In this document: positions 1 through 64,000 of the stretch, one piece after another
Layout of the letters: each line of letters opens with the position of its first letter
How positions within the stretch are numbered: position 1 is the stretch's first letter
Origin: Gemmatimonadaceae bacterium
GTDB taxonomy: Bacteria > Gemmatimonadota > Gemmatimonadetes > Gemmatimonadales > Gemmatimonadaceae
Assembly (NCBI GenBank): GCA_035606695.1
Contig: DATNEW010000050.1
Span: forward strand, 186,001-250,000
Direction of reading: 5' to 3'
Length of the DNA: 64,000 nt
The notes under the pieces: model-generated
Told to the model about the DNA's origin: nothing
The model's input: the letters and a program-made list of their open reading frames with translations, nothing else
Databases searched by the model: none
Made by a program: the position numbers and the translations under genes

Positions 1-4897
<4,897 letters not shown>

Positions 4898-5211
4898 GGT
4901 CAGCTCCTGACAAAAGGGGTACGATGCCGATGGCCAGCGAGTAGGGGATCGCTGGTCAAATCGAAGTGGTGATGTCTGTGTGCGACCGCCCGGCGCTTTC
5001 GACACGCCAGGTGTTGCGAGCCAGAGCTCGCTTGCTCCATTACTTCAAGAGTGATGCCGGACTCTTCCGTACGGCCGAGCGCGGGTCGTGCGCGCTCCTC
5101 CCTGTCCCGGTTGGTGGCCCCTCATCTTGCCGTGGCCGGCGAAGGGATGCTTGCAAAAACCGAGCACAGGAATCTGGCGATGACCAGTCGAGCTCCCTGA
5201 GGCTCAACCCC
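4898..5211. other. Non-coding gap upstream of the poly-HAMP kinase
   Basis: This 314-base gap lies between the BTAD regulator's stop and the kinase start, both on the minus strand. It should hold the kinase promoter and leader. I see the ribosome site AGGAG just before the GTG and a short palindrome GCGAGCTCTGGCTCGC near 5020, but no convincing promoter or known riboswitch. Short open frames here look like chance GC-rich frames. Confidence 0.5.
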
Positions 5212-8034
5212 TCACGGACCGCTTCGGGCCCGGGCAAGGAGCGGCGCCCAGTCGGCATCCGCGTCCGCGAGCAACGCCGCCGCCCGCCTCGACATCTGTC
5301 GCGCCGAATCTGACAGGCTCAGCTGCTGGTACGCGGACGCCGCGCCAAGAAAAACCGGCGCGCGATACATGATGTCATAAGCCCCGGGATCGGGAAACGT
5401 CTCGTACCAGCGCAGCGCTTCACGCGGCCGACCCACGGCGCGCAACAGCTCGGCACGCAGGAATCGCTCGTGCGCCGCCGGATAGTGCAGCACGTCGGGC
5501 AACACACCGCCGGGCAGCGGCGCCGGGGATCCAAGCGCCGCGAGTGCATCGGATGCCCGCCCCTGGCCATGCAGCACCTCAGCGCGAACGAGGCGCGCCA
5601 CGCTGTGCTGGTACGCCGCGTCCGCGACATTCTCGGTCGCACTGTCGAGCTGCCGCGCGTATTTCATCGCGCTCGCGGTGTCTTGCATCTTGAGCGACAA
5701 CATCGCGAGCAGATATCCGCGGCGCGGGGGATAAATACTGTTCACGGCGAAGTGGTCGGCGCCCGGTCCGATCAACCCTTCATCGTGTTGCGCGAGGAGC
5801 TCCGCTCGCAGCGTCCTCGCTTCGTCGCTCGGCGTCGCGCGAAACGGGAGCGACGCAAGCGCCGCGCGATACTCGATCGAGCGAGCCGGCGTCAATAAGG
5901 GCCCGGCCACGAGCGCGGTCATCGCGTCAGCCGTCTTGCCTCGCGCCATCGCCATTTCCGCCGAGAGGATCGCACCTCTCACGCGAAACCCCTGGGCTCG
6001 GCGCGGCGATGTGAGCGCATCGGCCAATCCGCGCGCGAGCGGATACTCCGCCGTGCTCGCCGCGGCGAACGATACGACCGAGAATGCCGCGTTGTCGTCG
6101 AGTCGCGCGATCGCCGCGTGCAATCGGTCGCTCTCGGCACGATCGCCGGCGACGTGCGCACGCAACACGCGCAGCTCGAGCGCCTGCGGCTCGTCCACTC
6201 CCATCGCGAGCGCGCGACGCACCAGCGAGTCGAGCGCGCCGCCGCGTCCTTCCGAGGCAGCGATACGCGCGAGATGCACGATGCTGCTCGCTTCGCCCGT
6301 GATTGCCAACGCTTGCTCGAACGCATCGCGCGCCTCGTCTTTCGTCCAACCGAGCATCGGTCCCCAGTGAAACCGCAGCTCGCCAAGCTCGTACCACGCA
6401 TCCGCCGTCCCGATGTCGTTGGCGAGCACGAGCCGCGTCAGCCGGTCGGCCTCGAGCGGACGTCCGGCCTCATAGGCCCACCACGCGCGCACGCGTGTCT
6501 GATCGAGCGGCGACAGCCGATCGGCGTAGCGCAACGCACGCTGCGTCGCGAAGTCGGACATCGCGTAATCGCCCGCCCACATCGCGGCGCGACTCAGATC
6601 GACGTAGCCGAGCGCGAACGTCGTGTCCGCGTCCACGGCGGACTTGTAGGCTTTCATCGCCTCGGCGAAACGGCCGGAACGAAGTGCGCGCTCGCCATCC
6701 ATGAAGGCGCGCACCGCGACGAGCGACGCCGTGAAATGCGTCGGCGGCTGATGCACCCGCGGCGCGATGCTGGTGGGTTGCAACGTCATGATTTGCCACG
6801 CGATGTCAGCGCTGAGCGAATCGACGTCGCGCGTGAATCCGGTCGCGGCGGCGTGGGCGATCGGCTCGCGGCCCACGATCGTGTCGAACAGCGTCGCCGT
6901 CACGTCGATCGAGTCCCCGCGCGCGTCGATACGCCCCAACAATCGAAAGCGCGCGCTCGCCGATGCCGCATCAACAGCGCGCAGCGAGCCTTCTCGATCG
7001 AGCCGCGCGGAGATCGCGCGTGCGAGTCGCTCGCCGACGTCGCGGGCGTGGGCCGCGCCCTCGACGACGAAGGGCGAAACGGCGACGCTGAATCGTGCGT
7101 GCGTGGCGTCCGCGCGATCTCGTCCGACGATCACCCACGCAACGAGCAGGACGATCGCCAGCGCCGCCGAACCAATCGCCGCCATTCGCGTACGCCAGAT
7201 CGAGCGCGGTCGCGGAACAGAATTGGCGGCGACGGCGGGCTCACGCGACGTCTGCGTTTCAATCACCGGGGCCGAATCGATCGGCGGTGCGGAGGGCATC
7301 TCCGCCCTCGGCGTCTGGCGATCGCGAATCGACTCCATCAACGCCGTCGTCTCGGCGTCGGGCTCCGCATCGAGCTCGGCACGCAAGAGCGCTGAGAATT
7401 CATCGTACGTGCGGAGCGCCCCGGCACGATCCGACGCCTTGTCGAGCACTGCGATCACACGCCGCACGCTCGCTTCGTCGAACGCATCGAGCGACATGGC
7501 GCGGCGCGCCCACTCGATCGATGCAGCGAGCCGACCCGCGGCCTCTTCGCGTTCGCTGAGCATGCGCGACGCCTGCAACGCCCGTCCGCGCAGCCGCGCG
7601 CGCTCCCGCTCGAGCCAATGATCGAATTCGGGCGCTTCGTCCACGTGAAAACCGGGCAACAGATCGCCGCGATACAACGCCATCGCTTCGGCGAGCGCCC
7701 CGCGATCGAACGCGTCCTCGAACCCGGCCGCGTCGCACCACACCAAATGCCAATCCAGCCCGAGCTCCGCGTGTCCGCGGCTGATGAGCGCGTCGGCGCC
7801 GAGCGCCTGCCGCAGGTAACTGACCGCTTTGCTGAGCGAGCCGCGCGCATGCTCATCGTCACGCTCGGGCCACAACAACGCCACGAGCGAGTCGCGCCGG
7901 TGATAGCCGCGCGGAACAGCCACCGCCAGGTAGGCCAACACGGCCTGCCGCTTGGGCTGTGCGAGCACGGAATCGAGAACGCGCCCGTTCGCTCCCGTGA
8001 GCTCGAGGCGGCCAAGTACTTGGAGGTTAATCAC
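5212..8034 (-). CDS. BTAD/SARP-type membrane-anchored transcriptional regulator with TPR-rich C-terminus
   Basis: 940 residues. The N-terminus (1-95) is an OmpR-like winged helix typical of SARP regulators, beginning INLQVLGRLEL and containing LAYLAVA and SLVALLWPERDDEHARGSL. It is followed by a bacterial transcriptional activation domain (about 97-240) with the usual acidic end AELDAEPDAET. A single transmembrane helix follows (about 282-303, ALAIVLLVAWVIVG), then a 600-residue TPR-like alpha-helical region rich in Ala and Arg. The architecture (DNA-binding domain, BTAD, TM, TPR) suggests a one-component membrane-tethered regulator; the signal and targets are unknown. The divergently transcribed tail-collar gene shares its upstream region and is a likely target. 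Confidence 0.88.
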   Translation of the reverse strand: MINLQVLGRLELTGANGRVLDSVLAQPKRQAVLAYLAVAVPRGYHRRDSLVALLWPERDDEHARGSLSKAVSYLRQALGADALISRGHAELGLDWHLVWCDAAGFEDAFDRGALAEAMALYRGDLLPGFHVDEAPEFDHWLERERARLRGRALQASRMLSEREEAAGRLAASIEWARRAMSLDAFDEASVRRVIAVLDKASDRAGALRTYDEFSALLRAELDAEPDAETTALMESIRDRQTPRAEMPSAPPIDSAPVIETQTSREPAVAANSVPRPRSIWRTRMAAIGSAALAIVLLVAWVIVGRDRADATHARFSVAVSPFVVEGAAHARDVGERLARAISARLDREGSLRAVDAASASARFRLLGRIDARGDSIDVTATLFDTIVGREPIAHAAATGFTRDVDSLSADIAWQIMTLQPTSIAPRVHQPPTHFTASLVAVRAFMDGERALRSGRFAEAMKAYKSAVDADTTFALGYVDLSRAAMWAGDYAMSDFATQRALRYADRLSPLDQTRVRAWWAYEAGRPLEADRLTRLVLANDIGTADAWYELGELRFHWGPMLGWTKDEARDAFEQALAITGEASSIVHLARIAASEGRGGALDSLVRRALAMGVDEPQALELRVLRAHVAGDRAESDRLHAAIARLDDNAAFSVVSFAAASTAEYPLARGLADALTSPRRAQGFRVRGAILSAEMAMARGKTADAMTALVAGPLLTPARSIEYRAALASLPFRATPSDEARTLRAELLAQHDEGLIGPGADHFAVNSIYPPRRGYLLAMLSLKMQDTASAMKYARQLDSATENVADAAYQHSVARLVRAEVLHGQGRASDALAALGSPAPLPGGVLPDVLHYPAAHERFLRAELLRAVGRPREALRWYETFPDPGAYDIMYRAPVFLGAASAYQQLSLSDSARQMSRRAAALLADADADWAPLLARARSGP

Positions 8035-8126
8035 TTAGAGCGAGTCAGAAATTGGCAGGAATCGGTCAGACTCGGCGCCCAACGTTATGGCGCGTTCACC
8101 GTTCTCGCAATTACACAACGCTCCCG

Positions 8127-8152
8127 GACCAGTGAGCAAGACCAGTGAGTAA
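8127..8152. repeat. Tandem 13-bp direct repeat in divergent promoter region
   Basis: GACCAGTGAGCAA (8127-8139) is followed immediately by GACCAGTGAGTAA (8140-8152), with 12 of 13 bases identical. It lies between the BTAD regulator and the tail-collar gene, just before the latter's start. SARP-family proteins are known to bind short direct repeats, so this may be an operator; that is an inference. Confidence 0.45.
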
Positions 8153-8160
8153 TCCGTAAA

Positions 8161-8664
8161 GTGTCCCACTTCGTTGGTGAAATCCGCCGGTTCGCGCGCG
8201 GGCTGCCGGAAGACTGGATCTCGTGCGATGGCCGAGTGCTGCCAATCGGGGATCACCAGCCCCTGTTCTCCTTGCTCGGCTGGCGGTTCGGCGGCGACGG
8301 ACGAACGACGTTCAGCCTTCCCGCAGTCCGCTCGGGGGTTTCGAAGATCGAGTACGGCATCGCATGCAACGGCCTCTATCCAACGAGTGACGACGTCATG
8401 CTCGACAACGCATACGTAGGCGAGATCCGGTTGTTCGGCGGTGAGCGTGCACCGGCAGGTTGGCTGCTCTGTGACGGCCGTTCGCTTCCGATCGGCGAGC
8501 CGTTTCTCGCCTTGTTCGACGTCATCGGTACCGCCTGGGGCGGCGACGCCGAGCATTTCGCCATTCCGGATCTCCGCGGGATCGAGAGCGATGGCCCTTC
8601 AGGAGCAGTCGGCCGGTTGAGCTACATCATCGCCGTCGCGGGCCAGCGGCAGGAAAGGACCTGA
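8161..8664 (+). CDS. Tandem phage tail-collar domain protein (MdpB-like)
   Basis: 167 residues made of two copies of the tail-collar fold (about 3-70 and 83-150). Each has the signature of the family: GEIRRFARGLPEDWISCDGR...LPIGDHQPLFSLLG..FGGDG then GEIRLFGGERAPAGWLLCDGR...LPIGEPFLALFDVIG..WGGD. The family includes phage fibre collar domains and free-standing bacterial proteins annotated as microcystin-dependent protein. No other phage genes lie nearby, so this is probably a domesticated structural or secreted protein. The start is GTG; no earlier in-frame ATG exists and the ribosome site is weak. It is divergent from the BTAD regulator. Confidence 0.82.
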   Translation: MSHFVGEIRRFARGLPEDWISCDGRVLPIGDHQPLFSLLGWRFGGDGRTTFSLPAVRSGVSKIEYGIACNGLYPTSDDVMLDNAYVGEIRLFGGERAPAGWLLCDGRSLPIGEPFLALFDVIGTAWGGDAEHFAIPDLRGIESDGPSGAVGRLSYIIAVAGQRQERT

Positions 8665-8837
8665 TGTGCATCGCGATCGCCGTGGGGACCGGGCCAACGG
8701 GAAATTTCCCGCGCGGCATCGTGGTGTCCCGCTGATCCGCACTTCATAATTGTCTGCCCGCCGGCACGGAGTTCCTGCTCGCTGGCGCTTCACACTTTCG
8801 TCACGGCCGAAAACGAGCGGCCCAAAAAGGGGTTTTG

Positions 8838-11800
8838 ATGCACATCGTGAATGCACGCCGCTTGCTGCGGTTGACGGTTTCGGCCCTCTTGATCGCGGCG
8901 GGCTGCTCGAGTGACCACACCTCCGCGCCGTTGCCCGCGCCGACGATCACGTCACTATCGAACAGCACCGGCGTGCAGGGCACGACCACGACGCTGACGC
9001 TCGTCGGCGCGAACTTCGTCACTGGCGGAACGACCGTCGCCGTGAGTGGCACGGGCGTCACCGCGTCTTCCGTGAGCGTGGCCAGCGAGAACATGCTGAC
9101 CGTGACACTGACGATCGCATCGACAGCCGAGTTGGGGGCGCGCAGCCTGACCGTGACGACGAGCGCCGGCACGAGCGGAGCGCAGACGTTCACGATCAAT
9201 CCGCCTGTCCCCGCGCTGACCGGCGTAACGCCGGCGATCGTCGTTCGCGGCGCGACGACGACGGTGACGCTCACCGGCGGCAACTTCATCTCGGCGAGCT
9301 CGACGACGGTCGCCGTGAGCGGCGCCGACATCACGGTGCAAAACACGAAGGTGGTGAGCGCGACGTCCATCACCGCGGATCTCGTGGTGGGATCGAGCGC
9401 GGCGCTCGGCGGGCGGACGATCAGCGTGACGACGACCGGCGGTACGAGCGGCACGCAGGGCTTCACGATCAATCCGCCGGCGCCGACGATCGCAAGTCTC
9501 AGCGCGAGCGCGGGCGTGACCGGTACGTCGTTCACCCAGACGATCACCGGATCGAACTTCGTCGCGGGTACGAGCGTCGCGGTCAGCGGAAGCGGCGTGT
9601 CAGTCTCCAACGTGACCGTGGCGAGCCCCACGTCGATCACGGCGACGTTTACCGTCGCGACCGATGCCGCGGTGGGCAGCCGCGCGGTCACGGTCACGAC
9701 GTCGGGCGGATCGAGCGGCGCGGCGGCGTTCACCGTGAACCCGCCGGCGCCGACCGCGACCGGCGTCACGCCGGCAATCGGCGTGCTAGGCACGTCCGTC
9801 CCGGTCACGATTTCCGGAAGCAACTTCGTGAGCGGCGCGACCAGCGTCTCCGTCAGCGGGACGGGCGTCACCGTCGGTTCATTGTCGGTTACTAATAGTA
9901 CAACTCTTACAGCCACCCTCGCGATCGACGCCGCCGCCGCGCTGGGCGCACGCACGATCACCGTGACGAACGCGGGCGGTACCACGGCGACGCTGTCATT
10001 CACCATCATTCCGCCCACGCCGACCGTCACGACCGTCACGCCATCGGGTGGGTCGCAGCGCACGAGTGTCACCGTCACGCTCGCCGGCACCAACTTCGTG
10101 CCTGGCGCGACCGTGAACGTCGACGGCGCGGGCCTCACCGTCGACAGCGTCAACGTGGCGAGCGGTACGTCGATGACGGCACGCATCACGATCGCCGCGT
10201 CGGCGGTCGCGGGCGATCACAATCTCACGGTGACGACGAGCGGCGGAACGTCGGCCGCGGTTCCGTTCCGCGTCTTCTCGGTGGTCCCGTTCATCGGGTC
10301 GATGAATCCCGTCGCCGCCGCGATCGCGACCGCGGTGGGCGTCAACATCACCGGCGCGAACTTCGTCGCCGGCGGAACATCGGTGAGCGTCAGCGGCACC
10401 GGCGTCACCGTGGGCGCGGTCAACGTGACCAGCACCAATTCGCTCGCGGTGACATTCACCGTGAGCGCGACGGCGGATCTCGGCGCGCGCAACGTGACTG
10501 TGAGCACGAGCAACGGAACGAGCAACACCGCGACCTTCTCGGTCGTGTCCGTCTTGCCGGTGCTCTCGAGCATTTCACCGGCGAACGGGGCGCAAGGCGG
10601 CGTTCAGACGCTCACGCTGACGGGCACGGACTTCGTGCCCGGCGCAACGACGCTGTCGGTGAGCGGCGCGAACGTGACGGCGAACAACGTCAACGTCGCG
10701 AGCAGCACGTCGCTCACCGCCGACTTCACCGTGGATGCGGGCGCCGCGCTCGGCTCGCGAGACGTGACGGTGAACACGCGTGGCGGCACGAGCGGCGCGC
10801 AATCGTTCAACGTCATCATCGCGCCCTCGATCACGTCGTTCGCCGCGCTCTCGACGCATGTGACGATCGTGCAACCGGTGACGCTCGCGCTGACGGCGGC
10901 GAACGCGCCGACGTGCTCGATCAACAACGGCATTGGGTCGGTCGGCTGCACGAGCAGCACGGTGGTCACGCCGGGGACGACGAAGACATTCACGGCGAGC
11001 GCGACGAGCGCTGGCGCCACCGTCAATGCGTCGTCGCAAGTATTCGTGAATGAGCCTGGCCGCTGGTTGTATTCCAGTGCGTTCGGCAGCAACCAGGTTC
11101 GCATGTGGTCGATCGACCCGACGACCGGCGACATCACCGCGATCGGCGCCGGCACGGCCGGCACGGCCGCGGGCCCGAATGATGTGGCGGTCGATCCGTC
11201 GGGCCATTTCGCCTATGCCGCGGACCACACCGCCGGCCGGGTCTCAGAGTGGACGATCGATCAGACGACGGGCGCGCTCACGAACGGAGGCTCTGTCGCC
11301 GCGAGCGCGGGCTCGACCTCGCTCGTCGTCGATCCAACGGGACGTTGGGTGTATGTCGTGAACGACGTCTCCGCCGCGAACGGCAGCAGCATCTCGGAAT
11401 TCTCGATCGGCAGCACCGGAGCGCTCACGGCGATCGGAACGGTGGCGGCCGGCAATCACGCCCAATCCCTCACGGTCGATCCGCTCAGCCGCTACGTCTA
11501 CGCGACGAATCAGAACGACAACACGATCTCGCTGTACAAGATCAACGCCGACGGGACGCTCGCGGCGAACGGCACGCTTGCCGTTCCGGGCAACCCTCCG
11601 TTCACGTCGCAGCCTCGCGGCATCACCGTCGATCCGACCGGCCGCTTCGTGTACGTCACGGAACGCATCCAGAACCGCGTTCACTCGTACTCGATCAACA
11701 GCGACGGCACGCTCACGGCGACCGGAATCGCGACTCCCAGCTCGGGCACGATGACGCACGTCGCCGTCGACGCCACTGGCCGGTGGGCATATGTGCCGGA

Positions 11801-12065
11801 CTTGAACAGCGGCATCATTCACACCTTCGCCGTCGATCAGACGACGGGTGTGCTCACGGAGGGCGGGTCGATCGGCACGGCCCAGGGCGTACGTGTCGGC
11901 ACCGAATGGATCGTGAGCGACCCGCAAGGCAAGTGGGTCTATACGGGCAACGGCATCGACAACAGCGTCTCCATATTCGCGATCAACCAGAGTACCGGTC
12001 ATTTGACGCTCGTCGCGACGCACGCCGCCGGCTCCAACCCTCAAGGTCTCGCGGTGTCGCGGTAA
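8838..12065 (+). CDS. Lipoprotein with seven IPT/TIG domains and a C-terminal lactonase-like beta-propeller
   Basis: 1075 residues. The N-terminus is a lipoprotein signal (basic start, hydrophobic core, lipobox ending AAGC with Cys about 24). Seven IPT/TIG Ig-like repeats of about 86 residues follow, each with a G.T...T.TL.G.NFV.G...V.VSGTGVT core and ending F.INPP or FSVVS. The last 340 residues carry propeller blades with the repeated pattern VDPTGRWVYV...GSISEFSI, as in the lactonase family PF10282. The protein is probably on the cell surface, as an adhesin or scaffold. I start at the ATG after AAAAAGGGG rather than at the TTG one codon earlier. The N-terminal half is biased to Thr, Ser, Val, Ala and Gly. 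Confidence 0.87.
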   Translation: MHIVNARRLLRLTVSALLIAAGCSSDHTSAPLPAPTITSLSNSTGVQGTTTTLTLVGANFVTGGTTVAVSGTGVTASSVSVASENMLTVTLTIASTAELGARSLTVTTSAGTSGAQTFTINPPVPALTGVTPAIVVRGATTTVTLTGGNFISASSTTVAVSGADITVQNTKVVSATSITADLVVGSSAALGGRTISVTTTGGTSGTQGFTINPPAPTIASLSASAGVTGTSFTQTITGSNFVAGTSVAVSGSGVSVSNVTVASPTSITATFTVATDAAVGSRAVTVTTSGGSSGAAAFTVNPPAPTATGVTPAIGVLGTSVPVTISGSNFVSGATSVSVSGTGVTVGSLSVTNSTTLTATLAIDAAAALGARTITVTNAGGTTATLSFTIIPPTPTVTTVTPSGGSQRTSVTVTLAGTNFVPGATVNVDGAGLTVDSVNVASGTSMTARITIAASAVAGDHNLTVTTSGGTSAAVPFRVFSVVPFIGSMNPVAAAIATAVGVNITGANFVAGGTSVSVSGTGVTVGAVNVTSTNSLAVTFTVSATADLGARNVTVSTSNGTSNTATFSVVSVLPVLSSISPANGAQGGVQTLTLTGTDFVPGATTLSVSGANVTANNVNVASSTSLTADFTVDAGAALGSRDVTVNTRGGTSGAQSFNVIIAPSITSFAALSTHVTIVQPVTLALTAANAPTCSINNGIGSVGCTSSTVVTPGTTKTFTASATSAGATVNASSQVFVNEPGRWLYSSAFGSNQVRMWSIDPTTGDITAIGAGTAGTAAGPNDVAVDPSGHFAYAADHTAGRVSEWTIDQTTGALTNGGSVAASAGSTSLVVDPTGRWVYVVNDVSAANGSSISEFSIGSTGALTAIGTVAAGNHAQSLTVDPLSRYVYATNQNDNTISLYKINADGTLAANGTLAVPGNPPFTSQPRGITVDPTGRFVYVTERIQNRVHSYSINSDGTLTATGIATPSSGTMTHVAVDATGRWAYVPDLNSGIIHTFAVDQTTGVLTEGGSIGTAQGVRVGTEWIVSDPQGKWVYTGNGIDNSVSIFAINQSTGHLTLVATHAAGSNPQGLAVSR

Positions 12066-12105
12066 CGATCAAGTCGGCGCGGAACGCCTAACAGCGGGGC
12101 TGGTC

Positions 12106-13314
12106 ATGATTAGTCAGGTGATGAAGTCCAAGAAGTACTGGAGCTACTCGACGAAGAAGTTCAATCAGCGCACACGCTACCGCCCGTTGGCTGTCGTGAC
12201 GCTGACGTCGAATCGCGTGAAGTTCATCAAAGTGCGCTTTGTACGCTTTTATGGAACGCAGAACTCGAACGACCGTCGCTTCGCCAAGGGTTCGATCACG
12301 CAGTTGGGCGGCGACACGCAGCCGTCGCAGGAGCGCAACGAGCAGGACATGCAGATCGTTCCGACCACGACGCAGCAACAGCGTGGCGGGCAGGTCGTTC
12401 CCGTCACGACGGACCAGTGGCGCTTTCTGTATGATCTCATGGGCCTGAGGACGCTCAATAGCGAGTTCGCACTCAACTTCGGCTACGACATGTCCCTGAA
12501 GCCGCGCGACTCGGTTCCGGACATTGGCAGTCCCGACGCGAGGATGATCTGCGACACGTTGAAGTCGCTCGGCCACAGCCGTCTTCACGCCACGTTTTCC
12601 GGCGCCGCGATTCCGCGCTACTTCGGCCAGCACTTCTACCAGTGCTCCCGCACCGTTGCGTTCGTGAGCGTCATCGCCGCGAAAACGGGACGGTCACGTG
12701 AGGAAATTCTCAAGTTGCTCCGCGATCCCGTCATCTTTCTGACGATCTGGATCATGTGCGTGCCCTACGGCGGCGTGCGCGTGAACTGGCTGGATGTGCC
12801 GGATCTCCTGTCAGGCGGCTTTCTCGACGCGCTCGTCACCTACGGCAACGATCCGGTGCGGCTCAAACAGCTGTTGGCGCAGTTGCTGGAATCGTCCGAC
12901 TCGCTCACGTCGTTCGACGCGCTGACGAGGGTCGGCCATTTTCTCGCCGGGTTCGCCCGGCACTTCCTCGCCATTCTCGACAATGAGTCCATCGTGATGG
13001 GCGTCGCCGGGGGCGGCGGGCATCCCTTCGCGACGCCCGAGCACATCAATCTGATGGTCGCGTGTCTGGATAGCATCGGCATCTGGCCCGGCGCGTTCGA
13101 GAACGTGGCGAAGTTGTTGAACAACCCGACCACCGTGAATGCGCTCTTCGCCTACCAGCAGAACGGAGACCCGCGCGCGTTGCTCGAGGCAGTCATGCGC
13201 ATCAAGACGCCCGAAGGCATTCTCGAGTGGATCATGGCGCACCTGCCGGATCCGCTGCGCGCCGGATCACTCGCGATTGGCTACGTGACCGGGACTGAAG
13301 GCGTGAAGAAGTAG
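12106..13314 (+). CDS. Uncharacterised protein
   Basis: 402 residues that I do not recognise. The first 50 residues are basic and aromatic (KSKKYWSYSTKKFNQRTRYRP), the next 60 are Gln/Thr-rich, and the rest (about 105-400) looks like a compact alpha-helical domain with hydrophobic stretches such as VIFLTIWIMCVPYGG and motifs GGGGHPFATPEHIN and WPGAFENVAKLL. There is no clear signal peptide or Cys motif. Codon use matches the neighbours and the frame is uninterrupted. The start could also be the ATG at 12121, which has CAGGTG upstream. It converges on the THUMP methyltransferase with a gap of only five bases. Confidence 0.7.
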   Translation: MISQVMKSKKYWSYSTKKFNQRTRYRPLAVVTLTSNRVKFIKVRFVRFYGTQNSNDRRFAKGSITQLGGDTQPSQERNEQDMQIVPTTTQQQRGGQVVPVTTDQWRFLYDLMGLRTLNSEFALNFGYDMSLKPRDSVPDIGSPDARMICDTLKSLGHSRLHATFSGAAIPRYFGQHFYQCSRTVAFVSVIAAKTGRSREEILKLLRDPVIFLTIWIMCVPYGGVRVNWLDVPDLLSGGFLDALVTYGNDPVRLKQLLAQLLESSDSLTSFDALTRVGHFLAGFARHFLAILDNESIVMGVAGGGGHPFATPEHINLMVACLDSIGIWPGAFENVAKLLNNPTTVNALFAYQQNGDPRALLEAVMRIKTPEGILEWIMAHLPDPLRAGSLAIGYVTGTEGVKK

Positions 13315-13319
13315 GAGCG

Positions 13320-14519
13320 TCAGCGCGTCACGTCCGCCACCGGCGCGACGACGAGCCGCACCGGGATCCCCCCGTTCTTCGTTCGAAACCGTTCCTCGAA
13401 TTCCAGATCCGCTTGTCGCTCCAGCTGCGTGTCCGCCGAGAGCAGCGCGAGCGCCCACCCCGCCCGCTGCGCGCGAAGCACGTTGCCCAGCTGCGCATAC
13501 AAGTTTCGTAATCGAACCCGCTCGCCGACGCGCACGCCGTACGGCGGGTTGATCGCGACGAGTCCCGGAGGTTCCGCGGCCGATAACGCCGAGATCGGCT
13601 GCACGGCGAACGCGATGTCGCTCGCGACGCGCGCGCGCTCCGCATTGGCCCGCGCCGCATCGATCGCGCCGGCGTCGCGATCGCTCGCTTGAATCGCGAC
13701 CGGCGATCGCGGCAACTCAGTTTCACGCGCTGCCCGCACGAGCGTCTCCCACCGAGCGGTATCGACGCCCGGCCAATCCAGGAATGTGAATCTCCGTTCA
13801 CATCCTGGCGCGATGCGCCGTGCGATCCGCGCCCCTTCGATCGCGATCGTGCCGGACCCACACATGGGATCGGTGAGCGCGGTCGTTCCATTCCAGCCGG
13901 CGCCGAGCAACACCGCCGCGGCGAGCGTCTCGCGCAATGGCGCCTTCGCGAGCTGCTGCCGATACCCCCGCCTGTGCAGCAGCGCGCCAGACGTATCTAC
14001 GCTCACCGTTGCCACGTCGTGCGCGAATCGGACGATGAACAGCTGCGACGCCGCGCCGGCGTCGTCATCCTCGCTGCCGCCCTTCTCGACCGTGACGCCC
14101 TTCACGGCCGCCGACACCGCGTCGCCCAGCCGCTCTGCGATCGCGCCGGTGTGATACAGCTTCGACTTGCGCGCCGTGACGCGAAATTCCACGCGCGCAT
14201 TGGGCGAAACGTATTGCTTCCATGGAATCTTCTTCGCGTTGAGCTCGAGCTCGAAGAACGCCTTCGCTCGAAACTCCGCGACGCGCACGATCACGCGTGA
14301 CGCCGTACGGAGCCAGAGATTCGCGCGCATGACGGATTCCATGTCCCCGCGCCACGCGACGCCGCCTTCGTCGACCTTGCCTCGAATGCCGAGCGCGCGG
14401 AGCTCAGCCGCGCAAAGCGGCTCGAGGCCGGGCGCGGTGACCGCGAAAATCGAAAGCTGGCTGGGTGAGATGTGGCGCCGGGCGGGAGTCTTCACCACGA
14501 CAAGTGTAACGGATGACAA
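13320..14519 (-). CDS. THUMP-domain class I SAM-dependent rRNA methyltransferase (RlmL/RlmK-N like)
   Basis: 399 residues. An N-terminal ferredoxin-like/THUMP region (about 25-170, FAVTAPGLEPLCAAELRALGI) is followed by a Rossmann methyltransferase domain with motif I around DPMCGSGTIAIEGA and the catalytic motif INPPYG. This is the layout of the N-terminal half of E. coli RlmL (YcbY), which makes N2-methylguanosine in 23S rRNA. The exact target cannot be read from sequence. It is tail-to-tail with the preceding unknown gene. Confidence 0.9.
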   Translation of the reverse strand: MSSVTLVVVKTPARRHISPSQLSIFAVTAPGLEPLCAAELRALGIRGKVDEGGVAWRGDMESVMRANLWLRTASRVIVRVAEFRAKAFFELELNAKKIPWKQYVSPNARVEFRVTARKSKLYHTGAIAERLGDAVSAAVKGVTVEKGGSEDDDAGAASQLFIVRFAHDVATVSVDTSGALLHRRGYRQQLAKAPLRETLAAAVLLGAGWNGTTALTDPMCGSGTIAIEGARIARRIAPGCERRFTFLDWPGVDTARWETLVRAARETELPRSPVAIQASDRDAGAIDAARANAERARVASDIAFAVQPISALSAAEPPGLVAINPPYGVRVGERVRLRNLYAQLGNVLRAQRAGWALALLSADTQLERQADLEFEERFRTKNGGIPVRLVVAPVADVTR

Positions 14520-14587
14520 AAGCGCTCACCGTTTCTTGTCGAACCGGCCCTGCGGCGGCGCCGGGCCGGCGCGCAGCGACGACGTGC

Positions 14588-15190
14588 CTATGCCGCCGCC
14601 GATGCGCGCGATCGCGGACGCGATTCTCGAGACGATCGCTGTCGCGCGGAAATAACGCGGTAGGCCAGGAGCAGCGCGAACACGCCCAGGTACACCAGCG
14701 GGAAGAAGGTGTCCTTCTTCACCGCCCACAGGTAATGAATGGTTCCGGTGATCGCCGCGACGTACACGAGCCGGTGGAGCTTCGTCCACCGCTTGCCGAG
14801 CCGGCGCACCCATCCTCTGGTCGACGTGACCGCGAGCGGCACCATGATCAGCCACGTCGTCATGCCGATCAGGATGTATTTGTGCTTCACGATCTCGTGC
14901 CACATGTCGCCCCAGGCGAAGAACCAATCGACGCCGGCCCACATGCTCATATGAACCGTGGCATAAAAAAACGTGAATAGGCCGAGCATGCGGCGGTATT
15001 TCTGAAGCCAGTTCCAGCCGAATGCGCGGCGGACCGGCGTGACGCTGAGCGTGATCGCGAGCATGCGCAGCGTCCAGAGCCCGGTCTCGATCTCGAGCTC
15101 GCGAATGGGATTCGCGCCGAGTTTGTTCTGCCAGAACTTCCAGGCGATGTACGCGAGGGGGGTCAGGCACAGGGCAAACGGAATGGTCAT
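14588..15190 (-). CDS. msrQ: Heme-binding membrane subunit MsrQ of the periplasmic methionine sulfoxide reductase
   Basis: About 200 residues with five or six transmembrane helices and the MsrQ/ferric-reductase-like pattern: GANPIRELEIETGLWTLRML, the heme-ligand region YATVHMSMW, and KLHRLVYVAAITGTIHYLW. MsrQ passes electrons from the respiratory chain to MsrP. It follows msrP on the same strand. I choose the ATG at 15190 because the segment upstream (15191-15310) is a repeat-like non-coding sequence; translation could start at the ATG at 15244 (18 more residues) and the frame is open to 15274. Confidence 0.88.
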   Translation of the reverse strand: MTIPFALCLTPLAYIAWKFWQNKLGANPIRELEIETGLWTLRMLAITLSVTPVRRAFGWNWLQKYRRMLGLFTFFYATVHMSMWAGVDWFFAWGDMWHEIVKHKYILIGMTTWLIMVPLAVTSTRGWVRRLGKRWTKLHRLVYVAAITGTIHYLWAVKKDTFFPLVYLGVFALLLAYRVISARQRSSRESRPRSRASAAA

Positions 15191-15310
15191 CCTCGCGACC
15201 GACCCTGAGCGCAGCGACGGGGAGGGAGACGAGGAGTTGCTCATGGAAACGCGGGTTTCAACTGCGTGACTCAAAAGCCGATCCTCGTCTCGCTGCGCTC
15301 GCGAGGATGA
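15187..15310. repeat. Inverted repeat-like element between msrP and msrQ
   Basis: TCATCCTCGCGA at 15187-15198, followed by GAGCGCAGCGA and GAGACGAGGA, recurs in the opposite orientation at about 15279-15310 (ending TCGCGAGGATGA). The arrangement looks like a small dispersed repeat of REP type. Its copy number in the genome cannot be judged from this window. It may affect where msrQ translation begins. Confidence 0.4.
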
Positions 15311-15350
15311 CTGTCAGGGCCCTGGCCCCGCTCAGGAGGATGACACGCCA

Positions 15351-16277
15351 CTAAAAGTTCTTCCTCAAATCCATCCCCGCATACATGTGCGCCACCTGAT
15401 CCGCGTAGCCGTTGAACATGAGCGTCTTGATCCGCCGGAACTGCCCGATCCGCCGCTCGCTCGCCTGCGTCCAGCGCGGATGATCGACCTCGGGATTCAC
15501 GTTCGCGTAAAAGCCGTACTCGTCCGCGTTCGCGATCTGCCACGTGTTCTTCGGCTGATCCGCCACGAATGAGATTTTCGTGATCGCCTTGATGCCTTTG
15601 AAGCCGTACTTCCACGGCACGATGAGCCGGAACGGCGCGCCATCCTGATTCGGCAACGGCTTTCCATAGAGTCCCGTGACCATCAGCGTCAACGGATGCA
15701 TCGCTTCGTCCATGCGCAGCCCCTCGACGTATGGCCACTGCAGGATCGGCTCGCGCTGCCCGGGCATCTGATCCGGTGCATAAATAGTCTCAAAACGTAC
15801 ATATTTCGCGCTCGGCAACGGCTCGAACGTTTTGATCATCTCGCCCAGCGGCACGCCCTGCCAGGGTATGACCATCGACCACGCTTCGACGCAGCGGAAG
15901 CGATAGGTCCGATCCTCGACCTTGTACGGCTTGAGCAGATCTTCCAGGTGATAGTCGCCCTTCTTCTTCACGAGACCGTCGACTTTCACCGTCCACGGCT
16001 TGGTGCGGAACTTCTGGGCGTTCGCCGCCGGATCTTCCTTGTCGGTGCCGAACTCGTAGTAGTTGTTGTAATGCGTGATCTCATCGTACGTGTTCGGCTT
16101 CTCGTCCTGCCGCGCGTCGCGGTCGCGCGCGGGAGCGATCGCGTGGATCAAGCGGCCCGAGCCCATGAGCCCGGCGGTGACCACACCCGCCGCCGCCAGA
16201 AACTTTCGGCGATTCAGGTACTGCTCTTCGGTCGTGATCTCGGACGATTTGATGTCGTCGGGCTTTTTGATGAGCAT
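15351..16277 (-). CDS. msrP: Protein-methionine-sulfoxide reductase catalytic subunit MsrP
   Basis: 308 residues of the sulfite oxidase-like molybdopterin family. A Tat signal [12 protein letters not shown] lies at about 22-33, followed by a hydrophobic stretch. The molybdenum-ligand Cys is in [22 protein letters not shown], and the family motifs [11 protein letters not shown] and [17 protein letters not shown] are clear. MsrP repairs oxidised methionines of envelope proteins with electrons from MsrQ, whose gene follows downstream. Length and motifs match the family. An ATG at 16277 gives a short N-region before the twin Arg. Confidence 0.93.
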
Positions 16278-16508
16278 CGATGCCTCGTAGTCGTGTCATC
16301 CTGAACACAGCAATGGATGACGTGAAAAATACTGCCATTTCGAACAACGTCCCGGGTCCCGGTTTGCCGATGTGATCGACCGCCCCCCGCGACGTTTGCC
16401 ACTTTGGCGCACCCGACTGGGCACACGCGCTGCCTTCTCTGATACCCCGCCACCGTGGATCGGCGGCGATCTCATGACACAAACACAGGAGAACAGGAGC
16501 AACCGAAC

Positions 16509-16985
16509 ATGCTGACCAACCGCAACGCCAACAGCCTCAACTCCACGCTCGATCGCATGCTCACCCTCAACCGCGCGATCGACCAGGCCCTCTCGACCAA
16601 CTGGACCGGCGATGCCCGCGTCTGGGTTCCGGCCGTCGACGTCGTCGAGAAGAAAGACGCCTATGTGATGTACGCCGAGCTGCCTGGTGTGGATGCGTCC
16701 AGGGTCGACATCAGCTTCGAGCAGAACGTGCTCGTCATTCGCGGCACCAAGCCGTCGCCGCTCGATCCCTCCAAGCAAGGCGAGCTCCGCGTCTACGCCG
16801 CCGAGCGCGTGTTCGGCGCGTTCGAGCGTGCCATTCGCCTGCCGGAGTTCGTGGACGGCGAGCAGATCAGTGCCGACTTCGCGAACGGTCTCCTCACGGT
16901 CACCGTCCCGAAGGCCCATGCGGCGCAGCCGCGCAAGATCGAGATCCGCGGTACCGATGCGCAGACGCACGTCTCGAACAACTAA
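16509..16985 (+). CDS. Hsp20 / alpha-crystallin small heat-shock protein
   Basis: 158 residues with a complete alpha-crystallin domain (about 40-145): VWVPAVDVVEKKDAYVMYAELPGV, VLVIRGTK, FERAIRLPEFVDGEQISADFANGLLTVTVPK. It is an ATP-independent holdase. The ATG at 16509 has AGGAG ten bases upstream; a GTG 54 bases earlier is open but lacks support. The 231-base upstream gap probably carries its promoter, but I do not see a CIRCE element or a clear sigma32 site. Confidence 0.92.
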   Translation: MLTNRNANSLNSTLDRMLTLNRAIDQALSTNWTGDARVWVPAVDVVEKKDAYVMYAELPGVDASRVDISFEQNVLVIRGTKPSPLDPSKQGELRVYAAERVFGAFERAIRLPEFVDGEQISADFANGLLTVTVPKAHAAQPRKIEIRGTDAQTHVSNN

Positions 16986-17014
16986 GCCGTCGTAGAGAAG
17001 CGGCGATAATGTGA

Positions 17015-17045
17015 CGACGCCGGTGTCCATTGTGACTCGGCGTCG
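17015..17045 (+). terminator. Hairpin after hsp20
   Basis: CGACGCCG (17015-17022) is the exact complement of CGGCGTCG (17038-17045) with a 15-base loop. There is no T-run, so it may only be a weak terminator or mRNA-stabilising stem between hsp20 and recQ. Confidence 0.3.
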
Positions 17046-17090
17046 CCACGCGCTTCGCTCACGGTCCGTTTCGTGCCTTTCTATTGAGCG

Positions 17091-18593
17091 ATGCCTACGT
17101 CGCTCAAGACCAAAGCGCGTCACGTCCTCGTCGACCGCTTTGGTCATAAGGATTTCCAGAAAGGTCAGTGGGAGCCGATCGACGCCGTCCTAGGCGGCGA
17201 GGACGCGCTCGTCGTCATGCCCACCGGCAGCGGCAAATCGCTCGTGTATCAGCTGCCCGCGCTGATGCTGCCGGGACTCACGGTTGTCGTGAGTCCCCTG
17301 ATCGCGCTCATGAAAGACCAGCAGGACAAGCTCGCGGCACACGGCGTCGACGCACTCGCGATGCACTCGCACTTGACCGATGCCGAAGCGCGCGATCTCG
17401 CGCAGCGCGTCGGCGACGGCGGCGGTGAAATCCTCTACCTCACGCCGGAGCGATTCAAGGATCGCGAATTCTTCGAGCGGCTGCTCACTCGCACCGTGAG
17501 CTTGTTCGTGATCGACGAAGCGCACTGCGTGAGCCAGTGGGGACACGACTTCCGGCCGGACTACCTCACACTCGGCTCCGTGGTCAAGCGCCTGGGGCGG
17601 CCGCCGATTCTTGCGCTCACCGCGACGGCGACGCAGGAAGTGCGCGACGACATCGCGCGACAACTGGGCATGAAGGATCCGCACGTCACCGTCACGGGAT
17701 TCGCGCGGCCGAATCTGCGCTTCGAGGTCAAGCGCACGGTCAATCAAGCGATGAAGGATGCGGCGCTCGAGCAGGTGCTGCGCGAAAGTCCGGGCGTAGG
17801 TGTCATCTATGTCGCGACGGTGCGTGAGGCCGAGCGGCTGCATGAACATTTTTCGCCGCATTTTCCGATCGGACTTTATCACGGAAAGCTGAACGGTCCG
17901 GAGCGCAAGGAGACGCAGGATCGCTTCATGCGCGACGAGTTCAAGGCGATCATCGCGACGAACGCGTTCGGACTGGGCATCGACAAGCGCGACATTCGCT
18001 TCGTGGTGCACTACCATTTTCCGGGATCGGTCGAGGCGTACTATCAGGAGGCGGGCCGCGCCGGGCGCGACGGACTCCCCGCGACGTGTACGCTCTTTTA
18101 CCGCGTCGAAGACAGCCGGGTGCAGTCATACTTCCTGGGCGGCAAGTATCCCGATGTGGAAGAGGCGGCGAAGGTTGCCATCGTGTTGGAGCAGGTGCCG
18201 CTGGGCGAGACCGCGCTCATCGACGAGCTCGCGGAAAAATCCGGTGTCGCACGGCGCAAAGCGCGCATCGTCCTCGTGCTGCTCAAGCGGCATGGGCTCG
18301 TGCGCGAGTATCGCGGCGGCAGCTGGGAGCGTCTCCAGAACCGCCTGACGCAGGTCGATCTGAGCGCCGACCTCACCGACTACGAAGAGCGGCGCGTGCA
18401 GGATCGCGCGAAGCTGCGCTCGATGATCAACTACTGTCAGAGCGCGCAGTGCCGCACGCGTTTCATTCTCGACTACTTCGGCGAGGACGTGGAACCGGCG
18501 TGGCAGTGCTGCACCTGCGATGCGTGCGACGGCGACTTGGTCGTCAAACGCCGCCGTGTCTCCGCCGAGATGGAAGCGGCTGCAGCGCTGTAG
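17091..18593 (+). CDS. recQ: RecQ-family ATP-dependent DNA helicase, short form
   Basis: 500 residues. All superfamily 2 motifs are visible: Walker A MPTGSGKS (43-50), DEAH box VIDEAHC (about 141), LTATAT, and motif VI YYQEAGRAGRDGLPA. A zinc-type Cys cluster near the C-terminus (CRTRFILDYFGE...CCTCDAC) matches RecQ. Two things are unusual. The HRDC domain is absent. And a winged-helix-like segment (ETALIDELAEKSGVARRKAR...LKRHGLVREY) lies between the second RecA domain and the Cys cluster, whereas in E. coli RecQ the zinc domain comes first. It probably acts in repair of stalled forks or recombination. Confidence 0.92.
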   Translation: MPTSLKTKARHVLVDRFGHKDFQKGQWEPIDAVLGGEDALVVMPTGSGKSLVYQLPALMLPGLTVVVSPLIALMKDQQDKLAAHGVDALAMHSHLTDAEARDLAQRVGDGGGEILYLTPERFKDREFFERLLTRTVSLFVIDEAHCVSQWGHDFRPDYLTLGSVVKRLGRPPILALTATATQEVRDDIARQLGMKDPHVTVTGFARPNLRFEVKRTVNQAMKDAALEQVLRESPGVGVIYVATVREAERLHEHFSPHFPIGLYHGKLNGPERKETQDRFMRDEFKAIIATNAFGLGIDKRDIRFVVHYHFPGSVEAYYQEAGRAGRDGLPATCTLFYRVEDSRVQSYFLGGKYPDVEEAAKVAIVLEQVPLGETALIDELAEKSGVARRKARIVLVLLKRHGLVREYRGGSWERLQNRLTQVDLSADLTDYEERRVQDRAKLRSMINYCQSAQCRTRFILDYFGEDVEPAWQCCTCDACDGDLVVKRRRVSAEMEAAAAL

Positions 18594-18617
18594 TTCGGTC
18601 GAGATAGATTGTAGGGC

Positions 18618-19742
18618 ATGATCGTGCCCGCACCTGTTGCCGATTTGCTCGATCGGCAATTCCTCAGCAATTCGCTGCGCGCGTGGTTGACCGCCGGCCT
18701 GACGACGGCCGTGGTGTTGCTCGTCGCCCTCGTGGTGCGACGCGTGCTGATCTCACGCATTGGAGCGCTCGCGTCGCGCACGACGAATCAGATCGACGAC
18801 CTGATCGTCGATCTGCTGAAGGGAACGCGCACGTGGGTGCTCGTTGCGCTCGCGGTGTTGACCGGCATTTCGAGTCTGTCGCTGCACGGACGGATCGCGC
18901 CGCTGATTCCGCCCCTCACGAAGCTGATTCTCCTCTGGCAGCTCGCCCTCTGGTCCGTGGCGGCGATCGCGTTCTGGGTCGAGCTCCATCTCAAGCGTCG
19001 CACGGGCACGCACGACCGCACGAGCGTGGCGATGATCACGGCGATGGGCGTCGGCGCCAAGGTCGTGATCTGGCTGCTGATCTTCATCACCGCGTTGAAA
19101 TCGGTGTTCAGCGTGGAGATCACACCGCTCATCACGGGCCTGGGTGTCAGCGGGATCGCGATCGCGCTGGCGGTGCAGAACATTCTTGGCGACTTGCTCG
19201 CCGCGCTGGCGATCGTGTTCGACAAGCCGTTCGACGTCGGCGACAACATCGGCGTCGACAACATCAATGGCATCGTCGAGCACATCGGACTCAAGACGAC
19301 GCGCATTCGCAGCGTGACCGGTGAGCAGATCATCATCGGCAACAGCGATGTGCTCAAATCGCGGCTCAGAAACTATCGCCGCATGTTCCAGCGGCGGGCC
19401 ACGTTCAATCTCGATGTGCCGTTCGACACGTCCACCGACGTGCTCGAGCGGCTGCCGACGGTGCTCGAGCAAATCGTGACGGCGCAGAAGCCGGTGCGCT
19501 TCGACCGCAGTCACGTGGCGAGCTTCACCGAGTCGGGCATCCGCCTCGAGACGGTGTACTACGTGCTCGATCCCGAGTACAACGTGTACATGAACATTCA
19601 GCAGGCGATCAACCTCGAGATTCTGCGCCGCTTCAACGCGGACCAGCTCAAGTTTGCGCTGCCGAGCCGAACGGTGTTCCATCACGGGCCGGGCGCGAAG
19701 GACCTGGCTGTTGGAGCGCAACCACAGGGTGGGGGCAGTTAG
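18618..19742 (+). CDS. MscS-type mechanosensitive ion channel
   Basis: 374 residues with four predicted transmembrane helices (about 20-42, 70-92, 100-120 and 135-160) followed by the pore-lining helix and beta domain typical of MscS: ITGLGVSGIAIALAVQNILGDLLAALAIVFDKPFDVGD and VEHIGLKTTRIRSVTGEQIIIGNSDVL. Such channels release solutes on osmotic downshock. It lies 24 bases after recQ and may be co-transcribed with it. Confidence 0.9.
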   Translation: MIVPAPVADLLDRQFLSNSLRAWLTAGLTTAVVLLVALVVRRVLISRIGALASRTTNQIDDLIVDLLKGTRTWVLVALAVLTGISSLSLHGRIAPLIPPLTKLILLWQLALWSVAAIAFWVELHLKRRTGTHDRTSVAMITAMGVGAKVVIWLLIFITALKSVFSVEITPLITGLGVSGIAIALAVQNILGDLLAALAIVFDKPFDVGDNIGVDNINGIVEHIGLKTTRIRSVTGEQIIIGNSDVLKSRLRNYRRMFQRRATFNLDVPFDTSTDVLERLPTVLEQIVTAQKPVRFDRSHVASFTESGIRLETVYYVLDPEYNVYMNIQQAINLEILRRFNADQLKFALPSRTVFHHGPGAKDLAVGAQPQGGGS

Positions 19743-19768
19743 GCCCGCGGCGCTGCGCGCGCGGGCCT
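19741..19768. terminator. Hairpin between convergent mscS and SDR genes
   Basis: AGGCCCGCG (19741-19749) pairs with CGCGGGCCT (19760-19768) around a ten-base loop. The stem starts inside the mscS stop codon and sits between two converging genes, so it could stop transcription from both sides. There is no T-tract. Confidence 0.45.
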
Positions 19769-19782
19769 CACCTCGATCGCGG

Positions 19783-20574
19783 CTATAACAGCGCGCGAAT
19801 CCATCCCCCATCGACCGCGATCGACTGTCCAGTTATGTAGCTCGCCCGCTCCGACGCCAGAAACGCCGCCAGTGCCGCGAACTCACGCGGCTCACCCAGC
19901 CGGCGCATCGGGATCTCGCGCTCGAACCGGCCGAGAATGTCCTGCGAGGCGAGCCCCTCCTTCGCGGCGTTTGCGGCCGCCAACTGCTCGACGCGCTCGG
20001 TTCGTGTGTAGCCAGGAAGGATGTTGTTCACCGTCACACCGTCGATCGCGACTTCGTTGGCCAACGTGCGCGCAAACCCGGTCACGGCGGAGCGCACGCT
20101 GTTCGACAGCATCAGGTTTTCCACCGGTTGTTTCACGGCGATCGACGTCACGTTGATCACGCGGCCCCACTTTCGTTCGCGCATGCCCGGCAGCATGGCG
20201 CGCGTCAGCTCGACCGTGCTGCGAAGCGTGAGATTCACCGCCTGCTGCCAGACGTCCCAGTCATGCTTCTCGAACGGTCCGGCCGGTGGCCCGCCGGCAT
20301 TGTTGACGAGAATGTCGACGTGGCCAAACGCTTCTCGCGCCGCAGCGGCGACACGTTCGATTCCCGCTGCCTCGGAGAGATCGGCGACGACTGAGTGAAC
20401 GTCGGCGTCGGTTGCGTCGGCAATCTCCTTTCGCGCGGCGTCGAGTGTATCGGCGCCCCGTGCGCAGATGACGAGTCGCACTCCTTCGCGCGCCAGCTCA
20501 TCGGCGATCGCGCGGCCAAGGCCGCGGCTGGCCGCGGCGACGACGGCGGTCTTTCCGCGTAGCCCCAGGTCCAT
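19783..20574 (-). CDS. SDR-family protein with altered catalytic and cofactor motifs (BKR-like)
   Basis: 263 residues with the short-chain dehydrogenase fold: a nucleotide-binding region at 13-20, NNAGGPP, and the C-terminal PG.TRTERVEQ and ITGQSIAVDGG. The cofactor motif reads AAASRGLG in place of TGxxxGIG. The expected catalytic YxxxK is replaced by SNSVR (about residue 155), although the upstream Ser (TSIAV) is kept. This fits the SDR subgroup resembling 3-oxoacyl-ACP reductase but lacking the perfect catalytic tetrad. Activity may be lost or changed. It follows the cupin gene by 11 bases, so the two are probably one operon. Confidence 0.88.
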   Translation of the reverse strand: MDLGLRGKTAVVAAASRGLGRAIADELAREGVRLVICARGADTLDAARKEIADATDADVHSVVADLSEAAGIERVAAAAREAFGHVDILVNNAGGPPAGPFEKHDWDVWQQAVNLTLRSTVELTRAMLPGMRERKWGRVINVTSIAVKQPVENLMLSNSVRSAVTGFARTLANEVAIDGVTVNNILPGYTRTERVEQLAAANAAKEGLASQDILGRFEREIPMRRLGEPREFAALAAFLASERASYITGQSIAVDGGWIRALL

Positions 20575-20585
20575 GCGGGCTTCGC

Positions 20586-20957
20586 CTATTTCCGGAGGTA
20601 CGCGTCGGTCTTGTTCAACCAGTCCTGGCGCGGCGGATCGAAAATGTCCACGTCCAGCGTGTCCACGACGGCTTCGGCCTTGTGCGGAACGTTCGACGGA
20701 ATGTGCAGCACCTCGCCCGCCTTGACGTGCACGATCTGCGATTCGTCATCGCCGATCCAGAATTTCAGCTCGCCCTCGAGGATATACGTAATCTGTTCAT
20801 TCTCGTGGGAATGCTTCGGGACGATGCAGCCTTTCTTGAGGTACACGTGCGCGAGCATCATGCGATCGCCGGTGATGAGCCGCCGGTCGAGCATCGGCGA
20901 GACCTGTTCCTTGGGCATCTCATCCCACGAATAGTGCGTGACTGAAGGGGTAGCCAT
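20586..20957 (-). CDS. Cupin-domain protein
   Basis: 123 residues forming a single cupin barrel. The first cupin motif reads GCIVPKHSHENEQITYILEGELKFWIG with metal ligands His, His and Glu. The second reads HVKAGEVLHIPSNVPHKAEA with the fourth-ligand His. The substrate is unknown; small cupins of this type are often isomerases, dioxygenases or sugar-binding proteins. It is the first gene of a likely two-gene operon with the atypical SDR. A 9-bp microrepeat lies directly upstream. Confidence 0.88.
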   Translation of the reverse strand: MATPSVTHYSWDEMPKEQVSPMLDRRLITGDRMMLAHVYLKKGCIVPKHSHENEQITYILEGELKFWIGDDESQIVHVKAGEVLHIPSNVPHKAEAVVDTLDVDIFDPPRQDWLNKTDAYLRK

Positions 20958-20964
20958 GAGAATT

Positions 20965-20998
20965 GTGAAACGGTGAAAACGGTGAAAACGGTGAAATC
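20965..20998. repeat. Short tandem repeat (GGTGAAAAC) upstream of cupin gene
   Basis: GTGAAAC, GGTGAAAAC, GGTGAAAAC and GGTGAAATC follow one another with a nine-base period, just upstream of the cupin start. It could be an operator array or a slippage-prone microsatellite. The rest of the 209-base gap to 21166 shows no clear signal. Confidence 0.5.
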
Positions 20999-21166
20999 GG
21001 GGAGCGGGGGGAGAGCGGTGAGCGCGATGTTTCGTGTGGTGAACGGAGGAGTAAGCCTGCGGCGGCGGGCGGCACTATTCAAGTGCGCCGGAGATTGCCG
21101 TCACCAGTCGTAATTCTTCCCCGCTGCCCTTGACTCGCATGACGCCGCGGTAAACATTCGTGCATC

Positions 21167-21472
21167 ATGATGATGGTCCATGACTCGAGCCCCGGCCCCG
21201 GCTCGCTGTCCGACGCGACAATTCAGGCCGTGCGCTCCGCGCTGAACGCGTACGTCAGCGCGCCGGGGAGCGGTGAAGGTCTCGGGCGCGCGCTGCACGC
21301 CATGGCCGCTGAAGCCCGCGAGCAGTCGATGCTGCCGGAACAGCTGCTCGTCGTGCTCAAGGACATCTGGTACTCGTTGCCCATCGTCCGCTCGATCAAG
21401 GAGCCGAACGAGCACGTGCGCCTGCTGCAGCGCGTCGTCACGATGTGCATCAAGGAGTACTACGCCGACTGA
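21167..21472 (+). CDS. Small uncharacterised helical protein
   Basis: 101 residues, predicted mostly alpha-helical (ATIQAVRSALNAYVSAP, LLVVLKDIWYSLP, EHVRLLQRVVTMCIKEYY). I do not recognise the family. There is no signal peptide or membrane segment. Three ATG codons are stacked at the start, so the true start may be one or two codons later. It stands alone between the divergent cupin gene and the convergent OsmC gene. Confidence 0.6.
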   Translation: MMMVHDSSPGPGSLSDATIQAVRSALNAYVSAPGSGEGLGRALHAMAAEAREQSMLPEQLLVVLKDIWYSLPIVRSIKEPNEHVRLLQRVVTMCIKEYYAD

Positions 21473-21478
21473 GCGCGG

Positions 21479-21539
21479 CGAAGACGATCGGCAGTCAGTA
21501 CGCTAGCCGACCGTCTTCGAGAAACGCTTCACGTTTCTC
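21479..21539. terminator. Pair of hairpins between converging genes
   Basis: CGAAGACG (21479-21486) pairs with CGTCTTCG (21512-21519), with a further TCGGC/GCCGA inner stem. A second hairpin, GAGAAACG-CTTCA-CGTTTCTC (21519-21539), runs into the osmC stop codon. The position between convergent genes suggests bidirectional termination. Confidence 0.55.
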
Positions 21540-21963
21540 ACGACGACAACGTGGCCGCCAATTGAATGTCCACGCCCTTGAGCGCCTTCGAGACGGGACA
21601 GCCGTCCTTCGTCTCTTTCGCGATCCGCTGGAACGTCGCGTCGTCGAGATTCCGAACGCTCGCGCGCACGGTGAGTTGCATCTTCGTGATCCCGAACCCA
21701 TCGCCGACCTTGTCGATCGTGCAATCGGCTTTCGTCTCCACGCTCGTCGCCGGCGTGCCGTTGCGCTCGAGCCCCGCGCTCAGCGCCATGCTGTAGCACG
21801 CAGCCTCCGCCGCCGCGAGCAACTCCTCTGGATTCGACCCCGTTCCGCTCTCGAATCGCGAGCTGAAGTTGTATTGACCGCCCAAACCGGTTTGACCGGT
21901 GAACGATCCGCGGCCGTTCTTCAATCCGCCTTCCCATTTCGCGCTCGCGCTGCGTGTCGGCAT
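21538..21963 (-). CDS. OsmC/Ohr-family peroxiredoxin
   Basis: 141 residues of the OsmC fold with both conserved cysteines: Cys56 in AACYSMALSAGL and Cys122 in DGCPVSKAL. The N-terminus has the family pattern ASAKWEGGLKNGRGSF..TG and NPEELLAAAEAAC. Members reduce organic hydroperoxides. The ATG at 21963 is preceded by AAGGAG at eight bases; the longer open frame to 22068 has no such support. It is divergent from sufE. Confidence 0.92.
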   Translation of the reverse strand: MPTRSASAKWEGGLKNGRGSFTGQTGLGGQYNFSSRFESGTGSNPEELLAAAEAACYSMALSAGLERNGTPATSVETKADCTIDKVGDGFGITKMQLTVRASVRNLDDATFQRIAKETKDGCPVSKALKGVDIQLAATLSS

Positions 21964-22027
21964 GTGCTGCTCCTTGCGGAAGTGTGCGTGACTTGACGCG
22001 GCCTCACGCTCACACTTGAATGCGACC

Positions 22028-22477
22028 ATGAGCGAGGCAACGTCATCGGGAGAGCTCCCTCGGACCATCGCACGCGTGATCGAACGCTTTCGTGCAATGA
22101 GCCGTGAGGAAAAAATGCAGGCTCTGGTGCACTACTCCAAGAAGCTCGAGCCACTGCCCGACCGGTTTCGTGACGTCGAGCGGGGCAGTTTCTCGGTGCC
22201 CGAGTGCCAAACGCGCGTCGACCTCTTCCCGGAATATCGCGACGGCAAGATGCACTTTTATGCCGACCTCAACATCAGGCAATCGCCGACCATCGCCGCG
22301 TTTCTCGCCATTCTCTTCTCGGCGATCAACGAGCAGGACCCGGCCACGACGCTGGCCATTCCCAACGACTTCGTGCACCAGATCATGGAAGGCATTGGTT
22401 TGTCGGGTCGCGAAGTCGGACTGAACGCGATGGTCGGCCGCATCAAACGCTACGCTCAGAACGCAGCCGCGGCGTGA
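22028..22477 (+). CDS. sufE: SufE-family cysteine desulfurase activator
   Basis: 149 residues of the SufE fold: EKMQALVHYSKKLEPLPDRF, the sulfur-accepting Cys60 in VPECQTRVDLF, and the C-terminal GIGLSGREVGLNAMVGRIK. SufE accepts persulfide sulfur from a SufS-type cysteine desulfurase for Fe-S cluster assembly. No other suf gene is in the window. The ATG at 22028 is preferred over an upstream TTG. Its stop is one base from the epimerase start, so it leads a tight three-gene operon. Confidence 0.9.
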   Translation: MSEATSSGELPRTIARVIERFRAMSREEKMQALVHYSKKLEPLPDRFRDVERGSFSVPECQTRVDLFPEYRDGKMHFYADLNIRQSPTIAAFLAILFSAINEQDPATTLAIPNDFVHQIMEGIGLSGREVGLNAMVGRIKRYAQNAAAA

Positions 22478-22478
22478 G

Positions 22479-23483
22479 ATGACCGAAGCGGAGCTCGACG
22501 ACCTCCTCTCGACGCCGCGCGCGGAAACAACCGCCGCGCTGAACGCGTGCCCCGGTGATATCGTCATCCTGGGCGCGGGCGGAAAGATGGGGCCGACACT
22601 CGCGAAAATGGTGCGGCGTGCAGCGCGCTACGATCGCCGTGTGATCGCCGTGTCCCGTTGGTCGTCGCGCGACGCCGAGCGTCAACTCAACGACGCGGGC
22701 GTCGAGACGATCGCCTGCGATTTGCTCGACCGCGCCGACGTCGCAACGCTGCCTCGTGCGCCGAACGTGATTTTCATGGCGGGACAAAAATTTGGCACCG
22801 CGGGCGCGCCGGCGACGACGTGGGCGATGAACACGCTGGTTCCCGATTATTGCGCCGAGCACTATCGCGATGCGCGCATCGTCGCGTTCTCCACCGGCAA
22901 CGTGTATCCGCTCACGCCGGTGGCGTCGGGCGGCGCGCGAGAATCCGACGCGACGGGGCCGATCGGCGAATACGCCATGTCATGTCTCGGCCGCGAGCGC
23001 GTGTTCGAGTGGTACGCCGAGCGTCGCGGCACGCGCGTCTCGATCGTGCGATTGAACTACGCCATCGATCTGCGATATGGCGTGCTCGTCGATCTCGCGC
23101 TTCGCGTCTTTCGCGGCGAGCCGGTGCCCCTCGAGATGGGGTACGTCAACGTCATCTGGCAGGGCGATGCGAATCGGATCGCGATCGAATGCTTGGCGAA
23201 GACGGCGACGCCGCCGTTCGTCGTCAATGTCACGGGCGGCGAGTTGCTCAGCGTTCGCGCGCTTGCGGAAAAATTCGCCGAACACCTTGGAAAGGCGGCA
23301 ACGTTCACTGGCGCCGAGCGACCCGATGCACTCGTGAGCAACACGTCGCGCATGCGCGACAATTTCTCGGCGCCGGAGGTCAGCGTCGAGCGAATGATCG
23401 ATTGGGTCGCGGATTGGGTAAAGAACGGCGGTTCGTTGCTAGGCAAACCCACCAAGTTCGAGGCACGCGATGGAAAGTTTTGA
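22479..23483 (+). CDS. NAD-dependent epimerase/dehydratase family protein
   Basis: 334 residues of the extended SDR fold. The cofactor loop reads VILGAGGKMGPTLAKM and the interior strand VIFMAGQKFGTAG. The usual YxxxK appears as YAMSCLGRERVFEW, where Tyr is kept and Lys is replaced, so catalysis is uncertain. The C-terminal half carries sugar-nucleotide-type contacts (YVNVIWQGDANRIAIECL). Substrate is unknown. The gene overlaps the DapA-like gene by 14 bases, which suggests coupled expression and perhaps consecutive steps in a sugar-acid pathway. Confidence 0.87.
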   Translation: MTEAELDDLLSTPRAETTAALNACPGDIVILGAGGKMGPTLAKMVRRAARYDRRVIAVSRWSSRDAERQLNDAGVETIACDLLDRADVATLPRAPNVIFMAGQKFGTAGAPATTWAMNTLVPDYCAEHYRDARIVAFSTGNVYPLTPVASGGARESDATGPIGEYAMSCLGRERVFEWYAERRGTRVSIVRLNYAIDLRYGVLVDLALRVFRGEPVPLEMGYVNVIWQGDANRIAIECLAKTATPPFVVNVTGGELLSVRALAEKFAEHLGKAATFTGAERPDALVSNTSRMRDNFSAPEVSVERMIDWVADWVKNGGSLLGKPTKFEARDGKF

Positions 23484-24519
23484 CGCCGCTGTCTCGAGCC
23501 CGAGCATCCGCGAGCATCTCCGCGCTGGACAGGTCATTCCGGCGCATCCGCTCGCGCTGGACGAACACCGCCGGCTCGACGAGGCACGCCAGCGCGGACT
23601 CACGCGGTACTACATCGAAGCCGGCGCCGGCGGCTTGGCGGTCGGCGTGCACACGACACAGTTCGCCATTCGAGATCCCGACATCGGATTGTTTCGGCCG
23701 GTGCTCGAAATCGCGATGGACGAAGCGCGATCGCAGCTCGCTGATTCACCGCGTCCGTTCGCGATGATCGCCGGCGTCGTCGGACACACGGCGCAGGCCA
23801 CCACCGAAGCGCAGATCGCGCGCGAGCTCCAATACGACGCGGCCTTGCTCAGCCTGGGGGCGTGGCGCGACCAGAGTGAAGATCGCATTCTCGAACACTG
23901 CCGCACCATTGCCGAGATCATTCCGCTGTTCGGGTTCTACTTGCAGCCGGCGGTGGGCGGACGCGTGCTATCGCATCGTTTCTGGCGCGAGTTCGCTGAG
24001 ATCGCGAACGTGTGGGCGATCAAGATCGCGCCATTCAATCGTTATCAAACGATCGACGTCGTGCGCGCGGTGGTCGAGGCGGGACGCGATGACATCGCGC
24101 TCTACACCGGCAACGACGACAACATCGTCGCCGACTTGTTGACGCCGTTTCCGATCGCGGTCGGTGGAACGACCGTCTTGCGATGGATCGACGGCGGCTT
24201 GCTCGGACAGTGGGCGGTGTGGACGCGCGCCGCGGTGTCGCTGCTCGCGGCGATCAAGGAAGCGCGCGTCACCGGCGAGTACGAGCCGTCGCTGCTCTCG
24301 TATGGTGCCGCACTCACGGACGCCAACGCCGTCGTGTTCGATGCGACGCACGCATTTCGGGGATGCATCCCTGGCATTCACGAAGTCTTACGGCGACAGG
24401 GGCTGATGGATGGGATCTGGTGTCTGGATCCGGAGGAGACGTTGTCGCCGGGACAGGCCGAGGAGATCTCGCGGGTGGAACGAAGTTATCCCGAGGTGAC
24501 GGACGACGATCTGACGTGA
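23470..24519 (+). CDS. DapA-like (dihydrodipicolinate synthase family) aldolase/dehydratase
   Basis: 349 residues of a TIM-barrel with the class I aldolase pattern: IPAHPLALDEHRRLDEARQR, GAGGLAVGVHTTQF, and the probable Schiff-base Lys185 in VWAIKIAPFNR. The GGTT and Y-containing motifs of true DapA are not all present, so it is more likely a keto-acid or sugar-acid lyase than the lysine enzyme. It ends the sufE-epimerase-aldolase operon and is followed by a long inverted repeat. Confidence 0.87.
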   Translation: MESFDAAVSSPSIREHLRAGQVIPAHPLALDEHRRLDEARQRGLTRYYIEAGAGGLAVGVHTTQFAIRDPDIGLFRPVLEIAMDEARSQLADSPRPFAMIAGVVGHTAQATTEAQIARELQYDAALLSLGAWRDQSEDRILEHCRTIAEIIPLFGFYLQPAVGGRVLSHRFWREFAEIANVWAIKIAPFNRYQTIDVVRAVVEAGRDDIALYTGNDDNIVADLLTPFPIAVGGTTVLRWIDGGLLGQWAVWTRAAVSLLAAIKEARVTGEYEPSLLSYGAALTDANAVVFDATHAFRGCIPGIHEVLRRQGLMDGIWCLDPEETLSPGQAEEISRVERSYPEVTDDDLT

Positions 24520-24564
24520 GCGTCTGTGCGCCGCGTCCCAAGCCGGTGCGCATAACAACACTAT

Positions 24565-24700
24565 AACAACGACCAGATCAGACAAAATCTGACACGATCT
24601 GTAAAGGCGGACACCGCTGCGTCGGGCGGTATCATCTCGCCCATGACGTTACGGTTCTTGTCAGATCTTGTCAGATCTGGTCAGATCTGGTCGTTGTTCT
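24565..24700. repeat. Long imperfect inverted repeat with CAGATCTGAC motifs
   Basis: The left arm (24565-24601) begins AACAACGACCAGATC and continues with three AT-richer AGATC/ATCTGAC units. The right arm (24658-24700) ends with the exact complement GATCTGGTCGTTGTT and repeats TCAGATCT three times. About 56 bases separate the arms. It lies between the converging DapA-like and 24699 genes. It may be a bidirectional terminator, a protein-binding array or a small mobile repeat; the right arm reaches the stop codon of the next gene. Confidence 0.75.
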
Positions 24701-25211
24701 AAGCAGTGGTTCGCGGCAAACCTTCCTGGAAATAACGCTGGGTCCAGGCCAGGCTCGCCGGCTGCTCGAACTTCTGCCGCCACGTCCGCGCATCGGTGAT
24801 CGTCGTATCGAACACCGGTGTCTCGCCCTTCACGTGACCGCGCTTCACATGCTCGACGAACTCTTCCCGCGTCGCGGTCTCGATGCCGGCATCGCCACGA
24901 TAGAACACGCGGCCGCCGCCGATGAGCTGCGCGCCGATCTCGCGTTGCAGCTCCTGAAACGTGCGAAACAGCCCGTCGATCGAGCAGCCCGACGCGTTCT
25001 CCGCGGTCACGTCCACGCCAATCGCCAGGAAACGATCGTCGCGCCACTCGCGCGCACATCGCAGCGGAACGCCATGCGCCTTCCACTCGCCAAGAAAACG
25101 ATCGACCTCCGCGAGCATGGTGTCAGCAGGCGCTCCGCGGAGCGCGCGATCGCTGGCAAAGACCCAGATGCGCGCGGAATCAGGCAAGGATACAAAGGGA
25201 ACCATCGGCAT
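24699..25211 (-). CDS. Conserved protein of the family often labelled ABC transporter ATPase (CSID motif)
   Basis: About 170 residues: VPFVSLPDSARIWVFASDRAL, FLGEWKAHGVPL, FLAIGVDVTAENASGCSIDGLFRTFQEL. This matches a small family, common in Bacteroidota, named ABC transporter ATPase although it has no Walker motifs; function is unknown. The conserved ASGCSID is present. The start could be the ATG at 25211, 25205 or, with a longer N-terminus, 25295; none has a strong ribosome site. The open frame extends much further upstream to 25850 but that part is antisense to the next gene and looks non-coding. Confidence 0.75.
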   Translation of the reverse strand: MPMVPFVSLPDSARIWVFASDRALRGAPADTMLAEVDRFLGEWKAHGVPLRCAREWRDDRFLAIGVDVTAENASGCSIDGLFRTFQELQREIGAQLIGGGRVFYRGDAGIETATREEFVEHVKRGHVKGETPVFDTTITDARTWRQKFEQPASLAWTQRYFQEGLPRTTA

Positions 25212-25378
25212 GCCCGAATAATAAGACCGGGATCGGAATCGGCGGATGTGCTGAATCGTCCATAGTCCGAGAGCGGCAAACGGCCGTATCTCCATTCCGT
25301 GCGTGTCGGAAGGCCTTCGTTCGGGCATCGCCACGTGTCCTCTGGAACGAATCCGCGAATCAGGCCATTTTACAGGTA

Positions 25379-25807
25379 ATGCGTCGTACACCGTGGTTCC
25401 GCGCGCTCGCCAGCCTGCTGGCGTTCTGGCTCCCGCTCGTTGCGGGCGAGCCGGGTGTGCTGCAGCCGTGTCCGATGCACGGCGCCGGTCACGCCATCGC
25501 CGCGTCGATGCACGGCTCGATGCACGGCTCGATGCACATGACGAGCTCGGCGGCGGCCATGCATGCGCATCACGCGTCACACCACGCGAGCTCGAACACG
25601 AAGCAACCCGGACACAACCACCACGACTGCACCTGCATCGACTGCTGCGCGGTCGGCGGAGCTCTCCTTCGTGCGCCGGATGCGCCGCGCGTCGAGATCG
25701 CAACGCTGATCGACGCCCCGCTGCGCTCGGTCCCGAGCGTCGAGTCGCTTGCGCGGCCCGCGCCGGAATTCGCCCGGCCCTACACCACCGGACCGCCGCG
25801 CGCCTAG
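25379..25807 (+). CDS. Secreted Met/His/Cys-rich protein, probable metal binder (DUF2946-like)
   Basis: 142 residues. A signal peptide (about 1-23, RRTPWFRALASLLAFWLPLVAGEP) is followed by a metal-binding-type middle: CPMHGAGH, the tandem SMHGSMHGSMHM, HAHHASHHA, GHNHHDCTCIDCC. The C-terminal 55 residues are Ala/Pro/Arg-rich. The pattern fits periplasmic copper-binding proteins of the DUF2946 type. It precedes a TonB receptor with about 130 bases between them and probably belongs to the same metal-handling cluster. The ATG follows ACAGGTA. Confidence 0.78.
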   Translation: MRRTPWFRALASLLAFWLPLVAGEPGVLQPCPMHGAGHAIAASMHGSMHGSMHMTSSAAAMHAHHASHHASSNTKQPGHNHHDCTCIDCCAVGGALLRAPDAPRVEIATLIDAPLRSVPSVESLARPAPEFARPYTTGPPRA

Positions 25808-25939
25808 CGCGGCGCTCCCTCGCACATCCCGACCGCGCGATGGCCCTCATGGCCGTCGCCGTCCTGCGTGAGGTCGCGCCAAGTCACTCGCCGACCCTCG
25901 AGGCCAACAATGGTCTCGATTACACGCAGACACCTGGCA

Positions 25940-28159
25940 ATGCACAACAATATCAGAACTCTAACACGCCGCCTCCGCGGGTGTGTGCCTGTGATGGGCG
26001 CGCTGCTCGCGGCGTCGTCACGCCTGCTCGCCCAGGCGCCCACCCGCCCGAGCGATTCGACGAAAGCCACGCTCGGCCCCGTCGTCGTCTCCGCCACGCG
26101 CGCAACGACGACGCTCGACCGCGTTCCGCTCCACGCTACTGTCATCGGCCGCGCCGAGATCATGCAGTCGCCCGCACGGACGCTGGATCAGCTGCTGCGC
26201 GACATCCCGGGCATGAACATCCCCGGCGCGCCATACTACACAACCGACCCCACCGGCCAGCAAACCAAGTTGCGCGGCGTCACCAACAGCAAAGTATTGA
26301 TGCTCGTCGACGGCGTGCCGATTCACGATCCGTTCTACAGCACCACGCAGTGGTTCAAGGTGCCGCTCTCGGCGATCGAGCGCATCGAGGTTCTTCGCGG
26401 CGGCTCGTCGAGCGTGTGGGGCAACCTCGCGGTCGCGGGCGTCGTCAACATCGTCACCCGCAAGCCCATCGACAACAGCGCGCAGGCGGACATCAGCTAT
26501 CAGTCGTTCAATACGACGAATGCCGCCGTCGCCAAGAACTTCGCGTTGGGCGGTGTATGGGGCATTCGTGTTTCGGGCGATGTGTTGCGAACCGACGGCT
26601 ATCAAACGACTCCCGATGCATTCCTCTCGACGGTGCCGGGCAAAGGCCCGTCGTCGGCGAAGAATGGCAACGCACAGGTCGCCGTGTACTACACGCCCGC
26701 CGGGTCGTTCAGCGGATTCTTCCGCGCCGGCTATCACGAGCAGAACGAGGATGTCGGCGGCTACCGCTTCGGGACGAACCTCCAGAAGAGTCCGGACGCC
26801 GCGGCCGGCTTCACCCGGTATCTCGGCGAGAACACGCGCGCCGAGGTGCGCGCGTGGGGCCAGTATGAGAGTTTTGATAAGTCGAATGGCGCGGGCTGTT
26901 ATCTGGCCGCGGCGGCGAATTGCAACACCACCGCGACGACCGCCCCGCTCGTGCAGTACGCGAACTCGCGCGACGACAATCCGTATCGCGAGCTCGGCGC
27001 GTCGGCGACGCTGGCGACGACGGATCTCGGCGCGAGCGTTCCGAACCTCGAGGCCGGCGCTGACTTCCGCACCGTCGGCGGCGAAGATCGCGCAATCACG
27101 TACAATCGGCCGACCACCGCCGACGTCGCGAGCGCGACGATCAATCGCACCAACTTCGGCCGAGGCACGCAGCGCTTCTTCGGCGGTTTCGCGCAACTGA
27201 AGGTGACGCCGACGCCTCGCCTCGAGACGACGTGGAGCTTGCGATACGATTATTGGACGAACACCGGCGGCGTGTCACAGATGACGAAGTTTGCCAACGG
27301 CGTCGCGGGAACGACCTTGGGCGGTGCGGTCCACGACTCGCATGAAGGTTCGCTCAACCCGAGCCTTGCGGCCCGGTTCGAGGTCACGAGCGCGCTGTCG
27401 CTGCGCGGGGCCGCGTACCGCGCCTTTCGCGCGCCGGGACTCAACAATCTCTATCGCAGCTTTTCGTCGACGACGTCGATCACGATCGCCAACCCCGGCT
27501 TGCGTCCCGAGACGCTGACGGGCGCTGAAGTCGGCGCGGACTATCGGCTGCGGAATGTCACGCTTGGAGCGACGGCGTTTCAGTACAACACCAGCGACCT
27601 GATCGCGTCATACAAGATTCCGAATGCCGCCGCGGCGCCTGAGGCGGTCACCGCGATTTGCGGAACGACGCTGGCCAACTGTCCCGCATCGGTGAACTTC
27701 AACACGAACGGACAGGACGCGATCTCGCGGGGCCTCGAGCTGACCGGAAAGTGGCGTGTCGCATCGGCGGTCAGCGTCGACGGCAGCTACACCTACACCG
27801 ACAGCCATTATTCGTCCACGACCACGGGCGACCCGACGAACGCCCAGCTCGGCGCCGTGCCGGCGAACACGGCGACGCTCGGAGCGAGCTGGCAGCCAAC
27901 GCGCCGGTGGACCGCCTTCGCCGGCGCGCGCTTCAATGGGGACATGTTCCTCGACGTCAATCACACCATCCATCAAGCGGCGTTCACGCTGTTCGACGCG
28001 AGCACGTCGTATCGCGCGAACGACCGCTTCGAGATCTACGGCTCGATCACGAACCTCACTGGCGCCCGGTACGCCGACAACGCCACCACCAGCGCGGCGG
28101 GGCAGCTCCTCGGCCTCGGCCGCGCGCTCACGAGCGGCATTCGTTACCGGTTCTGGTAA
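25940..28159 (+). CDS. TonB-dependent outer-membrane receptor
   Basis: 739 residues. A signal peptide (MGALLAASSRLLAQA) is followed by a plug domain (about 45-155: RTLDQLLRDIPGMNI, KLRGVTNSKVLMLVDGVPIHD, SAIERIEVLRGGSSSVWGNLAVAGVVNIVT) and a 22-strand barrel ending in the expected GIRYRFW with terminal aromatic. The substrate is not evident from sequence; neighbours with Met, His and Cys metal motifs suggest a copper complex. I start at the ATG at 25940; the frame is open back to 25868. The next gene begins one base after the stop. Confidence 0.9.
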   Translation: MHNNIRTLTRRLRGCVPVMGALLAASSRLLAQAPTRPSDSTKATLGPVVVSATRATTTLDRVPLHATVIGRAEIMQSPARTLDQLLRDIPGMNIPGAPYYTTDPTGQQTKLRGVTNSKVLMLVDGVPIHDPFYSTTQWFKVPLSAIERIEVLRGGSSSVWGNLAVAGVVNIVTRKPIDNSAQADISYQSFNTTNAAVAKNFALGGVWGIRVSGDVLRTDGYQTTPDAFLSTVPGKGPSSAKNGNAQVAVYYTPAGSFSGFFRAGYHEQNEDVGGYRFGTNLQKSPDAAAGFTRYLGENTRAEVRAWGQYESFDKSNGAGCYLAAAANCNTTATTAPLVQYANSRDDNPYRELGASATLATTDLGASVPNLEAGADFRTVGGEDRAITYNRPTTADVASATINRTNFGRGTQRFFGGFAQLKVTPTPRLETTWSLRYDYWTNTGGVSQMTKFANGVAGTTLGGAVHDSHEGSLNPSLAARFEVTSALSLRGAAYRAFRAPGLNNLYRSFSSTTSITIANPGLRPETLTGAEVGADYRLRNVTLGATAFQYNTSDLIASYKIPNAAAAPEAVTAICGTTLANCPASVNFNTNGQDAISRGLELTGKWRVASAVSVDGSYTYTDSHYSSTTTGDPTNAQLGAVPANTATLGASWQPTRRWTAFAGARFNGDMFLDVNHTIHQAAFTLFDASTSYRANDRFEIYGSITNLTGARYADNATTSAAGQLLGLGRALTSGIRYRFW

Positions 28160-28160
28160 T

Positions 28161-29567
28161 ATGAGATACTCATTCTTATTATGTAATACTCTGTTGCTCA
28201 TTGGCGCCGCGGCCTGCGGCGCCACGAAAGGCGAGGCGGTCCGGCTGGCCGGCGCCGCGACGTTGAGCGCGCCCACCAGCGTCGGCACCGCGCCGATGTT
28301 CGCCATCTCGCCGAACGGCAAACAGGCGGTCGCCTGGGTCTCGGCGCCGAACGGCGGCACCGACGGGCGACTGTATGTCTCCGTCGCCGGCGCCGCTCCC
28401 ACCGAGCTGCGCGACACGCTGGGGCCCGTCGAGGCACACGGCGAAGCGCCGCCCAAGCTCGCCTATGCGCCGGACGGCGGCCTCTTTGCGGTCTATACCG
28501 TGGGCAAGGTCGTCCCCGGCGAACGCTTCCCGCGATCGGCACTGCGCGTCGTATCGTCGCGCGACGACGGCAAGACGTGGAGCGTCCCCGTTACGGTCAC
28601 CGACGGCGCGATCTTTGGGTCGCACAGCTTCCACGCGTTGCATGTCGCGGACGACGGCACGGTCTACGTTTCGTGGCTCGGCAAATCGGACGCCGACACC
28701 TCGGCGCAGTCGATGGCGGCGATGAGCGAGATGTCGGGCATGAGCCACTCGATGCACGACACGCCGGCCATGCAGGGGATGGCGGGGATGCACGGTGCCC
28801 ACGAAAGCTCCGCCGCGTGGATTTCCCGTTCGACCGACGGCGGCAAGACCTGGACGCCGCGCGTCCGCGTCGACATGGGCGAGGCCTGTCCGTGCTGCCG
28901 CACCGCGCTCGCCACGTCGAAGGACGGCACGTTGTTCATGGCGTGGCGCCATGTGTATCCGGGCTCGATTCGCGACATCGTCGTCGCGCGCTCGAGCGAT
29001 CACGGCGCGACGTGGAGCGAACCGATTCGCGTGCACGCCGACAACTGGAACTTTGACGCATGTCCGCACGCGGGGCCTGCGATCGCCGTCGACGACAACA
29101 ACACACTCCACGTCACGTGGTGGACCGGCAAGGAAGGCGCGGCCGGCGTGTTCTACGCGCGCTCGACGGACGGGGGAAAGACATTTAGCGAAGCTTCTGC
29201 GCTCGGCGCCGCAAAGTTCTCGCGGCCGGCTCACGTGCAGATGGCGCTCGCGTCGAACAATCGCGTCGTCGTCGCGTGGGATGACGGTACACGACAGATT
29301 CCGCAGGTCATGGTGCGCGTCTCCAACGACGGTGGACTGCACTTCGCTGACGCGATGCCGATCAGTGCGGCTGGACGTGCGGCGTCGTTTCCGGTGCTCG
29401 CGGTGCACAATGACTCGGTCGCGATCGCATGGTCGGAAGTGAGCGCCGCCGCCGAGAACGCCGAGGTAGCTGCCGCTGCGGCGGCGAGCAAGGACAAGAA
29501 AGCGCCGAAGGGGCTCGAGGCAATCGGTGACGCACAGGTACTCGTTCGCCGCGGAGTGTTGCAATGA
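28161..29567 (+). CDS. Asp-box (BNR) propeller lipoprotein with Met/His-rich loop and CPCC motif
   Basis: 468 residues. A lipoprotein signal ends at LIGAAACGA. The body is a sialidase-type six-blade propeller with repeated Asp boxes: SRDDGKTWS, STDGGKTWT, SSDHGATWS, STDGGKTFS, SNDGG. Between two blades is a Met/His-rich loop (MSEMSGMSHSMHDTPAMQGM, about 190-215), and later GEACPCCRTALA and FDACPHAGPA. These features suggest metal binding rather than sialic acid hydrolysis; the sialidase catalytic residues are not evident. The start ATG sits one base after the TonB receptor stop. The first 40 bases are unusually AT-rich. Confidence 0.85.
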   Translation: MRYSFLLCNTLLLIGAAACGATKGEAVRLAGAATLSAPTSVGTAPMFAISPNGKQAVAWVSAPNGGTDGRLYVSVAGAAPTELRDTLGPVEAHGEAPPKLAYAPDGGLFAVYTVGKVVPGERFPRSALRVVSSRDDGKTWSVPVTVTDGAIFGSHSFHALHVADDGTVYVSWLGKSDADTSAQSMAAMSEMSGMSHSMHDTPAMQGMAGMHGAHESSAAWISRSTDGGKTWTPRVRVDMGEACPCCRTALATSKDGTLFMAWRHVYPGSIRDIVVARSSDHGATWSEPIRVHADNWNFDACPHAGPAIAVDDNNTLHVTWWTGKEGAAGVFYARSTDGGKTFSEASALGAAKFSRPAHVQMALASNNRVVVAWDDGTRQIPQVMVRVSNDGGLHFADAMPISAAGRAASFPVLAVHNDSVAIAWSEVSAAAENAEVAAAAAASKDKKAPKGLEAIGDAQVLVRRGVLQ

Positions 29568-30076
29568 GGCGCGCACGAATCGCATTCATGGCCCTGGCCG
29601 CGATCGCGTGCGCAAAGACTGGCGGCGACGGCGGAGCCTTCCATCCGCTCGACGTCGGCGCAGCCGTGCCTGCGTACGCCGCGCCAACGCTCGCCGGCGA
29701 CACGGTTCACGTCGGTGGGACCGAAGCACCGACGGTGCTCAACGTCTGGGCGACGTGGTGCGCGTCATGCCAGGAAGAGATGGCCGCGCTCGACTCGTTA
29801 AAGAATGCGTATGCATCGCACGGCGTGCGCGTGGTCGCGGTGAGTGTCGACAACGGCGACATCGAGCGTGTCCGCCGCTTCGCCCAGACGAACAAGCTCG
29901 AAATGACCGTCGCGCACGATCCAGCCAACAATATCAGCCAGAGCTACGCCGTCATGGGCGTCCCGACGACTTTCATAATTGGCAAAGACGGCAAGCTGCT
30001 GTGGCGCCACACCGGCAACATTTCACCGGTGCTGAACGAAGCACGCGGCGTCATAACGAAAGCGGCCGGGCAATAA
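29564..30076 (+). CDS. TlpA/ResA-type thioredoxin lipoprotein
   Basis: 170 residues. A lipoprotein signal (FMALAAIAC) precedes a thioredoxin fold with the redox motif WATWCASCQEEMAAL and cis-Pro in VMGVPTTFIIGKDG. Such proteins reduce disulfides in the envelope, for example in cytochrome or copper-site assembly. It overlaps the propeller gene by four bases (ATGA), so the two are translationally coupled. It may keep the CPCC Cys of the upstream lipoprotein reduced; that is an inference. Confidence 0.92.
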   Translation: MRRARIAFMALAAIACAKTGGDGGAFHPLDVGAAVPAYAAPTLAGDTVHVGGTEAPTVLNVWATWCASCQEEMAALDSLKNAYASHGVRVVAVSVDNGDIERVRRFAQTNKLEMTVAHDPANNISQSYAVMGVPTTFIIGKDGKLLWRHTGNISPVLNEARGVITKAAGQ

Positions 30077-30095
30077 GCCCGGCCGCTTTTTTTTC
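30061..30095 (+). terminator. Strong Rho-independent terminator
   Basis: AGCGGCCGGGC (30061-30071) pairs perfectly with GCCCGGCCGCT (30077-30087) around the loop AATAA, followed by a run of eight T. The loop contains the stop codon of the TlpA gene. It closes the receptor/propeller/thioredoxin cluster. Confidence 0.95.
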
Positions 30096-30112
30096 GCCCA
30101 ACGACCATCGCG

Positions 30113-31042
30113 CTACGGCTTGCCGAGTTGCAACAACGGCATCGCTCCGCCGGCGACCTGCGGCATCTTGCCGTCCCAGCGCTTGGCCATCTCGTACTGC
30201 ACCAGATTCGCCGTGATGCTCCGCGACAACAGATCGTTCGCCTTCGCCTGCGCTTCCGCGTTCACCAGCGTTGCCTTCGCGGAGCCCGCCGCCTTGATCG
30301 AGTCGCCCTGCGCCTGGAACGTGTTCTTCTGAAGCTCGTTCTGTGCGGTGAGCGCCTGCTGCTGCATCACGTTCTTTTGGTTGATCGCTTCGATCACCGC
30401 CGGCGGCGCGCGCAGCTCGTTGATCGTGAATTGCTTCACGACGATGCCGTACTGCGCGAGCCGCTGTGACAGCAGCAACTGCACCCGGTTCACCGCTTCG
30501 GCCTTCTTGGGGCCGATCACCGCCGCGATCTCCTCGTTGCCGATGACCTCCTGCAGCGCCTGGCGAATCGACTGCTTCACGTAGCCGTGCTGAATCGACT
30601 GAATGTCGCGGCGGAACGTCGAGTACAACGCCGGCGCCTTGTCCTGATCCAGCTCGAAGCTCATCGAGACGTCGAGCGAGAGGGGCTGTCCCTCCTGGCT
30701 GTTGACGTTGATCTCCTCGTTCGCCGGCGAGCCCTCGACCGCGTTCTTCGAGAGCACGAGCGTTTGCATATAGACCGGATATTCCTCGATGCCCGTCGTC
30801 AACGGATTCTTGAGGTGCAATCCAGGTCCGAGCGGTGTCTTGTCCACGCCGCCGCCGGCGCGGTGGATCACGATGCCGACGTAGCCGGGATTCACGTACG
30901 TGACCGTCGTCGGCAAGAGAATCAGCGCGAGCACCAACGCCGCGATGACGCCGACGATGCGACGCACCTTTCGGCCGAGCTCATTGACACTTTCAGTGCC
31001 GAGGTGCACGGAGGACAGGCGGTCACCGATCGAGCTACCCAT
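30113..31042 (-). CDS. SPFH/Band 7 (prohibitin-like) membrane protein
   Basis: 309 residues. One N-terminal transmembrane helix (about 32-52, VGVIAALVLALILLP) is followed by the SPFH domain (VNPGYVGIVIHRAGGGVDKTPLGPGLHLKNPL) and a long Ala/Gln-rich helix (about 225-285). Such proteins form large oligomers in membranes and control proteases or membrane organisation. It follows, and overlaps by eight bases, a small zinc-ribbon-like membrane protein. Confidence 0.92.
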   Translation of the reverse strand: MGSSIGDRLSSVHLGTESVNELGRKVRRIVGVIAALVLALILLPTTVTYVNPGYVGIVIHRAGGGVDKTPLGPGLHLKNPLTTGIEEYPVYMQTLVLSKNAVEGSPANEEINVNSQEGQPLSLDVSMSFELDQDKAPALYSTFRRDIQSIQHGYVKQSIRQALQEVIGNEEIAAVIGPKKAEAVNRVQLLLSQRLAQYGIVVKQFTINELRAPPAVIEAINQKNVMQQQALTAQNELQKNTFQAQGDSIKAAGSAKATLVNAEAQAKANDLLSRSITANLVQYEMAKRWDGKMPQVAGGAMPLLQLGKP

Positions 31043-31289
31043 GGACAGTCTCCTTGTAACAATCGGGGCAGATGACTTCCCCGCTGGTGAGGCGTACCAG
31101 GTCAGAATTGGCGCGCGGGCCGTGAATGGGACACACCAGCTCGGCCGCGCGATCGATTCGCCTCCGGTTCCGCGCTTGACGGACCCGAACGCCGGCTGGT
31201 GTGAAATACAAGAGCACCAAGTAGAAAAGGGCGCCCACAGCCGCGATTAACGCAGCGAACAGGACACCCTCGATGATGATTTCAGTCAT
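31035..31289 (-). CDS. Small membrane protein with C-terminal zinc-ribbon-like motif
   Basis: 84 residues: one transmembrane helix (about 8-30, GVLFAALIAAVGALFYLVLLYF), a basic linker (RQARNRRRIDRAA), then CPIHGP...VICPDC, with Cys/His spacing like a treble-clef or zinc ribbon. I do not recognise the family. The stop overlaps the SPFH start by eight bases, so the two proteins are probably made together and may interact. Confidence 0.75.
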   Translation of the reverse strand: MTEIIIEGVLFAALIAAVGALFYLVLLYFTPAGVRVRQARNRRRIDRAAELVCPIHGPRANSDLVRLTSGEVICPDCYKETVHG

Positions 31290-31315
31290 ATGCTTCGAGA
31301 GATATGACGGACGTG

Positions 31316-31341
31316 ACGGCCCGGCGGTTTCACCGGGCCGT
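31316..31341. terminator. Hairpin between zinc-ribbon gene and B12-binding gene
   Basis: ACGGCCCGG (31316-31324) pairs with CCGGGCCGT (31333-31341), nine base pairs with an eight-base loop. It lies downstream of the B12-sensor operon and upstream of the next minus-strand gene. There is no T-run. The remaining gap to 31435 is GC-rich with GGCCGGG repeats and holds nothing else I can name. Confidence 0.4.
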
Positions 31342-31435
31342 ATCCCGTTGTGGCGGGCCGGGTTGACCGGGGTTGGCCGGGCTAAGATGCAGACGCGCTT
31401 GTTCGAGCGCGAGGTGCGGCGTCAGCGACCCGCGT

Positions 31436-32086
31436 TCAGGCCCGCTGTGCGACGCGCGCCGTCAATAATTCCACCGCGTCGGCCGCGCTGACCGCCGTGA
31501 GGTCCGCGCCTAGCCGCGATGCGAGTTTCGCGTCGCCCGCAACCGCGAGGCCGCCGACGACGATCAACGGCATCGGCGAGACGCCGCTCTCGCGAATCGC
31601 GGCGACGGCGCCGCGCACACGCGGCAGATTCGGCCCGATCGACGCCGAGAGCGCGACGACGTCGGGACGCCGCTTCAATACCATGTCCACGAGACTCTCG
31701 ACCGGCACCGAAGCGCCGAGATAGGTCGTGTCCCATCCCTCGAGCTCGAGAAGATCGCAGACCATCCGCAGCCCGAGCTGATGCCGCTCGTCGTCGGCGC
31801 ACGCGGCAATCAACGACGGCGAGCGCGAATCACGCCAACGGTAGACGCGCTCGAACGCGCGTCCCATCGCTGCCTGCGTGATCGCCGTCGCGAGATGCTC
31901 TTCGGCAACGGTCACCTCGTTGTACTGCCAGCGTCGGCCAATCTCCTGCAGCGCGGGCTGGAAGACGTCGAGATAGAGCTCGCGCAGCGTGCGGCCGCGA
32001 TCGAGCACGCCGTCGACGAGGCGTTGCGCCGACCGTCGGTCGCCGCGCACCAGGGCCTCGAGGAAAGTCGCGGCTTCCGTCTTCAT
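31436..32086 (-). CDS. Stand-alone CarH-type cobalamin-binding photosensor protein
   Basis: 216 residues: a four-helix cap (about 1-85) and a Rossmann B12-binding domain (about 90-210). The cap has W53, E63 and H64 with exact Wx9EH spacing (WQYNEVTVAEEH), the motif linked to adenosylcobalamin light sensing in CarH. The lower-ligand motif ExHxxG is E100-R-H102-Q-L-G105. The MerR DNA-binding domain of CarH is missing and no other output domain is present. It may act through a partner, as AerR does. It is the third gene of an operon, overlapping the preceding gene by four bases. Confidence 0.88.
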   Translation of the reverse strand: MKTEAATFLEALVRGDRRSAQRLVDGVLDRGRTLRELYLDVFQPALQEIGRRWQYNEVTVAEEHLATAITQAAMGRAFERVYRWRDSRSPSLIAACADDERHQLGLRMVCDLLELEGWDTTYLGASVPVESLVDMVLKRRPDVVALSASIGPNLPRVRGAVAAIRESGVSPMPLIVVGGLAVAGDAKLASRLGADLTAVSAADAVELLTARVAQRA

Positions 32087-32481
32087 CCGCCGGCATCTGC
32101 GCTCAAGGTGGCCAAGCCGGCGTCGATGACAGTCGCGATCGCACGCGCATCCGACTCGGCATATCTGGCATGCGTTTCATCGCGCAGCAGTTCGAGGCAG
32201 CGCCGCACGTCGCGCGTCGCGACACCTCGGGCGCGCAGCATGCTGTCGAGCCAACGCACATACTGCGCGAACATGCCGGGCTGTTGCAGATCGACGGCGG
32301 GGATGAGATGCTCGATGTTGTAGTGCATGTCTTCCAGACACTTCGCGCGTCCGCGCGCGCCGTGTTTTTCCATCAACTCCGGCAGCTCGGCGTAGAGGTT
32401 CGCGGTGATCGCGCGCGCGAGACTCTCTTTGTCGTGCAGCAGGATCTCCGCGGCGCCGTGACCGTCGGCGGGCGCCGTCAT
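32083..32481 (-). CDS. Uncharacterised helical protein, partner of the B12 sensor
   Basis: 132 residues, predicted all-helical, with conserved-looking patches RGRAKCLEDMHYNIEHLIPAV and GMFAQYVRWLDSMLRARGV. I do not know a function. The ATG at 32481 overlaps the stop of the upstream monooxygenase-like gene, and its own stop overlaps the B12 protein start, each by four bases. This tight coupling suggests it works with the photosensor, perhaps as its output or as a regulatory subunit. The open frame continues upstream to 32628 but that part overlaps another gene. Confidence 0.72.
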   Translation of the reverse strand: MTAPADGHGAAEILLHDKESLARAITANLYAELPELMEKHGARGRAKCLEDMHYNIEHLIPAVDLQQPGMFAQYVRWLDSMLRARGVATRDVRRCLELLRDETHARYAESDARAIATVIDAGLATLSADAGG

Positions 32482-32792
32482 ACCAGCTCGACGCGCGAAT
32501 CCATCAGCACCTCGAACGCCTCGTGCCGCACCTGCGTCCGCGCCATGATCTCGCCGGGCTCGCGCGAATGAGACATCGCATGCGCTTCGCTTCGCATGTA
32601 GCGCGAGAACGCGTCGCGTGAATCCCACGCGGTCAGGAACGCGAATGCGGCCTCGCCGGCTTGGGGCCGAAGCAACTGCAGGTAGAGAAAGCCCGGGAAC
32701 GAATCGACGAGGCGCGAGCGCTCATGAAAATGGCGCTCTAACGCAGTCTGATCCTCGACTGGAACCGTGAGATGCGAGATGAAAACGAACAT
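32478..32792 (-). CDS. ABM-type (antibiotic biosynthesis monooxygenase fold) protein
   Basis: About 104 residues of the dimeric alpha/beta-barrel ABM fold: FVFISHLTVPVEDQTALERHF, RLVDSFPGFLYLQLLRP, AFLTAWDSRDAFSRYMRSEAHAMSH. Members include cofactor-free monooxygenases and IsdG-type heme-degrading enzymes; the exact activity is unclear. I start at the ATG at 32792, where the first beta-strand begins; an ATG at 32846 would add 18 residues. It is the first gene of the three-gene B12-sensor operon. Confidence 0.78.
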   Translation of the reverse strand: MFVFISHLTVPVEDQTALERHFHERSRLVDSFPGFLYLQLLRPQAGEAAFAFLTAWDSRDAFSRYMRSEAHAMSHSREPGEIMARTQVRHEAFEVLMDSRVELV

Positions 32793-32882
32793 GCCTTGGG
32801 TCGATGCACTCGGAAGCTCGCGTTTGGGGCCGGCGTGGTCAATCACGCGGTGCGGTGCCCATAGCCAAGCTCGGCCGTGCCG

Positions 32883-33533
32883 TCAAAGCTGCGTGAAATC
32901 GGATTGCGTCAGCGGATGCAGATGCACGCTCGGCGTACTCACAGGTGCGGGTAACGCATAGTAGCGCATCGTCCTGGCCGTCGTGTTCTGAACGAGCGCG
33001 TTCGACGCCACGGGATCCGCCGGACCGATCGTGACTTTCGACGACCGCTTCACGCCGAGCGAGACGGTCGTCGCGCCGGTCCAATCGGCGAACAGCGCGA
33101 GATCGGTGATCTTTTTCGGGGCCACGGTTCGCCACGCGCTTCCGAGCGCGGCGTCCGGCGCGTGCGGCACATACCAGCTCGAGTCGTCCGTGCTCGACTG
33201 CGTGGTCGCCAAATCCATTCCGTATGCCGGGACGGCACCGCATCCGAGCGACTGCCGAATGCCCGCGACGTCGTGCCACCCGGACTGCGCGTCGTTGAGA
33301 CGCCATCCCACGAGGTATAGCGCGTTGACCGCCCGGCCGTTGATCAGCGCAAGCGCAGCCGCGAATGCGGCAGGCATGTTCGCGGAGCTGTACGCCACCG
33401 AGTGGACGCCGACGAGCGTATTCTGCAGAACACAAATGCAGGCCACACACGTCGACATTCTGGCGAAGCACAGAGAGGTTCCTTCTCCCGCCTGCTCTTC
33501 GCCGATCACGACCATCGTCTGAGTGAAAGGCAT
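32883..33533 (-). CDS. Uncharacterised protein
   Basis: 216 residues that I do not recognise. The sequence is Ala/Ser/Thr-rich with a Cys-containing N-terminal part (LCFARMSTCVACICVLQN) and apparent beta-strands (AVNALYLVGWRL, TTVSLGVKRSSKVTIG). There is no clear signal peptide. An overlapping frame (to 33471) looks Arg-rich and is likely a shadow. It is transcribed away from the amidase gene and toward the ABM operon. Confidence 0.6.
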   Translation of the reverse strand: MPFTQTMVVIGEEQAGEGTSLCFARMSTCVACICVLQNTLVGVHSVAYSSANMPAAFAAALALINGRAVNALYLVGWRLNDAQSGWHDVAGIRQSLGCGAVPAYGMDLATTQSSTDDSSWYVPHAPDAALGSAWRTVAPKKITDLALFADWTGATTVSLGVKRSSKVTIGPADPVASNALVQNTTARTMRYYALPAPVSTPSVHLHPLTQSDFTQL

Positions 33534-33678
33534 GAATGAATTGTCGAGTCTAACCCATTCTGGTCTCGTGTCGCACTCCGGCGCAACCGTGGCTCGACAT
33601 TTGGCGGCCTTGCGGGCACGTCTGCCGGCGCGTAGGGATTAGATCGCTCGGTTCATCTCACCTTCACTCTCTTGGGTC

Positions 33679-35550
33679 ATGGCTGACATCACGTCCGAAC
33701 ACACGTACGATCGGCGTTCCTTCATGACGTACTTCGCCTCGGTGGGCCTGGGCGGCACGCTGCTGCCGGGCGTGCTCTGGGCTCAGCTTCAACAGCAGCA
33801 GGTTCCCGACATCACGCCGCAGATGGTCGCCGATGCGGAAACGATCTCCGGCCTCTCGTTCACGGAAGAACAACGCACGGCGATCGCGCAGGGTTTGCGC
33901 GGCCTGCGCGGCGAAACGCAGGCGTTGCACGCGGTGCCGCTCGACATGACGGTGTTTCCCGCGATCGTCTTCGACCCTGTGCCGCCGGGCCAGAAGCTCG
34001 CGCCGAAATCGAAGGCGATGATGCAGCGCAGTCACGCGCCCGTCATGGCGCGTCCGACGAGCCTCGACGAGCTCGCGTATGCGCCGGTATCACAACTCTC
34101 TGAATTGGTGCGCACGCGCAAGGTGAAACCCTCCGAGCTCACGGAGATGTATCTCGCTCGCTTGAAGAAGTACGATCCGCAGCTGCACTTCGTCATCAAT
34201 CTCACCGAAGATCGGGCGCGCCGGCAGGCGAAGGACCTGGACGCCGAGATCTCGCGCGGGAAATATCGCGGACCGCTGCACGGCATTCCCTGGGGCGCGA
34301 AAGACCTGCTCGCCGTCAAAGGCTATCCCACGACGTGGGGCGCGCTGCCGTACAAGAATCAGGCGTTCGACTACGACGCGACCGTCGTCAAGCGCCTCGA
34401 CGACGCCGGCGCGATTCTCGTCGCCAAGCTCACACTCGGCGCGCTCGCACAGGGCGACATCTGGTTCGGCGAGCGCACGCGCAACCCGTGGAATCCAGCC
34501 ACGGGATCGAGCGGTTCCTCGGCAGGTCCCGCGTCGGCCGTCGCGGCCGGCTGCGTCGGTTTCGCGATCGGCTCCGAGACCAACGGCTCCATCACGTCGC
34601 CGGCGCGAACGTGCGGCGTCGCCGGCTTCCGTCCGAGCTTCGGCCGCGTGCCTCGCACGGGAGCGATGGCGTTGTCGTGGACGACCGACAAGCTCGGCCC
34701 GATTTGCCGCAGCGCGGAGGACACGGCGCTCGTGTTCGCCGCCATTCAAGGTCCCGACGGATTCGACTATTCAGTGAAGGAGTATCCGTTCAACTGGAAT
34801 GCGAACGTGAAGCCGTCGCAGCTAAGAATCGGCTACTTCAAGATGCGCGGCACCCAGAACATGTTCGAGCGCCGCGACTCGACGGGCGCCACGATCCCCA
34901 ACGCCGAAGCCCAGAACTTCATTAAAGTTCTCGAATCACTCGGCGCCAGGGTCGAGGAAGTCGGCGATCCGACACCGGGCTACGACTATCTCGACGACTT
35001 CATTCTGCGCGCGGAATCGGGTGCCGCGTTCCAACAGGCGACGCTCAAGAGCGAGCTGGATGTGATGATGCGCAGCCGCACGGAGTTCTTCAGTACCTGG
35101 CCGGACTATTTCCGCGTCGCCCAGTTCTACAGCGCGGCCGATTACGTGAACGCGAACCGCGTGCGCACGCAAGTGTGCCAGAAGTGGTGGGACTTGTTCC
35201 AGAAGTATGATGTGATCTTTTCGCCGGGAGAGGACACGTCGGTCACCAACATTGTGGGCACGCCGTCGATCGTCGTGCCGACGGGATTCGCGATTCCGCA
35301 GAACTTCGGTCGCGGCGGCGGGGGCGGTGGCGGCCGCGGTGGTCGCGGCGCCGGCCGTGGCGGCGACACCACGCGGACGGCGGCGCCAGTCCCGGCGGCG
35401 CCCGCAGCACCGCCGGCTCCGGTGCTGCCGCTGCCGACTTCCATGTACATCATGGGCCCGATCTTCCAGGACGAGAAGATTCTGTCGGTCGCGCACGCTT
35501 TCCAGGCGGCCACGGACTTCCACAAGAAGACGCCGCCGCAGTTTCCGTGA
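33679..35550 (+). CDS. Tat-exported amidase-signature enzyme
   Basis: 623 residues. The Tat signal reads YDRRSFMTYFASVGLGGTLLPG (first half shown). The amidase signature has the Ser-cisSer-Lys triad: Lys in WGAKDLLAVKG, cis-Ser in GSSGSSAGP and nucleophile Ser in GSITSPARTCGVAGF. It hydrolyses an amide of unknown identity in the periplasm. A Gly/Arg/Pro/Ala low-complexity insert (about 540-585) interrupts the C-terminal part. It is larger than usual amidases (about 480) because of a 100-residue N-terminal extension and this insert. A terminator follows. Confidence 0.9.
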   Translation: MADITSEHTYDRRSFMTYFASVGLGGTLLPGVLWAQLQQQQVPDITPQMVADAETISGLSFTEEQRTAIAQGLRGLRGETQALHAVPLDMTVFPAIVFDPVPPGQKLAPKSKAMMQRSHAPVMARPTSLDELAYAPVSQLSELVRTRKVKPSELTEMYLARLKKYDPQLHFVINLTEDRARRQAKDLDAEISRGKYRGPLHGIPWGAKDLLAVKGYPTTWGALPYKNQAFDYDATVVKRLDDAGAILVAKLTLGALAQGDIWFGERTRNPWNPATGSSGSSAGPASAVAAGCVGFAIGSETNGSITSPARTCGVAGFRPSFGRVPRTGAMALSWTTDKLGPICRSAEDTALVFAAIQGPDGFDYSVKEYPFNWNANVKPSQLRIGYFKMRGTQNMFERRDSTGATIPNAEAQNFIKVLESLGARVEEVGDPTPGYDYLDDFILRAESGAAFQQATLKSELDVMMRSRTEFFSTWPDYFRVAQFYSAADYVNANRVRTQVCQKWWDLFQKYDVIFSPGEDTSVTNIVGTPSIVVPTGFAIPQNFGRGGGGGGGRGGRGAGRGGDTTRTAAPVPAAPAAPPAPVLPLPTSMYIMGPIFQDEKILSVAHAFQAATDFHKKTPPQFP

Positions 35551-35661
35551 TGTTCGGTTGAGGTGAATCCGCGATCGCACGCGCCGTACGGCATGGGCGA
35601 TGCGGTTCCCCAGGCCCGGATGGCTCGCAGGAGGGCGAGGGCGCTCCGGCCGTCAAAGACA

Positions 35662-35703
35662 AGAGCTCCTCCGGCACACAGCCGGAGGGGCTCTGTATTT
35701 TTC
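35662..35703 (+). terminator. Rho-independent terminator after the amidase
   Basis: AGAGCTCCTCCGGC (35662-35675) pairs with GCCGGAGGGGCTCT (35681-35694), 14 base pairs including one G-T, with loop ACACA, then GTATTTTTC. The rest of the 303-base gap (35551-35853) holds no gene I can support; the part after the terminator should contain the promoter of the sensor kinase. Confidence 0.85.
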
Positions 35704-35853
35704 GGACACGGCGCGAGCAGCGAGATTACGTCGGTACGATGGCGACGCCGCTTTTACAAAAGCTCTACAGCGCTTTGAAAACAGTTCTTCACCTTCTGGT
35801 GTCTAACGGATGAGCGGTGGGACGAAACCCCCGGACATCGACACCAGTAGGGA

Positions 35854-37101
35854 ATGATAGACTCTACGCCGGATTCGGATTTTCTGAACGCCTCGTTCTC
35901 GCCCAACCCGCGCCCGCGCACCCCGGTGTCACCGCGCACGGTCCCCGCGCCTGAGGCCCTGGCGCAAACCGGCGAATACAGCATTTTCGGGCTCACGCGC
36001 GCCGCCGATCAAGCGGTCGTGCGCGAACGCCAGGTCGGCTTCACGCTGCTGCTGTTCGGCGTCGCGACGATCGTCGCGGTGCTGTACTCGATCGAGCGCT
36101 ACGTCTACAGCCGGCTCGTCGGCGAGCCCGTGTCGCTGCTCCGCCTCGTTCCAGGCGAGCTGGTGTTCACGTACGCGTGGGCCTTGCTCGCGCCGCTCGT
36201 CATGGCGCTGGCGCGCCGCTATCCCGTGTGGGGGCATCAGCGGGCGCGCAATTGGCTCGTGCAGGTCGCCGGCCTCGTCGGCTTCGTCGTCGTGCACATC
36301 GGGTTGTTCGCGCTCGCGTCGACGACGCTCGATCCCACCAGCGGCATCCAGTCGTTTCCGCTCGTGTTCATGCGCCTGCTCGTCGCGTGGACCGTGCTCG
36401 ACTCCGTCGTGTTTTGCATGCTCGTCGCCGTGCATCACGCGGTGATCTACTATCGCGTCTCCAAGGATCGCGCGTTGCGCGCGTCGCAGCTCGAGGCGCG
36501 CCTGGCGCAGGCGCAGCTGCAGATGCTCCGCATGCAACTGCAACCACACTTCCTCTTCAACACGCTCCACTCGATCTCCGCGCTCATGCACAAGGACGTG
36601 CGACGCGCCGACTCCATGGTCGCCGCGTTGAGCGATCTCCTGCGCATGTCCCTCCAGAACATCGGCGCGCAGGAAGTTCCGCTGCAATCCGAGTTGGAGT
36701 TTCTGCAACGCTATCTCGAGATCATGCAATTACGGTTCGGCGACCGCCTCAAGGTGTCGATCGACGTCGATCCCGAGACGCGCGATGCGCGCGTGCCGAA
36801 CCTGTTTCTGCAGCCGCTCGTCGAGAACTCCTTCCGCCACGGCTTCGGCGATCTGGGCCAGGGCTCGATCGCGATCACCGTTCGGCGCGAAGGCGACATG
36901 CTGCGCTGCGACGTCGTGGACAATGGACGTGGACTTCGCGAAGGCCACAAGGAAGGCGTGGGCCTGGCAAGCACGCGGCAGCGTCTGGCACACCTCTATG
37001 GCGAACGCCAGATGTTCGCGCTTCGTGGCGCTCCGGGCGAAGGCGTCCATGTCACGATGGCAATCCCTTTTCACCCCTTCGAACGCACGGCGGCCGACTG
37101 A
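35854..37101 (+). CDS. LytS/YehU-type sensor histidine kinase
   Basis: 415 residues. Four transmembrane helices (about 60-200) precede a short coiled coil (QLEARLAQAQLQMLRMQ) and the His_kinase domain with phospho-acceptor His232 in LQPHFLFNTLHSISALM. The ATPase part contains LFLQPLVENSFRHG and VDNGRGL. These kinases pair with LytTR regulators; the cognate gene lies 119 bases downstream. The ATG follows GTAGGGA. Confidence 0.92.
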   Translation: MIDSTPDSDFLNASFSPNPRPRTPVSPRTVPAPEALAQTGEYSIFGLTRAADQAVVRERQVGFTLLLFGVATIVAVLYSIERYVYSRLVGEPVSLLRLVPGELVFTYAWALLAPLVMALARRYPVWGHQRARNWLVQVAGLVGFVVVHIGLFALASTTLDPTSGIQSFPLVFMRLLVAWTVLDSVVFCMLVAVHHAVIYYRVSKDRALRASQLEARLAQAQLQMLRMQLQPHFLFNTLHSISALMHKDVRRADSMVAALSDLLRMSLQNIGAQEVPLQSELEFLQRYLEIMQLRFGDRLKVSIDVDPETRDARVPNLFLQPLVENSFRHGFGDLGQGSIAITVRREGDMLRCDVVDNGRGLREGHKEGVGLASTRQRLAHLYGERQMFALRGAPGEGVHVTMAIPFHPFERTAAD

Positions 37102-37219
37102 TGAGCCCTCTCGGCGGAATTCCGAGTGAAGGCGCGAAGCGCCGCAATGAGGAACAATCCATGAGCCCTCTCGGCGGAATTCCGAGTGAAGGCGCGAAGC
37201 GCCGCAATGAGGAACCATC
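37101..37219 (+). repeat. 60-bp direct tandem duplication
   Basis: Two copies of a 60-bp unit are identical over about 55 bases. Each contains the palindromes CGGAATTCCG-like (GGCGGAATTCCG) and GGCGCGAAGCGCC. The sequence looks like a dispersed intergenic repeat that landed between two genes and then duplicated. Confidence 0.93.
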
Positions 37220-37223
37220 ATGA
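37101..37223 (+). CDS. In-frame tandem-repeat mini-ORF coupled to kinase and regulator
   Basis: Two 60-bp copies (37101-37160 and 37161-37220, differing at the last codons) encode two 20-residue units starting MSPLGGIPSEGAKRRNEE. The ATG overlaps the kinase stop (TGATG) and the stop TGA overlaps the regulator ATG (ATGA). Each unit ends with GAGGAA, which can serve as ribosome site for the next ATG. It may be a translated coupling peptide or merely a duplicated repeat that supplies the regulator's ribosome site. No protein evidence exists. Confidence 0.45.
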   Translation: MSPLGGIPSEGAKRRNEEQSMSPLGGIPSEGAKRRNEEPS

Positions 37224-37993
37224 CCGAATCGACCAAGATCCGCACGCTCATCGTAGATGACGAAGAGCTCGCACGCGACCGCATGCAGTCGCTGCTCGAA
37301 GAACAGCCGGACGTCGAGATCGTCGGCGTGTGCGGCGACGGAATCGCCGCGCTCGAGATGATCGAGCGTACGCAGCCCGATCTCGTGTTCCTGGACGTGC
37401 AGATGCCCGGCATGGACGGCTTCGAGGTCGTCGAAAACCTCGATCCGGCCCGCATGCCCGCCGTGGTGTTCGTCACCGCGCACGACGGACACGCCATCCG
37501 CGCGTTCGAGATCCACGCGCTCGACTTCCTGCTCAAACCGTTCGATCAATCGCGCTTCGAAAAGGCGCTCGAGCGCGCGCGCACGAAGGTCGCATCGTCT
37601 CAAACCACCGCGGTGATCGACTCGCACCTCGTCTCGCTGCTCGAGGAATTGCGCGAGGAGCGGAAGTACTCCGAGCGCCTGATCGTCAAGTCGAGCGGCC
37701 GCGTCTTCTTCGTGCGCACCGAAGAGATCGATTGGGTCGAAGCGAGCGGCAATTACGTCAAGATTCACACGAAGAACGACGCGCACCTGCTGCGCGAAAG
37801 CATGAAGAACATGGAGGCGCGCTTGGATCCCAAGGTCTTCGTGCGCATTCACCGCTCGGCGATCGTGAACATCGATCGAATCAAGGAGCTCGAGCCGTGG
37901 TTCCACGGCGAGTACATCGTGATCATGCGCGACGGTACGCGCCTGACGGCAAGCCGCGTGTTCAGCGATCGGTTGAGCGCATTGATCGCGTAA
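37220..37993 (+). CDS. LytTR-family response regulator
   Basis: 257 residues. The receiver domain (1-120) has phospho-acceptor Asp59 in LVFLDVQMPGMDG, TAHD and the Lys in LLKPFDQ. The LytTR DNA-binding domain (about 150-255) has VDWVEASGNYVKIHT-like and FVRIHRSAIVNIDRIKELEPW motifs. Phosphorylation presumably comes from the LytS-type kinase just upstream. The ribosome site GAGGAA lies in the preceding repeat. Confidence 0.93.
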   Translation: MTESTKIRTLIVDDEELARDRMQSLLEEQPDVEIVGVCGDGIAALEMIERTQPDLVFLDVQMPGMDGFEVVENLDPARMPAVVFVTAHDGHAIRAFEIHALDFLLKPFDQSRFEKALERARTKVASSQTTAVIDSHLVSLLEELREERKYSERLIVKSSGRVFFVRTEEIDWVEASGNYVKIHTKNDAHLLRESMKNMEARLDPKVFVRIHRSAIVNIDRIKELEPWFHGEYIVIMRDGTRLTASRVFSDRLSALIA

Positions 37994-38001
37994 GGTCGTC
38001 G

Positions 38002-38886
38002 CTAGTCAAGAACGGCTCGGAGCGCCGATTCCAGCACGGGGTGCTCGAACTCCATGCCCAAGCGCTCGAGCCGCGTCGGCGTCACACGCTGGCTCGCCAG
38101 CACCGTCCCATCGGCCATCTCGCCGAACATCAACGAGAGCGCAAATTTCGGCACCGGCACGACTGCCGGCCGATGGAGCACGCGCGCCAGCACCGTCGTG
38201 AATTCCGCATTGGTGACGGGACCGGGCGCGACGATGTTCACCGCCCCGTTCGCATCCGCGTGCTCGATCACGAACTCGATCGCGCGCACCATGTCGGGCA
38301 GCGAGATCCAACTCATCCACTGCCTGCCACTTCCCATTCGGCCACCCGCGCCTAGCCGAAAAGCCGGCAGCATCTTGGCCAAGGCGCCGCCGTGGGGCGA
38401 CAGCACAATGCCAGTTCTCAAATGAACTACGCGCGCGCCGGCGCCGAGCGCCGGCTCCGTCGCCGCTTCCCAGTCGCGGCACACCGACGCCAGAAAATCG
38501 TCGCCGAGCGTGCTCGCCTCATCCAACAGCTCGTCACCGCGAGAGCCGTAGATCCCGATCGCCGATCCGCTGACCAGGACGCGCGGCCCGTGGGGCATGC
38601 TCGCCATCGCCTCCGCGATGCTCGTTGTCGTCACCACGCGGCTCTCACGAATGCGCCGCTTCGCACTGGCGCTCCAGCGCTGCGCGATGTTCTCGCCCGC
38701 GAGATTCACCACGACGTCCGCGCCGTCGAGTCCCGTCGCCGCCGCGGCGCCGCGGCCGAGGTGCCGCACTGAATGACCGCTTGCCTCGAGCGACCGAGTG
38801 AGCGCCGAGCCTACGAGCCCGCTCGATCCGGAGATCGCCACGACGCGCGCGCGCCGCTCCGTACCCGGCTCCGCCGATATGCCCAT
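38002..38886 (-). CDS. TIGR01777-family NAD(P)-dependent epimerase (YfcH/SULA-like)
   Basis: About 294 residues. The Rossmann motif ISGSSGLVGSALTRSL is followed by the family signature VVNLAGENIAQRWSASAKRRI, SGSAIGIYGSRGDE, and WISLPDMVRAI with VNIVAPGPVTNAEFT. The C-terminal DUF1731-like end is present. Function is unknown in detail; relatives affect cell division or sugar metabolism. Start ATG at 38886 or two codons earlier (38892). It converges on the LytTR gene with an eight-base gap. Confidence 0.92.
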   Translation of the reverse strand: MGISAEPGTERRARVVAISGSSGLVGSALTRSLEASGHSVRHLGRGAAAATGLDGADVVVNLAGENIAQRWSASAKRRIRESRVVTTTSIAEAMASMPHGPRVLVSGSAIGIYGSRGDELLDEASTLGDDFLASVCRDWEAATEPALGAGARVVHLRTGIVLSPHGGALAKMLPAFRLGAGGRMGSGRQWMSWISLPDMVRAIEFVIEHADANGAVNIVAPGPVTNAEFTTVLARVLHRPAVVPVPKFALSLMFGEMADGTVLASQRVTPTRLERLGMEFEHPVLESALRAVLD

Positions 38887-38897
38887 ATACAAATGCT

Positions 38898-38923
38898 AAC
38901 GCCCGGGCCGAGGCCCGGGCGTT
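38898..38923 (-). terminator. Terminator after cheZ
   Basis: AACGCCCGGGCC (38898-38909) and GGCCCGGGCGTT (38912-38923) form a 12-base perfect inverted repeat with a tiny loop. On the minus strand it follows cheZ and precedes the TIGR01777 start, with AGCATTTGTAT after the stem. Confidence 0.7.
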
Positions 38924-38953
38924 GATGGTGCAGAGTACCGGTGCCGGCGAGGC

Positions 38954-39634
38954 TTACGCCGACTTTTTCTGGGATTTGCGAACCGAGAAGATCTCGTCCG
39001 CCACCGCCTGGCTTTCCGGCGAGGCGACGGCCGTCGCGTGCGGATCGAACGCGGTCGCGTCGATGTGCGGCGACTCGGCGGGGAGCTGCGTTCCGGGCGC
39101 GAAGATCGTGATGATCTGCGCGATACGCCGGCGCATGTCCGCCAGAAGGCTGGCGATGTGCTGGAGCTGCTGCGCCGTGATGTCCTGGAACTGGAGGTGA
39201 TTCGTCAACCCGCCCAGCTCCTCCTTGATCGACGCGATCATGGTTTTCCGCGTCTCGGCGTCCACGTCGTCGAGCTTGTCGACCAGGGTGATCGTGCGCG
39301 TCACCGCGTCGAGGATGTCGGTCGTTGCCGACTCGGTGGCCGTGGAGACTTCGTGCAGGCGGCCGTGCATCTGCTGGAGCTTGTCGATGCCGGCGTCGTC
39401 ACCCATGCCGGTGCTCTCACGAATGCGCTGGACGATACCCACCGTCTCGGCATACGCGCGGAGAAGCGTCTTCGACAACTCGGCGAAACCGCCGGGCTGA
39501 TTGGCCACGTGCTCGAGGAAGCCGCGCGCGTCGTTGTCGAGCTTCGCCCCCGAAGTGTTCAGCTCTTCGATGGCGTGATCGACCAACCGCAACGATGCTT
39601 CCGAGTCGTACAGCAACGCTTCCGGGGGTCTCAT
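38954..39634 (-). CDS. cheZ: CheZ-type CheY-P phosphatase
   Basis: 226 residues. A long helical hairpin carries the catalytic segment LQFQDITAQQLQHI (about 149-162) with the Asp and Gln that activate water in CheZ. The C-terminal tail after a flexible linker (ADEIFS) probably binds CheY. CheZ removes phosphate from CheY to reset the motor. It follows cheY by 12 bases. CheZ outside Proteobacteria is less common but known. Confidence 0.9.
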   Translation of the reverse strand: MRPPEALLYDSEASLRLVDHAIEELNTSGAKLDNDARGFLEHVANQPGGFAELSKTLLRAYAETVGIVQRIRESTGMGDDAGIDKLQQMHGRLHEVSTATESATTDILDAVTRTITLVDKLDDVDAETRKTMIASIKEELGGLTNHLQFQDITAQQLQHIASLLADMRRRIAQIITIFAPGTQLPAESPHIDATAFDPHATAVASPESQAVADEIFSVRKSQKKSA

Positions 39635-39646
39635 GGAGACAGTTCC

Positions 39647-40024
39647 TTAGGCGGCGGCACCCATTCCTGCGAGAAGACGGTCGATCTTCTCCTTCAGAAT
39701 GGCCGGCGTGAAAGGTTTGAGGATGTAGTTGTTGACTCCCGCCTCGACCGCGGTGACGATGTCTTCGCGGGCGCCGCGAGTAGTGACCATCAGAATCGGG
39801 ACGGTGATGCCGTTGGGCTGCGCGCGCACCGCGCGTGCGAAATCGAGCCCGCTCATCACCGGCATGTTCCAATCGGTGATGATGAACCCAATGCTCTCGT
39901 CGAACAACGAGAGCGCTTCATAGCCATCGGCCGCTTCCACGGCATCGTTGTAACCGATGCGCTGAAGCGCGTTGATCATGATCCGCCGCATCGTGGCGGA
40001 ATCGTCGACGACGAGAAACTTCAT
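39647..40024 (-). CDS. cheY: Chemotaxis response regulator CheY
   Basis: 125 residues, a single receiver domain: acidic pocket VVDDSATMRR, phospho-acceptor Asp51 in IITDWNMPVMSG, Thr in MVTTRG and Lys in YILKPFT. DWNMPxMxG is typical of CheY that binds the flagellar switch. It is upstream of cheZ in the same operon. Confidence 0.93.
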   Translation of the reverse strand: MKFLVVDDSATMRRIMINALQRIGYNDAVEAADGYEALSLFDESIGFIITDWNMPVMSGLDFARAVRAQPNGITVPILMVTTRGAREDIVTAVEAGVNNYILKPFTPAILKEKIDRLLAGMGAAA

Positions 40025-40108
40025 GGAATGAGCACCAACTCGAGGGCTGAGGAAAGCGGCGGAAGCAGCGAAAGCAGGCGAAGCGGATGAGGCAGGCGAA
40101 GCCGGCGG

Positions 40109-40426
40109 CTACAGATCGCCGCTATCGAGGAGTCGGCGGGCCACCGTGTCGACGACCTCGAGCGTATCGTACGCGCCGCTGAGGACGCGACTGCGAATGC
40201 GGCCAGCACGAGCGGGGTCGAGGCTCGACGTGCTCGACGAATCGCTCGTGTCACGCGCGGCGAGCGCGCGGCCAGCGTCGGAGATCTGGACCTTGTCCGA
40301 GCGGTCCGTTCCCGAAGGCGCCGGAGCGATCGGGCTGACCTGTCCGGCGTCCTGCGTGTCGCTGGGCGCCGAGGGGCGAGTCGTCTCCGGGCGGATGGGC
40401 CCGGTGTTCTTCGGGTAGATGTGCAT
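40109..40426 (-). CDS. flgM: Anti-sigma28 factor FlgM
   Basis: 105 residues. A Pro/Ser/Thr-rich disordered N-terminal half is followed by the FlgM pattern DKVQISDAGRALAAR and a C-terminal helix pair RIRSRVLSGAYDTLEVVDTVARRLLDSGDL (motif in parts). FlgM binds FliA until the hook is complete and is then exported. The ATG at 40426 has GGAGGA six bases upstream. A near-perfect sigma28 promoter lies just before it, giving feedback. Confidence 0.9.
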   Translation of the reverse strand: MHIYPKNTGPIRPETTRPSAPSDTQDAGQVSPIAPAPSGTDRSDKVQISDAGRALAARDTSDSSSTSSLDPARAGRIRSRVLSGAYDTLEVVDTVARRLLDSGDL

Positions 40427-40445
40427 TGATATCCTCCGCACCTGA

Positions 40446-40472
40446 GTATCGGCGCGACGGGAATTTTCTTTA
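40446..40472 (-). promoter_or_regulatory. Sigma28 (FliA) promoter of flgM
   Basis: On the minus strand: TAAAGAAA (40465-40472), 11 bases, then GCCGATAC (40446-40453). This matches the FliA consensus TAAAGTTT-N11-GCCGATAA at 13 of 16 positions. The start of transcription would be about 40439, giving a very short leader with the ribosome site GGAGGA. Confidence 0.85.
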
Positions 40473-40512
40473 GCGACTGAATTGAGATTGCAGCACGATA
40501 ACAAACAATAGT

Positions 40513-40851
40513 TTATGCCGCATGCTGACCGCTATGCCACGACTGCATGAGTGTTGATATCATGTCGCGAAGATGTACGAGTTGTGTCCTGTCTCCTGTC
40601 CGTCCGACATTCAATAACTCGTTCGCGATGTAGCCGTAGAGCGCCGCCAAACGCGGCACCAACTCGCCGCCGTGCCGGAAATCGAGCGTGTAGAGCAGAT
40701 CGAAGACGATCCCTGAGGCCTCCTCGAGATGCCGGCTCCGGCCCGCCGACTCGGGATCCTCGAGCTCGCGCTCAGCTTTGGCCAGCTTGGCAAGTAGCAG
40801 CTCGTATTGCTCCGGGACGGACGGCACCGGCGTGAAGTTGGCCTCCGGCAT
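40513..40851 (-). CDS. FliS-like flagellar chaperone paralogue
   Basis: 112 residues of a FliS-like helical bundle: EQYELLLAKLAKAERELE, IVFDLLYTLDFRHGGELVPRLAALYGYIANELL, LRDMISTLMQSWHSG. The central LD.RHGGEL..RL..LY.Y matches the equivalent LD.ERGGAL..QL..LY.Y of the neighbouring FliS. FliS proteins guard flagellin and related exported subunits. It follows the FlgN/FliT-like gene by six bases. Its client may differ from that of the main FliS. Confidence 0.75.
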   Translation of the reverse strand: MPEANFTPVPSVPEQYELLLAKLAKAERELEDPESAGRSRHLEEASGIVFDLLYTLDFRHGGELVPRLAALYGYIANELLNVGRTGDRTQLVHLRDMISTLMQSWHSGQHAA

Positions 40852-40857
40852 GACCGG

Positions 40858-41301
40858 TCACCCCGTCACCGAAATGGAGCCGGCGCGAGGAGCCGCCGTC
40901 GCCGCCGCATACTGATTGGCGACTGAATCCGGGCGATGCGTCAGCTTCAATGCCGCCGCCAATCGATCGCGCTCGCGCTGCGTGCGTTCGAGCAACAGCT
41001 CGTGCGATTCGAGCGCCGCCGCGGCCGCCTCCGCCATTTCGGCGAGCATGGCATTCGCCTCGGCGTCCTGCTCGTTGGTCTTGTCGCTCGGCACTTCGGC
41101 GCGCGCATGCGCGAGCGATTCGACGACTTCACTGAGCTCCGTCAGAATCCGGTCGCGCTCATCGATCGCCTCGAGAAACGGCGCGCCGGTCTCCTGCCCG
41201 ATCGCATCCATGGCCGACACGGCGTGCTGCTCCAGTTCCTGGAGCAGCCGCTTGGCGGCCGCGACGTGAACGGCCAGCGAACCCGCGCGCGAGGCGGACA
41301 T
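40858..41301 (-). CDS. FlgN/FliT-like export chaperone candidate
   Basis: 147 residues, nearly all helical, with a long amphipathic helix (AVSAMDAIGQETGAP... ERDRILTELSEVVESL) and a second (MLAEMAEAAAAALESHELLLERTQRERDRL, in parts) as in FlgN/FliT chaperones. Sequence similarity is weak, so the assignment rests mostly on size, helices and position between two FliS genes. The start ATG overlaps the fliS stop by one base. Confidence 0.6.
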   Translation of the reverse strand: MSASRAGSLAVHVAAAKRLLQELEQHAVSAMDAIGQETGAPFLEAIDERDRILTELSEVVESLAHARAEVPSDKTNEQDAEANAMLAEMAEAAAAALESHELLLERTQRERDRLAAALKLTHRPDSVANQYAAATAAPRAGSISVTG

Positions 41302-41699
41302 CAGGCTGCCGGAACCTGGGCGGCGCCGGTCGCGATCGTCGAGAACGCGTCGCGGAGCTCGGATACCATTTTGGTGATCCGCTCCAGGCGAACGCCCTCG
41401 AGCCGCGCACCGTCAACGAGCTCGGTGAGCATGTAGGTGTAGAGCGACTGAAGCTGCGTGGCCAACGCGCCGCCGCGCTCGATGTCGAGCGTCACGAGCA
41501 ACTCGGTGATGCCCTCGCGCGCCTTGCTGATGGCCTCGACGCGAACGTCGACCTTGTTCGCGTCTCGCGCGACGCGCGCGCGATGCAGGTTGGCGATCAC
41601 GTGATCGTAGACCATGACCACGAGGCGCGCCGGCGACGCCGTCAACACTTCGCGTTCGCGATAGGCCGTCGCCGCGTGGGCGTAGGAGGAATAGCTCAT
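41301..41699 (-). CDS. fliS: Flagellin chaperone FliS
   Basis: 132 residues with the classic FliS N-terminus AYREREVLTASPARLVVMVYDHVIANL and core LVTLDIERGGALATQLQSLYTYMLTEL. FliS binds flagellin in the cytosol and delivers it for export. It follows fliD by 15 bases and is translationally coupled to the FlgN/FliT-like gene. Confidence 0.92.
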   Translation of the reverse strand: MSYSSYAHAATAYREREVLTASPARLVVMVYDHVIANLHRARVARDANKVDVRVEAISKAREGITELLVTLDIERGGALATQLQSLYTYMLTELVDGARLEGVRLERITKMVSELRDAFSTIATGAAQVPAA

Positions 41700-41714
41700 A
41701 CTCCTACTATCGGC

Positions 41715-44444
41715 TTACCCGCCCGAGGAGTTGAGCGAGGAGAGCTGACTGAATTGTTGTGTGAGATACGTGCCCTGCGACTGCAGCTTCGAGATCGCCG
41801 ACTCCATCGCCGTAAACTGCGCCGTGAGCGACGCCCGCTTCGCGTCGAGCCGCGACTGCGTATCGGTTTGCCGCTGCTGCAGCGTGGCGATGCTGCTGGC
41901 GAGGAAGGTGTTCTGAGTCGCCACCGTTCCGTCGGCCGCCGTCGCGGAATTTGCGAGATTGCTCATGAGGCCCGCGAGGCCGGTCGCGAAATCCACGTGG
42001 CCAGAGGCGACGTCCACCAGGCCCGCGTAGTTCATGATCAAGCCTTCCACGGGCGTGCCGACGGCGCCGATCAGCGCCTGGCCGCTGCCCGTCGCGGCGT
42101 AGGTCGTGCCGCCGCTCGAGTAGGTCCCCTGCACGTCGAGGCCGTTGTTCACCGTGCCGGTCGCGATGCCGAGCTGGCCGGCGATGTCCGTCGCGTCCGT
42201 GGACGCGTACGATACGCTGAGCGTGGCTGACGCGCCGAAGTCCTGGCCGGTGATCTTGAGCGTTCCAGCACTGCTCGACGCTGTCGCGCGCACACCCTGG
42301 GCGAGGAAGCTCGCGTTGAGTTTCGCGGCGACCAGGTCCGGTGTGTCGCCGTTGGTCAACGTGATGCTGGCCGAATGGCCCGTGAACGCATCGCCGACGG
42401 TCATCGTGTTCGTGCCGGCGCCGGCGGCCGCGAAGGAGAAATTGTTCGCCGTGCTCGACACCGAGGCGTTGGTCGCCGCGCGTGTGATCTGGATGTCGTA
42501 GCCGCCCGTGGCCGTCGCGTTGCCGGAGCCGACGTAGCTCAGGTTCGCGCCGGTGACCGCGGCGTTCGTCGAGAACAATGCCTTCACCGCATCCGCGTTC
42601 GTGGTGAGCGCGGTGGTCAACGCCGTCGTGTCGACGTTCAGGACACCGGTCTTGTCGACCGTCACGCCGATGAGCGCCACGTTGTTGTACGCGTTACCCA
42701 CCGGCACGCCCGGCACGTTGCCGAGGATGGCGGTCTTCAACGCGTTGAAGGACGATCGCATGGAGCTGTCGTAGGCGAGTGCGCCGTCCGGCGCCGTCGA
42801 CGACGTCACGAGCGAGCGAACAGCGTTGTAGGCGCTGGCGACGTTCTGTACCGCGGATATCACCTTGCTGTTGTCGCGCGCCACGAGCACCGGAATCGTC
42901 GTTCCTACTTCCGCCTGTTGCAGATTCAGCGTGACGCCGGTGATTGCATCGCTGATGCTGTTCGTGTTTCGCGTCACGAGCACGCCGTTCACCAGAATCC
43001 GCGCATCCTTGCCCGCCGTGAGCTGGCGCAGCCGGCCGGTGGTCACGGTCGTCGAGCCGAAGCTCACGTTCGCGCCGTTGACGGGATCGGCGACGCCGCT
43101 CTCGTTGTTCGCGGCGATCGAGAACGACAGCTGCGAGTCACCACCGGTCGCATCGGTCAGCTGAATCTTGCCGCCGACGATCGCTGCGGTGGCACTGTGT
43201 CCGGCCACCGAGAACGCGGCGCTGATGTCGTTCAGCATGTCGGCGACCGTCTTCGTGTTGTCGACCGTTTCGGTGAGCGATACCGCGCTGCCGTCACCCT
43301 TCGTTCCAGAGATCGTGAACGTGTCGCCGAGCTGCGCGCCGTTGCCGCCGGCGATCTTGAGGCCCAGCAGCGTGGTCAGGCTTCCGGCGGTCGAGCCGCC
43401 CGAATCCTGCAGCACGTTCGTCGTCGTCACTTGCTGGTTGACGGCTCCCGTCGTCCCTCGGCTCAATCCGAGCAGATCCAGGATCGGTTGCGAGCCGGCG
43501 TTTGCAGACGCGGTGACGGTGCCGGAAATCTTGAGACTGTATGTCGTGACACCGCCCGACGTGTTCGACTGCACCGACGCGCTATTCGGCGATTTCGCAT
43601 TGATCGCCGCGGCGATGTCGGTGAGGCTGTTGTTCTGAACGTCGATCGTCACCGCCTGGCCGTTCACGAGAATCGTCGACGCGGCGGGGTAGCTCGTCAC
43701 GCCGCTGATCAGCGTCGAGATGGTTTGGGAGCTGCTCGAGAACGCGGCGCTGTTCACGGTGCCGTCGCTGCCGACGTTGGCCGTCTTGCCGTCGAAGAAT
43801 CCGAGGCCCGCGAGAACGCTTGGGTCGGTGTTCGCGGCGCGCACGTCGCGCAAATCCAGGCCGGCCGATCCGCCGATGTCGCTGGTCAACACGAGACGCG
43901 CGGTTGCGCCCCCGGAGAACAACACCGAGGCCGAGACGTGCGTGGGTGTCGCGCCGGTATTGAGCGCGTTGATCTTGTCGCGCACGCTGTTCAAGGAATC
44001 GGACGCGGCGATCGTGATCACTTTGCCGCCGACCGCCATCTGTCCGCTCACGTTCAGCGCGGCGGTGGCGTCGCTGACGAGGTTGCCGCTCAGCTGCTGC
44101 GCGGCCGCCGTGTCGAGCACTTGCACGCCGTACGTGCCGGGAGTCGCCGTGGAGCCGGCGGTCGCCGTCAACACCGTGCGGCCCGTCGAGCCGCTGGCCG
44201 GCGCGTTCACTGTAAAGCCGCTGAACGCCGTGCCGTCCATCAACGTCTTGAGCGTCGACTGCAGCGTCGAAACGGCCGTGCCGTACGTGGTCCACGCGGT
44301 TTCCTGATTCGTCTCCGCGGTGATCTTGTCGGTGATCGGCGTGATCTGCGACGTCGTATCAGCCTGCATGAGCTGATCGATCATGTCCTGCCATTGAATG
44401 CCGCTGGCAAGACCCTGCACGGTTCCGATCGGAGCAGACGCCAT
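41715..44444 (-). CDS. fliD: Flagellar filament cap protein FliD (long form)
   Basis: 909 residues. The N-terminal FliD domain is clear (VQGLASGIQWQDMIDQLMQAD, then TWTTYGTAVSTLQSTLKTL), with flagellin_IN-type repeats, and the C-terminal FliD_C ends in a coiled coil (TLQQRQTDTQSRLDAKRASL...FTAMESAISKLQSQGTYL). E. coli FliD is about 468 residues, so this is almost twice as long because of an expanded Ala/Ser/Thr/Gly-rich surface region. It forms the filament cap and may be surface-variable. A sigma28-like -10 element lies about 100 bases upstream. Confidence 0.93.
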   Translation of the reverse strand: MASAPIGTVQGLASGIQWQDMIDQLMQADTTSQITPITDKITAETNQETAWTTYGTAVSTLQSTLKTLMDGTAFSGFTVNAPASGSTGRTVLTATAGSTATPGTYGVQVLDTAAAQQLSGNLVSDATAALNVSGQMAVGGKVITIAASDSLNSVRDKINALNTGATPTHVSASVLFSGGATARLVLTSDIGGSAGLDLRDVRAANTDPSVLAGLGFFDGKTANVGSDGTVNSAAFSSSSQTISTLISGVTSYPAASTILVNGQAVTIDVQNNSLTDIAAAINAKSPNSASVQSNTSGGVTTYSLKISGTVTASANAGSQPILDLLGLSRGTTGAVNQQVTTTNVLQDSGGSTAGSLTTLLGLKIAGGNGAQLGDTFTISGTKGDGSAVSLTETVDNTKTVADMLNDISAAFSVAGHSATAAIVGGKIQLTDATGGDSQLSFSIAANNESGVADPVNGANVSFGSTTVTTGRLRQLTAGKDARILVNGVLVTRNTNSISDAITGVTLNLQQAEVGTTIPVLVARDNSKVISAVQNVASAYNAVRSLVTSSTAPDGALAYDSSMRSSFNALKTAILGNVPGVPVGNAYNNVALIGVTVDKTGVLNVDTTALTTALTTNADAVKALFSTNAAVTGANLSYVGSGNATATGGYDIQITRAATNASVSSTANNFSFAAAGAGTNTMTVGDAFTGHSASITLTNGDTPDLVAAKLNASFLAQGVRATASSSAGTLKITGQDFGASATLSVSYASTDATDIAGQLGIATGTVNNGLDVQGTYSSGGTTYAATGSGQALIGAVGTPVEGLIMNYAGLVDVASGHVDFATGLAGLMSNLANSATAADGTVATQNTFLASSIATLQQRQTDTQSRLDAKRASLTAQFTAMESAISKLQSQGTYLTQQFSQLSSLNSSGG

Positions 44445-44542
44445 TGTCGAGTCTCAGTTAATACAATAACTGTAAATAAACAAACTATAAATGCCGAATC
44501 CCGAGTCTACGTGCGAACCGCCGACGAGAGCAACCATCTCAA

Positions 44543-44550
44543 GTATCGGC
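44543..44550 (-). promoter_or_regulatory. Possible sigma28 -10 element upstream of fliD
   Basis: The minus strand reads GCCGATAC here, identical to the -10 of the flgM and flgL sites, 93 bases before the fliD start. The -35 region at 11 bases distance (CCGGGAAT) does not match, so this may be a weak or non-functional site. The leader between it and fliD is AT-rich. Confidence 0.4.
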
Positions 44551-44561
44551 AGTACGCCGAA

Positions 44562-44591
44562 ATTCCCGGAGGCCAGAAGGCCTCCGGGAAT
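44562..44591 (-). terminator. Terminator hairpin after fliC
   Basis: ATTCCCGGAGGCC (44562-44574) pairs perfectly with GGCCTCCGGGAAT (44579-44591) around AGAA. It lies 21 bases after the fliC stop on the minus strand. Only a short TTC follows, so it may also act as a 3' stabiliser. Confidence 0.75.
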
Positions 44592-44611
44592 CGCGTTCGG
44601 AGAGAGCGGTA

Positions 44612-46468
44612 TCAGCCGCGGAGCAGCTGGAGGACACCCTGACCGAGCTGGTTCGCCTGAGCAAGCATCGCCGTACCGGCCTGCGCCAGGATCTGGTTCT
44701 TGGAGAAGGTCGTCATCTCGTCCGCCATGTCGACGTCACGGATGACCGACTCAGCCGCCGAGAAGTTCGAGATCTTCGTCTTGAGGCTGTCCTGCGCGTA
44801 GCTGATGCGGTTCTGGTTCGCACCGATCGAGCCGAGCGCCTGGCTCACCGTGGTGATCGCGGAGTCGATCTTCGACATCGCGTCCACCGCGCCCGCGGAC
44901 GTCGAGAGATCCGAGTCCGTGATGCCGAGGGCCGACGTGGTGAGGTTGATCGCCGACAGCTTCACGGCGTCGTTCGACTTGTACTGGCCTGACGAGTCAA
45001 CGAGGAAGCTCGCCTGGTGGACACCGTTGTTGCCGGTGACGGAGTTCGAGGTGACCGAGCTGAAGCCCGTGCCACGGTCAGCGATCTCGATCAGCGCCGA
45101 GCCGGCGTTCATCGTCGCCTTCAAGTGCGCGTACGTGTCGGTGCCCGAGTTCTGGTTGTCCGTGGACACGACCACGCCGTCGACGTTCAGGCTCGAGAGC
45201 TTGGACACGCCGTCCGTCCACGCGCCGAGCTTGACCGCCGAACCCTGCAGCACGCCGCCCTTATCGAGCTCGATCGTCGCGCCGGTGACCGTCACCGTCT
45301 TTCCGTCGAACGCGGTAACCGCGGCCGCGTTGGAACCGACCGCCGAGTGCTTCACGGTCGTATACGCCGCGCCCTGCGTGCCGAGACCAGCCGCCGCACC
45401 CGCCGCCGTGATGTTGATCGCAACGTCAGCAGCACCGAGGGCCGCATCGCTCACGACACCAGTCGCCAACGAGGTGGTCTGGTACAGATCGTTCGCCGCA
45501 TACACGTCGAGGTTGTTGCCGACGACGCGGATCACGTAGCTCGCATCGGTGCCCGAAGCCGCCGGAGCCGTGATGCCAGCCGTCATGTTACCAGCCGCGA
45601 CGGTCGTCGCGACCGAAGCGTCGGTGACCTTGAGGCTGTAGTTCGTGGCCGAGGTCAACGCGGTCGGGACATCCGCCGCAACCGTCACGCCCTTGGCGGT
45701 CAGGTTCGTGGCATCCGCCTTCGCGCTGTGGATCGTCGCGCCCGCCGTGATGGCGAAGCTCTTGCCGGCCAGGTCGGCCGAGATGCTCGACAGATCGGTC
45801 GCGCTGTTCGCGTTCACGCCGACGGAGATCGCGCCGGTGCCGCTGCCGAACGTCAACGTGGTCTTGCCGGTCGAGGCGTTGTACGCCGACGCGGCGAGGG
45901 CCGAGACCGTCACCTTGCCGATGTTCGTCGAGCCCTTATCGAGCGAGACGACGCCGTTGGACACGGTGAACGTGTACGTGCCGGCCGACGCGGTCGAAGC
46001 CGGATCGAGCGTGATGTCGCTGGTCGAGATCGCGTTCGCATCGACGCCGAACGTACCGTCGAGCAGGCCGTTGCCTTCGAACTTGGTCGTCGAAACCGTA
46101 CGATCGATTTCGCTGCGCAGCGACGAGAACTCCGACTGAATCTGCGCGCGGCCGTTCGCGTCGACGGTATCCGAACCCGCCTGCGTGGCCAGTTCCTTCA
46201 TACGCTCGAGGATCGACTGGATCGTGCTGGTCGAGCCTTCAGCAACCTGCAACAGCGAGTTCGTCTGGTCAGCGTTGCGCGACGCCTGCGACAGCGCGCG
46301 GCCATCGGCGCGAAGCTTGTTCGCAATGCCAAGACCCGCGGCATCGTCGGCAGCCTTGTTGATGCGGAAGCCCGAGGAGAGCTTCGCCATCGACTCGCTG
46401 ACGGCGTTCTGCACGCGGTTCAGGTTGTTCGCAGCGGTGAGCGCGCTGACGTTGGTGTTGATACGCAT
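44612..46468 (-). CDS. fliC: Flagellin
   Basis: 618 residues. The N-terminal D0/D1 region (MRINTNVSALTAANNLNRVQNAVSESMAKLSSGFRINKAADDAAGL in parts) and the C-terminal D1/D0 region (DSAITTVSQALGSIGANQNRISYAQDSLKTK, ending MLAQANQLGQGVLQLLRG in parts) are typical. The central 350 residues are a hypervariable Ala/Ser/Thr/Val-rich insert that would form outer filament domains. The ribosome site GGAGGA is nine bases upstream. Leader and promoter features are listed separately. Confidence 0.95.
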   Translation of the reverse strand: MRINTNVSALTAANNLNRVQNAVSESMAKLSSGFRINKAADDAAGLGIANKLRADGRALSQASRNADQTNSLLQVAEGSTSTIQSILERMKELATQAGSDTVDANGRAQIQSEFSSLRSEIDRTVSTTKFEGNGLLDGTFGVDANAISTSDITLDPASTASAGTYTFTVSNGVVSLDKGSTNIGKVTVSALAASAYNASTGKTTLTFGSGTGAISVGVNANSATDLSSISADLAGKSFAITAGATIHSAKADATNLTAKGVTVAADVPTALTSATNYSLKVTDASVATTVAAGNMTAGITAPAASGTDASYVIRVVGNNLDVYAANDLYQTTSLATGVVSDAALGAADVAINITAAGAAAGLGTQGAAYTTVKHSAVGSNAAAVTAFDGKTVTVTGATIELDKGGVLQGSAVKLGAWTDGVSKLSSLNVDGVVVSTDNQNSGTDTYAHLKATMNAGSALIEIADRGTGFSSVTSNSVTGNNGVHQASFLVDSSGQYKSNDAVKLSAINLTTSALGITDSDLSTSAGAVDAMSKIDSAITTVSQALGSIGANQNRISYAQDSLKTKISNFSAAESVIRDVDMADEMTTFSKNQILAQAGTAMLAQANQLGQGVLQLLRG

Positions 46469-46477
46469 TTCGGTGTT

Positions 46478-46512
46478 CCTCCGTGAACTGAATGTGGAGC
46501 GTCCGTGCTCCA
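46478..46512 (-). promoter_or_regulatory. Candidate CsrA-binding sites in the fliC leader
   Basis: In the mRNA, TGGAGC-ACGGAC-GCTCCA (46495-46512) is a six-pair hairpin with GGA in its hexaloop, the classical CsrA target. About 13 bases downstream, CACGGAGGA (46478-46486) overlaps the ribosome site and holds a second ACGGA. The same layout is known in the hag leader of Bacillus. fliW, the CsrA antagonist, is encoded 128 bases upstream. No csrA is in the window. Confidence 0.6.
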
Positions 46513-46545
46513 GTGCGTCGGCTGTTCAGTCGCCGCTGTGGTTCA

Positions 46546-46572
46546 GTATCGTCCGTCACAAGACGGACTTGA
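46546..46572 (-). promoter_or_regulatory. Sigma28 promoter of fliC
   Basis: Minus strand: TCAAGTCC (46565-46572), 11 bases, GACGATAC (46546-46553). It agrees with the FliA consensus at 11 of 16 positions and in spacing, and lies about 75 bases before the flagellin start. Confidence 0.75.
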
Positions 46573-46595
46573 GTTGCCTTTTGCGCTATGCCGTG

Positions 46596-47090
46596 TTACT
46601 GCGCGCTGACCGCGCGCGCGGTGAGCGCCTGCATGTCGATCGGGCAGCGCACACCGAAATCCGTGTCGCTCACGACGACCTGCTTCGCGTGGCGCGTCGC
46701 GAAGTTGATCACGATCGGCCCCTGCAGGTTCGCGGTTGCCTGCCCTTCGGCGCTTTCGGGAAGCGTCACGACCGCGAGCAGCGCGACGTCGGACGGGCGA
46801 TGCGGTCCGAGCGCCATCAACTGCGACGGCGGAATCTCGATCGCGTAGGCGGCATCGACGGAGAACGGATCGACGAGCAGGAAGATGAGGGTCGAATACT
46901 GCTTCGACTGCAGCCAGAACATCGCGGGATGCGCGGCGCGCACGAGCGCGAAGTCGGTGCACTCGGGAAAGCCGAGCAAACCCGAGGGAAAGTGCAACAA
47001 TTCGTTGGCGCGCAACTGCAACGGTCCGAGCAAATCCGACACGACCGTCACCGTTTCCGGCGCGGCTTCCTGCATCAAGGTCAACGTCAT
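46596..47090 (-). CDS. fliW: Flagellar assembly factor FliW
   Basis: 164 residues: HFPSGLLGFPECTDFALV, MFWLQSKQYSTLIFLLVDPFSV, PIVINFATRHAKQVVVSDTDFGVRCPI (in parts), typical of FliW. FliW binds CsrA and relieves its repression of flagellin translation, and is itself titrated by flagellin. The start overlaps the flgL stop by four bases. csrA often follows fliW but is not found here. Confidence 0.92.
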   Translation of the reverse strand: MTLTLMQEAAPETVTVVSDLLGPLQLRANELLHFPSGLLGFPECTDFALVRAAHPAMFWLQSKQYSTLIFLLVDPFSVDAAYAIEIPPSQLMALGPHRPSDVALLAVVTLPESAEGQATANLQGPIVINFATRHAKQVVVSDTDFGVRCPIDMQALTARAVSAQ

Positions 47091-47992
47091 TTCAAATAAT
47101 CGGTGAGTGTGAGACCCATGACTTTCGAGGTGGCGAGCATCGCCGCCTGATATGCCATCTGACGGTTCGTGAGCTCCGTGACAGCCGTGTCCATGTCGAC
47201 GTCCTGGAGATTCGACTTGAACGTCGTGAGGTTCGTCTTGTACGCGTCGAGATTTTGTTGCGTGACGTCGAGCTGCTTCCCGCGCGCGCCGACGTCGCCG
47301 ACGAGCGTCTGGACCTTGTCGAAAGCGGTATCGAGCGCGGACGCGGCGGTGGTAATTCCGGCCTGCCCATACGTCGGCGAACCGGCCGCCATCGCCTGCG
47401 CGAGCTGCTTCATCGAATCGAGCACGCCCGTCGTGATCAGCAGCTGAGTACCGTCATTCGACATCGCGATCGACTGACCCGTGTCGATCGCGACAGTGCG
47501 CGTGCCCTGCGGATTCGTCGTCGAGTAGTCCGTGTTCGCGCCGGCGCCGGACACGGCGAACGGCGCGGTCAAGGATTGATCGCCACCGAAGAGATACTCG
47601 TTGCCAATTTTTGTGTTGCCGAGCGCGACGACCTGCCCGAAGAGCTGCTGCATTTCGGCGCTGGCCACGGCGTGTGTTGCATCGCTCGCCGTCCCGGTGC
47701 CTTCCTGAATCGCCAGTTCTTTCGCGCGAGTCACCAGGTCGCCGATCTGCTGGAGGATGTTGTCCTCCAGGCTCACGCGGCTCGAGGCTGCCTGGACGTT
47801 CGACTTGTATTGATCGAGCGCGGCGAGGCTCGTGCTCGACGCCATGACTTGGGTTGCGGCGAGCGGATCATCGGACGCCTCGAGCAGCTGCTTGCCCGTC
47901 GTGACACGCTGCGACGCCTGTTGCAGCGCGGTCATGTTTTGCGTCAGCCCGGCCAGCTGCTGCTGAACCACCAAGTTGTTGGAAATGCGCAT
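47087..47992 (-). CDS. flgL: Hook-filament junction protein FlgL
   Basis: 301 residues. Flagellin-like N-terminus (MRISNNLVVQQQLAGLTQNM...RVTTGKQLLEASDDPLAATQVM, in parts), the FlgL marker GNEYLFGG, and a C-terminal helix ending MAYQAAMLATSKVMGLTLTDYL. The ATG at 47992 has GAGGAA just upstream; the frame is open to 48058 without support. It is the first gene of the flgL-fliW unit. Confidence 0.93.
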   Translation of the reverse strand: MRISNNLVVQQQLAGLTQNMTALQQASQRVTTGKQLLEASDDPLAATQVMASSTSLAALDQYKSNVQAASSRVSLEDNILQQIGDLVTRAKELAIQEGTGTASDATHAVASAEMQQLFGQVVALGNTKIGNEYLFGGDQSLTAPFAVSGAGANTDYSTTNPQGTRTVAIDTGQSIAMSNDGTQLLITTGVLDSMKQLAQAMAAGSPTYGQAGITTAASALDTAFDKVQTLVGDVGARGKQLDVTQQNLDAYKTNLTTFKSNLQDVDMDTAVTELTNRQMAYQAAMLATSKVMGLTLTDYLK

Positions 47993-48061
47993 GCGTTCCT
48001 CGTAGGATCGCGAGCCACCCGGCAATTGTTGCCGCTGGGTAGACCCACGCGTCTTCAACGA

Positions 48062-48089
48062 GTATCGGCAGCACGTCGCAGCGACTTGA
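48062..48089 (-). promoter_or_regulatory. Sigma28 promoter of flgL-fliW
   Basis: Minus strand: TCAAGTCG (48082-48089), 12 bases, GCCGATAC (48062-48069). The -10 matches at seven of eight positions; the -35 shares CTCAAGTC with the fliC site. It lies about 70 bases before the flgL ATG. Confidence 0.65.
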
Positions 48090-48164
48090 GCGGCTGCTCT
48101 AAACTGTTAGAAGGCAGGTGCTTCCTCACTTCGGCGCTGCGCACCCCCGCTGAGATAGTTTTTT

Positions 48165-49622
48165 ATGGCCACCATTCTCTGTCTCGATGACGAACCCGCG
48201 ATCGGCCTGATCCTTCAGGACACGCTCGAACGCGCCGGCCATCAGACAGTCTCGGCCCACAATGTCCCGCAGGCCCTGCAGGCGTTGGCCGTCGGGTCCG
48301 TCGATCTGATCATCTCGGATTATCGGATGCCCGGCCTCACCGGTCTCGAGTTCCTGGCCCTCTTACGGCAGGAAGGCTATGAGACGCCGCTCATCATGCT
48401 GACCGGATACGGCAGCATCGAGCACGCGGTGGCGGCGATCAAAGCCGGCGCGATCGACTACATCACGAAGCCGGTCCGCCCGGAGCAGCTCGAGCTCGCC
48501 GTGAAGCAGGCGCTCGAGGTGGTCCGGCTGCGCCGCGAGAACGAGCGGCTGCGGAAAGAAGTGATGGAGTACCGCAACGAGCGGCAGATCATTGGCGACA
48601 GCCCGGCCATCCGCCGGGTGTTGCAGACGGTGGCGACCGCCGCGCCGACGCGGGCGACCGTGCTGCTCGAAGGGGAATCCGGCACCGGCAAGGAGCTGTT
48701 TGCCCGGGCGATTCACGCCCAGAGCGAGCGGCGCGACGGACCGTTCATCAAGCTGAACTGCGCCGCTCTGCCTGAAGGGCTGGTGGAAAGCGCGCTGTTC
48801 GGCCATGAAAAGGGCGCGTTCACCGGGGCGATCAAACGCGTCGAAGGCGCGTTCGAACGCGCGAACGGCGGCACGCTGCTGCTGGACGAAATCTCGGAGA
48901 TGCGGCTCGATCTCCAGGCCAAACTGCTGCGCGTACTGCAGGAGCAGGAATTCGAGCGCGTCGGCGGATCGTCGGCCATCAAGGTTGACGTCCGGATCAT
49001 CGCGACGACGAATCGCGATCTGGCCGCCTACTCGGCCGCCGGGCACTTCCGGCAGGACCTCTACTATAGATTAGGCGTCATTCCGGTTCGGTTACCCCCG
49101 TTGCGCGAGCGGAAGGAAGACATTCCCCTGCTCGCCTATCGATTCGCATCGCATTACGCGCAGGAGATCGGGAAGGAAATCTCCGGGATCGCGCCGGATG
49201 CGCTGTCGCTGTTGCAGCAATACGATTGGCCGGGTAATGTCCGCGAGTTGCAGCATGCGGTGGAACGGGCGGTGATCCTCAGCGGCGAGAAGCTCATACC
49301 GCTGCACGCGTTCGACGGACAGCGGTTCGGCCTGAGCGGAGCTTGGAGCGGCCCGACACCATCGCGCATCTCGGGCGACTTTGCGGCAATCTCGATCGGA
49401 TCGGGCACACCGGCCGTCGGGACGATGACCGTGCCCGACGGCGCGGTGGTGCTGACGTCGCTCAATGTCGGCGAGGCCGAAGCGAAGTTGATCGAGCGCG
49501 CGCTGGAGGTGTCGAGCGGGAATCGCACGAAGGCCGCGGAGCTGCTCGGAATTAGTGTCAGAACGCTACGAAACAAGCTCAACGCCGAAAAGGTCGGCGC
49601 GGACGGAGGAGGCAGCGAATGA
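48165..49622 (+). CDS. NtrC-family sigma54-dependent response regulator (FlrC/FleR-like)
   Basis: 485 residues: a receiver domain (1-120) with phospho-acceptor Asp52 in [10 protein letters not shown], an AAA+ domain (about 140-375) with Walker A GESGTGKE, the sigma54-contact loop GAFTGA and Walker [10 protein letters not shown], and a Fis-type helix-turn-helix at the end ([19 protein letters not shown]). Its place between flagellar clusters suggests it drives sigma54-dependent hook and basal-body genes, though I find no certain sigma54 promoter here. It overlaps the next gene by four bases. Confidence 0.93.
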
Positions 49623-50731
49623 CGGGACGACTTGGATTAGCGATCATCTGCGGCGGGGTGTTGGCACTTGGGTGCCGCACCCCGTCTTCACTTACCAACG
49701 TGCCGGTGGCAGCGCCTGCCACCGAATGGCCGGCGCCTGCGATACGACGGACGTACTCGCTGCTTCCAACGCCGAAGACGGTCGCATGGGGCTGGTACGA
49801 CGCCGCCGGTGAACCCGTCTTACACGTGGAATCGGGCGACCAGGTGCACCTGCGCGCGCTGTCGACGTGTTCGCCGCAATCACTGATCCGTAGCGGGCTC
49901 GACTCCAACCGCGTCGAAAAGCTGGCGAAGGACATATTTGCCGCGCGCTCATCCATGAAATGGGGCCCGGGCGGCCACATTCTCACCGGCCCCATCTATG
50001 TCGATGGAGCTGACTCAGGCGATGTACTCGAAATTCGCTTTCGCTCGATCAAGCCGGCGATCGACTACGGATGCAATTCGTTTGGGCCAAGGAGCGGCTT
50101 TCTGCCCGAGGATTTTCCGGGCAAGTCGCAGTCGAAGATCATCGAGCTCGACACGGTGCGGATGGTCGGGCATTTCGCCCCGGGCATCGACATTCCGCTG
50201 CACCCGTTCTTCGGCAGCGTCGGGCTCGCGCCGCCGGCTTCGTTCGGTCGTGTAAACAGTGCTCCGCCAAGCATTTGGGCGGGCAATCTCGACAATAAGG
50301 AATTGGTCGCCGGCACGTCGCTGTTCATTCCGGTGTGGACCAAGGGCGCGCTGCTCGAAGTCGGCGACGGCCACGCGGCGATGGGGAATGGCGAGGTCGA
50401 CATCACGGCGATCGAGACTTCGCTCATCGGCGACGTGCAGCTCGTCGTGCACAAGAACATGCATCTCGACTGGCCGCGCGCCGAAACACCGACGCACTGG
50501 ATTGCGATGGGCACCGACTCGGTGCTGGAGAAAGCGACGAAGACGGCTGTTCGCCAGGGCATTCAATTGCTCGTCGACACCTATCATCTGTCGCGCGAGG
50601 ACGCGTACCAGCTGCTGAGCGTGTCATCGGACGTGGATGTCACCCAGTTGGTTGACGGCACCGTTGGCGTTCACGTGATGATCCCGAAGGCGATCTTCGC
50701 GAAAGACTATTCCGGAGCGGCGCGAAAATAG
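49619..50731 (+). CDS. Acetamidase/formamidase-family lipoprotein
   Basis: 370 residues of the FmdA/AmdA fold behind a lipoprotein signal ([11 protein letters not shown]). Family motifs include [41 protein letters not shown] and [19 protein letters not shown]. It should hydrolyse a small amide in the periplasm. The start overlaps the sigma54 activator stop (ATGA), so they are co-transcribed, which is odd for a flagellar regulator. Confidence 0.88.
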
Positions 50732-50746
50732 AAGCGTGGGCGGGTG

Positions 50747-51724
50747 ATGAATCGCCGCCGCTTTCTTTCTTCCAGCATGGCCGGCCTCACCGGCCTCGTT
50801 GGCGTTGCCGGGATCGCCGAGCTTGCGACCTGGCGCCGCACCGGTCGCCACTTGGGTGTTGGCGTTCACACCGTGACGCCCGATGTCGTGAAGATCCTGC
50901 AGTCGCTTCATGTCACGCAGGTCCGCATGACGCTCGACTGGCAGGCGTGGGTGGAGGCGCGCGACCTCAACCATGACGGCGTCCCCGACAATGTCGCCTA
51001 TCAGCGCAATCTGGCGTCGGCGCTCGGCCAGCTCGATGGGGCGGGAATCGAGTCGTTGATCGTGGTGCACACGCCGCCCGCGGGCGCCGACTACTCGATG
51101 ACGCAGGGTCGGGCCGCCCTCGCCACGCTGCTCGGACAGCTCGTTCGGACCGCGCCATACCGGAAACGCGTCTGGCAAATCATGAACGAGATGGACGGCG
51201 ACGCCGGCTTCAACGGCGGGCGCCATGATTGGTTCGGTGCGTCGGACAAGTCGCTTTCGCAGCGTGACCGGGGCGATTTGTATGGCCAGTTTCTGCCTCC
51301 CGTATACGACGCGATCAAGTCGGCCGATCCGTCGGCGATCGTGGTGACGGGCGGGATCGCGCTCGAGCCAACCGGCTTCTATAAAGGTCTGGCCCAACGC
51401 ACCACGAAGTTCGACGCGGTCGCTGTTCACTGCTATGGCCGTCCGGTGGCGCCGGTCTTTCGCTCGAAGTCGATCGCGATGCGCGGCGTCGTTGGGTCGA
51501 CGCCGCTCTGGTGCACGGAATTCGGCAACAATTCGACCGACGACGCGGCGCAGGCGAACGACATTCGCGACGTCGTCGCTGATTTCGTTCAAAACAACCG
51601 GTACGATCGGGCGTACCTCTACAACCTGATCACGGATGTCGCGAAGGGCGACACGTACGGCATCGTGAGGCCCGATCTGGTGCGCCGGCCAGCCGCGAGA
51701 TTGCTGCTCGACAGCCTTCCCTAG
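50747..51724 (+). CDS. Tat-exported glycosidase-like TIM-barrel protein
   Basis: 325 residues. The Tat signal is NRRRFLSSSMAGLTGLVG. The barrel carries the two acidic residues expected of clan GH-A glycosidases: Glu148 in IMNEMDGD and Glu258 in WCTEFGNN, plus VAVHCYGRP. The exact family is uncertain (GH5 or GH39-like). The ATG at 50747 is preferred to the GTG one codon earlier. It follows the acetamidase gene by 15 bases. Confidence 0.8.
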   Translation: MNRRRFLSSSMAGLTGLVGVAGIAELATWRRTGRHLGVGVHTVTPDVVKILQSLHVTQVRMTLDWQAWVEARDLNHDGVPDNVAYQRNLASALGQLDGAGIESLIVVHTPPAGADYSMTQGRAALATLLGQLVRTAPYRKRVWQIMNEMDGDAGFNGGRHDWFGASDKSLSQRDRGDLYGQFLPPVYDAIKSADPSAIVVTGGIALEPTGFYKGLAQRTTKFDAVAVHCYGRPVAPVFRSKSIAMRGVVGSTPLWCTEFGNNSTDDAAQANDIRDVVADFVQNNRYDRAYLYNLITDVAKGDTYGIVRPDLVRRPAARLLLDSLP

Positions 51725-52038
51725 GCTCGTTTGATGAGCTCATCCGCTTCGGTGGATGGGGCGACGGCAAACATTTCCGGCCTGTTTCACCCGGCAAAAG
51801 GTGCCGGTGGGGACATTTCTGCCGTCGTGGTCACAGACCACTTCGGACGGCGGAGAGAATCGCGCGGATTCTCATAAACCACTGTCATACAATCGTTTAT
51901 AATGCTGCAACGAGGCGGAAAACACGTCTCTTCTTTCGTGTTCCATTGTGGTCCGCGCCCTGCTTTTCTCGTGTCGCGAAGCACAGGCACTTCCTACCTC
52001 GCGGTCTCGCAGTTCCCTCCTCCGCCCGCCTCCTGACA
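51725..52038 (+). promoter_or_regulatory. Structured intergenic region before the flagellar operon
   Basis: No gene is seen in these 314 bases. Several perfect helices can form: CGACGGCA (51762-51769) with TGCCGTCG (51820-51827); CCGGCA/TGCCGG (51791-51807) inside it; GCCGTCGTGGTC (51821-51832) with GACCAC-TTCG-GACGGC (51836-51851); and GAGAATC/GATTCTC (51855-51873). The first and third exclude each other. A TATAAT box lies at 51898-51903 without a clear -35. The region may be a terminator of the upstream operon, an attenuator or an operator. Confidence 0.5.
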
Positions 52039-52326
52039 ATGCTGTTCGGCATCATCGGACGCACCACGAACGCCAACGATCTCAAAGACGCGCTCGATTT
52101 GAGCGCGCAGCGGACTCGCGCCATCGCGAGCCGGGTCGCACAGGCGTCGGTGAATGGCAACGGGTTCTCGCTGCCGATCGATCCAACCACCGGGCAGCCC
52201 GATCCCTCCGCGCAGGCGGATCTCGAGACGGACATGACCGCGTTGGCCGACGAGCAGGTCCGCAGCGATGCGATGACCAAGCTTCTCCAGAAAGCGTACG
52301 AGCAGCTCCGCACCTCCATCAAGTGA
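52039..52326 (+). CDS. flgB: Reduced flagellar rod protein FlgB
   Basis: 95 residues. The N-terminal helix LKDALDLSAQRTRAIASRVAQASVNG and C-terminal DMTALADEQVRSDAMTKLLQKAYEQLRTSI fit FlgB, but the middle is nearly absent (E. coli FlgB is 138) and the usual NLANxxTPGY is degenerate. FlgB starts the proximal rod. The ATG at 52039 is chosen since the upstream extension looks non-coding. It is followed by flgC after eight bases. Confidence 0.78.
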   Translation: MLFGIIGRTTNANDLKDALDLSAQRTRAIASRVAQASVNGNGFSLPIDPTTGQPDPSAQADLETDMTALADEQVRSDAMTKLLQKAYEQLRTSIK

Positions 52327-52334
52327 GCTGAGCC

Positions 52335-52979
52335 ATGACGAGCCCCATCAGCAGCAGCAGCTTCCCGAGCTTTCCTCCCATGCCACGCACCGATGCGCCG
52401 CGCCCGATGTTCAGCGCGCTCGCGATCGCGTCGAGTGGCTTGTCGGCGCAGCGCACGCGGATGGAGATCGTCGCACAGAATCTCGCGAACGCCGAGACGA
52501 CGCACACGGCGCAGGGCGGCCCGTATCATCGCCGCGTTGTGAATCTCGAGGCGATCGGACCCGACGGATCCGTCACGACGACGACGACAACGACCGGCGT
52601 CGCTCCGGCAACGCCGGGCGCCGCAGGCACTGTGGGCGCCGGCGGTACTGCTGGTACCGCTGGTACCGCGAGTGCCGCCGTCAATGCAGCCGCCGCGGCG
52701 ACACAGAACGCGCTCGCCACCGCGACGACCTCCTCGTTCGACGGCACCGACGCCACCGGCGGCGTGCGCGTGGCGTCGATCGGCGAAGACAAGACGGACG
52801 GCCCGATGGTCTACGACCCGGGCCACCCCGACGCCGACAAGAATGGATACGTCCACATGCCGAACGTGAACATGACGGACGAAATGATGGATCTCATGAA
52901 CTCGCGCCGCCTGTACGAGGCCAACGCCACGGTCTTTCAGGTCGCGCGGGCGATGTTGCACAAAGCGATCGATATCTAA
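52335..52979 (+). CDS. flgC: Flagellar rod protein FlgC
   Basis: 214 residues. The rod signature IASSGLSAQRTRMEIVAQNLANAETT and the C-terminal VNMTDEMMDLMNSRRLYEANATVFQVARAMLHKAIDI (in parts) are clear. Between them is a Thr/Ala/Gly/Val-rich insert of about 60 residues (about 80-140) that makes it longer than the usual 135. It forms the proximal rod with FlgB. Confidence 0.92.
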   Translation: MTSPISSSSFPSFPPMPRTDAPRPMFSALAIASSGLSAQRTRMEIVAQNLANAETTHTAQGGPYHRRVVNLEAIGPDGSVTTTTTTTGVAPATPGAAGTVGAGGTAGTAGTASAAVNAAAAATQNALATATTSSFDGTDATGGVRVASIGEDKTDGPMVYDPGHPDADKNGYVHMPNVNMTDEMMDLMNSRRLYEANATVFQVARAMLHKAIDI

Positions 52980-53018
52980 GCGGTATTTGCCCGACTTCCT
53001 CGACTTCAGCGTTCTATA

Positions 53019-53372
53019 ATGTCGATTTACGGAATTGGTAACAGCGGAATCAACCGGCCGCAGCTCCCGCTGCGCGACACCACCGGAGACGTACGTCAGC
53101 CCGGCCAGAAGCCGGCGGCCGGCGTCGCGAACACGACGCCGCTTGCGCCGCAGCAGCCCGCGACCGCCGCGGGCCGGGCAGGCGCCGGCGTTCCGGTCGA
53201 GCCGCCTCCGGGCACCGATCCCGCTCTGTGGAGCATCCTCTCCGGCGAAGAGCGCGCGTTCTTCGCCAAGGCCGGCAACATGGGTCCGCTGACCTACGGC
53301 CGCGCGTTCACCGACATGAAGACGGCGCAGATGCCCGCCAATCGCGGCGGCCGTCTCGACGTCAAGATCTGA
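53019..53372 (+). CDS. Uncharacterised protein in flagellar operon
   Basis: 117 residues. The N-terminal two thirds is Pro/Gly/Ala-rich and probably disordered; the C-terminal part has a short folded patch LWSILSGEERAFFAKAGNMGPLTYGR. I do not recognise it. It sits between flgC and fliE and is likely part of the basal body or its export. Confidence 0.65.
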   Translation: MSIYGIGNSGINRPQLPLRDTTGDVRQPGQKPAAGVANTTPLAPQQPATAAGRAGAGVPVEPPPGTDPALWSILSGEERAFFAKAGNMGPLTYGRAFTDMKTAQMPANRGGRLDVKI

Positions 53373-53380
53373 GATCTCTC

Positions 53381-53734
53381 ATGACCGCACCGATCGGTGG
53401 CATGGGCGGGTTCGGCGGACCTTCGAGCTTCGGTGGTCCGACCGGCCCGCGCAAGCTCGGGCTCGACATCGCCGGCGAGAACAGCATCGCGGGGTCCGGC
53501 CAGTCGCGGCCCGGCGGTGGATCGTTCGGCGACACGCTGACGCGCGCGCTCAATCAGGTGAGCGCCACGCAGGATGTCGCCCAGAACTACATCCAACAAT
53601 TCGTGCAAGGCCAACCGGTGGAGCTGCACCAGGTGATGGCGGCGAGTGAAGAAGCGTCGATCTCGCTCGAGATGCTCGTCGAGCTTCGCAACAAAGTGAT
53701 GGATGCGTACAAGACCGTCATGCAGATGGGATGA
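53381..53734 (+). CDS. fliE: Hook-basal body complex protein FliE
   Basis: 117 residues. A Gly/Pro/Ser-rich N-terminal segment (1-45) is followed by the FliE core SFGDTLTRALNQVSATQDVAQNYIQQFVQGQPVELHQVMAASEEASISLEMLVELRNKVMDAYKTVM (in parts). FliE joins the MS ring to the rod. The ATG at 53381 follows a short gap after the preceding gene. Confidence 0.92.
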   Translation: MTAPIGGMGGFGGPSSFGGPTGPRKLGLDIAGENSIAGSGQSRPGGGSFGDTLTRALNQVSATQDVAQNYIQQFVQGQPVELHQVMAASEEASISLEMLVELRNKVMDAYKTVMQMG

Positions 53735-53743
53735 CCGAGATAA

Positions 53744-55237
53744 ATGCCTGATTTCTCTTCGCTCTTCGATCGTATCGGTGGACCGCGCCGCGCAGTCATG
53801 CTCGGCGTCGGCCTCGTCGCGGCCATCCTGATCTTCGCCGTCTCGCAGTGGGCGGGGGCGCCGACGTGGGTGCCTGCGCTCTCCGGCGTTCCGCTGGAGA
53901 GTGTCTCCGCCATGACGGACAAGCTCGATCAAGCGGGCGTGAAGTATCGCCTCGAGCGCGGCGGCGCCGACATCATGGTCGCCGCCGGCGATCTCGCGAA
54001 GGCGCGCGTGGCGCTGGCGAAGGGCGGCATTCCGAACGCGGGCCGCCCGGGCATGGAGCTGTTCGATCAGCCGTCGTGGGGCATGACGGATTTCACACAG
54101 CGCATCAACTACCGCCGCGCGCTCGAGGGAGAGCTGGAGCGGACGGTCGGGCAGATGCGCGGCATCGACAAGGCGCAGGTGCATCTCGTGATGCACGAGA
54201 CCGACGGATTCGCGGCGCAGGACAAGCCGACGGAAGCGAGCGTGGTGCTCAAGCTCAAGAGCGGCGATCCGGATCCCGAGATCGTGAAAGGCATCGCACA
54301 CCTCGTCGCGTCGAGCGTCGAAGGGCTCACGAGCGAGCACGTCACGATCGTCGACGACGCCGGCCGCTTGCTCTCTGAAGGAGAGGAAGCCTCGTCACCC
54401 ACGGGGCTGACCAGCCGCCAGCTCGCCATGCAGCGTGAAGTCGAGGACTATCTCCGCGACAAGGCGGAGAAGATCGTCGCGCAGATGGTCGGCACCACCA
54501 ACCTTCGCGTGCAGGTCTCCGCCGCGATGAGCTTCGATCACGTCGAGCGCACCGTCGCCGCCGTCGATCCCGAAAAACAGGCCGTCACCGCCGAGCAGAA
54601 GGCGGAGATCGTTCCCGGCGCGCAAGGCGGCGCCGGTCAGAACAACACGTCGACGACATACGAGAACACGCGCAGCACCGAGCAGTTCGTCGCCGCGCCG
54701 GGCACCATCAAGCGACTCACCGTCGCGGTCGCGGTCGCGGATCGCGCGCCGGCAACGGCGGCGAAGGGCAAGACCGCGTCGCCGACTCCGCGTTCAGCGG
54801 CGGAGTTGCAGCAGATCGAAACGCTCGTGCGCAGTGCGGTCGGCGCCGACTCCACGCGCGGCGACGTCGTGTCGGTCGTGAGCGTTCCGTTCGCGCCGAT
54901 CGCGGTGGCACCACCCGACGTGCCGCACACCGACATCATCAAAGTGGTGCAGACGGCGCAACGTCCGCTGCTTGGGATTCTCGGGTTGGTGCTGATCATC
55001 GTGATCGCGCTGATCAGCCTCAAGTCGCTCAAGTCCGCGGGTGCGTCGACGCATGCGGTGATGCAGCTGCCGCGCGCGGAAACGCATCCGCCGCAGCCGG
55101 CGCTCGTCGCGGGCGCGAATCCGCTCATTCCCGTCGTGATGCCGACCAACACGATGCGCGACAAAGTGAACTCGACGATCGAGCAGCAGCCCGACGTCGC
55201 CGCGCGCGTCGTACGCGCCTGGTTGAAGGAAGCCTAA
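53744..55237 (+). CDS. fliF: Flagellar MS-ring protein FliF
   Basis: 497 residues. Two transmembrane helices (about 18-36 and 405-427) flank the periplasmic ring-building motifs: KARVALAKGGIPNAGRPGMELFD and YRRALEGELERTVGQMRGIDKAQVHLVM (in parts). The C-terminal end (RAWLKEA) is the FliG-binding tail. Length is somewhat below E. coli (552). Confidence 0.95.
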   Translation: MPDFSSLFDRIGGPRRAVMLGVGLVAAILIFAVSQWAGAPTWVPALSGVPLESVSAMTDKLDQAGVKYRLERGGADIMVAAGDLAKARVALAKGGIPNAGRPGMELFDQPSWGMTDFTQRINYRRALEGELERTVGQMRGIDKAQVHLVMHETDGFAAQDKPTEASVVLKLKSGDPDPEIVKGIAHLVASSVEGLTSEHVTIVDDAGRLLSEGEEASSPTGLTSRQLAMQREVEDYLRDKAEKIVAQMVGTTNLRVQVSAAMSFDHVERTVAAVDPEKQAVTAEQKAEIVPGAQGGAGQNNTSTTYENTRSTEQFVAAPGTIKRLTVAVAVADRAPATAAKGKTASPTPRSAAELQQIETLVRSAVGADSTRGDVVSVVSVPFAPIAVAPPDVPHTDIIKVVQTAQRPLLGILGLVLIIVIALISLKSLKSAGASTHAVMQLPRAETHPPQPALVAGANPLIPVVMPTNTMRDKVNSTIEQQPDVAARVVRAWLKEA

Positions 55238-55240
55238 GCC

Positions 55241-56275
55241 ATGGCGGCAATGAATCTCGCGCGGACGCATCAGCTCCAGCAGCTCACCGGCGCCCAAAAG
55301 GCGGCGATCCTGTGCATGGTCCTCGGCTCCGAATCGGCGGCGATGATCACGCAGAAGCTCGGTGCGGAGGAGGTCGAAGAGATCTCCTTCGAGATCGCGC
55401 GCATGGATCGCGTGAGCACCGAGGCCACCGAGGCCGTGCTCTCCGAGTGGCTCGACATCATGATGGCGGCCGACTCGATCGCCGCGGGCGGTATGGAGTT
55501 CGCCCGCGAAGTGCTCGAGAAGGCGTTCGGCGTGCAGAAGGCCGGCGCGATGCTCAAGCGCATTCAGGCGCAGATCTCCGAGACGGCCGGTCTGCATCGC
55601 TTGCGCAACGCGGACCCGCAGCAGCTCGGCAACATGTTGCGCGGTGAGCACCCCCAAACGGTGGCGCTCATCCTGGCGCATCTGGATCCGCAGCACACGG
55701 CGCACGTACTCAAGGAAATCGATCCGCAGTTCGGCGCCGAAGTCGTGCTGCGCGTCGCGCGCATGGAAAAGGTCTCGCCGGACATGCTCGTGTTGATCGA
55801 GCGGTCGATCGTGACCGAGACGGATCTTGGACCGGCGCAGAGCCTCACGACCTCCGGTGGACCGGCGGTGGTGGCCGAGATGCTCAATCTCGTCGCGCCG
55901 TCGCTCGAGAAGGCGATCATGCGCGGCGTCGAGGACAAGGATCCGGCGCTCTGCGAGCAGATTCGCAACCTCATGTTCGTCTTCGAAGACGTCGTCAGCC
56001 TCGACGATCGGTCGATGCAGCGCCTGTTGCGCGAGATCGACGTCAAGGAGCTCGCGCTGGCCCTCAAGTCGGCGTCGAACGAAGTCAGGAACAAGATCCT
56101 TGGCGCGATGTCGCAGCGTGCGTCGGCCGCGCTCAAGGAAGAGATGGAGATGCTCGGACCCGCGCGGAAGCGCGACATCGAATCGGCGCAGACGGCGATC
56201 GTCGCGATGATTCGCAAGCTCGAGGACGCCGGCGAGATCGTGGTCGGCGGAGGCGCGGATGACCTCGTCGTTTAG
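55241..56275 (+). CDS. fliG: Flagellar motor switch protein FliG
   Basis: 344 residues with the FliG domains: N-terminal LTGAQKAAILCMVLGSESAA, EHPQTVALILAHLDPQHTAHVL in the middle, and C-terminal FVFEDVVSLDDRSMQRLLREID and SQRASAALKEEMEMLGPARKRDIE (in parts). It transmits torque from stators. It starts three bases after fliF and overlaps fliH by 17. Confidence 0.95.
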   Translation: MAAMNLARTHQLQQLTGAQKAAILCMVLGSESAAMITQKLGAEEVEEISFEIARMDRVSTEATEAVLSEWLDIMMAADSIAAGGMEFAREVLEKAFGVQKAGAMLKRIQAQISETAGLHRLRNADPQQLGNMLRGEHPQTVALILAHLDPQHTAHVLKEIDPQFGAEVVLRVARMEKVSPDMLVLIERSIVTETDLGPAQSLTTSGGPAVVAEMLNLVAPSLEKAIMRGVEDKDPALCEQIRNLMFVFEDVVSLDDRSMQRLLREIDVKELALALKSASNEVRNKILGAMSQRASAALKEEMEMLGPARKRDIESAQTAIVAMIRKLEDAGEIVVGGGADDLVV

Positions 56276-56960
56276 AGCGACGGGCGCCGCGACGGTGCGG
56301 CAGACGCCCGTGTCGGAGCAATCCGTCGCGGGCGCGACCTGGCCGCTGCAGGAGCTCAAGCTGCCGATGGCGACGCCGCGTGGGACGCCGACTGTTCCGC
56401 CGACGGCAGCCGCCAACGCGCAGCTCACCGCCGAAGAGAAGTCGCGACTGATCGACGAAGGGTACGCGCGCGGTCTCGCCGACGGCGAGCGTCGCGCCAC
56501 CGCCGCCGCGCAAGCGCGCGTCGACGAATCGCTCGGTGTGATCAATCAGGTCGTCACGCAGATGCGCGAAGTCGCGTCGCTCGCGCCGGCGGTGATCGAA
56601 GAAAACATCGCCGCGCTCGCGGTGATCGTCGCGCGCCAGATCGTGGCGCGCGAAGTGAGCCTCGATCGCGAGCTCGTGGCGGACCTGGTCCGTCGTGCAC
56701 TGACTGAATTTCCGATCGAGCAGAGCGTGCGGATTCGTGTAAATCCGCTCGATCTTGCGCTGCTGACGCTCAATGGCCCCGGCGGCGATGGGAAGCGGGA
56801 CATGGCGCCGATCACCGGCACGCGCGACGCGAGCTGGCTTGCCGATGCGCGCGTGGCGCGTGGTGGCTGTCTCGTCGAGGGCCGCGATCGCATTGTCGAT
56901 GGACGCGTGGATACGGCGCTGGAGCGCGCGTATCGCCGCATGGCGGTGATCGATGCTTAA
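56259..56960 (+). CDS. fliH: Flagellar export regulator FliH
   Basis: 233 residues. Disordered N-terminus (1-60), a helical Ala/Arg-rich stalk (YARGLADGERRATAAAQARVDESLGVI) and a C-terminal domain IAALAVIVARQIVAREVSLDRELVADLVRRAL (in parts) shared with V/F-type peripheral stalk proteins. It binds FliI. It overlaps both neighbours. Confidence 0.88.
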   Translation: MTSSFRATGAATVRQTPVSEQSVAGATWPLQELKLPMATPRGTPTVPPTAAANAQLTAEEKSRLIDEGYARGLADGERRATAAAQARVDESLGVINQVVTQMREVASLAPAVIEENIAALAVIVARQIVAREVSLDRELVADLVRRALTEFPIEQSVRIRVNPLDLALLTLNGPGGDGKRDMAPITGTRDASWLADARVARGGCLVEGRDRIVDGRVDTALERAYRRMAVIDA

Positions 56961-58287
56961 GAATCGTCTCGCCTCGCGCATCGGCGATCTGCCGCGCATC
57001 TACCGCATGGGACGCGTGACGCGCGTCGTCGGCCTCGTCATCGAGGCCGCGGGACTCGACGTCGGTCTGTCGGAGCTCTGCCGCGTCACGTCGATGAACG
57101 AAGAGAAGTCAGTGCTCGCCGAAGTCGTCGGCTTTCACGAGCGCGGTGTGCTGCTCATGCCGCTCGGCGACATCGACGGATTGCATCCGGGATCGAGCGT
57201 GACTCCGCTTGGCCGCAGCTTCGGCGCCGACGTTGGCCCCGGGCTGCTCGGCCGCGTGCTCAATGGCCTCGGTCATCCGATCGACGGGAAAGGACGCATC
57301 GATCACGCGACGCGCATGCCGCTGTCGGCCGAGCCGCCGCATCCGCTCGAGCGCCAGATCATTCACGAGCCGCTCGAGACCGGCGTTCGCGCGATCGACG
57401 GCTTCCTGACGCTCGGCAAGGGACAACGCGTCGGCATCTTCGCCGGCTCGGGTGTCGGCAAGTCGACGCTGCTGGGCATGATCGCGCGTCAAGCCAAAGC
57501 TGATGTGAACGTGATCGCGCTGCTCGGCGAACGTGGCCGCGAGGTGCGCGACTTTATCGAGAACTCGCTCGGACCGGAAGGGCTCGCGAGATCGGTGATC
57601 GTGGTGGCAACCGGCGACCAGGCGGCGCTGGTGCGCGCCCGCGGCGCTCTCGTCGCGACGTCGATCGCCGAGTATTTCCGAAATCAGGGCAAGGAAGTGT
57701 TGCTGATGGTGGACTCGGTGACGCGCGTCGCGATGGCGTGGCGCGAGATCGGGCTTGCCGTCGGCGAGCCGCCGACCACGAAGGGGTATCCGCCGTCGGT
57801 GTTCGCGGCGCTGCCGCGGCTGCTCGAGCGAGCCGGCACCGATGAGAAAGGTAGTATTACAGGAATCTATACCGTCCTCGTGGACGGCGACGATTTCAAC
57901 GAGCCGGTCGCCGACGCGAGCCGCTCCATTCTCGACGGCCACATCGTGCTGACGCGCAAGCTCGCCGGCGCGGGGCACTACCCGTCGATCGACGTGCTCG
58001 AAAGCAAGAGCCGCGTGCGCGACCATGTGATCGCGGCGGAACATCGCGCCGCGGCGAACGCCGTGGGGCGGCTCGAGGCGTCGTATCGCGAGAAGGAGGA
58101 TCTCATTCTCGTGGGCGCGTATCACGAAGGCTCGGATCGCGGCGTCGATGCCGCGCTGCGGCTTCGGCCGCAGGTCCTTGAATTTCTGCAGCAAACTCCG
58201 GAAGAGAGCACGGCATTCGACGCAACGAGACGGGCGCTCGTCTCCATCGCGTCCCAGATCGATCACACGACGAGGAGGTCGTCATGA
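56953..58287 (+). CDS. fliI: Flagellum-specific ATPase FliI
   Basis: 444 residues, F1-beta-like. Walker A is GIFAGSGVGKSTLLG (about 164-178), Walker B VLLMVDSVTRVAMAW, and arginine-finger region near VARGK-equivalent LTRKLAGAGHYPSIDVL. It energises export of flagellar subunits. It overlaps fliH by eight bases and fliJ by four. Confidence 0.96.
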   Translation: MLKNRLASRIGDLPRIYRMGRVTRVVGLVIEAAGLDVGLSELCRVTSMNEEKSVLAEVVGFHERGVLLMPLGDIDGLHPGSSVTPLGRSFGADVGPGLLGRVLNGLGHPIDGKGRIDHATRMPLSAEPPHPLERQIIHEPLETGVRAIDGFLTLGKGQRVGIFAGSGVGKSTLLGMIARQAKADVNVIALLGERGREVRDFIENSLGPEGLARSVIVVATGDQAALVRARGALVATSIAEYFRNQGKEVLLMVDSVTRVAMAWREIGLAVGEPPTTKGYPPSVFAALPRLLERAGTDEKGSITGIYTVLVDGDDFNEPVADASRSILDGHIVLTRKLAGAGHYPSIDVLESKSRVRDHVIAAEHRAAANAVGRLEASYREKEDLILVGAYHEGSDRGVDAALRLRPQVLEFLQQTPEESTAFDATRRALVSIASQIDHTTRRSS

Positions 58288-58772
58288 GCGCGTTCAAGTT
58301 TCGTCTGCAGCAGGTCCTCGACCTGCGCGAGCAGCACGAACGGCAGGTCGCCGCGAAGCTCGCGGAAGCGGAAACCGCGGCCGATCAGGCCCGCGTCGCC
58401 CAGAAGGCGCTCGAGACGATTCGCCAGAGCGGCTCGGCCGCGCTGCGCACCGCGCACGCGAGCGAGCCCACGATCGGGCAGCTCAAGACGATCGGCTACG
58501 TCATCGAGCAGCTGAACCATCACATCGTCGACGCGCAGTCGCGCGTCGAGATGGCGGAGCAGCTCGTGACGCAGGCCCGCACCGACCTCACCTCGGCGCT
58601 GCAGGCGCGCCGCGTGTTGAGCCGGTTGCGCGATCGTCACTTCGCCAATTGGCGCGTGGAAGACAGCGCCCAGGAGATGAAGCAGATGGACGAGTTGGCG
58701 TTGTCGCGATTCACCCGCCGCGATACGAGCACCGACAGTGACAACGGCGGGACGGGAGCGGCGAGCGCATGA
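58284..58772 (+). CDS. fliJ: Flagellar export protein FliJ
   Basis: 162 residues of a long coiled-coil hairpin: FKFRLQQVLDLREQHERQVAAKLAEAE and QLVTQARTDLTSALQARRVLSRLRDRHFANWR (in parts), as in FliJ, the gamma-subunit-like stalk of the export ATPase. It overlaps fliI and the next gene by four bases each (ATGA), indicating translational coupling. Confidence 0.92.
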   Translation: MSAFKFRLQQVLDLREQHERQVAAKLAEAETAADQARVAQKALETIRQSGSAALRTAHASEPTIGQLKTIGYVIEQLNHHIVDAQSRVEMAEQLVTQARTDLTSALQARRVLSRLRDRHFANWRVEDSAQEMKQMDELALSRFTRRDTSTDSDNGGTGAASA

Positions 58773-59377
58773 AGCCGGTTGTCATTGGCATCATCGCATT
58801 TGTCGTATCGACCGCGGCGGCCACAGGCGCCAAGGTCATGATGACGAAGCCGCTCCCCGCGAAGCCTGATTCCTCCGCCGCCGCCGATTCAACGGCGGCG
58901 GACAGCACCCGGAAACCCGCGGACTCGACGCGCACCGACACTGCTGTCGTCGCGTCGGGTCAGCCGGTGGCGCCGCCGGTCGACAGCGCACCGCCGGGCG
59001 TGAATCTGCGCACGGACTCGTTGAAGGCGAAAGCCTCGCCGATCGTGCCGGCGCAGCCAACCCAGCCAACGCAGCCAACGCCGACCAAGGCAGCAGCGAC
59101 GCCCGCACCAGCGGCCGCCGCACCAGCAGCCGCCGCACCAGCAGCCGCCGCACCGGCGAACGACACGGCTGGCGAAGGATCGGAACGCCGGCTCGCGAAA
59201 GTCTTCACCTCAATGGACGCGAAGCAGGCGGCCAAGGTGCTGGAGCACATGAGCGACAACGACGTCCACATCATTCTCGGCTACGTCGGCGTCAAGCAAG
59301 CCGCCTCGATCATGGCGGCGCTGCCGCCGGAGCGAGTCGCCACGTTGAGCAAACTCGAAATTCAGGGTAAACGATAG
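58769..59377 (+). CDS. MotE/MgtE-N-like flagellar protein
   Basis: 202 residues. One N-terminal membrane anchor (about 4-22), a long Ala/Pro/Thr linker with AQPTQPTQPT repeats, and a C-terminal MgtE-N-like domain (about 140-200): ERRLAKVFTSMDAKQAAKVLEHMSDNDVHIILGYVG...QAASIMAALPPERVATLS (in parts). Such proteins (MotE) stabilise or chaperone the stator protein MotB in the periplasm. It sits between fliJ and fliK as in other genomes. Confidence 0.83.
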   Translation: MKPVVIGIIAFVVSTAAATGAKVMMTKPLPAKPDSSAAADSTAADSTRKPADSTRTDTAVVASGQPVAPPVDSAPPGVNLRTDSLKAKASPIVPAQPTQPTQPTPTKAAATPAPAAAAPAAAAPAAAAPANDTAGEGSERRLAKVFTSMDAKQAAKVLEHMSDNDVHIILGYVGVKQAASIMAALPPERVATLSKLEIQGKR

Positions 59378-59379
59378 TG

Positions 59380-61194
59380 ATGACCACTCCAGTCGGCGGA
59401 CTGTTTTCCGCCTTGCCCGCGTCCGATACGACGCCGAACGCCCGCGACGCGCGCGCCGATGCTGCCGCGCCGTCGTTTGCGGGACTTCTGGCGGGTGTGA
59501 TGTTCGCCGCGGCGCCCAAGCTTCAGGCGGCGCCGGCGACTGTCGCCGGCACGTCGGAGCTCGACCAGCAGGACGCGACGGGCGTCGACGATGACGCGAC
59601 CGGATCCACCGGAAAGGACAAGTCCACCGGCAGCGATCCGGTGCATGGGGCACTGGCGACGGTGCTCCCAACGTCGCCCAACGACATCGTTCGTTCGGTG
59701 GCGGCGCTCGACCCCGCGCTGCAAGCCAAGCTGTCGCGCGTGATTCAACGCGTGCAGAGCGAAACCGGCCACGAAGTCGAAGTGGCCGAGACGTTCCGCA
59801 CGCAGTCGCGCCAGGATGCGCTGTACGAGCAGGGCCGGGATACGGCCGGCCCCGTCGTTACCTGGACGCACAACTCGAAGCACACGCAGGGCCGCGCCGT
59901 CGATCTCATTCTCGACGGAGGCAAGGCGGGGCCGAACGCCTACGCGGCGCTGCAGCGCATCGCGAACGAAGAAGGGTTGCACACGCTCGGCGCGCGCGAC
60001 CCGGGCCACCTCGAGCTGCCCGGCACCGGCGCGGCCGTCGATGAGACATCTCTAATGCCCGACGCGCCGGCTGACGCGACAGGCCCGGGTGGAGTGTCGA
60101 TCGCGCGGTTGGCCCAGCTGGCGCCGGTGTCCAACATCAAGATCGCGCAGCCCAGCGGAGTGGCTCGTGTCGCGCAGGTCGCGCAGGTGGCCTCGACCGC
60201 GCGCGTTGCGCAGGTCGCGCAGCCCGGCCAGATCGCTCGCGTTGCCCAAGCGGCGGCGCCAGATGCATCGGCGCGTCCGGCGGCCGTGCGAGCGAATCCC
60301 ACAACCTCCATGAACTCGGCATCGGCCAACACTGAATTCGCGAACGCCGCAACGACGCATGCGCACGTGGCGTACGCGACGGCTGCGAATGCAACGTCGA
60401 TGAAGGCAACCGCGGCGAATCCGGCATCGGTGGCTGCGAGCCAGCTGACCTCGAATGCGGCGAATGCCGCGAATGCTCATCGTGCGAACGCCTCGCAGCC
60501 CGCGTTGCCGACGTCGGCGAACGTGCCGGGCAAGGCAACGCCGAACGCCGCGACGCATTCCGCGATCGCCGCCACCGCGCGCAACGGTGCGCGCGGCCAG
60601 AACACCGGCGACCAGGCGAACGACAGCGGCACGCAGAGTGATTCGCGCGGTCGTTATGGCTCGCTCGGCGCATTTCCGATGCGCGACACGACATCGAATC
60701 AATTCTCGACCGGCACGGTGGCGCCGGCGTCCGGGACGGACGCCGCAGCGCGGGCCGAGCACGTTCAGTCGGTCATGGACAACGCACCGGCGCGTCCGCT
60801 GTCGCACATCACGATGTCCGTCGACGCCGGCAACGGCAACACGGATCAGATTCACGTCGCGCTCCGCGGGTCGTCGCTCGATACGACGATCAACGCGGCG
60901 GATCTGCGCGGCGCGCAAGCGATGAGCGCGCGCAGCGATGAGCTCGTACGCGCGTTGACGAAGGACGGCATGCAGGTCGACTCGGTGCGCGTCCGCGCGG
61001 CGACCGATCAGGGCGGCATCGCCGCCGCCGCGGGTTCGCAGGCCGGCCAGAACTCCGGCGACGCGTCGAATCAATCGCGCTTCCAGCGCAGCGATGCGTG
61101 GCAGCAACAGCAGGATCAACGAGAGCGGCAGCAAACGCAGCAGGATCGCCAGAGCCGCCAGCAACAGCGCGAACAGCGCGGAGGCCGCAAGTAA
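59380..61194 (+). CDS. fliK: FliK hook-length control protein fused to an M15-type peptidase domain
   Basis: 604 residues. About 85-215 is an M15-type D-alanyl/L-alanyl endopeptidase domain: ETFRTQSRQDALYEQGR, the metal motif SxHxxGxAxD as SKHTQGRAVD (His168, Asp175) and the third-ligand site in GHLEL (His210, Glu212). Then comes an Ala/Asn-rich linker with VAQVAQ repeats (about 235-400) and a FliK C-terminal domain (about 473-545: LSHITMSVDAGNG, IHVALRGSSLDTTI, ELVRALTKDGMQVDSVRV), ending in a Gln/Arg-rich tail. Position between motE and flgD supports FliK. The peptidase part may cut peptidoglycan for rod assembly. GTG at 59377 is an alternative start. Confidence 0.85.
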   Translation: MTTPVGGLFSALPASDTTPNARDARADAAAPSFAGLLAGVMFAAAPKLQAAPATVAGTSELDQQDATGVDDDATGSTGKDKSTGSDPVHGALATVLPTSPNDIVRSVAALDPALQAKLSRVIQRVQSETGHEVEVAETFRTQSRQDALYEQGRDTAGPVVTWTHNSKHTQGRAVDLILDGGKAGPNAYAALQRIANEEGLHTLGARDPGHLELPGTGAAVDETSLMPDAPADATGPGGVSIARLAQLAPVSNIKIAQPSGVARVAQVAQVASTARVAQVAQPGQIARVAQAAAPDASARPAAVRANPTTSMNSASANTEFANAATTHAHVAYATAANATSMKATAANPASVAASQLTSNAANAANAHRANASQPALPTSANVPGKATPNAATHSAIAATARNGARGQNTGDQANDSGTQSDSRGRYGSLGAFPMRDTTSNQFSTGTVAPASGTDAAARAEHVQSVMDNAPARPLSHITMSVDAGNGNTDQIHVALRGSSLDTTINAADLRGAQAMSARSDELVRALTKDGMQVDSVRVRAATDQGGIAAAAGSQAGQNSGDASNQSRFQRSDAWQQQQDQRERQQTQQDRQSRQQQREQRGGRK

Positions 61195-61913
61195 TGGTCA
61201 CGTCCACGACGACCACCACCACGCCGACGCTGCCGGTGGCTCCGGCGGCGCCGACAAATCCCGCCGCCGCGGCCGCCGCGGCGACGACGCAGGCCGCCGC
61301 ACCAGGCGGCGCGATGGATAAGAACGCGTTCCTGAAGCTGCTGGTGGCGCAGATGCAGAATCAGGATCCGATGAATCCGATGGACGGCACGCAGATGGCC
61401 ACGCAGCTCGCGCAGTTCTCGAGTCTCGAGCAGCTGCAGAACATCAACGAGACGCTCACCAACCAGCAGACCTCGTCGACATCGCTGCTCGGCGCGGTGC
61501 AGGCTACGTCGGCGATCAATACCATCGGCCACACCGTCATGGCGACCGGCAACGGTCTCCAGCTCGGCGGCACGGACGGCGCGACGAGCGTCACCGCGGA
61601 CATTGCGGCGAACGGCGCGAGCGCGACGCTTCACATTCTCGATGCGTCGGGCAAGGAAGTCGGCACGCGCGACCTCGGCGCCGTGAGCGCCGGCTCGCAG
61701 CAGACCATCACCCTCGGTTCGGCGGCGGACAACTTGCCGGCCGGCAACTACACCTACTCGATCGACGTGAAGGCCGCCGACGGCAGCGCCGTCTCGGTGC
61801 AGACCTACACGACCGGTCGTGTGACCGGCGTCAGCTCGGGAACGTCGGGCCTCACGCTCACCGTCGCCGGCACGAACGTCCCGTACGCGAACGTCATCAA
61901 GATCTTGAATTAA
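61194..61913 (+). CDS. flgD: Flagellar hook scaffold protein FlgD
   Basis: 239 residues. After a Thr/Ala-rich start comes the FlgD motif MDKNAFLKLLVAQMQNQDPMNPMDGTQMATQLAQFSSLEQL (in parts), then a Tudor/FnIII-like part (ASATLHILDASGKEVGTRDLG, LPAGNYTYSIDV). It caps the growing hook. The ATG overlaps the fliK stop by one base. Confidence 0.94.
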   Translation: MVTSTTTTTTPTLPVAPAAPTNPAAAAAAATTQAAAPGGAMDKNAFLKLLVAQMQNQDPMNPMDGTQMATQLAQFSSLEQLQNINETLTNQQTSSTSLLGAVQATSAINTIGHTVMATGNGLQLGGTDGATSVTADIAANGASATLHILDASGKEVGTRDLGAVSAGSQQTITLGSAADNLPAGNYTYSIDVKAADGSAVSVQTYTTGRVTGVSSGTSGLTLTVAGTNVPYANVIKILN

Positions 61914-61995
61914 CGAACCAGAACACGCCGCACCGCCTCCCTCACGACGGCTCGCGGCCGACCCGCCTCTTCTTCCCTCTTCCCAGGATTCATCA

Positions 61996-63321
61996 ATGCT
62001 TCGCTCGCTCTCATCGGCGGTCACCGGTCTGAAGAACCAGCAGACCCACATGGACGTAATCGGCAATAACATCGCCAACGTCAACACCGTCGCGTTCAAG
62101 TCCGGCCGCGTCACGTTCAAGGAAGGCTTCGCGCAGCTCATCTCGAGCGCCAGCCGCCCCGACACGAACGTCGGCGGCGTCAACCCGGTGCAGGTCGGAC
62201 TGGGCTCGGCGATCGGCACGATCGACACCGCGTTCACGCAGGGCAACCTCGAGACGACCGGCAACACCACCGATCTCGCAATTCAGGGCAACTCGTTCTT
62301 CGTCGTGAAGAAGGGCGCCGAGACGCTGTACACGCGCGCCGGCAACTTCCAGCTCGACTCCGACGGCTCGCTCGTGTCGGGCGACAACGGCTATCACGTG
62401 CAGGGCCAGATGGCCGTGGGCGGCAAGCTCCAGCCGAACCTGACCAACATCACCATTCCGTTCGGCCAGACGGCGCCGGCCAGCGCGACGACCACGATCA
62501 AGATCGGCGGCAATCTCGATGCGTCGGCCGGCATCTTCGACAAGGGCGCGGCCGCGACCCTCGATCCGCTCGATGCGACGCAGCGCGCGCTGCCGCAGAA
62601 CGCGGACTCGTTCAAGGATCTGTCGATCAACGCCTACGATTCGCTCGGCAACAAGCACCAGGTGAAGATGGTCATGTGGAAGACCGCGGCCGACAAGTGG
62701 GATTGGAAGATCGATCCGTCGGGCTTGGACATCACGGCCGCCGGCGTGACGGAAGTGGGCAGCCCCACGCACCCGATTACGTTCAAGTCGGACGGCACGG
62801 TCGACACGACGGCACCGTTCGTTCCGCCGGAGATCAAGTTCACGCCGAACTCGGGCGCCGCGACGGTGGACATCAAGATCGATCTCGGCAGCGGCATGAG
62901 CGGCCTGTCGCAGTTCGCCGGCTCGGCGAACGCCGTCATGAACGATCAGGACGGCTTCAGCAACGGCACGCTGCAGGGCTACACGATCGATGCGAGCGGC
63001 ACGGTCGTCGGTTCGTTCACGAACGGCACGACGCAGACGCTGGGGCAGATCGCGCTGGCTGATTTCAACAACCCGACGGGCCTCAATCGCGTCGGCGACA
63101 ACATGTACTCCTCGACGTCGAACTCGGGTGAAGGCGTGGTCGGCTATGCAGGTTCGGGCAATGCGTCGAGCATCGCGAGCGGCGCGCTCGAGATGTCGAA
63201 CGTCGACCTGGCGCGCGAGTTCACGGACATGATCGTTGCGCAGCGCGGGTTCCAGGCGAACGGTCGCGTCATCACGACGTCGGACCAGATGCTTCAGGAG
63301 CTGGTGCAGCTGAAGCAGTAG
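61996..63321 (+). CDS. flgE: Flagellar hook protein FlgE
   Basis: 441 residues. Rod/hook N-terminal signature LRSLSSAVTGLKNQQTHMDVIGNNIANVNTVAFKS (in parts), hook domain FFVVKKGAETLYTRAGNFQLDSDGSL, and C-terminal SGALEMSNVDLAREFTDMIVAQRGFQANGRVITTSDQMLQELVQL (in parts). Length is like other FlgE. It follows flgD after 82 bases without a clear terminator. Confidence 0.95.
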   Translation: MLRSLSSAVTGLKNQQTHMDVIGNNIANVNTVAFKSGRVTFKEGFAQLISSASRPDTNVGGVNPVQVGLGSAIGTIDTAFTQGNLETTGNTTDLAIQGNSFFVVKKGAETLYTRAGNFQLDSDGSLVSGDNGYHVQGQMAVGGKLQPNLTNITIPFGQTAPASATTTIKIGGNLDASAGIFDKGAAATLDPLDATQRALPQNADSFKDLSINAYDSLGNKHQVKMVMWKTAADKWDWKIDPSGLDITAAGVTEVGSPTHPITFKSDGTVDTTAPFVPPEIKFTPNSGAATVDIKIDLGSGMSGLSQFAGSANAVMNDQDGFSNGTLQGYTIDASGTVVGSFTNGTTQTLGQIALADFNNPTGLNRVGDNMYSSTSNSGEGVVGYAGSGNASSIASGALEMSNVDLAREFTDMIVAQRGFQANGRVITTSDQMLQELVQLKQ

Positions 63322-63637
63322 CGATGAGCGTTAGGTGATGGGCGTTGGGCGATGGGCGTGAACGGCTCGCTTGACGCCCAATCGCTCGGGTAGGCAGAAA
63401 TGGCCGCTGACAGGTAGGAATTTCCTGCCGGGCGGCCATTTGTGTTCGTGGTGGCAAGGGTAGAATGAAAACTTTCGTTTCCATTGTAACTCACTCTATC
63501 TGAGTGACTTACGCACACACCCAGCGCCCATCTCCCATCGCCCATCGCTAGGCATGGGCCCTGCTTTTTCCGGTGCCGCAACTCCCTCCTTCGCACGTCC
63601 CGCCGGCACCATCCCTCCCGCCTTCCCCCGTCGACCC
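63322..63637. other. Intergenic region with hairpin and GATGGGCG repeats
   Basis: No gene is supported. AAATGGCCGC (63398-63407) pairs with GCGGCCATTT (63432-63441) around an inner GGTAGGAA/TTCCTGCC stem, a likely transcription or processing signal after flgE. Repeats of the type GATGGGCG (63336-63360) recur in inverted form at about 63520-63550 (CGCCCATCTCCCATCGCCCAT). The AT-richer centre (63460-63500) could hold a promoter for the next gene. Confidence 0.55.
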
Positions 63638-64000
63638 ATGGCGACTCAAGCCATCGAACAGGTCCCCGAAACAGACGCAGCAGCCGCCGAACCCAAGAAG
63701 GGCAAGGGGCTGGTGCTCATTCTCGCGCTCGCCGGCATTCTCGCCGGCGCCGGCGCTGGACTCTTCGCCCTCGGTCCCATGCTCGCCAAGGGTCACGCCG
63801 CCAAAGCCGCGCCCAAAAAGGCCGAGGAATCCGCGAGCGCGATCGACCACGCGATCGAGAACCTCGTGCTCAACCCCGCTGGTAGCGGCGGCACCCGGTT
63901 CCTCATGATGACCGCCACCTTCGAGCTGAAGGACGGCACCGGCGAGCAGATGATGAAGGACAGGGAAGCCGAAGTGCGCGATCGCATCCTGGCGCTCATG
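63638..64000 (+). CDS. fliL: Flagellar basal body-associated protein FliL, 5' part
   Basis: 121 codons to the right edge. A short acidic N-terminus and KKGKG precede a transmembrane helix (about 24-46, LVLILALAGILAGAGAGLFALG) and the start of the FliL periplasmic domain (ENLVLNPAGSGGTRFLMMTATFELKD). FliL supports stator function. FliM and FliN would be expected next. The ATG has no strong ribosome site. Confidence 0.85.
   Translation, partial: MATQAIEQVPETDAAAAEPKKGKGLVLILALAGILAGAGAGLFALGPMLAKGHAAKAAPKKAEESASAIDHAIENLVLNPAGSGGTRFLMMTATFELKDGTGEQMMKDREAEVRDRILALM

Follow-up and report, generated by a model that had tools for sequence, protein, structure and literature searches.

What does a cobalamin-binding protein with the residues of a CarH-type photosensor, and no DNA-binding domain, do in an operon with two small proteins? 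The operon lies on the minus strand of the 64,000-nt stretch analysed here (the window), on contig C50 of a 5.9 Mb, 99% complete genome, and the relatives to which we compare it are other Gemmatimonadota. A sequence-only reading had described a B12-binding photosensor gene overlapping with genes for an "unknown helical protein" and an ABM-fold protein, and had suggested a light-sensing module with a new output, comparable in principle to AerR. Judging from homology, the operon probably encodes a photocobilin that is split into two subunits, together with a helper protein.

Open reading frame calls place the ABM gene first, followed by the globin gene and the B12 gene, and both junctions are indeed 4-bp ATGA overlaps (Table 1). 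The Pfam scores of the operon proteins are far above chance (B12-binding, 1.7e-18; B12-binding_2, 5.4e-18; ABM, 8.3e-12), and a Pfam scan confirmed that the B12 protein has no MerR or other DNA-binding domain.

Table 1. Genes, key residues and junctions of the operon (window coordinates).
Feature	Position	Strand	Evidence or detail
B12-binding photosensor subunit, 216 aa	31436..32086	-	Pfam PF02607+PF02310; PDB photocobilins 8j2w/8j2x
B12 subunit, W53	31930-31928	-	
B12 subunit, E63-H64	31900-31895	-	
B12 subunit, E100-G105	31789-31772	-	
Bilin-binding globin subunit (predicted), 132 aa	32083..32481	-	Pfam Phycobilisome; PDB 8j2x/8j2w C-terminal domain
Globin, C48	32340-32338	-	
Globin, D51	32331-32329	-	
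Globin, W77	32253-32251	-	
ABM-fold protein, 104 aa, candidate bilin source (proposed non-canonical heme oxygenase)	32478..32792	-	Pfam ABM; S6, H7, Y65, H75, H90 invariant
ATGA overlap, globin stop / B12 start	32083..32086	-	4 bp
ATGA overlap, ABM stop / globin start	32478..32481	-	4 bp

The Wx9EH (W53, E63, H64) and ExHxxG (E100, H102, G105) motifs are present in the B12 protein as the earlier reading described them, and these residues, together with Q54, are invariant in 13 homologues. Among PDB entries, the best matches are the photocobilins 8j2w/8j2x (1e-26 with the single sequence, 1e-36 with a profile), well ahead of CarH structures (1e-10 to 1e-13) and of AerR (7te2, 4.5e-4). The protein has the CarH-type B12 domain of photocobilins, with W-x9-EH and D/ExHxxG, and shares this cobalamin photosensor domain with CarH and LitR; unlike them, it lacks both the MerR domain and the His that follows the motif Trp (H132 in TtCarH). 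Because Q54, the residue found in SasPcob and in all 13 homologues, occupies this position, the bis-His light state of many, though not all, CarH proteins (PMC9304148) is unexpected here. The light state of SasPcob is water-ligated rather than bis-His (PMC10979010), and we therefore expect SasPcob-type photochemistry from the B12 subunit, as far as its sequence can predict it. Of the signature described for a light-responsive CBD, namely GxxW, EH, GxxH and GxxxP (PMC11796333), the protein has GxxW (G50-W53), EH and GxxxP (G124-P128); it has D99-E-R-H102 in place of GxxH, and the full four-element signature is thus incomplete. The host genome has a cobalamin adenosyltransferase gene and, away from the operon, one for a CarH homologue of the MerR type in which W-x9-EH and ExHxxG are both present (L002, G000:C23:63571-64044).

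The "unknown helical protein" is a phycobilisome-like globin of the photocobilin type. It passes the Pfam cut-off for Phycobilisome (2.1e-6), and its best PDB matches are the C-terminal biliverdin-binding domain of SasPcob (8j2x/8j2w, 1.8e-5) followed by allophycocyanin; a profile of 18 relatives matches photocobilin at 5e-13 and allophycocyanin at 1e-5. An AlphaFold model (pLDDT 93.5) has five helices in a phycobiliprotein fold (TM about 0.8), with phycobiliproteins and smURFP as its nearest folds. When aligned with the PDB entry and numbered according to PMC10979010, D51 corresponds to Asp270 and W77 to Trp296, the two residues with which SasPcob mainly contacts biliverdin (PMC10979010), and both are invariant in 18 of 18 globins. 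By these matches the second gene encodes a globin-like homologue of the photocobilin biliverdin domain, Asp and Trp contacts included. C48, where SasPcob has Thr, lies three residues before D51 (CLED); since this compares with the Cys motifs CXRD of phycobiliproteins, CXQD of photoglobins and RGMC of BBAG-2 (PMC10979010; PMC10151467), covalent attachment of a bilin through C48 is possible.

Because the globin is homologous to the biliverdin domain and keeps D51 and W77, we read the B12 and globin genes as a photocobilin made in two subunits, a reading supported by the fact that both proteins match the same solved photocobilins on two corresponding domains. The B12 and globin domains of SasPcob and AbDPcob (Zhang et al., 2024; PMC10979010) are homologous to those of the operon, and SasPcob shares the W, the EH, the lower His, the Gln after the motif Trp and the biliverdin-contacting Asp and Trp. 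Photocobilins are fused, however, whereas the operon has two separate genes, an ABM partner and no output domain; with its domains on separate genes that overlap by 4 bp rather than in one polypeptide, it would work like a photocobilin without being a strict member of the group. The BBAG-2 clusters (Rockwell et al., 2023; PMC10151467) likewise have a B12 gene next to a separate gene for a bilin-binding globin, and the R-x-x-C of the window globin (RAKC) is comparable to the RGMC of BBAG-2. BBAG-2 globins pair with a separate B12 protein mostly in Myxococcales, generally in genomes that carry heme oxygenase, and often with a pre-2 bilin reductase (PMC10151467); the operon differs in having an ABM protein, in having a kinase downstream in relatives, and in that neither a heme oxygenase nor a bilin reductase (PF05996) was found in the host genome.

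Our search for related loci covered 395 Gemmatimonadota genomes and, in a scan that required exact peptide seeds, genome contigs from about 85,000 species. Closely related globin, ABM and B12 genes occur in the same order in six of the 395 genomes and in two further loci from the scan, such that the operon is conserved in seven Gemmatimonadota loci besides the window. The operon's ABM proteins form a clade whose members share 67-78% identity with that of the window, separated by a clear gap from the phylum's other ABM proteins (<=39%), and the scan for this clade, with its exact peptide seeds, returned Gemmatimonadota only. A B12 sensor gene adjoins in 22 of the 23 distinct loci of the clade: eight have ABM-globin-B12, five have ABM-B12 without a linked globin, and nine have the globin-B12 order of the window as one fused protein followed by ABM; one locus lacks B12 (G346, L074). 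Between split and fused systems the ABM proteins are about 71% identical and the globins 28% identical, and the ABM protein is, on sequence identity, the most conserved part of the operon. In a tree of B12 domains, in which many forks are weakly supported, split and globin-less forms group together; the globin-less forms are nested among the split ones, which suggests that the linked globin was lost repeatedly. Four further genomes from the host's genus had neither the globin nor the ABM gene. Several related loci also encode a conserved protein of 222 aa that has a tract rich in arginine at its N terminus, a likely membrane segment and no Pfam match (L029, 15848-16516; homologues in L030, L074-L077, L079, L080 and L082), located after the kinase, or after ABM in L074 and after B12 in L079.

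Where would the bilin come from? With the globin profile, bilin-type globins were detected in 29 of the 395 genomes, including 15 of 15 genomes with the ABM clade versus 14 of 380 others (Fisher 1.5e-19, uncorrected for relatedness). Heme oxygenase was found in one of the 15 ABM genomes versus six of the 14 other globin genomes (p=0.035, uncorrected for phylogeny); because the genome search missed a seventh gene among the latter (G158, 50 bits in hmmscan), absence calls are not airtight, including that for the host genome, in which the same search found no heme oxygenase. No phytochrome was found in the host genome. Four of the ABM genomes have no globin gene linked to ABM but carry, at another site, a second, divergent type of globin, which we infer binds bilin. 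This second family is about 210 aa long and has the motif FPYY..RYG.RGR.F..SDS.WL (L118, L122, L123, L124 and L126), with no Pfam match for L123, the member that was searched. Globins of this second type also occur as fusions with a canonical heme oxygenase domain, in the two checked proteins L121 (G295) and L125 (G191) and probably in G063:C13:117511-118458, and the two are adjacent genes in G169 and G158 (L127, L128); these could be self-sufficient bilin-making biliproteins.

The distribution of ABM and heme oxygenase, together with a fold closest to TT1380 and MhuD, leads us to infer that the ABM protein replaces canonical heme oxygenase. It has the ferredoxin-like fold of IsdG-type heme oxygenases, and it shares with IsdG, MhuD and HmuQ the dimeric alpha+beta barrel and the position of the axial His (H75). 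A point against the inference is that IsdG-type enzymes yield mycobilin or staphylobilin and not biliverdin. Unlike those enzymes, the ABM protein is encoded in a photosensor operon, has additional invariant histidines (H7 and H90), and has S6 for Asn7 and Y65 for Trp66 throughout its clade, whereas the phylum's other ABM proteins retain N, W and H. With two of the three residues of the Asn/Trp/His catalytic triad changed, it is not a standard IsdG enzyme, and the step from ABM to heme oxygenase is left less firm. Indeed, Asn7 is reported to be critical in IsdG (PMC6018153). Tyr at position 66 appears to be tolerated for heme binding, since a crystal structure of W66Y IsdI with heme exists (4fnh). 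On the sequence evidence, bilin production by the ABM protein is plausible without being probable.

An alternative that concerns this step only, and that we take seriously while stopping short of calling it probable, is that the ABM protein does not degrade heme: it might carry bilin or heme, assist in assembly, or be an enzyme under light control with a different substrate, and the bilin would come from elsewhere. The clade-wide substitutions point this way, as does the inclusion among ABM folds of cofactor-free oxygenases such as SnoaB, and of LsrG, and the ABM gene stays with B12 in the five loci without a linked globin. Against it, the closest solved relatives of known function are heme degraders (MhuD), the axial His is retained, the W66Y IsdI structure contains heme, and ABM co-occurs strictly with bilin-type globins while nearly excluding canonical heme oxygenase.

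The suggestion of a new output fared less well in the window than among relatives. A histidine kinase gene directly follows B12 in seven of the eight split loci, the window being the exception, and in four of the five globin-less loci (11 of 13 in total), such that the suggestion is backed only indirectly. The linked kinases have a short N-terminal domain without a Pfam match (PAS-like by eye) and a HisKA-HATPase core. That N-terminal domain had no match in the host genome, although the same query recovers all seven control loci, and a full-length query, the kinase from the nearest relative, matched the host genome only through the kinase core, in about 60 kinases. With neither a kinase gene next to B12 nor the N-terminal domain elsewhere in the host genome, the window sensor is an orphan without its usual kinase. 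Directly downstream of the operon (window 31035-31289) is a gene for an 84-aa membrane protein with a C-terminal motif that resembles a zinc ribbon by eye, and beyond it one for an SPFH-type protein (also by eye). Elsewhere, between genes for a LytS-like kinase and a LytTR-type regulator, the window contains two near-identical elements of roughly 55 bp (ATGAGCCCTCTCGGCGGAATTCCG...GAAGGCGCGAAGCGCCGCAATGAGGAAC; 37100-37215), the core of which has eight genomic copies, often paired.

Among the features that count against a split photocobilin are the five loci that keep ABM and B12 without a linked globin, the D99-E-R-H102 in place of GxxH, and the lack of an output gene in the window. The first would also fit a sensor of green light that uses B12 only, with the globin playing a structural or allosteric role and binding little or no bilin; indeed, AbDPcob binds only about 20% biliverdin yet senses light through B12 (PMC10979010). 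We consider this unlikely, since the Asp is lost in AbPcob whereas the window globin keeps both D51 and W77, and since, wherever the operon lacks a globin gene in the genomes sampled, one is encoded at an unlinked site. Less likely again is an anti-repressor of the AerR type that targets a transcription factor: what the earlier comparison with AerR got right is the stand-alone B12 domain without a DNA-binding domain, but in sequence the protein matches AerR far less well than the photocobilins (4.5e-4 versus 1e-36) and the partners in relatives are histidine kinases. Direct DNA binding in the manner of CarH can be dismissed for want of a DNA-binding domain. A corrinoid shuttle for a methyltransferase system would share the two-domain B12 architecture, and MtbC/MtgC-type proteins are among the weaker matches; we rejected this reading as extremely improbable on its motifs and partners, given the invariant photosensor Wx9EH, the absence of an adjacent methyltransferase gene and the phycobilin-type globin partner.

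For the split photocobilin that we favour, we propose the following mechanism. The B12 protein would bind AdoCbl through H102, with W53 and E63-H64 holding both the adenosyl group and the dimer of the dark state, and cleavage of the Co-C bond by light would change the assembly. The globin would bind a biliverdin-like bilin through D51 and W77, possibly also covalently through C48, and would dock on the B12 subunit, such that red light absorbed by the bilin could also trigger B12 photolysis. The most likely role of the ABM protein in this scheme would be to make the bilin from heme, in place of canonical heme oxygenase. In relatives, the signal would pass to the histidine kinase whose gene comes immediately after B12; in the host genome, where this kinase is missing, the sensor would have to act on an unlinked partner.

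The pairing of a globin with a separate B12 protein is already known from BBAG-2 (Rockwell et al., 2023). A literature search for the ABM/globin/B12 combination, which did not extend to the gene neighbours in the photoglobin paper, returned nothing beyond the works cited here; as far as that search shows, the new elements are an ABM protein as partner, the way it co-occurs with bilin-type globins while nearly excluding heme oxygenase, the Gemmatimonadota split form with conserved biliverdin contacts, and the kinase neighbour. A more far-reaching proposal, which we offer as tentative and rather doubtful, is that an ABM enzyme with a rewired site (S6/Y65/H75) makes the chromophore, possibly a bilin other than biliverdin, instead of heme oxygenase. 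A single light-sensing cassette, coupled in translation, would then combine synthesis of the chromophore with the bilin and B12 subunits, and in relatives it would feed a histidine kinase. If the ABM protein does make a bilin, the heme-degrading fold of IsdG and MhuD, which the papers cited here describe for heme and iron use, would be linked to light sensing. A split photocobilin would extend this family to a two-subunit form, with the bilin and B12 chromophores on separate, swappable proteins that may be useful for red/green optogenetics, and the histidine kinase would be a candidate output for photocobilins that stand alone, the function of which has been called less clear.
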